The notes under the pieces were generated by a model that ran no database searches, was not told where the DNA came from, and saw only the letters and a list, made by a program, of their open reading frames with translations. Position numbers and translations under genes: made by a program. Source: an uncultured Pelagibacteraceae bacterium (GTDB lineage Bacteria > Pseudomonadota > Alphaproteobacteria > Pelagibacterales > Pelagibacteraceae). Taken from it: a stretch of 40,529 nucleotides of DNA. Below are positions 1 through 40,529 of the stretch, in pieces (within the stretch, counting starts at the first letter, position 1; each line of letters starts with the position of its first letter). The stretch spans positions 1-40,529 of the forward strand of contig CACKVV010000003.1 of assembly GCA_902603665.1 (NCBI GenBank), given 5' to 3'.

Positions 1-693
1 TTCCAGAGGGATATTTGGAGGGGAGATTCTTTTCAGATCATATATGAACAATTTGAAAACGAAGATGGTTCATTAATTGAAAGTGGTGATATAATTTTCT
101 CAAATTTAAATACTCAGGGCAATGATTTCAATTTGTACAAATTCGAATTAGATAAAAAAGAATTTGATTATTTTGATGAAAACGGAAAAAGTATGAGAAA
201 AACTTTAATGAAAACTCCCATAAATGGCGCAAGACTTTCTTCGCCATTTGGAAAAAGAAAGCATCCTATTTTAGGATTTACAAAAATGCATACTGGAACT
301 GATTTTGCTGCACCGACTGGAACACCAATCATGGCGTCTGGAGATGGAGTTGTTACTAGAGCTCAATGGTGTGGTGGAGGTGGAAACTGTGTGAAAATAA
401 AACACAATTCAGTTTACCAGACCGTTTATGCTCACATGTCAAAATTTGGAAGGGGAATTAAAAAAGGTGCTAGAGTTAAACAAGGTCAAATTATTGGCTA
501 TGTAGGTTCAACAGGATTATCGACTGGACCTCATTTACATTACGAGGTAATAGAAAATGGCAAAAAAATTAATTCACAAAAACTAAAGCTGCCTTCAGGA
601 AAAACTCTTAAAGGAAATCAACGTAAAAATTTTGAGGTCAGTAAAATCAAAATTGATGTTTTAAAATCTGAATTGATTGCGGGTTTAAATTAA
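1..693 (+). CDS. M23-family (LytM/peptidase_M23) metalloendopeptidase, 5'-truncated by the window edge
   Basis: Frame 1 is open from nt 1 (FQRDIWRGDSFQIIYEQFENEDGS...). M23 signatures: SSPFGKRKHPILGFTKMHTGTDFAAPTGTPIMASGDGVV and TGLSTGPHLHYEV. The listed start at 133 is an internal TTG, not the true start. Confidence 0.9.
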   Translation, partial: FQRDIWRGDSFQIIYEQFENEDGSLIESGDIIFSNLNTQGNDFNLYKFELDKKEFDYFDENGKSMRKTLMKTPINGARLSSPFGKRKHPILGFTKMHTGTDFAAPTGTPIMASGDGVVTRAQWCGGGGNCVKIKHNSVYQTVYAHMSKFGRGIKKGARVKQGQIIGYVGSTGLSTGPHLHYEVIENGKKINSQKLKLPSGKTLKGNQRKNFEVSKIKIDVLKSELIAGLN

Positions 694-1088
694 TCTACTA
701 CTTTAATTTCTTCTTTTATTTCTTTATCATCACTTTCATCAATAATTTGATCGGCTTTTTCCTCAGAATTTTGTTCACTAGAATTTGTATTTAAATTTAC
801 TACTTTAGATTGTTCTTGTGAATTTAATATTCTCGCAAAATGGTCTGCATGTTGTAAGTAATTTTCAGATAATATTTTATCTCCATTTGATTGTGCTTCT
901 CTAGCTAAGTCATTATATTTTTCAATTAGTTTCGCTGCATTTTGATTGTTTCTTCCAGGATTTTTCCTTTTAAATTCAGAGTTATTATTAAAATCTCCAT
1001 TTAATTTATGTCCATTATTTCTTTTTTTGAAGTTTCTATCGTTTGATCTAAATCTATTTCTTCTGTGATTATTCTTAAAACTGTTCAT
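690..1088 (-). CDS. DUF4167-type basic, Asn-rich protein next to prmC
   Basis: N-terminus MNSFKNNHRRNRFRSNDRN and NAAKLIEKYNDLAREAQSNGDKILSENYLQHADHFARIL. Preferred start 1088, which removes the overlap with prmC; the ORF track extends to 1115. Confidence 0.75.
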   Translation of the reverse strand: MNSFKNNHRRNRFRSNDRNFKKRNNGHKLNGDFNNNSEFKRKNPGRNNQNAAKLIEKYNDLAREAQSNGDKILSENYLQHADHFARILNSQEQSKVVNLNTNSSEQNSEEKADQIIDESDDKEIKEEIKVVD

Positions 1089-1090
1089 TT

Positions 1091-1933
1091 TTAATTTTTT
1101 GTACTTACTAAGCATCTTTCTTTACCAGAAAGATCTTTATAAATTTTTGTTTGGTTAAAACCATTTAAAATTAAGTATTTTTTCAATTCATTACCTTGCT
1201 TATGTCCAATTTCCAAAATAAGCTTACCATTAATTTTTAAAAGCATTTTGCATTTATTTATTATCTTAAATAATGTTTCTAATCCTGAAGAACCTCCAGA
1301 TAATGCTAGTTTTGGTTCATTTAATTTAACATCCTTATCTAAACTTAATAATTCGCTGTTTTTTATGTAAGGAGGATTAGATATTATTAGATCATATTTA
1401 TTGCATAAGTATTTGTCAACATCGATATTTATAAATTTTACTTTTTTTCCAACTTGATGCATTTCTGCATTTCTTTTTGCCACTTTTATAGCTTTTTTAG
1501 ACTTATCAATAGCTATAATTCTGCAGTCTGGCCTCTCTTTAATTAATGATATTGCAATACATCCTGACCCAGTACCAATATCCAAAATATTTTTATTAGA
1601 TGATGATGGCAAAATTTTCAAAATTTTTTCAATTATTAATTCTGTTTCTGGGCGTGGGATCAAAACATTTCTATCAACGAAAAATTTATATTTCCAAAAA
1701 TATTTAAAATTAAATATATGTGCTATAGGTTTATGATTGCTTCTCATATTTAAATAATAATTGAATTTGTTTAAATGAGATTTATTTATTTTTTTATTTA
1801 AATTTAGTAGAATTTCTTCTCTACGTACATTAAGTGTTTTTGCTAATATCAATTCCGAGTCCAATTTAGGTGATTTCAAGTTTTTAAGCTGTAACTCCTT
1901 TGAAGCTTTATTTAAAATTTGTTGATAGTTCAT
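1091..1933 (-). CDS. prmC: Release factor glutamine N5-methyltransferase
   Basis: SAM motif ILDIGTGSGCIAI, NPPY motif (IISNPPYI), RPETE motif, adjacent to prfA. Confidence 0.95.
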   Translation of the reverse strand: MNYQQILNKASKELQLKNLKSPKLDSELILAKTLNVRREEILLNLNKKINKSHLNKFNYYLNMRSNHKPIAHIFNFKYFWKYKFFVDRNVLIPRPETELIIEKILKILPSSSNKNILDIGTGSGCIAISLIKERPDCRIIAIDKSKKAIKVAKRNAEMHQVGKKVKFINIDVDKYLCNKYDLIISNPPYIKNSELLSLDKDVKLNEPKLALSGGSSGLETLFKIINKCKMLLKINGKLILEIGHKQGNELKKYLILNGFNQTKIYKDLSGKERCLVSTKN

Positions 1934-3006
1934 TATGATAATTTATTTAGCTGTTCCTCCTGAGCTTGGATACTTAAATTTTCTATCATATCATCGAATA
2001 TTTCTCCCTCCATAAATTCTTCCAATTTATGAAGTGTTAAATTAATTCTATGATCGGTTACTCTTCCTTGTGGAAAGTTATAAGTTCTAATTCTCTCAGA
2101 TCTATCACCAGTTCCTATTTTACTTTTTCTATCCTTTGATCTTTCTGCATCTCTTTTTTGTCTTTCTAGCTCATATATTCTGGATCTTAAAATTTTAAGT
2201 CCCTTTTCTTTATTTCTTATTTGTGATTTTTCATCTTGTTGGCTAACAACAATTCCTGATGGTAAGTGTGTTATTCTTACAGCTGAGTCAGTTGTATTTA
2301 CGCTTTGTCCACCAGGGCCACTACTTCTGAATACATCTATTCTTAGATCTTTATCCTCAATTTTTACATCAACTTCCTCGGCTTCTGGTAAAACAGCAAC
2401 TGTTGCTGCAGAGGTATGTACTCGCCCCTGTGTTTCTGTGTCTGGAACTCTTTGAACTCTATGCACTCCACTTTCGTATTTTAAAGAGGAATAAATATTT
2501 TGACCTTTAATAGAGGCAATTATCTCTTTAAGTCCTCCAGCATCACTCTTTGAAATTGAAATAATTTCTAATTGCCATTTTTTTTTATGGCTTACTTTTT
2601 CATACATTTTAAACAAATCACCAGCAAATAAACTTGCTTCTAATCCACCTGTTCCAGCTCTAATTTCTATAATAGCATTTTTTCTATCAGCTTCATCTTT
2701 AGGTAATAAAAATATTTTTATTTTTTTCTCATTTAATTGGAATTTATGTTGTAATTCTGCAAGTTCTATTTCAGCTAAATCTTTCATGTCCGCGTCAGAA
2801 CTGGTGTCATTGATTATATTTTCTAATTCAGATTTATTTTTTTCAAATTGATTATATTCCTTTGCCTCTTTAATAATCTCATTTAAATCAGAATATTCCT
2901 TAGATTTTTCAGCAAAAGTGTTTTTATCTATCTCTCCTGAAGATAAGTCTTTTTCTAGTTTAGAATGCTTAGATATCAATCCCTGAACTTTGTCTAAAGG
3001 AAGCAT
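1933..3006 (-). CDS. prfA: Peptide chain release factor 1
   Basis: GGQ motif in [28 protein letters not shown]; class I RF architecture. Confidence 0.97.
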
Positions 3007-3011
3007 TATTA

Positions 3012-4112
3012 TTAATTTTTTTCTTCTATTTCTTTGGCCTTTTTTTCAACCATGCTAACTACTTTTGAAATAATTTCTTCGCTTTTAATTTTTTCACTCT
3101 CAACACCATTTAAATACATCATGTGATTTCCCTTACCACCTCCAGTAATTCCAATTTCAGTTTGTGCAGCTTCACCTGGACCGTTTACAACACAGCCAAT
3201 TATTGAGAGTGTAATTGGAGTTTTTATATGTGAAAGTCTATTCTCTAAAATTTTAACTGTGTCAATAACTTCAAATGCTTGTCTAGCACAAGATGGACAT
3301 GAAATAATTCTAACACCCCTATTTCTAAGATTTAGTGATTTTAAAATTTCATTACCAACATTTATCTCTTTTACTGGATCATCAGAAAGAGATACTCTTA
3401 TAGTATCACCAATTCCATCTAAAAGAAGTGATCCAAAGCCAATTGATGACTTTATAGTACCAGGCAAAAAGCTGCCTGCTTCTGTTATTCCGATGTGAAG
3501 AGGATAGTCTATTTTTTTTGATAATTGTTTGTAAGCTCCAATTGATAAAAATACATCAGATGATTTAACACTTACTTTTAAATTAAAAAAATCCTCATTC
3601 TCTAATATTTCAATGTTTCTTAATGCACTTTCAACAAGAGCCTCCGGGCAAGGTTCTTTATATTTTTCAAGAATATCTTTTTCAAGCGATCCTGCATTAA
3701 CACCAACTCTAATCGCACAACCATTATTTTTTGCGGATTTAATTACTTCTTTTATTTTTTGTCTATCCCCTATATTACCAGGATTAATTCTTAAACAATG
3801 TGCGCCATTTTCTGCAGCCTCAATTGCTCTTTTATAATGAAAATGAATATCTGCAACTATTGGAACTTTAACTTGTTTTACAATTTGCTTCAAAGCCTCT
3901 GTTGACTCTTTATCCGGACATGAAACCCTTATTAAATCAGCTCCTGCGTTCTCTATTTCTATTATTTGTTTGACTGTGGACTTAACATCTTTTGTTAAAG
4001 TGTTAGTCATTGATTGAACAGATATTGGATTATCTCCTCCAATTTTTAAATTTCCAACATTTATTTCTTTTGTTTTTTTTCTATTAATATCTCTAAAAGG
4101 TCTTATGCTCAT
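3012..4112 (-). CDS. ispG: 4-hydroxy-3-methylbut-2-enyl diphosphate synthase (GcpE)
   Basis: [47 protein letters not shown]. Confidence 0.97.
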
Positions 4113-4113
4113 T

Positions 4114-5328
4114 TTATCGATCTAACTTAAATTCCTTATGCAATGCAGAAATAGCTTTTTTTATATTCTTTTTGTCAACTAAAACTGAGATTTTTATTTC
4201 TGATGTTGAAATAACCTGAATATTAATTTTTTGATTGGCTAATGCTTGAAACATTCTAAATGTAACACCTGGTGTAGTTACCATTCCTACACCAATTATA
4301 GAAATTTTACTTACATTCTTATCAAAAATTAGTTTTTTAAAATTAATATCTTTGTTTTCATTAACAATTTTTTTTGTTTTGTTTAAATCCTCATTTTTAA
4401 TAGTAAATGTTAAATCTGTTTCTCTTCCATTGGCAGAAATATTCTGTACTACCATGTCAACGTTAATTGAATTTTTTGATAATGGTTTAAATATAGATGC
4501 TGCAATTCCAGGTTTATCTTTTACTCCAACTAAAGTCACTTTTGCATCATTCTGGGTAGATGAAATTCCTGTAATTATTTTATTGTTTACTATATTTTTT
4601 CTTTTAGTGATTAATGTTCCTGATTTTTTTTTAAAAGATGATTTTACCTCTATATTAATCCTATTTAATCTAGCATCTTGAATGGATTCTGGTTGCATTA
4701 CTTTTGCGCCTAATGAAGCCATCTCCAGCATTTCTTCGTATGATATGACTTTTATTTTTTTAGCTGATTTGAGTTTATTAGGATCGGTTGTAAAAATACC
4801 TTCTACGTCAGTAAAAATAATACATTTATCTGCTTTAAAAAATTTAGCTAACATTATTGCTGTTGAGTCTGACCCTCCCCTTCCAATTGTGGTAATTCTC
4901 TCATTCCGATCAATGCCTTGAAAACCAGTGATTATTGGAACACCACCAGATTTTAAATAATTTAATAATTTACTTTTATTTATTTGATTTATTCTTGAAA
5001 ACTTATGCATATTTTCTGTGAAAATTGGTATCTGCCAGGCTGTCCATGATCTGGATTTCAGTCCAAGATGCACAAGTCTTCCTGCAATAAGCGAGCATGA
5101 AACTTGCTCACCTGATGATACTAGTACATCGTATTCAGCATCTGAAAAATTATTGCTGATTTTTTTTGATTTTTTAATTAATTCATTTGTGGATCCACTC
5201 ATGGCAGAAGAAACAACAATAACTGAGTATCTTTTTTTTACATAATTTTTTACTATTTCAGAAACCTTTTTTATTCTTTCAATAGTACCTACAGATGTTC
5301 CGCCAAATTTTAAAACTACAATTTTCAT
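4114..5328 (-). CDS. lysC: Aspartate kinase with tandem ACT domains
   Basis: [40 protein letters not shown]. Confidence 0.96.
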
Positions 5329-5329
5329 G

Positions 5330-5347
5330 ATTAAATAATTATTTAAT
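5330..5347. repeat. 18-bp perfect AT palindrome in the lysC/ubiG divergent region
   Basis: ATTAAATAATTATTTAAT equals its reverse complement. Confidence 0.5.
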
Positions 5348-5393
5348 AAAAAATATTGATAAAATACATCTTCTATATAAAGTAAATAATGTT

Positions 5394-6122
5394 ATGAAAA
5401 ATAACACAATTAACAAAAAAGAAATAGAAAAATTTTCAAAAATTGCTGATGAGTGGTGGAATCCCACAGGAAAATTTAAACCATTACATAAATTTAATCC
5501 AATTAGGATAAAGTATATTAAAGAAAATCTAATTGAACATTTTTCATTAAAAAAAAATAGTAAACCATTAAAAAACTTAGAAATTTTAGATATTGGTTGT
5601 GGGGGTGGATTACTTTCGGAACCAATGTCAAGATTAGGTGCGAATGTAACTGGAATTGATGCATCTCAAAATAATATTAATGTTGCGAAACACCACTTAA
5701 AAAAAAGTAAATTAAAAATAAATTATTTAAATTGTTCACCAGAAAATTTAAATACATCAAAAAGATTTGATGTGATTTTAAATATGGAGATTGTTGAACA
5801 CGTAGAAAATATTGATAATTTTATAAAGCAAAGTTCAAAGTTTTTAAAAAAGAATGGTATAATGTTTGTTGCAACCTTAAATCAAACTTTAAAATCTTAT
5901 TTGTTTGCAATTATAGGTGCAGAATATGTTTTGAGATGGCTCCCAATAGGTACTCATGAATGGGAAAAATTTGTCAAACCTGAAAATCTTATAAGTATTT
6001 GCCAAAAAAATTCTCTCAAATTAAAGAAAATTGATGGAATGAAATTTAACCCATTATTTGATCAGTGGAAGGTATCATCAGACAAATCGGTTAATTACAT
6101 CACTGAATTTGAAAAAGTTTAA
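5394..6122 (+). CDS. ubiG: 3-demethylubiquinol 3-O-methyltransferase
   Basis: FSKIADEWWNPTGKFKPLHKFNPIRI, LDIGCGGGLLSEPMSRLGANVTGID, TLNQTLKSYLFAIIGAEYVLRWLPIGTHEW. Confidence 0.95.
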   Translation: MKNNTINKKEIEKFSKIADEWWNPTGKFKPLHKFNPIRIKYIKENLIEHFSLKKNSKPLKNLEILDIGCGGGLLSEPMSRLGANVTGIDASQNNINVAKHHLKKSKLKINYLNCSPENLNTSKRFDVILNMEIVEHVENIDNFIKQSSKFLKKNGIMFVATLNQTLKSYLFAIIGAEYVLRWLPIGTHEWEKFVKPENLISICQKNSLKLKKIDGMKFNPLFDQWKVSSDKSVNYITEFEKV

Positions 6123-6547
6123 TTTTCATTATCCTCAATCCAAGGTAACATTTCAGTTTCTATACCTTCTTCTTTTAATTCCTTAACATCGGTCAAGGAA
6201 GCTCTTCCGTAGATACCTTTATGTTTATCTTTGTATTTATTTTTATTATAATGTAATGATCTTGCTTCATAAGCAAAATTTTCACCTACAAAGTTAAAAT
6301 TATCCTTAACAAATTTTTTATATTCTCTCAACTTTTGTTTAACTTCTTGAAATTTTAACTCATTGGTAATTTTTTTTTTACTGTTAGATAGGTTTGGAGA
6401 CATTAAAGATTTTTCAACTTTAATAGAGTTGCAACTCTGGCAACTCAAAAGTTTCATTTTTTTCAGACGATCAAATTCCTTGGATGATCCAAACCAACTT
6501 TCAAATTCTAATTTACATTTTTTGCATATCAGGGCATATTTAATCAT
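6119..6547 (-). CDS. DUF1178 family zinc-ribbon protein
   Basis: MIKYALICKKCKLEFESWFGSSKEFDRL...LSCQSCNSIKVEKSLMSPNL. Confidence 0.85.
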   Translation of the reverse strand: MIKYALICKKCKLEFESWFGSSKEFDRLKKMKLLSCQSCNSIKVEKSLMSPNLSNSKKKITNELKFQEVKQKLREYKKFVKDNFNFVGENFAYEARSLHYNKNKYKDKHKGIYGRASLTDVKELKEEGIETEMLPWIEDNEN

Positions 6548-6585
6548 ATTTCATATTTAATAATTATAAGCTTAAATTCAATACG

Positions 6586-7887
6586 CTAAGATCTGTAATC
6601 TGCATTAATCTCAATATAATCTTTAGTTAAGTCCATGGTATATGTAGTAAAATTTTTTTTTCCCATTCCTATATCAACAGTTATTTCTACAGATTCATTT
6701 TTCATATAATCACTGACTTTTTGCTCATCATAATCTTCGGACAACTTATTTTTTGAGAAAATTTTATAAGGGCCAAAAAAAATAGTTAATTTTTGAATAT
6801 CAATTTTTATTTCAGTTTTTCCAATTGCCATAGCGATCCTCCCCCAATTTGGATCCTCTCCAGCTATTGCGGTTTTAACCAAGGCTGAATTTGAAATTGA
6901 AAAACAAATTTTTTTTGCATCAGCTACTGTTTTTGCTTTTTGACAATTGATAGTCACAAATTTTGATGCTCCCTCGCCATCTGCTGCAACTCTTTTAGCC
7001 AAGTTCAATAAAACTTCGTGAACTGACTCTTTAAAATCATGTAATTTTTTTTCTTTATGGCTTTTAATTTCAGAATTATTTGCTTTATTTGTTGCAAAAA
7101 TTGATACCATGTCGTTCGTGCTGGTATCACCATCGCAAGAAATTGCATTAAAAGTAGTTTCAATAGTATCTTTGAGTATATTTTTTAAAATTGATGATGA
7201 TAAGTTTGCATCTGTAAATAAAAATCCTAATGTTGTCGCCATATTAGGAAATATCATCCCAGAGCCTTTAGCAATGCCATAAACCTTTATTGGTGTGTTA
7301 CCTATTTTGCACTCTGACATTGCTAGCTTGGGTTTAGTATCTGTTGTTTTGATGCCTGAGGCTGCTTTCATCCATATTAGTTTATTTTGATTATATTTAA
7401 TATTATCGACTAAGTTAGGAAGAGAATTTTTTATTTTTTCTAAAGGAAATTTTTCTCCAATGGTACCAGTACAAGCAAAAAGTATACTGTCAGAACGAAT
7501 AATTTTTGGATACTCTTCATCTTGTTTTTGTTTGAGCGTCAGTTTTTCAGATAATTCTATAGAAAGTATTTTTAATGCATCATATCCATCTGATCCAGTA
7601 AGAGCATTTGCATTTCTAGTATTTATTAATAATGCGTGTATTTTTTGTGACTTAATTTTTCTATTCCACTTTATATTTTCTGATACAACACTTGATTTTG
7701 TAAACAAAGATGAATGATTAGCTCCATTTCTAAAATAAAATAAAACGAGGTCATCTCTTTTTTGATCATACAAATTTGCCGAAACTGCAGATACAGATAC
7801 TCCATCTAAATGGTCTAAATCTTGAAAATCTGCAACTTTTGCGTTTTTATTTCTAGCATCAAAAAAGTTGTTTATGCCTAAAACCAT
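6586..7887 (-). CDS. argJ: Bifunctional glutamate N-acetyltransferase/ornithine acetyltransferase
   Basis: AKGSGMIFPNMATTLGFLFTDA self-cleavage region; NTRNANALTGSDGYDA. Confidence 0.95.
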   Translation of the reverse strand: MVLGINNFFDARNKNAKVADFQDLDHLDGVSVSAVSANLYDQKRDDLVLFYFRNGANHSSLFTKSSVVSENIKWNRKIKSQKIHALLINTRNANALTGSDGYDALKILSIELSEKLTLKQKQDEEYPKIIRSDSILFACTGTIGEKFPLEKIKNSLPNLVDNIKYNQNKLIWMKAASGIKTTDTKPKLAMSECKIGNTPIKVYGIAKGSGMIFPNMATTLGFLFTDANLSSSILKNILKDTIETTFNAISCDGDTSTNDMVSIFATNKANNSEIKSHKEKKLHDFKESVHEVLLNLAKRVAADGEGASKFVTINCQKAKTVADAKKICFSISNSALVKTAIAGEDPNWGRIAMAIGKTEIKIDIQKLTIFFGPYKIFSKNKLSEDYDEQKVSDYMKNESVEITVDIGMGKKNFTTYTMDLTKDYIEINADYRS

Positions 7888-7942
7888 GATATTTAATTTC
7901 TCTAAAAAATTACTATATATTCACTAATTACTGTACATTAAA

Positions 7943-10492
7943 ATGTTTAATCCGTTAAATCTATTATCTAAAATAATTAAAAGTGGAAATCAAAAAGAGC
8001 TCGATAGAATTGGCAAAATAGTTAATCAGATTAACAGTTTAGAAAAAAAGTTTGAAAATATTGATAATTCTGATTTTCCAAAAAAAACATCTGAACTTAT
8101 TTCGAGACTAAATGATGGTGAAAAGATGAGTCAAATATTACCAGAGGCTTTTGCCTTAGTAAGAGAGGCATCAAAAAGAATTCACAATGAAAGACACTTT
8201 GATGTCCAATTAATTGGTGGTGTAGCTCTACATGAAAATAAAATTGCAGAAATGAAAACAGGTGAAGGGAAAACCTTGACTATAACTTTAGCAGCTTACC
8301 TAAATGCATTAGAAAAAAAAGGTGTACATATAGTAACTGTAAATGATTATTTAGCTAAAAGAGATAGTCAAAATATGGGTGAGATATACGAATTCCTTGG
8401 TTTAAGTTGTGGCTTTATTAATACTGGTCAATCTGATCTAGAGAGAAAAGAAAATTATATGAAGGATATAACTTATGCAACTAATAGTGAGCTAGGTTTT
8501 GATTATCTTCGAGACAATATGAAATTTTCAAAAAAAGATATGGTTCAAAGAGGGCATAATTTTGCTATCGTTGATGAGATAGATTCCTGTCTAATTGATG
8601 AAGCTCGAACCCCTTTAATCATTTCAGGGGCCGCAGAGGATAAAACAAGTCAATATATTGCAATTGATAAACTTGTAAAAACACTCAAGTCTGATGACTT
8701 TGATGTTGATGAAAAGGACAAAAATATTCTTCTCACTAATAAAGGTATTGATAATATTGAAAAAATTTTTTCAAACGCTGGTATTTTGAAAAATAATAAC
8801 TTTTATGACCCTGAAAATTTGCATCTTGTTCATCATGTCAATCAAGCATTAAAAGCTAATCATTTATTTCAAAATGGGCGTGATTATATAGTCAAAGATG
8901 ATCAAATTATTATAATTGATGAACAAACTGGAAGACAGCTTCCAGGCAGAAGATTTGGAGATGGGCTCCATCAAAGTTTAGAAGCAAAAGAAAAGTTGGT
9001 AGTCAATGCTGAAAATCAAACCTTGGCATCTATAACTTACCAAAACTTTTTTAAACTTTATAAAAAAATATCTGGATGTACTGGAACAGCTCAAACTGAG
9101 TCTGAGGAGTTTTTTGAAATCTATAATTTACCCGTGGTATCTATTCCGACAAATAAGGAAATGATAAGAAAAGATTGGAACGACCAAATTTTCAGAACTT
9201 TAGAAGAAAAAGACAATGCAATAATTGAAAAAATAATTGAATGCAATAAATCTGGCCAACCTTTGTTAGTATTTACGGCAAGTATAAATAAATCTGAGCA
9301 TTATTCAGATTTGTTAAATAAAAAAAGAATTAAACACATAGTTTTGAATGCAAAAAATCATGAGAAAGAAGCAGAAATTATTGCCAACGCTGGAAAAATA
9401 AATTCAATAATTATAACTACAAGTATATCCGGAAGAGGGGTTGATATTAAACTTGGAGGCCAAGACGAAAGCGAAAAAGAGAAAGTGAAAAAATTGGGAG
9501 GTTTATTCGTAATTGGAACTGAGAGAATGGAAAGTAGGAGAGTAGATAATCAAGCAAGAGGTAGATCTGGAAGGCAGGGTGATGAGGGAAATTCTATTTT
9601 CTTCGTAAGTTTAGAGGATGATTTAATGCGAATATTTGGATCGGAGTCTATGAATAATATTTTAGAAAAGCTAGGACTTAAAGATGGAGAAAGCATAGAT
9701 CATCCGTGGATAAATAAAGCTCTCGAAAGAGCTCAGCAAAAAGTTGAGGCTAGAAATTTTGATATAAGAAAAACCCTCCTAAAATTTGACAATGTGCTTA
9801 ATGACCAAAGACAAGTCATATTTAGTCAAAGGAATAATGTTATGGAGAGTAAGGAAGCAAATGTATTTGCAGATGATTTTATAGATGAAAACTTAAATGA
9901 ATTAAAAGTCTTGAAGTCTAAGAAATTAGCAAATCCAACTTCGGATGATTTTACAAAAAGCTTCAAAACTATTTTTGGAAAATCATTTGATGATGAGAGA
10001 GTAAAAGAAATTTCAAATATAAAAGATGCAGAATTTGAAAAAATAGTAAAAGATAAATTTTCAGAAAAAAGAGAGGAAAGAATTAGTCTTCTGGGAAAAA
10101 ATGAAGCGCTTGAAATTGAGAAAAGAATATTCTTACAATTAATTGATCAAAATTGGAAATTACATATTCAATATTTAGAACAATTAAGACAAGTTATAGG
10201 CCTAAGATCTTATGGTCAAAGAGATCCCTTGGTAGAATATAAAAAAGAAGCTTTCATATTATTTGAGAACTTGCTCAATAAATTAAAAACGGAATTAATT
10301 ACTTTTTTAATAAATGTAAAAGTAGTTGACAGCCCAGAACAAGACAATCAAAAATATCAGGCTGAAAAAAAAATTAAAATGTCAGATGATCCAAAATGCT
10401 TACTTCAAAAATTCAAAGAAGTAAAAATCTCTAGAAATGAGAGATGTGAAGCAACAGGGAAAAAATTTAAAAATTGTTGTGGTTCCTTATAA
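7943..10492 (+). CDS. secA: Preprotein translocase subunit SecA
   Basis: [81 protein letters not shown], degenerate SEC-C tail. Confidence 0.97.
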   Translation: [849 protein letters not shown]

Positions 10493-11593
10493 TACAAAAA
10501 ATAGCGAGAAAATAAGCAATAATATTCCTATTGAAATATAAGTTAATTTAATATCACTTTTAAATTTAGATATAATTCTGTCAAACTTGGTTTCTTTCAT
10601 AGTTAAATTTTCATTTAAACCTGTTTGAGTTGCAAATCCCTTGTTCCTACCAATTGACAAAAATTTATTTTTTCTGTGGTTTAATATTTCATCTTTTTCC
10701 ATAGAGAGAAAAAAATTTAAGTTTTTATCTAATGATAATCGAACGTTGTCTAAAATTAAATCTCTATCTCTATGAGCTCCACCAATTGGTTCTGGAATAA
10801 TTTCATCTATTATGTCTAAACTAAGTAAATCTTTAGATGAAAGTTTCATTGCTTTTGATGCCTCTAGAGTTTTTTTTGGATCACGCCAAAGAATTGTTGC
10901 ACATCCTTCAGGAGAAATTACCGAGTAGATAGCATTTTGTAACATTAATACTTTATTAGATGATGCAAGAGCGATTGCGCCACCAGATCCACCCTCGCCA
11001 ATTATCACGGAAATAGTTGGAACGGTTAGTTCCATACAACATTCAATAGATTTTGCTATGGCCTCTGCTTGACCTCTTTCCTCTGCTCCAACCCCAGGAT
11101 ATGCGCCAGGTGTGTCTATAAATGAAATTATGGGAATTCTAAACTTGTTTGCTAACTTCATAAGTCTAATTGTTTTTCTATAACCTTCTGGCCGCATCAT
11201 ACCGAAATTTCTCTCTATTCTTGTCTCTAAATTCTCACCTTTTTCTTGACCAATAACTAGTACTGACTTTCCATTGAATTTAGCAAATCCTGAAATGACA
11301 GACTTGTCTTCTCCATAATATCTATCTCCAGAAAGAGCTACGAACTCCTCGAACAAATTATCAATGAAAAATTTAGCTTTGGGTCTGTCTTCATGTCTTG
11401 CAACTAAAGCAGTTTGCCATGGGTCTAAATTTGAGTAAATCTCACTTAACTTTTCATCAATTTCTTTTTGGACTTTAGAAATTTTAGACGTATCAACTTC
11501 GGACAATCCCTCTTGATTATATGGGTCTTTTAATTGATCAAGTTCTGCTTCTAAGTTTTTTACTTCTGTTTCAAAATTTAGGTAATTTTTCAT
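10487..11593 (-). CDS. accA: Acetyl-CoA carboxylase carboxyltransferase alpha subunit with a C-terminal hydrophobic extension
   Basis: RNFGMMRPEGYRKTIRLMKLA, FIDTPGAYPGVGAEERGQAEAIA, GEGGSGGAIAL, YSVISPEGCATILWRD. C-terminus ends TYISIGILLLIFSLFFVL. Confidence 0.95.
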   Translation of the reverse strand: MKNYLNFETEVKNLEAELDQLKDPYNQEGLSEVDTSKISKVQKEIDEKLSEIYSNLDPWQTALVARHEDRPKAKFFIDNLFEEFVALSGDRYYGEDKSVISGFAKFNGKSVLVIGQEKGENLETRIERNFGMMRPEGYRKTIRLMKLANKFRIPIISFIDTPGAYPGVGAEERGQAEAIAKSIECCMELTVPTISVIIGEGGSGGAIALASSNKVLMLQNAIYSVISPEGCATILWRDPKKTLEASKAMKLSSKDLLSLDIIDEIIPEPIGGAHRDRDLILDNVRLSLDKNLNFFLSMEKDEILNHRKNKFLSIGRNKGFATQTGLNENLTMKETKFDRIISKFKSDIKLTYISIGILLLIFSLFFVL

Positions 11594-11649
11594 TTAAAGG
11601 CTTTATTATATCCAAAAAAGGCAATAAAATGACTTAAAAATTTTATGTT

Positions 11650-11793
11650 TTTATGGGAGAGACTATTTTAGCGCCGAAGGAGCAACTTCCCCGGAAACTC
11701 TCAGGCAAAAGGACCATTCTTACATAATAATCTGGAAAGAGATTAAATCTCACCGACGGAGTAAAACTCTCAGGTTAATCAACAGATGGGGTT
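11650..11793 (+). ncRNA. Tandem glycine riboswitch in the glcB leader
   Basis: Aptamer 1 ATGGGAGAGACT...GCGCCGAAGGAGCAA...AAACTCTCAGGCAAAAGGACCAT and aptamer 2 AATCTGGAAAGAGA...CACCGACGGAGTAAAACTCTCAGGTTAATCAACAGATGGGG match the classic gcvT-type two-aptamer consensus; it lies directly upstream of malate synthase. Confidence 0.95.
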
Positions 11794-11809
11794 AAAATTA
11801 ATTTAGTTT

Positions 11810-13960
11810 ATGAAAGAAAAATTTATTAAAATAAATAATTTATCTGTTGATAAAATACTTGCTGATTTTATAGATAATGAGCTGTTATTAGATACAAATA
11901 TAAGTCCTAAAAAATTTTGGGATGGTTTCGATAAGGCAGTGCATGAGCTTGCTCCAAAAAACAGAGAGCTTTTAGAAATAAGAGAAACCATACAAAAAGA
12001 AATAGATCTTTGGCACAAAAAAAATAAATTTGAAGAATTTAATTTAGAAGACTACAAAAATTTTCTAAAGGATATTGGTTACCTAAAGGAAGAAGGTCCA
12101 GAATTCAAAATTGAAACTAAAAATTTAGACACTGAAATTTCAAGTATAGCAGGACCTCAATTGGTTGTGCCGATAATGAATGCTAGATATAGTTTAAATG
12201 CAGCTAATGCGAGATGGATGAGCTTGTATGACAGTTTGTATGGCACTGATGTAATTGAGTCTGAAGAGAGTGGGAGTGAAAAATATGATCCTCTAAGAGG
12301 TGAGCAAGTAATTAATTATGCTAGAGATTTTTTAAATAAACATTTTCCTATAAATGATATTAGTTGGAGAGAAATCTCTGGATTTGAAGTTCATAATGGA
12401 AATTTAAAGATTAAAAAAGATAAAGATTTATTTGATTTAAAACAAAACGAAAAATTTACAGGTTTTAGAGGAGAAGCTTTAAAGCCCACTGCCGTTATAT
12501 TAAATAATAATAATTTACATTTAGAAATTATCATAAATCCAAAAGCGTTTAGCGCAGCACAAGATGCAGCCGGAATAAGTGACATTATAATAGAATCAGC
12601 AATTTCGACTATATGCGATCATGAAGATAGTGTCGCCGCAGTTGATGCACAAGATAAAGTTGCGTGTTACAAAAATTGGTTAGGATTAATGAAGGGAGAT
12701 TTAGTTTCAATTTTTGAAAAACAAGGAAAACAATTAAAAAGAAAACTAAACCCAGACAGAAGTTATATATCTAGCTCAGGAAAAAACATGAAACTTCATG
12801 GAAGAAGTTTGTTATTGGTTCGAAATGTTGGACACCTAATGACTAATCCGTCAATTATATTAAATGATGGATCTGAAGTTCCTGAAGGAATTTTAGATGC
12901 ATTTATTACATCGGCAGCTTGCCTTCATGATTTAAAACGTAAAGGCAACTCTAGATCAGGTTCAATTTATATAGTTAAACCTAAAATGCATGGACCAGAT
13001 GAAACAGCATTTACTGATATTATTTTTGGAAAAGTGGAAGAGGTTTTAGAACTAGAGAAGAATACGATTAAATGTGGAATTATGGATGAGGAAAGAAGAA
13101 CTTCTGCAAATTTAAAAGAGTGTATCAGAACCTTAAAACATAGAGTTTTTTTTATCAATACTGGATTTTTAGATCGCACAGGTGATGAAATGCATACCTC
13201 GATGGAGGCAGGTCCAATGATTAAAAAAGGAGATATGAAAAAGTCAAAATGGATTGAAGCCTATGAAAATAATAATGTCGATATTGGCTTGAAATGTGGT
13301 TTTTCTGGTGTAGCTCAAATCGGTAAAGGAATGTGGGCAATGCCTGATAAAATGAAAGACATGATGGAGCAAAAAATTGGCCATTTAAATTCTGGTGCTA
13401 ATTGCGCATGGGTGCCATCACCTACAGCTGCAGCATTGCATGCTTTACATTATCATGAAATTGATATTTTCAAAAAACATGAAGAACTAAAATCAAGATC
13501 TTCAGCAAAATTAGACGATCTTTTGGATATACCAATAGCTGATAGGCCAAATTGGTCTGTTGAGGAAATAGAAAATGAGATATCAAATTCGGCTCAAACA
13601 ATATTAGGTTACGTAGTGAGATGGGTAGATCAAGGTGTAGGTTGTTCTAAAGTTCCAGATATAAATAATGTAGGTTTAATGGAGGATAGAGCAACTTTAA
13701 GAATATCTTCACAACATATCGCAAATTGGTTGCACCATGGATATTGTTCAAACAAGCAAGTGCTTGAAATCATGAAGAAAATGGCCAAAGTAGTTGATGA
13801 TCAAAACAAAAGCGATCCAAATTATGAAAATATGTCCCCAAAGTATTACAAATCAATCGCATTTAAAGCCGCTTGTGAACTTATCTTTCATGGTAAATCT
13901 CAACCATCTGGTTACACAGAACCACTTCTGCATTTAAACAGAATTATAAAGAAAAATTAA
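11810..13960 (+). CDS. glcB: Malate synthase G
   Basis: LVVPIMNARYSLNAANARWMSLYDSLYGTD, FINTGFLDRTGDEMHTSMEAGPM, GANCAWVPSPTAAALHALHYH. Confidence 0.97.
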   Translation: MKEKFIKINNLSVDKILADFIDNELLLDTNISPKKFWDGFDKAVHELAPKNRELLEIRETIQKEIDLWHKKNKFEEFNLEDYKNFLKDIGYLKEEGPEFKIETKNLDTEISSIAGPQLVVPIMNARYSLNAANARWMSLYDSLYGTDVIESEESGSEKYDPLRGEQVINYARDFLNKHFPINDISWREISGFEVHNGNLKIKKDKDLFDLKQNEKFTGFRGEALKPTAVILNNNNLHLEIIINPKAFSAAQDAAGISDIIIESAISTICDHEDSVAAVDAQDKVACYKNWLGLMKGDLVSIFEKQGKQLKRKLNPDRSYISSSGKNMKLHGRSLLLVRNVGHLMTNPSIILNDGSEVPEGILDAFITSAACLHDLKRKGNSRSGSIYIVKPKMHGPDETAFTDIIFGKVEEVLELEKNTIKCGIMDEERRTSANLKECIRTLKHRVFFINTGFLDRTGDEMHTSMEAGPMIKKGDMKKSKWIEAYENNNVDIGLKCGFSGVAQIGKGMWAMPDKMKDMMEQKIGHLNSGANCAWVPSPTAAALHALHYHEIDIFKKHEELKSRSSAKLDDLLDIPIADRPNWSVEEIENEISNSAQTILGYVVRWVDQGVGCSKVPDINNVGLMEDRATLRISSQHIANWLHHGYCSNKQVLEIMKKMAKVVDDQNKSDPNYENMSPKYYKSIAFKAACELIFHGKSQPSGYTEPLLHLNRIIKKN

Positions 13961-13961
13961 A

Positions 13962-14573
13962 TTATTGTCCTAGATTTTTGCGATTTTTAAACGCTGAAAT
14001 AAGAGTTCCATCATCTAAATTTTCAATTTCACCTCCAATAGGTAAGCCTTGTGCAAGTTTAGAAATTTTTACATCAATATTTCTTAGACTATCCTGTATA
14101 TAAAAAGCTGTTGTTTGGCCTTCTACTGTAGCTGAGGTTGCTAAAATTATTTCATCAATATTATTTTTTTTTACTCTATGAATTAATGAGTCTATTAGTA
14201 AATCTTCTTTTCTTTGATTAGTTGAATTATCAATAGTGCCTCCTAAAATGTGGAAGTATCCTTGAAAGATACTAGAACTTTCAATTGCCCATTGATCTGC
14301 AATATTTTCAACAACACATATTTTGCTATGCTTATTTGTTATAAACTTGCATGAATCATAATCGCATTCCAGTGATGAGGGTTTTAATGTTCCACATATT
14401 TTGCACCTTGAGACATTTTTGTAAACTTCGGTCAATGCTTTCGATAATGGTTTAAAAATCTCGTCACGATTATTTAATAGTTTTAATAAAATTCTTTTAG
14501 CTGATTTTGGACCAAGACCAGGTAACTTAGAAATTAATTTTATTAAAGTTTCAATCTCGGAAATATTTTTCAT
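13962..14573 (-). CDS. recR: Recombination mediator protein RecR
   Basis: LISKLPGLGPKSAKRILLKLL, CVVENIADQWAIE, LATSATVEGQTTAFYI, LAQGLPIGGEIENLDDGTL. Confidence 0.95.
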   Translation of the reverse strand: MKNISEIETLIKLISKLPGLGPKSAKRILLKLLNNRDEIFKPLSKALTEVYKNVSRCKICGTLKPSSLECDYDSCKFITNKHSKICVVENIADQWAIESSSIFQGYFHILGGTIDNSTNQRKEDLLIDSLIHRVKKNNIDEIILATSATVEGQTTAFYIQDSLRNIDVKISKLAQGLPIGGEIENLDDGTLISAFKNRKNLGQ

Positions 14574-14578
14574 TTATT

Positions 14579-14896
14579 TTAAAGTGGCCACTTAAAACCA
14601 GGTATTCCAAATCCACCAGTTGCTTTTGATATTTCCTCGGAAGTTTTAGATTTAAGCTGTGATTTCGCATTATTATGTGCAGCTGTGATTAGATCTTGTA
14701 TTATACCCTTCTCTTCCTTTAAAATTTCTTCACTTAACTGAATATTTGTCATTTCTCCATCACCATTCAGTGTAACTTTTATTGCATCTCCTCCAGAACT
14801 CCCTACTACCTCAATTTGCTTAATTTTTTCTTGGCTTTCTTTCATTTTTGCCTCAAGTTCTTTTGCTTTATCTAAAATCTTGCTAAAATCAGTCAT
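14579..14896 (-). CDS. YbaB/EbfC family nucleoid-associated protein
   Basis: 105 aa, located between recR and dnaX; AHNNAKSQLKSKTSEEISKATGGFGIPGFKWPL. Confidence 0.92.
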   Translation of the reverse strand: MTDFSKILDKAKELEAKMKESQEKIKQIEVVGSSGGDAIKVTLNGDGEMTNIQLSEEILKEEKGIIQDLITAAHNNAKSQLKSKTSEEISKATGGFGIPGFKWPL

Positions 14897-16532
14897 TATT
14901 CTCCTTATCTATTTTTTTTACATCAACAAGTTCAGCGTCAGGTAAGATTTCTAAAACCTGTTTATAAATATTACTTTTTTTTACTTCCTCAAAAATTTGC
15001 TTCTGGTTAATTTGATTCTTCTCTTTTACTGAAACCTCTCCCCTTTTTTTTGAAAGAGTAATAATCCATCTATTATTTGTCCATAAAAAAAGTTTATTTG
15101 ATAATTCTTTTATAAAATCTTTATCTAATTTATCATTGAAAGATATTTCCATTCTACAATTCTCGAAAGATACAAGATTGACATTTGTCTCTAATTCATA
15201 TTTTAATTGAACTTCTTTATACGTGTTACAAAAATTGAGCAACTCTTGAAAAGAATTTATTTCCGTTTTTTTTTTGTCTAATTCTAACTTAGGATCAATT
15301 TTATCTTCTTGGGCTACATTTTTAATCTGATTTACCATCTCTACAGATTTATCTATTTTTGTATTTTGTTTATCAACTGATAAATTTAGTGAATGTTTGG
15401 GTAAATCATCTTTGATTTTAAATCCTTTTAAATAAATTAATCTTATTAGAAACATCTCAACAGATAAGTTTGGATTTGAAACAATTTCTAATTCATCAAT
15501 GGTTTTAATTGTAAATTGCCAAAACAAAATAATCTCTTGAACATTTGTTTTATTAGCAATTTCTACAATTTTCTTAAATTCATTATCATTAAGATTGAAA
15601 TTTGTTCCACCAAGACTTATAGAATTGATGTTTTTTATATAGTAGAGGACCTCAAGGAAATCGTTTAAAAATAATTTTGGGTCAGTTCCTGCATCAAATG
15701 ATTTTCTGTAGTTTTCAATTACTTTTTTTTCATCACCTTTAAATAAGTATTCGATTAATTCTATAAGAAAACTTTTATCAAAATATCCAAAAATTTTTTG
15801 TGCTTTTTCTAAGGTTAATTCACCACTATCTTTATTACTCATCAATCCACGATCTAACAAAGAAAGTGAATCTCTTACTGATCCCTCAGAAATTTTGACA
15901 ATTAATTTTAATGCATCTTCTGAAACTAGTCCTTTTTCTTTTAAAGTAATATCTTTTAAATAATTAAACAGTTTATCAGACTGAATTCTAGATAAATCAA
16001 ATCTTTGACATCTAGAAACTACAGTAACAGGTATTTTTTTTATTTCAGTCGTTGCAAATATAAATTTCAAATAACTTGGGGGCTCTTCAAGTGTTTTTAA
16101 TAATGCATTAAATGCTTGTTTACTAAGCATATGTACTTCATCGATAATGAATATTTTAAATTTTGCTGAGGTGGGACCGTATCTGGAAAATTCTATTAAA
16201 TCTCTAATATCATCAACACCTGTTTTGCTAGCCGCATCCATTTCTAAAATGTCAATATGGTTTGAATCGGCGATAGATTTACAAGTACAGTTTTCACATG
16301 TTTGATAATTGCTAAGACCCTCAATACCATTTTTACAATTCAAAGCCTTTGCAACAATCCTAGCTAAGGTAGTTTTGCCTACTCCTCTGATGCCGGTAAA
16401 AAGATAAGCATTTGGTGTTTTTTCAGATCTTATGCCATTAACGATTGTCTCAATCACCACTTCTTGACCAATTAAATCTTCGGGTACCTGAGGCCTATAT
16501 TTTAAAGCTAATACTTTTGAATTATTTGTCAT
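14889..16532 (-). CDS. dnaX: DNA polymerase III subunits gamma/tau
   Basis: MTNNSKVLALKYRPQVPEDLIGQE, YLFTGIRGVGKTTLARIVAKALNC, IIDEVHMLSKQAFNALLKTLEEPP. Start set at 16532; the upstream ORF extension overlaps the SRP RNA gene. Confidence 0.95.
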   Translation of the reverse strand: MTNNSKVLALKYRPQVPEDLIGQEVVIETIVNGIRSEKTPNAYLFTGIRGVGKTTLARIVAKALNCKNGIEGLSNYQTCENCTCKSIADSNHIDILEMDAASKTGVDDIRDLIEFSRYGPTSAKFKIFIIDEVHMLSKQAFNALLKTLEEPPSYLKFIFATTEIKKIPVTVVSRCQRFDLSRIQSDKLFNYLKDITLKEKGLVSEDALKLIVKISEGSVRDSLSLLDRGLMSNKDSGELTLEKAQKIFGYFDKSFLIELIEYLFKGDEKKVIENYRKSFDAGTDPKLFLNDFLEVLYYIKNINSISLGGTNFNLNDNEFKKIVEIANKTNVQEIILFWQFTIKTIDELEIVSNPNLSVEMFLIRLIYLKGFKIKDDLPKHSLNLSVDKQNTKIDKSVEMVNQIKNVAQEDKIDPKLELDKKKTEINSFQELLNFCNTYKEVQLKYELETNVNLVSFENCRMEISFNDKLDKDFIKELSNKLFLWTNNRWIITLSKKRGEVSVKEKNQINQKQIFEEVKKSNIYKQVLEILPDAELVDVKKIDKENND

Positions 16533-16544
16533 TAATAAATAAAA

Positions 16545-16632
16545 GGAGACCAACCAACCTGGAAAATACTCATTACCCTTGCTCTTTTTCAAGCCTGGGG
16601 GAGTTCATGGTAACTCCACCTGATTGGCCCCC
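16545..16632 (-). ncRNA. ffs: Signal recognition particle RNA (small bacterial 4.5S type)
   Basis: 88 nt: 5' GGGGGCCAATCAG pairs with 3' TTGGTTGGTCTCC (13 bp with wobbles). Apical ACTC-CCC-CAGG-CTT-GAAA-AAG-AGCA-AGGG...GAGT reproduces the domain IV asymmetric loop with a GAAA tetraloop. Followed by TTTTATTTATT; upstream of dnaX. Confidence 0.9.
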
Positions 16633-16638
16633 AAAACT

Positions 16639-16668
16639 ATTATACCAATAATTTTTTCTATTCTACAA
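16639..16668 (-). promoter_or_regulatory. Predicted sigma70-type promoter for the SRP RNA
   Basis: On the minus strand TTGTAG (16668-16663), 18-nt spacer, TATAAT (16644-16639), then 6 nt to the GGGGG 5' end at 16632. Confidence 0.7.
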
Positions 16669-16680
16669 TAAAGTTAAAGC

Positions 16681-17508
16681 TTATTTTTTTCTAATTTTAT
16701 CAGCCTTATAAACACCTAGAACGTGCATATCTTCACAATGTAAACCTAATTCTTTTAATGAATTTTTAATTTTATCATCTTCTATATGACCCTCAATATC
16801 ACATAGAAAAAAAAAGGAGGAAAAAGAATTCTTTTCAGGAAAACTTTGTAATTTTGTCAAATTTACCCCATTTAATGCGAAACCTGATAGCGCAGAGTAT
16901 AATGCAGCAGGTTTACTTTTAAGTTTAAATAAAAACGATGTTAAAAAATCTCCTTTATTAAATTCTGGCTGATAGATATCTTTTCCCATTAGTAAAAATC
17001 TTGTTACATTATTTTCATCATCTTGAATATTTTTTTTTAAGACTTCTAAATTATAAATTTCAGCACTTAGTATTGAGGCAATTGCTGATTTAGTTTTATC
17101 TTTATCTTCTGAAATATACTTAGCAGATCCAGCAGTATCAGCTCGTACATTTTCATTTAAATTATATTTTCTAATAAATTTGGAGGATTGACTCAATGCT
17201 TGAGCATGTGAATATACATTTTTAATTTCATTTATTTTAGAGCCTTTTATTCCAAGTAAATTGTGTTTTATTGGAAAAAAATGTTCCTCATAGATATTTA
17301 ACCTATATTTGAAAATCAAATACTCAACACCTATATTTCCTGTTGTTTTATTTGACTCTGGTATAATTGCTTTAATTTCATTATTCTCACTTGATTTTTC
17401 AAAGCATTCATCAAATGTTTTGCAAGAAATAGTTTCACAATCTGGATACATTTTTTTTGCACAGCTTTCGCTGTAACTTCCAGGTATTCCTTGATAAGCA
17501 ATTTTCAT
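16681..17508 (-). CDS. pheA: Prephenate dehydratase with ACT domain
   Basis: MKIAYQGIPGSYSESCAKK, NVTRFLLMGKDI (TRF motif), ACT region KPAALYSALSGFALNGVNLTKLQSFP. Confidence 0.94.
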   Translation of the reverse strand: MKIAYQGIPGSYSESCAKKMYPDCETISCKTFDECFEKSSENNEIKAIIPESNKTTGNIGVEYLIFKYRLNIYEEHFFPIKHNLLGIKGSKINEIKNVYSHAQALSQSSKFIRKYNLNENVRADTAGSAKYISEDKDKTKSAIASILSAEIYNLEVLKKNIQDDENNVTRFLLMGKDIYQPEFNKGDFLTSFLFKLKSKPAALYSALSGFALNGVNLTKLQSFPEKNSFSSFFFLCDIEGHIEDDKIKNSLKELGLHCEDMHVLGVYKADKIRKK

Positions 17509-17511
17509 ATT

Positions 17512-18261
17512 TTATTTCTTATATTCCATTAAATTTTTTAATTCCACATAATCCTCTTTTGTATCAACTCCGATTGGTATTGTTTTTGCATAAGTTACAT
17601 CAATATTTATACCATTCTCTAAAGCTCTTAATTGTTCAAGTTTCTTAACTTTTTCATTCTCAGTTTGATTTAATCTTACAAATTTTTTAAGAATAGGTTT
17701 TTTGTAAATATAAATACCTATATGTTGGTATATATAATTATTTTTTTTAGCGTCAATAATTCTCTCAAACTTGACCGCCCTTGAAATACTTTTTTTTTGC
17801 AAATCTTCTTGGGTTACAACTTTAACTATGTTTGAGTTGCTATATTTATCTTGCTTAGATGTATCTATTTTACATGCTAGTGTTGCTAGATCTGAATTAT
17901 TATTTACTGTTTGAAAATTTAAATTTTTAATATCAGATATATCAATAAGCGGCTCATCTCCTTGCAAATTAATTATGTAATCAACTTCATTTTCTAATTT
18001 AATTTTCTCGAGAGCCTCTGCAATTCTATCCGTACCAGTATTATGTTCTTTGCTTGTAAGTATTGATTTTCCTCCATTTTTTTGAACTTCACTTATGATT
18101 TCTTCATCGCAAGTAGTTACAAAAACATCTCCAATTCCACACTCAATTGCCTTTTCATAAACATGCATAATGATCGATTTATTATTAATTTTTAAAAGAG
18201 GCTTGTTTGGTAGTCTTGTAGCTCCGAGCCTAGAAGGAATTAAAATTATACTTTTTGCCAT
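17512..18261 (-). CDS. kdsB: 3-deoxy-manno-octulosonate cytidylyltransferase
   Basis: IILIPSRLGATRLPNKPLLKINNKSIIMHVYEKA; YIINLQGDEPLI; YQHIGIYIYKK. Confidence 0.95.
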   Translation of the reverse strand: MAKSIILIPSRLGATRLPNKPLLKINNKSIIMHVYEKAIECGIGDVFVTTCDEEIISEVQKNGGKSILTSKEHNTGTDRIAEALEKIKLENEVDYIINLQGDEPLIDISDIKNLNFQTVNNNSDLATLACKIDTSKQDKYSNSNIVKVVTQEDLQKKSISRAVKFERIIDAKKNNYIYQHIGIYIYKKPILKKFVRLNQTENEKVKKLEQLRALENGINIDVTYAKTIPIGVDTKEDYVELKNLMEYKK

Positions 18262-18276
18262 AAATTTTAAGTATTA

Positions 18277-18293
18277 TGCGTCTTTCAGACGCA
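18277..18293. repeat. Perfect inverted repeat (7-bp stem, 3-nt loop) in the kdsB/cytochrome c divergent region
   Basis: TGCGTCT-TTC-AGACGCA. Confidence 0.6.
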
Positions 18294-18359
18294 AAATTAA
18301 AAATTAAATTTAGTATTTTTTAAGTTTATCATGTTATACGACCATATTAATTAAAAATC

Positions 18360-18899
18360 ATGGACTCATTTGAAGTAAATAAAATTATTGCTGCAGTGCT
18401 GCTTGTGGCTCTATTAGTTATCGGTATTGGAAAAATAGCTGACATTGTATTCTTTATAGAAAAGCCCGAGAAAGCTGGTTACAAAGTTGAATTACCTGAT
18501 TCAGAAAATAGTTCTCAAGGTGTGAAAGCTGCTGAGGTTGAAGAAGTTGATATTTCAGCTCTTTTAGCACTTGGTACAGTTGAACATGGAGAAAAGGTTT
18601 TTAAAAAATGTACTGCTTGTCATGTAGTAAATAAAGGTGGTGCAAATAAAATTGGACCAGTGCTTTATGGTGTATTAGGAAGACAAGTTGCGGCGATCAG
18701 TGATTATAAATATTCAAAAGCAATGGCGAGTTATGATAAAAATTGGACTTTTGAAGAAATGAATGGTTATTTAAGAAAACCTCAATCTTACATAAAAGGT
18801 ACTAAAATGGCATTTGCGGGTTTAAGAAAAGAAAAAGATAGAGCATCTGTTATACTTTACTTAAATCAAAATTCAGATAATCCACTTCCTTTACCTTAA
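18360..18899 (+). CDS. Membrane-anchored mono-haem c-type cytochrome (CycM-like)
   Basis: N-terminal TM (IIAAVLLVALLVIGIGKI), CTACH haem motif, GPVLYGVLGR, distal Met in GTKMAFAGL; next to kdsB/pheA. Confidence 0.93.
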   Translation: MDSFEVNKIIAAVLLVALLVIGIGKIADIVFFIEKPEKAGYKVELPDSENSSQGVKAAEVEEVDISALLALGTVEHGEKVFKKCTACHVVNKGGANKIGPVLYGVLGRQVAAISDYKYSKAMASYDKNWTFEEMNGYLRKPQSYIKGTKMAFAGLRKEKDRASVILYLNQNSDNPLPLP

Positions 18900-19820
18900 T
18901 TTATCAAAACAATACAACAAAATACTTTTTTGAACATGAACTCTATTCGATGCTTGTTGCCAGACATGAGATTTTTTTCCTAAGAATACTTTATTTGTAA
19001 CTTCATTTCCTCTAGGTAAACAGTGAAGAAAAATTACATTTTTTTTTGCGCTATTTAATAATTTTTCATCTATTTTAAATTTTTTAAATTCTTTAATTTT
19101 TTGCTTTATATTTACACGATCGTTCAGAGAGATTACTTTATCTGAAAAAATTACATCAGCATTTTTTACTGCTTTTTTTGGGTCATGAAAAATATTAATA
19201 TTCCTTTTGTTCTTCTTAACCCAATCCATAACAAACTTTTTAGGTTTATAATTTTTTGGACATCCAACATTTAATTGAAAAGAAAATTTCACACTTGCGG
19301 CAATCAAACTATTTAGAACATTATTACAATCACCTATCCAAGATATATTGAGTTTTGAAATTGGTTTTTTTTTTATTTCCTCAACTGTAAAAACATCTGA
19401 AAGAATTTGTGTAGGATGAGATGATGGACTTAAACCATTAATTACTGGAATATTTGAGTATTTACAAAATTCTTGTATTTTATTATCACTATCAGTTCTA
19501 AGCATAAAACCATCACCATAAGTAGACAGAATTTTGGCTGTATCTGCAAGGCTCTCTCCGCCTTTGCCCAAATGTATTTCTTTAGATTTTAAAGTTAATG
19601 TACCACCCCCTAATTGTTTAATTGCAAGATAAAAACTTAATCTTGTTCTAGAACTAGGTTTTTCAAACATTTGTATTAATAACTTTCCACGTAGTGGTTT
19701 ATCTTTATCAATATCAAGTGTACTTAAATTTTTTCTAATTTTTTTTCTTTTTTTTGCATTTTCTAAGATTTTTCGAAGATCTTGTGATGGTATATCTTTT
19801 ATATTTATAAAATGTTTCAT
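18891..19820 (-). CDS. argF: Ornithine carbamoyltransferase
   Basis: FEKPSSRTRLSFYLAIKQLGG, SHPTQILSDVFTV, FLHCLPRGNEV. Confidence 0.95.
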   Translation of the reverse strand: MKHFINIKDIPSQDLRKILENAKKRKKIRKNLSTLDIDKDKPLRGKLLIQMFEKPSSRTRLSFYLAIKQLGGGTLTLKSKEIHLGKGGESLADTAKILSTYGDGFMLRTDSDNKIQEFCKYSNIPVINGLSPSSHPTQILSDVFTVEEIKKKPISKLNISWIGDCNNVLNSLIAASVKFSFQLNVGCPKNYKPKKFVMDWVKKNKRNINIFHDPKKAVKNADVIFSDKVISLNDRVNIKQKIKEFKKFKIDEKLLNSAKKNVIFLHCLPRGNEVTNKVFLGKKSHVWQQASNRVHVQKSILLYCFDKLR

Positions 19821-20992
19821 ATTTTATAATTTTCACAAACTTTTCTTATTATTTTTAAAGCAATCTTAATCTCTGATTTTTTCACATTGAGTGGAGGCAA
19901 AATTCTTATTACATTTTCTGCCGCGCGTATTGTAAGCAACTTATTGTCGATTAATTGTTGTATAAATTTTGTCTGGTCAAAATTTAATTGTAAACCAATT
20001 AATAAACCTCTGCCTCTTACTTCTTTAATAATTTTAGGAAATTGTACTTTGAATTTATTTAATTCTAAATGAAAAAATTTTGACAATTTTTTAACATTTT
20101 GTAGAAATCCTTTTTTTAAAATTTGATCAAGTACTGCATTGCCAACTGTCATTGCTAAGGGATTGCCACCAAATGTTGAACCGTGAGTTCCGGGCAACAT
20201 TCCTTTTGCAACTTTTTTTGTCATTAAAACTGCACCAATTGGAAACCCTCCACCGATACCTTTTGCTATAGGTACGATATCAGGTTTTACTTTCGCAGAC
20301 TCGAACGCAAGAAAAGTACCTGATCTTCCAATACCACACTGAACTTCATCCAAAATAAGCAAAATACCTTTTTTATTGCAAAGTTTTCTTAACTCTCTGA
20401 TACAAAAATCTGGAATAGTCTTAATGCCACCTTCTCCAAGAATTGTCTCAACCATTATAGCTGCTGTATTTTTGTTTATGAGTTTCTGCATTTTTTTGTG
20501 ATTTCCAAAGTCAAAGTGGTCAAAACCAGGAACTTTTGGTCCAAAGCCCTCTGTCATTTTTTTTGATCCACTAGCATTTATTGCAGCAATAGTTCTTCCA
20601 TGAAATGAGTTTTTAATACATATAATTCTATTTTTGTTTGGCTTTCCAATCGAATAAAAATATCTTCTTGCAACTTTTATAGCTGCCTCTGTTGCCTCCG
20701 CACCACTATTCTGAAAGATTACAGCATCCGCAAATGTATTTTTTGTAAGTCTTTTTGCTAAATTTTCTCCCTCAGGAATTATAAATGCATTAGATACATG
20801 CCAAAGTTTTTTGGCTTGATCTTTTAATTTTCCATACAAATATGGGTTTGCGTGTCCTAGAGAGTTTACAGCTATTCCCTGAACAAAGTCTAAATACTTT
20901 TCTCCTTTTGATGAATAAAGAAAACTGCCAATTCCTTTTTTAAAAGATAAATTTCTTCTTTTATAATTATTTGCTAAAGAGCTTTTATTCAT
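19817..20992 (-). CDS. argD: Acetylornithine/succinyldiaminopimelate aminotransferase
   Basis: NSGAEATEAAIKVARRYFY, LLILDEVQCGIGRSGTFLAFE, AKGIGGGFPIGA, GTHGSTFGGNPLA. Confidence 0.95.
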   Translation of the reverse strand: MNKSSLANNYKRRNLSFKKGIGSFLYSSKGEKYLDFVQGIAVNSLGHANPYLYGKLKDQAKKLWHVSNAFIIPEGENLAKRLTKNTFADAVIFQNSGAEATEAAIKVARRYFYSIGKPNKNRIICIKNSFHGRTIAAINASGSKKMTEGFGPKVPGFDHFDFGNHKKMQKLINKNTAAIMVETILGEGGIKTIPDFCIRELRKLCNKKGILLILDEVQCGIGRSGTFLAFESAKVKPDIVPIAKGIGGGFPIGAVLMTKKVAKGMLPGTHGSTFGGNPLAMTVGNAVLDQILKKGFLQNVKKLSKFFHLELNKFKVQFPKIIKEVRGRGLLIGLQLNFDQTKFIQQLIDNKLLTIRAAENVIRILPPLNVKKSEIKIALKIIRKVCENYKI

Positions 20993-21145
20993 TAATTGTC
21001 AATTTGTTTAATATTGGTTTTTACAAATCGTTATATTGCAACCATAGGTTATTATTAAATAAATTATTAACTTGTTAAAAAAACCAAAATTTGACTTGTT
21101 TTTAAGTTATTTATGTTTCAACATAATGTTATATAAATAATATAA

Positions 21146-21160
21146 ACTACAAAATGTAGT
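21146..21160. repeat. Perfect inverted repeat just upstream of the gcrA start
   Basis: ACTACA-AAA-TGTAGT, ending 5 nt before the ATG at 21166. Confidence 0.6.
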
Positions 21161-21165
21161 AAGTT

Positions 21166-21657
21166 ATGAGCTGGACAGAAGAAAAGGTCAATAAATTAAA
21201 AGAGTTATGGGGTAAAGGCCAAACTGCGAGTCAGATTGCTGAGATAATTGGTGGTATCAGCAGAAATGCAGTTATTGGTAAAGCTCATAGGCTTAATCTG
21301 TCTGCAAAAATAAAAACTAGATCAGCTATTAATTTTAACAATTCTCAAAAAGTGAATGAGAACAGCACCGCAAGAAGAGGAAGAAAAAGTAGATTTAGAT
21401 CTTTACTTTTAGATAAAGATTTTGAACCAGCAAAAAATTTGCAGCTTGAAGAACTTACTGAAGATACTTGCAAGTATATGGAAGGACATCCAGATGAAAA
21501 AAACTCATCTTTTTGTGGAAGGAAAACTGTTGAAAAGTTTTCGTACTGCCCACTTCATTTAATGATTGTTTTCCAACCAAAAGGTAAAAAAGAAGATGTT
21601 GTTGAAAAAGACGATGATGTTCCGCAGTTTATAGAAAAAAAAATTAAATCAGCCTAA
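21166..21657 (+). CDS. gcrA: GcrA-family cell cycle regulator
   Basis: MSWTEEKVNKLKELWGKGQTASQIAEIIGGISRNAVIGKAHRLNLS; C-terminal FCGRKTVEKFSYCPLHLMIVFQP. Confidence 0.95.
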   Translation: MSWTEEKVNKLKELWGKGQTASQIAEIIGGISRNAVIGKAHRLNLSAKIKTRSAINFNNSQKVNENSTARRGRKSRFRSLLLDKDFEPAKNLQLEELTEDTCKYMEGHPDEKNSSFCGRKTVEKFSYCPLHLMIVFQPKGKKEDVVEKDDDVPQFIEKKIKSA

Positions 21658-21932
21658 TTTAAAATCTTATCTTTAGCCTTTTTAAATTCCTCATCTGAAA
21701 TAATGCCCTGCTCTTTGAGTTTATTTAAATTATTAATTTGATCAATTAAATTTGAATTAGAGTTTGAGATGTCTTCATTCTCTTCGATACCACTTATAGC
21801 TATTTTTTCATCTTCAGATTTATTTTTCATATTTTGTTTTGCCTCTATACCTCTACTTATAGCCTTGCTAGATATTATTATAACTGTAGCAAAAATTATT
21901 ATTGCAATACCAAAAACCAAATAGTTTAACAT
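21654..21932 (-). CDS. Small membrane protein with C-terminal SHOCT domain
   Basis: N-terminal TM (YLVFGIAIIIFATVIIIS) and C-terminal LIDQINNLNKLKEQGIISDEEFKKAKDKIL. Confidence 0.8.
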   Translation of the reverse strand: MLNYLVFGIAIIIFATVIIISSKAISRGIEAKQNMKNKSEDEKIAISGIEENEDISNSNSNLIDQINNLNKLKEQGIISDEEFKKAKDKILN

Positions 21933-22894
21933 TAGGTCACCTCTTGATTATTTTTTCTAGTGTATTGGCCACCAGATCTCCAATTATAACTATATTTTTC
22001 TATCTCATCTTCAAACTTTTTATTTGCTTTTAATCCAAGATCAAAGTTAGTTTTATATTTTTTCGTAGGAATGTTATCATATTTCAATAGAACCAATTGA
22101 TCATAAGTTAACAAAGGTTTTGGCAAAAGTCCTAAAAAAACTGCTGTCATTTTTGCAATCGGTAAAGGCATTGGAATTAGTAGACGTTTTTTTTGTATTG
22201 ATTTTAATATTTTTTTTAAAATTTCTTTAAATGTCAATATCTCGGGGCCGATACACTCTATTGTTTCATTTTTAATATCATTTGAAATTATTTGGTATAT
22301 AATTTCAGCCAGGTCTGAAACATGTATAGGAACAAATTTTGTTTCACCATTATAATATAATGGCATAAACGGTAGTTTGGATAATAAAGACATAAAATTT
22401 GTTGTAAAGTTGTCATCAATTCCATAAACAATTGAGGGTTTAAGAATTAAAGAATTTTTAAAATTTTTTTTAACATTGTTTTCTCCATCTAGTTTACTTT
22501 TTGCATAAATACTATTTGGAGCGTTTTCTACTCCCAAAGCTGAAACATGAATGAATTGATCAATTTTTTTTTCTTTAGCAATTTTAGATAGAATATTTGG
22601 GAAAATTGAGTGTATCTTATTAAATTGGCCTTTTTTTGTTTCATACAAAATACCAATAAGGTTAACGCATATTGAGCAGGTATTGAATAAATCCTTAATT
22701 TTTCCCTCATCAAGGCTATCCAATTCTACCAATTCTAAATATCCTGGATTAGCTTGAGTTTTTAATTGAAGGCCTTTCTGATGAATATTTCTTGTAACAG
22801 CAACTACTTTGTAGTTATTTTTAGTTAGTTTCCGAATAAGATTTCGCCCAATATTTCCTGTAGCGCCAAAAACTAGAATTTCTTTATGTTTCAT
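21932..22894 (-). CDS. NAD(P)-binding atypical SDR, NDUFA9/complex I-associated type
   Basis: ILVFGATGNIGRNLIRKL, FIHVSALGVENAPNSIYAKSKLDGEN, LKPSIVYGIDDNF. Confidence 0.85.
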   Translation of the reverse strand: MKHKEILVFGATGNIGRNLIRKLTKNNYKVVAVTRNIHQKGLQLKTQANPGYLELVELDSLDEGKIKDLFNTCSICVNLIGILYETKKGQFNKIHSIFPNILSKIAKEKKIDQFIHVSALGVENAPNSIYAKSKLDGENNVKKNFKNSLILKPSIVYGIDDNFTTNFMSLLSKLPFMPLYYNGETKFVPIHVSDLAEIIYQIISNDIKNETIECIGPEILTFKEILKKILKSIQKKRLLIPMPLPIAKMTAVFLGLLPKPLLTYDQLVLLKYDNIPTKKYKTNFDLGLKANKKFEDEIEKYSYNWRSGGQYTRKNNQEVT

Positions 22895-22911
22895 ATATAT
22901 ACTTTTCTAAA

Positions 22912-23523
22912 ATGAATGTAGATATTAAATTACATAAGTTAGATTTACCAGATGATTTAGCTTTTAGTGACAAAATTGCAGTCGATTGTGAATTCATGGG
23001 TCTTAATGTTGAAAGAGATAGATTATGTTTAGTTCAAATATCAAGTGGCAAGAATGATGCCCATATTGTTCAATTGGATAAAGAAAATTATAACGCACCA
23101 AATTTGAAAAAGCTTTTAACAAACAAAAGTATTAACAAAATTTTTCACTTTGCTAGGGCAGATTTGCTATTTATAAAAAAATATTTAAAGATAAATGTTG
23201 AAAATATAAATTGTTCTAAAATAGCATCAAAATTAGCTAGAACGTTTTCTGATAAGCATGGATTAAAAGATCTTATAAAAGAATTTATTGGAGTAGATGT
23301 AAGCAAACAATTACAAACTTCTGATTTTGGAGGAGTGCTCTCAGAAAAACAAATGAAATATTGTGCAAATGATGTAATATATTTACACAAAATTTTTGAG
23401 GGGCTAGAAAAAATTCTAATACGTGAAAAAAGAATAGACTTATATAAAAACTCAATTAAATTTATATCAACCAGAGTTGATCTAGATCTTGCATCATTCA
23501 AGGATGATATCTGGTCTCATTAA
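22912..23523 (+). CDS. rnd: Short ribonuclease D-like 3'-5' exonuclease (no HRDC)
   Basis: DEDD motifs IAVDCEFMGL, HFARADLLF, YCANDVIYLHKIF; 203 aa. Confidence 0.88.
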   Translation: MNVDIKLHKLDLPDDLAFSDKIAVDCEFMGLNVERDRLCLVQISSGKNDAHIVQLDKENYNAPNLKKLLTNKSINKIFHFARADLLFIKKYLKINVENINCSKIASKLARTFSDKHGLKDLIKEFIGVDVSKQLQTSDFGGVLSEKQMKYCANDVIYLHKIFEGLEKILIREKRIDLYKNSIKFISTRVDLDLASFKDDIWSH

Positions 23524-24501
23524 ATGAAAAAAACCAAATATAAAAAAATAGCAAAAGATGTAATTCAAAATGAAATAGAGGGTCTAAAAAAACTTAAGTC
23601 ATCTATTGGAAAATCTTTTGATCAAGTCATTAAAACTATTCTTGGATGCAAAAATGGTAAAATAATTGTGTCTGGTGTCGGTAAAAGTGGAATTATCAGT
23701 AAGAAGTGGGCCGCAACATTTTCATCTACTGGAACACCTTCTTTTTTTATGGACGCCTCTAATGCGTCTCACGGTGATATGGGACAAATAAATTCAAATG
23801 ATGTGGTTATATTAATAAGTTTAAGTGGATCCTCATCTGAGCTTAAAAATATTATTCAGTACTGTTCTAGAAATAGAAGCATAAAACTAATAGGTATAAC
23901 TGCAAATATAGATTCTTTACTATATAAAAACTCAGACATTAAGATTTTAGTTCCAAATGTAAAAGAAGCTGGTCCAGGTAGTTTCGTTCCAACAACTAGT
24001 ACAACAAATCAATTGGCTCTAGGAGACGCAATAGCAATTACTTGTATGATTGCAAAAAACTTTGGAAAGTTAGATTTTAAAAAATATCATCCATCTGGAT
24101 CTTTGGGAGTAAAACTTAAAACAGTTGGAGACATTATGTTGAAAGGTAATAAAATACCATTTGTAAAAGAAAATATTACAATGGTAAATGCGTTAAAGAT
24201 TATAACAGACAAAGGACTTGGAGTTTTATTTGTTAGAAAAGATGATCGTACTACTGGGATTTTAACAGATGGTGATTTAAAGAGAATTAGTCAAAGAAAA
24301 ATGGATTTTCAAAAGTTAAAAATTAAATCTCTTATGAAAAAGAATCCAATAAGTATAGAAAAAGATACATTGGCTGCAAAAGCACTTGAAATAATGAATA
24401 CTAAACGGATAACAAGTTTATGTGTTCATAAAGGGAAACAAAAAAACAAAACAATTGGGGTTATTCACATACATAATATTTTAAATGCAAATATTTATTA
24501 G
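23524..24501 (+). CDS. kdsD: Arabinose-5-phosphate isomerase (KdsD/KpsF), SIS plus CBS domains
   Basis: GVGKSGIISKKWAATFSSTGTPSFFMDASNASHGDMGQI, FKKYHPSGSLGVKL, two CBS repeats. Confidence 0.94.
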   Translation: MKKTKYKKIAKDVIQNEIEGLKKLKSSIGKSFDQVIKTILGCKNGKIIVSGVGKSGIISKKWAATFSSTGTPSFFMDASNASHGDMGQINSNDVVILISLSGSSSELKNIIQYCSRNRSIKLIGITANIDSLLYKNSDIKILVPNVKEAGPGSFVPTTSTTNQLALGDAIAITCMIAKNFGKLDFKKYHPSGSLGVKLKTVGDIMLKGNKIPFVKENITMVNALKIITDKGLGVLFVRKDDRTTGILTDGDLKRISQRKMDFQKLKIKSLMKKNPISIEKDTLAAKALEIMNTKRITSLCVHKGKQKNKTIGVIHIHNILNANIY

Positions 24502-25260
24502 ATGTCTCTCAAGTCTTCAATTCAGGTAATTATATTAATAATTATTTTCATAATTATTGGGGGAGTTTATTTAAAGTATTTTTCTAGTAAAAATATTTTA
24601 GTAAGTGAAAATCTTGAGAAAACTGAAGAAAATTTTGAAAAAATTTTTACAAATGATGAGAATATTAAAAAAGAAAATTCTGTAAGTCAAAAAGCTAAAA
24701 CAGAAAATAAATTGGATGAAGAAAGAAATACAAATGACTTAGTGTCCTCAAAAAAAAATGTTTTGGTCAAAAACAAAAATCTGGAAAATAATAAAAGTTT
24801 AATAAATAACAAAAATGAAATGCCTAACATCGTAAAAGATGTGGAATATTTGACAACAGATAAAAACGGAAATAAATATAAAATTTTAGCAACTTCTGGA
24901 AGAACAAATAAAAGTAATATTAACATTCTAGATCTTGAAAACGTAAACGGTGAAATCACTTCAGATAAAAGATCTAGTATATATATAACTTCAGATTTTG
25001 CTGAATATAATTCATCCTCACTAGAATCGAAATTTTACACTAATGTAATTATTAATTATGAAGATAAAAAAATAACTTGCGAAAAATTTGATATAAATAT
25101 GGATACCAATGTTGCAATAGCTTATAATAATGTTGTGGTAACCGATCCAAAGTCAATAATGAAAGCAAATAATATAACACTAAACATTGAAACTAAAGAA
25201 ATTGAAATCAATCCAGAAAAAAATAAAAAAAATAAAGTTAAAATCAAAACGATACAGTAA
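24502..25260 (+). CDS. lptC: LPS export protein LptC-like, single TM plus OstA-like beta domain
   Basis: TM IIFIIIGGVYLKYF, long charged linker, then VEYLTTDKNGNKYKILATSGR...ITSDFAEYNSSSLESKFYTNVIINYEDKKITCEKFDI; immediately precedes lptB. Confidence 0.75.
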   Translation: MSLKSSIQVIILIIIFIIIGGVYLKYFSSKNILVSENLEKTEENFEKIFTNDENIKKENSVSQKAKTENKLDEERNTNDLVSSKKNVLVKNKNLENNKSLINNKNEMPNIVKDVEYLTTDKNGNKYKILATSGRTNKSNINILDLENVNGEITSDKRSSIYITSDFAEYNSSSLESKFYTNVIINYEDKKITCEKFDINMDTNVAIAYNNVVVTDPKSIMKANNITLNIETKEIEINPEKNKKNKVKIKTIQ

Positions 25261-26037
25261 ATGGCAGTTATAAAAAAATTTAGAATTAAAAGCTTTAAGG
25301 AAAAAGAAACATTGGTAGAATTAAATAAAGTCTCAATGTTTTATAATAAGAGACAAATCTTAAATGATCTTAACCTTAAAATAAACAGAAATGAAGTTTT
25401 AGGTATGCTTGGTCCAAACGGAGTTGGAAAATCTACAATCTTCCACATCATTTGTGGACTTAAGGATCCAAGCTATGGAAAAGTTTTAATAAATAATGTA
25501 GATTGCACAAAAATACCCATTTACGAGAGAGCTACCAGATTTAAACTAGGTTATGTACCACAATATGGAGGATTTATACAAGACTTAAATCTTTATGAAA
25601 ATTTAAAACTTGTTGCAGAGATTCATTTTAAAGAAAAAGACTTAAGACAAACTAAAATAGAAAAAATTATTTCACAATTTGAATTTGATTCACTTTTAAA
25701 AATTAAAGCAAAATATCTTTCTGGTGGACAAAAAAAAAAATTGGTAATTGCAATGGCATTAATTAACGATCCAAGTATTTTACTTTTAGATGAGCCTTTC
25801 GCAGCTTTAGATATTCTGACTATAAAAATGTTGCAACAAATAATAGTTAATCTGCAATCAATGGAGAGAATTACTGTAGTTGTCTGCGATCACCAAGCTA
25901 GAGATCTTTTAAGTTGTGTTGATAGAGCAATTGTATTATCCAATGGCAAAATTATTGCCTCTGGAAGTCCAAATGAAATAATTAATGATACTAATGCAAG
26001 ATCAGCGTATTTTGGTGATGAATTTAAAATAAATTAA
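25261..26037 (+). CDS. lptB: LPS export ABC transporter ATP-binding protein
   Basis: GPNGVGKSTIFHIICGL, YLSGGQKKKLVIAMAL, LLLDEPFAALD, VVVCDHQARDLLSCVDRAIVLSNGKII. Confidence 0.93.
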   Translation: MAVIKKFRIKSFKEKETLVELNKVSMFYNKRQILNDLNLKINRNEVLGMLGPNGVGKSTIFHIICGLKDPSYGKVLINNVDCTKIPIYERATRFKLGYVPQYGGFIQDLNLYENLKLVAEIHFKEKDLRQTKIEKIISQFEFDSLLKIKAKYLSGGQKKKLVIAMALINDPSILLLDEPFAALDILTIKMLQQIIVNLQSMERITVVVCDHQARDLLSCVDRAIVLSNGKIIASGSPNEIINDTNARSAYFGDEFKIN

Positions 26038-26044
26038 TTTTTCA

Positions 26045-27376
26045 ATGCAAAACCAGATAAAAATATTTAATAAAATCAAGCCATTCAATAAAACAATAGA
26101 AGTAACACCAGATAAAAGCCTCTCTATTAGAACAATACTATTGGCAAGCCAAGCAATAGGTGTCTCTACAATATCAAATTTACTGGAGTCTGAAGATGTA
26201 TTGAATGCAGTTAGATCTATAAAAAAACTTGGTATTGAATGCAAGAAAAAAGGTAATAAATATAAAATTCTTGGATATGGATTAAATGGCTTTGATATTA
26301 AAAAAAAAACAACAATCGATGCAGGAAACTCCGGAACACTTGCACGGTTAATATTAGGATTATTAGTTAAATCAGAAAAAACTGTAAAAATAGTCGGAGA
26401 TAAAAGTCTATCAAAGAGAGATTTTTCAAGAGTTACTGAACCTCTGAAAAAATTTGGGACAAGTATAAGATCAAAAAAAAATTCATTACCAGTTGAAATA
26501 TTAGGTACTAACTTTTTAAGACCAATAAATTATTTTGAAACAAGAGGAAGTGCACAGTGTAAAAGTACTATAATGCTTGCAGCTTTAAATACTCCTGGAA
26601 CTACAATTATTAAAGCAAAGAAATCAAGAAACCATACGGAACTTTTATTTAAATTTTTAAAAATACCTATTAAAATAAAATCAAATAAAGATTTCGATCT
26701 TATAAAAGTTGTAGGACTTAAACAATTTAATGCATTTGATTATGTTGTCCCAGGGGATATTAGTTCAAGCGCTTTCTTTATAGTTTTAACGACTTTATCA
26801 GAAAATTCAAAAATTAGAATTAAAAATATAAATATTAATAAAAGTAGGACTGGAATTATTACAATTTTAAAAAAAATGAATTGTAAAATTAGTTTAAAAA
26901 ATAAAAGAACATATAAAGGAGAGCGAACATCAGACATAGTAGTTGAAAGTTCAAAAAATATAAAAGGTTTTAGGTGCCCTCCATCTTTAAATAGTGCTGC
27001 AATAGATGAATTCTTGGTAATTTTTTTAATAGCAGCAAAAGCAAAAGGTATATCCAGCTTTAAAAATTTAGGAGAGTTGAATAAAAAAGAAAGCCCAAGA
27101 TTAGACATTGCTGTAAGTTTTCTTAAGAGTATTGGAGTCAAAGTTGAAAGAAAAAAAGATAATTTAAAAATATTTGGTAATCCTAAATTTAAGCTGAATA
27201 AGAATATTCATATTAAAAATTATTTAAAAGATCACAGAGTTTTTATGATGTCTTGTATAGCTGCTCTATCTTTCGTTGAACATGGTAAAGTTATTATAGA
27301 AGACAAGGATTCTATAAATACTTCATTCCCTTCTTTCCTTAAAATATTAAAAAAATTAGGAGCAAAAATAAATTGA
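26045..27376 (+). CDS. aroA: 3-phosphoshikimate 1-carboxyvinyltransferase
   Basis: PDKSLSIRTILLA, DAGNSGTLARLILGLL, GDKSLSKRDFSRV, KSRNHTELL, VPGDISSSAFF. Confidence 0.95.
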   Translation: MQNQIKIFNKIKPFNKTIEVTPDKSLSIRTILLASQAIGVSTISNLLESEDVLNAVRSIKKLGIECKKKGNKYKILGYGLNGFDIKKKTTIDAGNSGTLARLILGLLVKSEKTVKIVGDKSLSKRDFSRVTEPLKKFGTSIRSKKNSLPVEILGTNFLRPINYFETRGSAQCKSTIMLAALNTPGTTIIKAKKSRNHTELLFKFLKIPIKIKSNKDFDLIKVVGLKQFNAFDYVVPGDISSSAFFIVLTTLSENSKIRIKNININKSRTGIITILKKMNCKISLKNKRTYKGERTSDIVVESSKNIKGFRCPPSLNSAAIDEFLVIFLIAAKAKGISSFKNLGELNKKESPRLDIAVSFLKSIGVKVERKKDNLKIFGNPKFKLNKNIHIKNYLKDHRVFMMSCIAALSFVEHGKVIIEDKDSINTSFPSFLKILKKLGAKIN

Positions 27377-28038
27377 GGAAACTAAACAAAAGAATTGAAT
27401 TTAAAATTGCAGCAGATGGAAGTAGCGCCTCTGGAAAAACAACTGGGGGCAAACTAATTGCAAAAAAATTTAAGATGAAATTCCTTTCAAGTGGTACTCT
27501 ATATAGATTTTGCGCCCTTAAAACTTTAGAAAATAAAAATACATACAATGTAAAATTTATTAACAAAATTGCTAATTCAATTACTTTAAAAAAATTACAA
27601 AATAAAAAGCTCTATAACCCTGAGGTAGCAAGATTGTCGTCAATAATTGCAAAAAAACCTTTTGTCAGAAAAGCACTAAAAGGTTTTCAAAAAAATTTTA
27701 TTAAAAAATCAAAATTAGTTGTTGTTGAGGGAAGAGATATAGGCTCAAAAATACTAAAATCTGCGGACTTAAAGCTCTTCTTTACCTGTTCTACAAAAGA
27801 AAAGGCAAAGAGAAGACTTAGAGAATATAAAAGTCTTAATAAAAAGATAACTTTAAAACAAGTCGAAAAAGCCTTGATTCAAAGGGATAAGGAAGACACT
27901 AAAAGAAAAATAAGTCCCTTGATTATGACCAAAAATGCTGTATTAGTCGACACCACTAAATTAACAATTAAGCAAATGGAGGCAAAACTTACAAATTTAG
28001 TAGAGAATTCGATTATAAAAAAATATGGAAATCTATAA
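27373..28038 (+). CDS. cmk: Cytidylate kinase (TTG start)
   Basis: IAADGSSASGKTTGGKLIAKKF, FLSSGTLYR, VVEGRDIGSKIL; TTG start overlaps the aroA stop. Confidence 0.93.
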   Translation: MRKLNKRIEFKIAADGSSASGKTTGGKLIAKKFKMKFLSSGTLYRFCALKTLENKNTYNVKFINKIANSITLKKLQNKKLYNPEVARLSSIIAKKPFVRKALKGFQKNFIKKSKLVVVEGRDIGSKILKSADLKLFFTCSTKEKAKRRLREYKSLNKKITLKQVEKALIQRDKEDTKRKISPLIMTKNAVLVDTTKLTIKQMEAKLTNLVENSIIKKYGNL

Positions 28039-29764
28039 AGATCTAAGCTCACCAGCATCTCAGCAATTTGAAAAATTACTAAACAGCCAGCTCTCAAAAA
28101 ACAAAATTGAAGAAGGTAAAATTATTGAAGGTAAAATCACTAAGATTACTGACAAATATGTGTTTTTATTCATACCAGGTCTGAAAAGCGAGCCTGTTAT
28201 TGATATCAATGAGATGAAAATGATTGGCATGCAGGATAAAGTTGTTGAAGGTGCAACAGTTCCAGTATTGTTAGAGCGTATAGAAGATAAAAATGGGGAT
28301 GTAGTTGTATCAGCACAAAAAGCTCAAAAAATAAAAGGATGGCAGTCTTTGGTTAAAGCACATGAGAATGGAGAACTAATTGATTGTAAATATCTTCAAA
28401 AGACAAAAGGCGGTATGATTGTTGAACATGTTCAATCTAAAAGCTTATGTTTTCTTCCAGGATCACAAATTTCAGACTCTCCACTCAAAAATGTTGACCA
28501 TCTAATTGGTGAGGTTCACAAATTTGCATTAGTGAAAATGGACATGGTACGTGGTAACAGTGTCGTTTCAAGAAGACAGGTTATTACTAATAGTAAAAAG
28601 GGTGATAAGAAAAAAATTATATCACAGTTTAAAGTTGGAGATATAATTGAAAAGGCAAGAGTAAAAGGGTACTCAAGTTTTGGGGTATTTTTTGAGGTAG
28701 ATACTCCTGAAGGATCTTTAGATGTTTTGACTCACCTCCAGGAAATCTCTTATTCTAGAATAAACCATCCAGATGAGGTTTTTTCAATTGGTCAAACTCA
28801 GAAATTAAAAGTTATTTCAATAGATACAGAAAAACTTCAAATTGGTTGTTCAATAAAACAGTTATCTCCAGATCCTTTTGAGCATATTTCAAATTATGAA
28901 ACTGGAAAACCTTACGATGTTAAAGTTGTTAAAATTACAGATTATGGGTGTTTCTGTGAATTAGAACCAGGTCTGAGTACATTATTACATAGTAGTGAGA
29001 TTAGCTGGACAAAAAAAAATATTTCTCCAAAAAAACTTTTTAAAGTTGGAGATACGATTCAATGTGTAATAACTGAAATAGATAAGGACAAGCGACGAGT
29101 TGCAATTTCGCATAGATTAACAAATGAAAATCCATATACAACTTTAGAAAATAAATATCCAGTTGGTTCAGATATAGATGGAGTTGTAACGAGTGCAAAT
29201 GAATATGCTCTTTATGTTAAACTTGAAGATTTTGATATTGACGGTTTCTTACACTCAAATGATCTTTCTTATTCTGGAAAACCTGAAGATGAGTTAAAGA
29301 AACATAAAAAAGGTGATAAACTAAAAGTAAGAGTTTTAGAGATTAAGAAGGAAGAACAAAAAGTAAGGGTTGGTTTGAAACAGTTAGAGAAAGACCCATT
29401 TGACTTCTTTAGAGGAAAAAAGGTTAATGATATCATAACTGTGCAAGTAATCTCATCTGATAGCAAAGGCTTATTGGTAAAACCAGAAGGTTGTGATTTA
29501 GAATTCTTAATCAAAAAATCTCAAATTGCAGTAAGTTCTGCAGATGCAAGACCTTCAAGATTTGTAGGTGGTGAAAGAATAGACTCTGCAATTTCAGAGA
29601 TAAATTTCGATAAAAGAAAAGTAAATCTGAGTATTAAATTACTTGAGGAACTTCAAAACAAAGAAGCTGTTGATAAATTTAGCTCACCACTTTCAGGTAA
29701 GAATCTTCCATTTTCATCGCTTTCTGAAAAATTAGATGATAAAAAGAAAAAGGAAACTGAATAA
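28025..29764 (+). CDS. rpsA: 30S ribosomal protein S1
   Basis: Multiple S1 repeats, e.g. VKVVKITDYGCFCELEPGLSTLLHSSEISW; follows cmk. Confidence 0.96.
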   Translation: MEIYKDLSSPASQQFEKLLNSQLSKNKIEEGKIIEGKITKITDKYVFLFIPGLKSEPVIDINEMKMIGMQDKVVEGATVPVLLERIEDKNGDVVVSAQKAQKIKGWQSLVKAHENGELIDCKYLQKTKGGMIVEHVQSKSLCFLPGSQISDSPLKNVDHLIGEVHKFALVKMDMVRGNSVVSRRQVITNSKKGDKKKIISQFKVGDIIEKARVKGYSSFGVFFEVDTPEGSLDVLTHLQEISYSRINHPDEVFSIGQTQKLKVISIDTEKLQIGCSIKQLSPDPFEHISNYETGKPYDVKVVKITDYGCFCELEPGLSTLLHSSEISWTKKNISPKKLFKVGDTIQCVITEIDKDKRRVAISHRLTNENPYTTLENKYPVGSDIDGVVTSANEYALYVKLEDFDIDGFLHSNDLSYSGKPEDELKKHKKGDKLKVRVLEIKKEEQKVRVGLKQLEKDPFDFFRGKKVNDIITVQVISSDSKGLLVKPEGCDLEFLIKKSQIAVSSADARPSRFVGGERIDSAISEINFDKRKVNLSIKLLEELQNKEAVDKFSSPLSGKNLPFSSLSEKLDDKKKKETE

Positions 29765-29773
29765 AAAAATAAA

Positions 29774-30064
29774 TTGTCAGTAGTAAAATCAGACTTAATT
29801 AAAGAACTCGCCGACAACTACCCAAATTTTCTAAGAAAAGATCTAACTAAGTTAGTTGATATAATTCTTTATGAAATGCAAAATTCATTAAAGCGTGGTG
29901 AAAGAGTCGAATTAAGAGATATTTTTACTTTAGATCCAAAAATACAAAAAGAAGGTATAAGAAGAAACCCAAAAACAGGAGAGAAAGTATTTGTCAAAGA
30001 AAAAAAGAGTATTTTATTTAAGATGTCAAAAGAATGGGCCAACAAAATAAATGAAAAAGAATAA
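29774..30064 (+). CDS. ihfB: HU/IHF family DNA-binding protein, IHF beta-like (TTG start)
   Basis: KSDLIKELADNYPNFLRKDLTKLVDIIL, ELRDIFTLDPKIQKEGIRRNPKTGEKV; follows rpsA. Confidence 0.9.
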   Translation: MSVVKSDLIKELADNYPNFLRKDLTKLVDIILYEMQNSLKRGERVELRDIFTLDPKIQKEGIRRNPKTGEKVFVKEKKSILFKMSKEWANKINEKE

Positions 30065-30722
30065 GATATTCGTTGCTTGCGACACTACTAATATAAATAA
30101 AATTAATAAAATAATTACTGAAACTAAAAGTTCAAATTTAAAGGTTGGATACAAATTTGGTCTTGAGTTTTTAAATTCAAAAAACGGAAGAACTTTTGTT
30201 TCAAAAGTAAAAAATAAAACAATTTTTGCCGACTTGAAACTACATGATATACCGAATACCTGTGCGTCTGCTATTAAAGCAATTAAAGACTTGAAAGTTG
30301 ATTATTTAACAATTCATATAAGTTCTGGTTTAGATGCTCTTAAAGCTGCAAAAAAAGTATCTGGGAAAATTAAATTAATTGGTGTAACAATTTTAACCTC
30401 ATTAGATAATAAGGCTTTAAAAGAAATTGGCTTCAATAAGAATGTTAAAAAAATAGTTCATGATCAAGCAAAATTAGCAAAGAAGGCTAAACTCGACGCC
30501 ATAGTGTGTAGTGCTCAAGAAGTAAAAATAGTAAAAAAAGTGTTTAAAAAAGAAATAATAACTCCGGGGATAAGATTTAGTTCAAATACAAATGATCAAA
30601 AAAGAACTTTAACTCCAAAACAAGCATTTAAAAATGGGAGTGATTGGCTAGTTATAGGAAGACCCATCACAAAAGGAAATATTAAAAAAAATATCCAAAC
30701 ATTAATAAAACACTTAAATTAA
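30051..30722 (+). CDS. pyrF: Orotidine 5'-phosphate decarboxylase
   Basis: FVACDTTNINKI, KTIFADLKLHDIPNTCASAIKAI, ITPGIRF, WLVIGRPITKG. Confidence 0.94.
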   Translation: MKKNKIFVACDTTNINKINKIITETKSSNLKVGYKFGLEFLNSKNGRTFVSKVKNKTIFADLKLHDIPNTCASAIKAIKDLKVDYLTIHISSGLDALKAAKKVSGKIKLIGVTILTSLDNKALKEIGFNKNVKKIVHDQAKLAKKAKLDAIVCSAQEVKIVKKVFKKEIITPGIRFSSNTNDQKRTLTPKQAFKNGSDWLVIGRPITKGNIKKNIQTLIKHLN

Positions 30723-30723
30723 A

Positions 30724-31347
30724 ATGGATGCAAAAATTTGTGGTGTCAAAGATCCAAAAACTTTAGACTATATAATTAATCATAATTACCCCCCAAAGTT
30801 TATTGGATTTATTGCTAATTACCCAAAATCAAAAAGGTATTTAGAATTTAATCAACTCAAAGAAATTTTAAATGTTGATAAAAAAAATATCAATTTTGTT
30901 TGTGTGTTAGTGGAACCTGATGACGAAACACTTAAGAAAATAAATAAGTTAAGTTTTGATTATCTCCAACTCTATAAAGTTTCACCAGACAGGACAAAAA
31001 AAATAAAAGAATTATTTAATATAAAAATAATTACTGCTCTTACAATAGAAGATATTAATGATGTTTTGATTTATAAACAATATGAGAAAATTTCAGATAT
31101 AATTTTATTTGATAGTAAAGGTTATGAAAAATCTGTTGGCTTTAATCATGAACTGCTAAATGAAGTGCCTACATCAATTAATAAAATGTTAGCTGGTAAC
31201 ATTAAGTATAATGATAAGCTTGATAAATATATTAAAATAACAGATATTGTTGATATTTCAGGAGGCTTGGAAACCTCTGGAGAAAAAGATATTTCTAAAA
31301 TTAATATTTTTTTAAATAATATAAAAAAATTAAATGATGAAAATTAA
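30724..31347 (+). CDS. trpF: Divergent phosphoribosylanthranilate isomerase
   Basis: KICGVKDPKTLDYI, DIILFDSKG, DISGGLETSGEKDISKI; position before trpB-trpA. Confidence 0.88.
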   Translation: MDAKICGVKDPKTLDYIINHNYPPKFIGFIANYPKSKRYLEFNQLKEILNVDKKNINFVCVLVEPDDETLKKINKLSFDYLQLYKVSPDRTKKIKELFNIKIITALTIEDINDVLIYKQYEKISDIILFDSKGYEKSVGFNHELLNEVPTSINKMLAGNIKYNDKLDKYIKITDIVDISGGLETSGEKDISKINIFLNNIKKLNDEN

Positions 31348-32569
31348 AAAAAATATTCCACTAATTGATCAACACGATAAATTTGGTTTCTGGGGTGGTA
31401 AATTTGGCGGGAGTTATATCCCTGAAACATTAAAAAAACCTGTAGATGATCTTACAAAAGAATTCTCTGAATTAAGAAAAAATAGAAGCTTTATAAAAAA
31501 AAGAGACTTTTATTTCAATAATTACATTGGTTCACCTACTCGTTTTATTAAATTAGAAAATCTCTCTAAACATTTAGGTGGTGCTCAAATTTGGGCTAAA
31601 GTAGTTTCTGACGCAAATGGTGGTGCTCACAAAATATATAATGCTACTGTTCACGCTTTACTTTGTAAAAGTATGGGAAAAAAATACATTGTTGGTGATA
31701 CTGGAGCAGGATACGCAGGCAAGATGTTAAGCATGGCCGCAAAAAAGTTTGGACTTAAATGCAAAATATTTATGGGGGCTAAAGACATTAAACGTCAAAA
31801 ACCAAATTGTGATGCTATGAAAAAAAATGGTGCTGAGATTATTCCGGTTACAACTGGGAGTCAAACTTTAGTGGATGCAGTTAGTGAATGTATGAGATAC
31901 TGGGTATCAAATTGTGATACTACTCATATGTGTGTAGGTTCTACAGTCGGTCCAAATATATTTGTTAAAATTTGTGGCTGGAGCACAGCACAAATTTCAA
32001 GAGAATTAAAAAAACAAATAAAAATTCAATTTAAAAAAATTCCAAAAAAAATTAAATTGATTAATTGTGTTGGTGGTGGGAGTTCAGCTTATGGATTCTG
32101 GAGCGAATTTATTGATTTTCCAAAGTCACAAATTGAGTTAATAGGCGTTGAAGCGGGAGGTCCAAAAAACTCAAAATTACATGCCGCTCCATTAAGTAGA
32201 GGTGCAAAATTAGGTGTGCTGCATGGAGCAGCTTCATATGTTTGTCAAAATAATGAAGGACAAATAAATGAGACTGAATCGATAAGTGCTGGATTGGATT
32301 ATCCTGGGGTAAGTCCAATACATTGTTTTCTAAAAGACACAAAAAGAGCAAGATATACATATGCAACAGATGAAGATGCATTGAATGCTTATAAAATTGT
32401 TACAAAATACGAGAAACTTAACCCAAGTTTAGAGCCCAGTCACGCATTTGCAGAAGCAATTAGAATTGCCCCAAGATTAAACAATGATACTGTCATAATT
32501 GTAAATTCATGTGGAGACGCCAAAAAAGATAGGGATATTTTGAAAAAAAGATTAGGAAAAAGAATATGA
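31334..32569 (+). CDS. trpB: Tryptophan synthase beta chain
   Basis: GAHKIYNATVHALL, GDTGAGYAGKM, CVGGGSSAYGFW. Confidence 0.97.
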   Translation: MMKIKKNIPLIDQHDKFGFWGGKFGGSYIPETLKKPVDDLTKEFSELRKNRSFIKKRDFYFNNYIGSPTRFIKLENLSKHLGGAQIWAKVVSDANGGAHKIYNATVHALLCKSMGKKYIVGDTGAGYAGKMLSMAAKKFGLKCKIFMGAKDIKRQKPNCDAMKKNGAEIIPVTTGSQTLVDAVSECMRYWVSNCDTTHMCVGSTVGPNIFVKICGWSTAQISRELKKQIKIQFKKIPKKIKLINCVGGGSSAYGFWSEFIDFPKSQIELIGVEAGGPKNSKLHAAPLSRGAKLGVLHGAASYVCQNNEGQINETESISAGLDYPGVSPIHCFLKDTKRARYTYATDEDALNAYKIVTKYEKLNPSLEPSHAFAEAIRIAPRLNNDTVIIVNSCGDAKKDRDILKKRLGKRI

Positions 32570-33366
32570 TTAACCTAATAAACTTGGCCTTTAAAAATGC
32601 AAAAGAAAAAAAAAGACCAGCTTTATTAACCTATACAGTTGCAGGTGATAACACTAAAAAGAAATCTTTAGAAATATTAAAATCAATTTCAAAGGATGTT
32701 GATATTTGTGAAATTGGATTTCCTCACAACACACCCATAGCTGATGGAGGCCAAATTCAGACAAGCGCATATAGAGCACTGAAAAATGGATTAAAAATTT
32801 CTGATGTATTTCAAATAGTGAAAGATTTTAAAAAAACAAAAAATTCAAAACCTGTAATATTGATGGGTTATTACAATATGATTTATCAATATGGGGAAAA
32901 TAATTTTATAAAAAAATGTAAAAGTTCTGGAGTAAATGGATTAATTGTTGTTGATTTACCTTGGCCAGAAAATAAAGGATTTGCAAAAAAGTGTAAATCT
33001 AAAGCTATTAGCTTTGTTCAATTACTATCTCCTACTACATCAAAAGAAAGACTAAAAAATATAATAAAAGATTCTCATGATATGATTTACTATATAAGCA
33101 TGCTATCAACTACAGGAGGGAAGCTGAAAGTATCTCCAAAACAAATTTTAAATAATTATAATAAAATAAAAAAAATTGATCCAAAAAAGAATTGCGTAAT
33201 TGGCTTTGGAATAACTGAAAAAACTATTGCCAAGCTAAGATCTGCTGACGGATTGGTGGTTGGAAGTGCTATTTGCAAAGAAATTACAAGGAGTTTAAAC
33301 AATAGACAAAATCCTGTCACAAATGTAAGTAAAGTGGTGGCTAAATTAAGAAATAAAATTTCATGA
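32566..33366 (+). CDS. trpA: Tryptophan synthase alpha chain
   Basis: CEIGFPHNTPIADGGQIQTSAYRAL, ILMGYYNMIYQYG, GLIVVDLPWPE. Confidence 0.96.
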   Translation: MINLINLAFKNAKEKKRPALLTYTVAGDNTKKKSLEILKSISKDVDICEIGFPHNTPIADGGQIQTSAYRALKNGLKISDVFQIVKDFKKTKNSKPVILMGYYNMIYQYGENNFIKKCKSSGVNGLIVVDLPWPENKGFAKKCKSKAISFVQLLSPTTSKERLKNIIKDSHDMIYYISMLSTTGGKLKVSPKQILNNYNKIKKIDPKKNCVIGFGITEKTIAKLRSADGLVVGSAICKEITRSLNNRQNPVTNVSKVVAKLRNKIS

Positions 33367-34295
33367 ACTGGTTAACAAAAGCAATTAAATTTGGTGAAAA
33401 AATAAAAAAGGTTTTAAAGAAAAGACCTTCAAAAGAAGATATTGAGAATTCAGATTGGACAAGTTGTTGCAAAGGTCCTGTTTTAAAAAAAGAACTTGAA
33501 GATAATCTATGGGTATGTGGTTCTTGTGGTAAACACCACCGAATAAGTTGTAGACAAAGATTTGATATTTTATTTGGTAAAAATGCTTATGAAATCCTTG
33601 AAACGCCTATACCTGCTGAAGACCCTTTAAATTGGGTCGATACAAAATCTTACAAAGATAGGTTAAAAGCCGCGAGAAAGAAAACTAATCAAAACTGTGC
33701 TGTAATGATTGCAAGAGGAAAAATTGATGGAATTGAAATCACAGCAGGCGCTATTAATTTTGATTTCATCGGTGGATCAGTGGGTGCAGCGGAGGGAGAA
33801 GCTATTATTTATGGTGTTCAACATGCAATAGACAATCAAACTCCATATGTTTTCTTTCCTTGTGGGGGTGGCCAAAGAATGTTCGAGTCGCCTATTGCAC
33901 TCGCAAATATGACTAGAACAACCTTAGCAATTAATGAATTAAAGAAAAATAATTTACCTTACTTAGTTTGTTTTACTGATCCAACAGCAGGAGGTATCAC
34001 AGCATCATTTGCAATGTTGGGTGATGTTCATTTTGCTGAAACTGGATGCTTAATTGCATTTGCTGGAAAAAGAGTAATCCAAGCAACAGTAAAAGAGGAA
34101 TTGAGCGCAGACTTTCAAACGTCAGAGTTCGTCGAAAAACATGGATTTGTTGATAGAGTTATTCAAAGGAAAGATATAAGAAAAGAAATCACCACCCTTT
34201 TATCAATATTGCTTAAGAAAGAAACTGAGTTAAATTCAGAAAAATTAAATGACTCTTCAGACAATATTGAACCGCTTACAAAAGCTGCATCCTAA
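33363..34295 (+). CDS. accD: Acetyl-CoA carboxylase carboxyltransferase beta subunit
   Basis: ELEDNLWVCGSCGKHHRISCRQRFDIL, DFIGGSVGAAEGEAI, FPCGGGQRMFESPIALANM, FTDPTAGGITASFAMLGDV. Confidence 0.96.
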   Translation: MNWLTKAIKFGEKIKKVLKKRPSKEDIENSDWTSCCKGPVLKKELEDNLWVCGSCGKHHRISCRQRFDILFGKNAYEILETPIPAEDPLNWVDTKSYKDRLKAARKKTNQNCAVMIARGKIDGIEITAGAINFDFIGGSVGAAEGEAIIYGVQHAIDNQTPYVFFPCGGGQRMFESPIALANMTRTTLAINELKKNNLPYLVCFTDPTAGGITASFAMLGDVHFAETGCLIAFAGKRVIQATVKEELSADFQTSEFVEKHGFVDRVIQRKDIRKEITTLLSILLKKETELNSEKLNDSSDNIEPLTKAAS

Positions 34296-35514
34296 AGAAA
34301 TAGATTTAAGTCTAGATAGAGTTAAAAATCTTTGTAAAAAACTTGGTAATCCTCAAAAAGATTTAAAATATATTTCTGTTGTCGGAACAAATGGAAAATA
34401 TTCAACAATTCAGGCACTAAGAGCAATTTTAAAAGAAGCTAATATAAAATGTAATATCTATACTAGCCCCCATATTCAAAGAATTAATGAAAGATTTATA
34501 TTTAACGATGAAGAAATTTCAGACTCTGATCTTTCAGATTTATTAGTAAAAGTTGAAGAAGTAAACAATGGAGAGGAAATAACTTATTTTGAAATTTTAA
34601 CTGCAGCCTATTTTTTTCATGCAATCAAATATAGAGAAAACATAAATATTATTGAAAGTGGTTTATTTCATAGATTTGATGCAACTAATATAATTGATAA
34701 AAATATATTAAGTATTGTTACTGCCATCGGTTTAGATCATTTAGATTGGCTTCCTAAAAACGAGCAAACAATTGAAAAAATTATTTTTGAAAAAACTTCG
34801 GCTCTTTTAAATTCTAAAATAGTTGTAGCTAAACAAAATAGTGAAGATACACAAGAATTAATAAAACAATCTTTATCCTCAAATGAAGCGAAAAAGATCA
34901 TATTTAATGATAATTTTAGTTATTTAATTAATGAAAATGAATTTATTTATTTTGAAGATGAATTTGGAGGAATAAAATTACCTCAACCAAATTTAATTGG
35001 ACAATTTCAAATTGATAATTCAGCTACAGCAGTTGCAGCTGCTAGAAATCTAGATTTGAATATAACTGATGAAAATATTAAATCTGGAATTACAAAAATT
35101 AAAAGTATTGCAAGACTTCAAGAAATTAAATCAGGTAAATTAAAGGATTTATGTAAAAATAATCAGCTATTTGTTGATGGATCTCATAATCCTTTGGGAG
35201 CAAAAGCATTAAATGATTATTTACAAACACTGAAATGTAAAAAACATATAATTTTAGGTATGATGGCCAATAAAGATCATGAAGAATACATAAGCTATTT
35301 TAAGAATATTTCTTCATTAACAACAATAGATATTCCAAATCAAACTAACTCAATTAAAGGTAAAGATCTGAAAAATAAGTTAAATAAATTTCCTAATCTA
35401 AATAATGAAAAATCAGTGGAGGATGCCTTAAAGAAAATTTCTACTGACAACGATGACATCATACTTATCACAGGATCTCTTTATCTTGCTGGGGAAGTTT
35501 TAAATTTAAATTAG
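34249..35514 (+). CDS. folC: Folylpolyglutamate/dihydrofolate synthase family (Mur ligase-like)
   Basis: [62 protein letters not shown]; overlaps accD by 47 bp. Confidence 0.9.
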
Positions 35515-35831
35515 ATATTTTCTTTTATCCAAGAAACAATATCTGATTTTGGTGTTGCTCCAACTTTAGTCGATTTTAACTCTCCGTCTTTGAAAAGTAA
35601 CATTGTAGGTATACCTCTAACACCGTATTTTGTTGGCGTATTAGGCTCTTCATCAATGTTATGTTTTGCAATAGATACATCGTTTGCCATTTCATCTGAG
35701 ATTTCCTCTAAAATCGGTCCGACCATTTTGCAAGGTCCACACCATTCTGCCCAAAAATCAACTACAATTGGTTTGGACGATTTTAAGACTTCTGTATCAA
35801 AATTTTCGTCTGTAATTTTTAATGTTGCCAT
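35511..35831 (-). CDS. trxA: Thioredoxin
   Basis: [35 protein letters not shown]. Confidence 0.97.
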
Positions 35832-35897
35832 ATAGTTTATATATAAATTTAATTTTTTAATTCAATACTAAATATAGATATGTTCAAATTATCCACA

Positions 35898-37331
35898 TCA
35901 TGCATTTTCATATTTTTTCTGTATTGACATTGCGTAATTATTGAATTCATCAAGAAGATTTAATTTTTCCTCATCATTTTCATTTGTATACTTTTCTCTT
36001 AAGGTATCTATCTCAGTGTAAAGAGTAGGAATAGTCCACCATTTTTCTTTTCTTTCACTTAATATTCTTTTAGCGATATCTCTTTTCATAGATTTAAGTA
36101 TCTCAGGTGGTAACGTTTCAGGTGCCTCTTGATAAATAATTTTTTTTCCAAAACCAACCAATCTATCATCTTCGAATTTATCTAATAACTTTAATTTATC
36201 TTTCCATGATGCAGCATGCCAGGCTGGGAATAACGCAGTATCTTTGTTTGAAGTAAACTTTGTATAAATACTTTCTTCGGCATAAATATCTTCTTGTGAT
36301 TTTGAGTGTTCTTTTTCCTCTGCCACTTCTCTTAAAGCAACAAGAATATTTTGAGAAAATTTTTCATTTTTTTGAACAATCTCTGCTCTCTTATTTATTA
36401 AACTTTTATCCATTGCATTATAGGGTTCTGCTTTCATTCCATATTTTGCGTCAAAAATAATTGGAGCTTTATTTGATCTAATAGTTCTTAAAAACTTAGG
36501 TGATTTTTTCATTTCTACCTTTAATTCGTTTATTGATAAATTTAACAATGGCTCGACATCTGTTCTTAAATCAACAGAATAATACCAACCTTGGTAGATT
36601 GGATGCATGCAATATTTTGAATGCAGTGGAACCACTAAATGAAGCCGTGACTTTCCATAATAATATTCATTTAAAGTAAAAATATCACCTTTTTTAATAA
36701 TAGTTTCAGTATCAGATTTATTCGCTGTCTTTAAAAAATCATTCCAAGTATGTTCTTGTTTTTTTTTAACAATGCTTAGTACTTTAGCAGTCATCTCAGC
36801 ATCAGCTAGTGCCGAGTGAGCATCACTTGAGTCTATCCCTTGCATACGTGCAAGCGATTCTAATTTAAATACTGCATTATTCTTTTCATTAAATTCTACC
36901 TCTAAAATATTTGGATCTACTGCATAAGCTGCTCGAGCAATATTAATTCCATCATGTCTTTTATTTGGTGCTGCATTGGTTAAATAAGGATATCTTATTC
37001 CTTTAAAGAATTCTTTTCTGATCATTTCATCATCAAAACCGATATTTGACCAACCAAGAAAGATTGCGGGACTCCATTTTTTGAAGATTTTCTCAACCTC
37101 GGCCAACATTTGATAATGACTTAAGTTTGCTTGTGTAAGTTTTTTAATTGAAGTTTTGTTTACTATTAATGCCATTGCCTGAAAGATTTCACCTTCTGGC
37201 AAACGACATCGTAGATTAAATCTATCTTTTTCTTTGAAGTTTTCATCAACAAGCACTCCACCGATTTCAATTATGCTACCAAAGTCAGTGCTGGCACTTG
37301 ATGACTCAATATCCCAAATTGCTAAATTCAT
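35898..37331 (-). CDS. sbcB: Exodeoxyribonuclease I
   Basis: N-terminal WDIESSSASTDFGSIIEIGGVLVDE, FLGWSNIGFDDEMIRKEFF, DAHSALADAEMTAKV; ~477 aa ExoI architecture. Confidence 0.93.
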   Translation of the reverse strand: MNLAIWDIESSSASTDFGSIIEIGGVLVDENFKEKDRFNLRCRLPEGEIFQAMALIVNKTSIKKLTQANLSHYQMLAEVEKIFKKWSPAIFLGWSNIGFDDEMIRKEFFKGIRYPYLTNAAPNKRHDGINIARAAYAVDPNILEVEFNEKNNAVFKLESLARMQGIDSSDAHSALADAEMTAKVLSIVKKKQEHTWNDFLKTANKSDTETIIKKGDIFTLNEYYYGKSRLHLVVPLHSKYCMHPIYQGWYYSVDLRTDVEPLLNLSINELKVEMKKSPKFLRTIRSNKAPIIFDAKYGMKAEPYNAMDKSLINKRAEIVQKNEKFSQNILVALREVAEEKEHSKSQEDIYAEESIYTKFTSNKDTALFPAWHAASWKDKLKLLDKFEDDRLVGFGKKIIYQEAPETLPPEILKSMKRDIAKRILSERKEKWWTIPTLYTEIDTLREKYTNENDEEKLNLLDEFNNYAMSIQKKYENA

Positions 37332-37458
37332 ATTTTATTCCTTAAATTAGCTTAGTTTTGATGTGTATTTGGAAAGTTTTTATTCGAACTAAACCTTTTG
37401 CATCTAAACAAGTAGCTTCTAGTTAGTAATATCTCTTTTATGAATTGGAAAGTTAAAG

Positions 37459-38145
37459 TCAAGATATATTATTCATCTCGTAAAATTTTTTAACCCTTCC
37501 CATAAATAAATTTTGATACATTTCTAATTCAGCTCCCTCAATTTTAAATTCTTGAAATAAGTTATCCTTTGTACAAAGAAGTATAATTCCTGCTTTCATC
37601 TTTGTTCCATGAACTACATCATGAGCTAAAGTGTATGCTCCAAGTTGTAAAAAATAATCTTGAATATAATCAACTTTTTTTGGTTTATTTGCTTGTTTAA
37701 AATCTACAACAACATCTTTTCCTTCATAAAAACCAATAAGGTCGGCAGTCCCTGCATATTGCTCAGGGTAATAAAGTGTTTCCTCCATACCATAAATTTC
37801 ATGTAATCTTCCTTTAATTCCTTTTTCAATTATTTCTTTTGCCATATTTTTATATTGCTCATTCGTTTCGAAAAAACTTTCGTTAATTCTTCCTCTTAAA
37901 AAATCTTCAATGTATGAATGCATTGACGTGCCTCGGGTTGAAGCTTCAGTTTTTATTCTATTGGCTTCTTTGTGACCTACTCTTTCTTTCCAATTTGCAA
38001 GAGCTGCTTTTTCTTCCTCAGATTTGGTAGCACTTAAAATAGTTGTGACACTTGGTAATTTTTCATCTCCAAAAAAATATTTTCTATATCCATTCTCTAT
38101 TGATCTCGATGACTTTGGGTAAGTATATTTATTATTCCACTCCAT
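37459..38145 (-). CDS. PD-(D/E)XK (RecB-fold) exonuclease, MGME1-like
   Basis: LPSVTTILSATKSEEEKAALANWKERVG, TRGTSMHSYIEDFL, YAGTADLIGFYEGKDVVVDFKQANKPKK, DYFLQLGAYTLAHD. Confidence 0.82.
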   Translation of the reverse strand: MEWNNKYTYPKSSRSIENGYRKYFFGDEKLPSVTTILSATKSEEEKAALANWKERVGHKEANRIKTEASTRGTSMHSYIEDFLRGRINESFFETNEQYKNMAKEIIEKGIKGRLHEIYGMEETLYYPEQYAGTADLIGFYEGKDVVVDFKQANKPKKVDYIQDYFLQLGAYTLAHDVVHGTKMKAGIILLCTKDNLFQEFKIEGAELEMYQNLFMGRVKKFYEMNNIS

Positions 38146-38182
38146 TAAATTTCTTATATTTGGATTTAAACTAAAAATGAAA

Positions 38183-39277
38183 CTAATTTTTGAGTTGTTT
38201 TGGATGGTTCTCTAGTCTTTCAACGTTTTCATTTTTTATAGCTTTTTCTATTTGTTCAGGATCTTTAATATTTTCTAGCGTTCTTGTAATTGATCTTGCG
38301 TCCGTTCCAAATTTATCAACTACAGTCATTGCTTCCTCTAATTTTTTTCTAAGTGAGATTATATTATCAAAATGTTTAGCAAATCTTGTACTTATTGTTT
38401 TTAAATGATTATAAATTTCAGTTGCACCCTTTTGAACTTTTAGAGATTGAAAACCCATGTGTAGAGATTGAAGATATGCTGATAGTGTATTTGGTCCACA
38501 AATTACAACTTTATATTTTTTCATTAGTTCTTGAGTTAATAATTCTTTAGTACTTGGATCTTGATATTCAGTTAACTCTTTATACAAACTTTCGGTAGGA
38601 GCATATACAATTGCAAAATCTGTTGTTTTCGGTGGAACAATATATTTTTCATTCACACTTTTGGCTTTTGCTTTAAATGCGGATGCTAGTTTTGATTTAG
38701 CATCTGCGACTGCTTTTTTATCATCTGCATCATAGCCATCTGTAATTGCTTTATATTTTTCAACTGGAAAATGGGAGTCTACTGGAACCAAAACATCTCC
38801 TTGAAGTTTAATTGCAAATTCAACATTCTCGCTGGTACTCTCCTTCATCTTCACATTTGTCATAAATTGTGACACTGGTAATAAATCTTTTATTAAAGCA
38901 TCCAAACTAAATTCTGCTAAAACTCCATATTTTTTCACACCTGCTAAGATTTTAGTTATGCCTTCTTGGCTTTGATTTAATAATTGTACTTGCTGATTAA
39001 AATTTCCAACTTTTTCATCCACTTTTGTTAGTGCCTCAGTCATGTCTTTTGTAACACCAGTTGACAGGCTATTAAATGAGGTCGACATTGCACCAAGTGA
39101 GTTATTAATAGTAGAATTAAGCGTATCTTTTAAACTTGAAATTTCTGATTTTAGATTTGCAATTTCCTCTGCTTCTTTTTTTTCATCTTTTTTTTGGTTA
39201 GATTTCAAATTTATGAACAGTATTGCTAAGGCAACACCAAATATTAAAACTAGAATAATTAATAAAATTATATCCAT
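38183..39277 (-). CDS. rmuC: RmuC-family DNA recombination protein
   Basis: N-terminal TM, coiled coil, VDSHFPVEKYKAI, DFAIVYAPTESLYKEL, VVICGPNTLSAYLQSLHMGFQSL. Confidence 0.92.
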   Translation of the reverse strand: MDIILLIILVLIFGVALAILFINLKSNQKKDEKKEAEEIANLKSEISSLKDTLNSTINNSLGAMSTSFNSLSTGVTKDMTEALTKVDEKVGNFNQQVQLLNQSQEGITKILAGVKKYGVLAEFSLDALIKDLLPVSQFMTNVKMKESTSENVEFAIKLQGDVLVPVDSHFPVEKYKAITDGYDADDKKAVADAKSKLASAFKAKAKSVNEKYIVPPKTTDFAIVYAPTESLYKELTEYQDPSTKELLTQELMKKYKVVICGPNTLSAYLQSLHMGFQSLKVQKGATEIYNHLKTISTRFAKHFDNIISLRKKLEEAMTVVDKFGTDARSITRTLENIKDPEQIEKAIKNENVERLENHPKQLKN

Positions 39278-39315
39278 GATTCGTAAGTAGTTATTTATAA
39301 TAAGACTAAAGTTTT

Positions 39316-39993
39316 TTATTTTGAAATCAAATTAATAACTTTTTTAATTCCCTGAATTTTCACACTTTTTTTAGATATCATCAAACAAGCTTGAGATTTT
39401 AAAATTTCACCATCTTTAAGAATTCTAAGATTGTTGGCTTTTAGGGTTTCACCAGTTGATGTTATGTCGGATATGATTTCAGAAGATCCTGTAAATGGAT
39501 AAATTTCTGTTGCACCAAGACTTTTAACTAACTTAAATTGAGTTACACCTCTTTGAAATAGAAATTCCCTAGTTAAGTTAGGATATTTGGTAGCAACTCT
39601 TAATCTACTTTTCTTTTTATCTTTAAACTCAAAAGCTATTTCTTCTAAATCAGCTAATGTCTGAACATCAATCCAGTCATCAGGAATAGCTATTACTAAT
39701 GTAGCATCACCAAAGTTATATTTTTTTTTAACCAAGATTTGTTTTTGAATATTAATTTCACTTTCTTTAAGTAAATCATAACCTGAGAAACCAATATCTA
39801 GAGATCCATCTCCTAATCTTTCTACAATCTCTCTTGCATGCAAGTAAGTAACATTGATATTTTTAAATCCTTTAATATAACCAAATAAATCTCTCTCTCC
39901 TCGTTCAGATAAAAGTTTTAATTTTTTTTTTGAAAAAACTTTTAAAACATTTTTTCTTAATCTTCCCTTGCTTGGTATTCCAATATTAATCAT
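39316..39993 (-). CDS. hisG: ATP phosphoribosyltransferase (short, HisZ-dependent form)
   Basis: INIGIPSKGRLRKNVLKVF, RLGDGSLDIGFSGYDLL, RVATKYPNLTREFLFQRGV, GATEIYPFTGSSEIISDITSTGETLKANNL; overlaps a HisZ-like gene. Confidence 0.94.
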   Translation of the reverse strand: MINIGIPSKGRLRKNVLKVFSKKKLKLLSERGERDLFGYIKGFKNINVTYLHAREIVERLGDGSLDIGFSGYDLLKESEINIQKQILVKKKYNFGDATLVIAIPDDWIDVQTLADLEEIAFEFKDKKKSRLRVATKYPNLTREFLFQRGVTQFKLVKSLGATEIYPFTGSSEIISDITSTGETLKANNLRILKDGEILKSQACLMISKKSVKIQGIKKVINLISK

Positions 39994-40529
39994 TTAAATT
40001 TATTGCAGCTCCTACTGCTGGTATTTTTTTGTTTGATCCAAGATCTCCAATTAAATTATCGTACCTTCCACCATTGATAATATTTATATTTTTAGATTTT
40101 TTTTTAATTTCAATTTTAAATACAAGACCAGTATAATATTCCAGTTGCCTACCAAATGAAGCTGAATATCTAATATTTAATTTTGAGACTTTATTTTTAG
40201 TTATTGGAAAATAGTTACTCTCAACTCGTAAATTAATTTTATTTTTTCTAAAAAATGAATTTAATTTATTTGCTGCTTGATCTATTGAGCAATTTATTTT
40301 GAGAAATTCTTTAATGATTTTTGCAACATTTTTTCCTTTTTTTGCTCTTCTTGGATCTTTTATTTTATTATTAAACCGTTCTAAAATTTCATTAACAGAT
40401 CTTCCAGCAATCATCTTGTATTGCGCTTGCTTAAGCATTTGTTGATATCTTTTTTTATCAATCTCAACAATTGTTGGATCAACATCGGAATTTGTTTCGA
40501 GACGTTTTAACAATTCATTAAAATAATTT
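39986..40529 (-). CDS. hisZ: ATP phosphoribosyltransferase regulatory subunit HisZ, N-terminus beyond the window
   Basis: HisRS-like SASFGRQLEYYTGLVFKIEI...INGGRYDNLIGDLG; reading frame open to the window edge (NYFNELLKRLE...). Confidence 0.88.
   Translation of the reverse strand, partial: NYFNELLKRLETNSDVDPTIVEIDKKRYQQMLKQAQYKMIAGRSVNEILERFNNKIKDPRRAKKGKNVAKIIKEFLKINCSIDQAANKLNSFFRKNKINLRVESNYFPITKNKVSKLNIRYSASFGRQLEYYTGLVFKIEIKKKSKNINIINGGRYDNLIGDLGSNKKIPAVGAAINLND

Follow-up and report, generated by a model that had tools for sequence, protein, structure and literature searches.

The window analysed here is a 40,529-nucleotide stretch of DNA from an uncultured Pelagibacteraceae bacterium. 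It contains an intact gene for a protein of 228 amino acids, running from ATG to stop and lying between a rmuC-type gene and a sbcB-type gene (exodeoxyribonuclease I, ExoI); the positions of these genes, of the border genes hisG and trxA and of the key codons of the nuclease are given in Table 1. The initial annotation had placed an open reading frame here without naming its strand. The frame is real and belongs to the minus strand, the plus strand across the same interval being interrupted by many stop codons. We identified the rmuC-type gene by reading its sequence and through relatives in the same cluster that match Pfam RmuC (PF02646); searched against NCBIfam, the window protein itself gave no RmuC match. 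The product of the sbcB-type gene matches NF008746 (exodeoxyribonuclease I) over its full length at 3.5e-40, a score under the curated cut-off. In the window the interval from hisG to trxA holds only rmuC, the nuclease gene and sbcB, and scans for promoters and terminators gave no informative signal, promoter-like sites being fewer than in shuffled sequences.

Table 1. Genes and active-site codons of the nuclease locus in the window
Feature	Position	Strand	Basis
MGME1-type (PHROG 298) PD-(D/E)XK exonuclease, 228 aa	37459..38145	-	ORF; phrog_298; human MGME1 by phmmer, profile and Foldseek
Codon W52, on MGME1 W152 (one of the two residues of the 'structural pin')	37990..37992	-	phmmer alignment; 116/116
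Codon H76, on MGME1 H180	37918..37920	-	phmmer alignment; 116/116; H180 role PMC6237815
Codon E121, on MGME1 E223 (motif I)	37783..37785	-	phmmer alignment; 116/116
Codon D135, on MGME1 D238 (metal ligand)	37741..37743	-	phmmer alignment; 116/116
Codon D148, on MGME1 D251 (metal ligand)	37702..37704	-	phmmer alignment; 116/116
Codon K150, on MGME1 K253 (catalytic lysine)	37696..37698	-	phmmer alignment; 116/116
rmuC-type gene, directly upstream of the nuclease, same direction, 37 bp gap	38183..39277	-	ORF
sbcB-type gene (exodeoxyribonuclease I), 127 bp downstream of the nuclease, same direction	35898..37331	-	
hisG, bordering the locus, and in divergent Pelagibacter the variable island, on the left	39316..39993	-	Sequence reading; position in relatives
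trxA, right border of the locus	35511..35831	-	Sequence reading; border conserved in relatives

The 228-residue protein contains LPSVTTIL (residues 30-37), NWKER (51-55), RGTSMHSYIED, YAGTADLIG, VVDFKQ and YFLQLGAY, so that every motif of the ordered set on which the initial annotation had based its MGME1-like RecB-fold exonuclease is present. The same identity is returned by phmmer, profile and structure searches. In a phmmer search of the PDB the four best matches are all human MGME1 (E 3.7e-9 to 3.2e-8) and the next, unrelated one stands at 0.37; a profile built from 64 relatives, the profile check suggested at the outset, finds human MGME1 at 6.7e-20. Identity between the Pelagibacter and human proteins is about 21%, and Pfam adds nothing more than a bare PDDEXK_1 match. 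Among the PHROGs the best match is phrog_298 'exonuclease' (2.6e-49). Human MGME1, taken as the stretch aligned in the PDB match, likewise finds phrog_298 best (1.5e-22, the next family being at 2.6e-4), making the similarity reciprocal as well as significant and full-domain. A tblastn search of phages with human MGME1 gave 502 records; among the matches listed most are annotated as exonucleases, and several are the very genes matched by the Pelagibacter protein. The resemblance to MGME1 is thus far beyond chance.

Comparison of a predicted structure with human MGME1, also proposed with the initial annotation, led to the same family. The AlphaFold2 model (pLDDT 92.7, pTM 0.89) has MGME1 entries as its first nine Foldseek matches in the PDB (best E 1.6e-12, TM 0.75 and 0.86), followed by RecE (8e-6, TM 0.47), and phage PD-(D/E)XK exonucleases as its best matches among predicted viral proteins. 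RecE, lambda exonuclease and AddA have the RecB-type nuclease fold in common with the Pelagibacter protein, and lambda exonuclease and AddAB stand at TM values of about 0.36 and 0.37; MGME1 is nearer to the predicted fold than other PD-(D/E)XK nucleases are. Cas4 and Cas4-like enzymes belong to the same superfamily, but their fold match is far weaker than that of MGME1 (TM about 0.33), and we rejected a Cas4 identity for the protein, which scores 15.1 bits against the NCBIfam cas4 model (TIGR00372, cut-off 65 bits) with an E-value of 0.015.

By sequence and predicted fold the best solved relative is human MGME1 (PDB 5zyt, 5zyu, 5zyv, 5zyw and 8xa9); unlike it, the Pelagibacter protein, a putative exonuclease, is encoded on a bacterial chromosome together with ExoI and RmuC. 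Its phage relatives in PHROG 298 include exonucleases of the pelagiphages HTVC023P and HTVC027P, the jumbo phages Atu_ph07 and 121Q, and the Kyanoviridae P-SSM4 and HTVC008M, all resembling it over nearly the full length at 30-45% identity. The phage genes sit amid phage replication and structural genes, whereas the Pelagibacter gene lies on the chromosome in one copy, flanked by rmuC and sbcB. On these comparisons the Pelagibacter gene and human MGME1 are assigned to one broad family, the known diversity of which is largely viral.

The roles of H180, E223, D238, D251 and K253 of MGME1 and its aromatic pin of W152 and F173 have been described (PMC6237815). Counting residues along the phmmer-PDB alignment, with a chain offset of 93, we found that H76, E121, D135, D148, K150 and W52 fall on MGME1 H180, E223, D238, D251, K253 and W152, respectively. 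The computed alignment therefore supplies all five catalytic residues of the MGME1 family, among them the counterparts of H180, D238, D251 and K253 that had been listed in the initial annotation. The 116 Pelagibacter copies compared, without exception, have the same residue at all six active-site and pin positions. Where MGME1 has F173, in contrast, they have Ser, Thr or Leu, and since only the tryptophan half of the pin is present, we call the protein a family relative and not a strict human-type orthologue of MGME1. Pairwise dN/dS values among the Pelagibacter copies are 0.01-0.17, and the gene is therefore under purifying selection in its host. Two copies (G115:C30:48289-48972 and G229:C2:37095-37775) have one in-frame TAA each, which reflects either gene disruption or an error in sequencing.

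Distribution was assessed in 247 genomes of the order, bearing in mind that draft genomes may give false absences. Of 159 Pelagibacter genomes 148 had the nuclease, always in one copy, and outside the genus this search yielded a 44-residue match in one genome (G087) and a single weak, partial match in another (G085). The former, from another SAR11 family, has a 3.4 kb contig (G087:C25, L112) with a Pelagibacter-like accD-folC-trxA-sbcB-nuclease end, and this contig is probably Pelagibacter contamination of the assembly. A 34-row profile found no nuclease in 20 non-carriers; the same profile was positive in the class-wide search. Across 385 genomes from the class and 299 from the phylum, full-length matches occurred only in Pelagibacter, and the remaining ones were partial, weak and located within open reading frames of about 960-1400 aa; the weak Alphaproteobacterial matches in frames of roughly 1000 aa we take to be AddB-type on the grounds of size and partial coverage. 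Beyond Pseudomonadota, bacteria were sampled by a scan of genome contigs, which gave 128 relatives, the best 80 of the 128 all being Pelagibacteraceae or Pelagibacterales by title. A plasmid search returned distant matches only.

The order hisG-rmuC-nuclease-sbcB-trxA was seen in 72 of 80 loci, the others being without a border gene in the stretch examined. In three genomes of other SAR11 genera (G038, G070 and G090) rmuC and sbcB lie 27-37 bp apart with nothing between them. The slot is thus empty in sister genera, and the nuclease gene has been inserted into an older rmuC-sbcB pair. In one genome a DUF2130 protein (PF09903) stands in place of rmuC, and in another such a protein lies beside the cluster (L118:5755-7035; L105:9024-10163). 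We also considered joint loss of RmuC with the nuclease. Eleven Pelagibacter genomes are without the nuclease, and six of these are also without hisG in the assembly; because the missing hisG points to an unassembled locus, and because divergent RmuC was found in others, we discounted this association. In one genome (G150) the sbcB match is truncated, as fits a broken contig.

In divergent Pelagibacter the hisG-trxA interval can reach about 35 kb and includes defence genes. One such interval (G122, L275-L276) encodes the DISARM proteins DrmA and DrmB together with a methyl-directed restriction enzyme, another (G159, L274 and L278) MzaB and MzaC of the MZA system, and a third (G026, L268-L270) PbeA and genes that are Dnd-like by sequence reading only; type II methylases are found in two more (G046, L277; G096, L115). 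A defence-island interval between hisG and trxA was noted in a further divergent Pelagibacter as well (G103, L272). The interval is a defence-island hot spot in divergent Pelagibacter, which is useful to know in its own right. Both the nuclease and ExoI are retained in these islands, and RmuC or a DUF2130 protein lies close by. Separately, proteins of 1119-1124 aa adjoin the nuclease cluster in three genomes (L275:10494-13856 in G122, L320:14234-17593 in G202 and L321:5424-8798 in G103), and the two of the three that were scanned have a TM0106-type RecB-like nuclease fused to an IGHMBP2-type helicase.

Phage relatives of the nuclease are numerous. They comprise 982 records from isolates and 598 confirmed stretches from IMG/VR, the closest, on marine IMG/VR contigs, being about 50% identical; a single-protein scan of the viral contigs had found no match, and an alignment scan of them gave more than 600 stretches. 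To place the Pelagibacter gene among these we used a tree of 64 rows, 16 of them Pelagibacter, in which the root was not inferred and MGME1, on a long branch, served as outgroup only. The Pelagibacter rows form one clade (support 99/96) and no phage row falls inside it. This clade joins a marine phage contig with phage-like neighbours (L225; 96/82), and the two together lie within marine phages (97/92); jumbo phages and then cyanophage-type and Ackermannviridae sequences follow further out. By profile match and by placement among phage members alike, the gene thus belongs with PHROG 298, and the initial suggestion that it may be phage-derived gains support from isolates, IMG/VR and tree together.

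The simplest reading, and most likely the right one as far as the sequences indicate, is that a marine phage passed the gene once to the ancestor of Pelagibacter. The alternative raised in the initial annotation, vertical descent from an alphaproteobacterial ancestor, would trace mitochondrial MGME1 to a bacterial source in SAR11. In its favour, SAR11 belongs to the Alphaproteobacteria and the MGME1 match is real, but orthologues spread through SAR11 and the Alphaproteobacteria were not found: the gene is limited to a single genus, appearing convincingly neither in other SAR11 genera nor in the other Alphaproteobacteria and Pseudomonadota sampled, the slot is empty in sister genera, and the phylogeny, run as had been advised, nests the Pelagibacter clade inside phage exonucleases. 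We regard vertical descent as extremely improbable. A transfer in the opposite direction, phages having taken the gene from Pelagibacter, draws on the uninferred root and the long MGME1 branch; it is difficult to reconcile with a single, well-supported Pelagibacter clade that no phage row enters and with phage copies that are far more diverse, lie around that clade and come from unrelated hosts as well, and we judge it very unlikely.

As an exonuclease MGME1 digests ssDNA from either end, proceeding about three times faster from the 5′ one (PMC11551736). Given this preference for the 5′ end we checked RecJ, which PMC4846377 presents as the normal 5′ nuclease of the RecF pathway. RecJ has an unrelated, DHH-family fold, and we claim no homology; what it is proposed to share with the nuclease is the role of 5′-3′ ssDNA exonuclease, and the two contrast in distribution. 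Using TIGR00644 across the 247 genomes of the order, in a search confined to RecJ among the 5′-3′ exonucleases, we found RecJ in 26 of 159 Pelagibacter genomes, leaving 133 of the 159 without it, versus 79 of 88 genomes from the rest of SAR11. Three of the Pelagibacter genomes without RecJ are single contigs of 99% completeness (G003, G015 and G020), and the nuclease of one of them (G015) is 99% identical to the window copy. This contrast is new here; by title, we found no paper on RecJ loss in Pelagibacter.

The genus-level contrast has a naive Fisher p of 4e-31, a figure that is phylogenetically close to a single comparison: as the gain of the nuclease is one event and the association runs through shared ancestry, the genome counts are not independent. 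On the nuclease gene tree RecJ-positive genomes are scattered across deep branches, and the absence of RecJ requires about eight changes, a few of which may be draft gaps. Since 24 genomes hold both genes, loss of RecJ is not obligatory. Where RecJ is retained in Pelagibacter its scores are about 340-427 bits, versus mostly 520-575 elsewhere in SAR11. Scores are also lower in two Pelagibacter genomes without the nuclease (G024 and G044), and faster RecJ evolution in the genus may therefore not depend on it.

Three genomes with an assembled locus have neither RecJ nor the MGME1-type gene and carry at the locus a Cas4-like PD-(D/E)XK gene of 258-273 aa instead (L320:11988-12809 in G202, L273:2024-2800 in G184 and L321:4124-4900 in G103), which in G202 lies exactly between the genes for RmuC and ExoI. 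G024 and G044 have neither type of nuclease and have kept RecJ. Among assembled loci, every genome without RecJ has a small PD-(D/E)XK nuclease there (127/127), and the two genomes with an empty slot are both RecJ-positive (Fisher p 0.028, uncorrected for ancestry). AddA was absent above the cut-off from 32 of 32 SAR11 genomes, carriers and non-carriers alike; its absence does not track the nuclease, and we therefore rejected the idea that the nuclease replaces AddAB. With no AddA in these genomes, SAR11 end processing probably rests on a RecF-type route.

Taken together, these results lead us to favour, with a modest degree of confidence, the view that the job of RecJ passed to an ssDNA exonuclease captured from a phage and working with ExoI, which allowed RecJ to be lost. 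The protein would be a metal-dependent ssDNA exonuclease of the MGME1/PHROG 298 family. The ancestor of Pelagibacter would have captured its gene from a marine phage; inserted between rmuC and sbcB, the gene would then have been kept as a near-universal part of the chromosome. By analogy with MGME1, the enzyme would trim 5′ ssDNA ends and tails and the neighbouring ExoI would deal with 3′ ends, RmuC presumably taking part in this joint work. In a lineage without AddAB it would supply the 5′-3′ activity usual for RecJ, which could thereby have become dispensable and been lost in most of the genus. That the nuclease may be a functional substitute for RecJ is suggested by the distribution of the two genes. 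A broader proposal, which we put forward tentatively and think somewhat short of probable, is that captured PD-(D/E)XK nucleases, of the phage MGME1 type or Cas4-like, settle in the rmuC-sbcB locus and have repeatedly replaced RecJ, placing 5′ end processing in recombination or repair in the hands of a viral enzyme of a mitochondrial family.

The main competing explanation is that the nuclease, ExoI and RmuC make up a defence locus that degrades incoming phage or plasmid DNA alongside restriction-type systems. In divergent Pelagibacter the nuclease and ExoI do share the hisG-trxA interval with DISARM, restriction, MzaB/MzaC, PbeA and methylase genes, and a Cas4-like gene replaces the nuclease in some genomes. 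In the window and most genomes, however, only nucleases lie between hisG and trxA, and strong purifying selection on a near-universal gene is more typical of housekeeping than of patchy defence genes; we consider a defence role rather unlikely. The nuclease could instead do what MGME1 does in mitochondria, trimming 5′ flaps at replication to give ligatable ends, and family, active site and fold are all common to the two. Yet the 5′-3′ exonuclease domain of Pol I is retained in 24 of the 24 SAR11 genomes tested, in a frame of about 925 aa, so that this job is already filled, and the F173 half of the pin has become Ser, Thr or Leu. As the main job of the enzyme, flap trimming thus appears improbable, and substitution for RecJ remains our preferred reading.

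The match of human MGME1 to PHROG 298, far above other phage families, may indicate that the mitochondrial enzyme too came from a virus; its position within a phage exonuclease family would suggest a viral rather than an alphaproteobacterial origin. Other proteins of mtDNA replication have a viral source. We found no paper linking MGME1 with SAR11. For Pelagibacter, an extremely abundant marine bacterium, the finding means that a putative DNA-trimming enzyme of the MGME1 type is near-universal in the genus. If the preferred reading is true, Pelagibacter domesticated a phage nuclease at its root, and this enzyme assumed a task left to RecJ in nearly all bacteria. That would be a concrete and testable example of core repair machinery giving way to an enzyme of viral origin.
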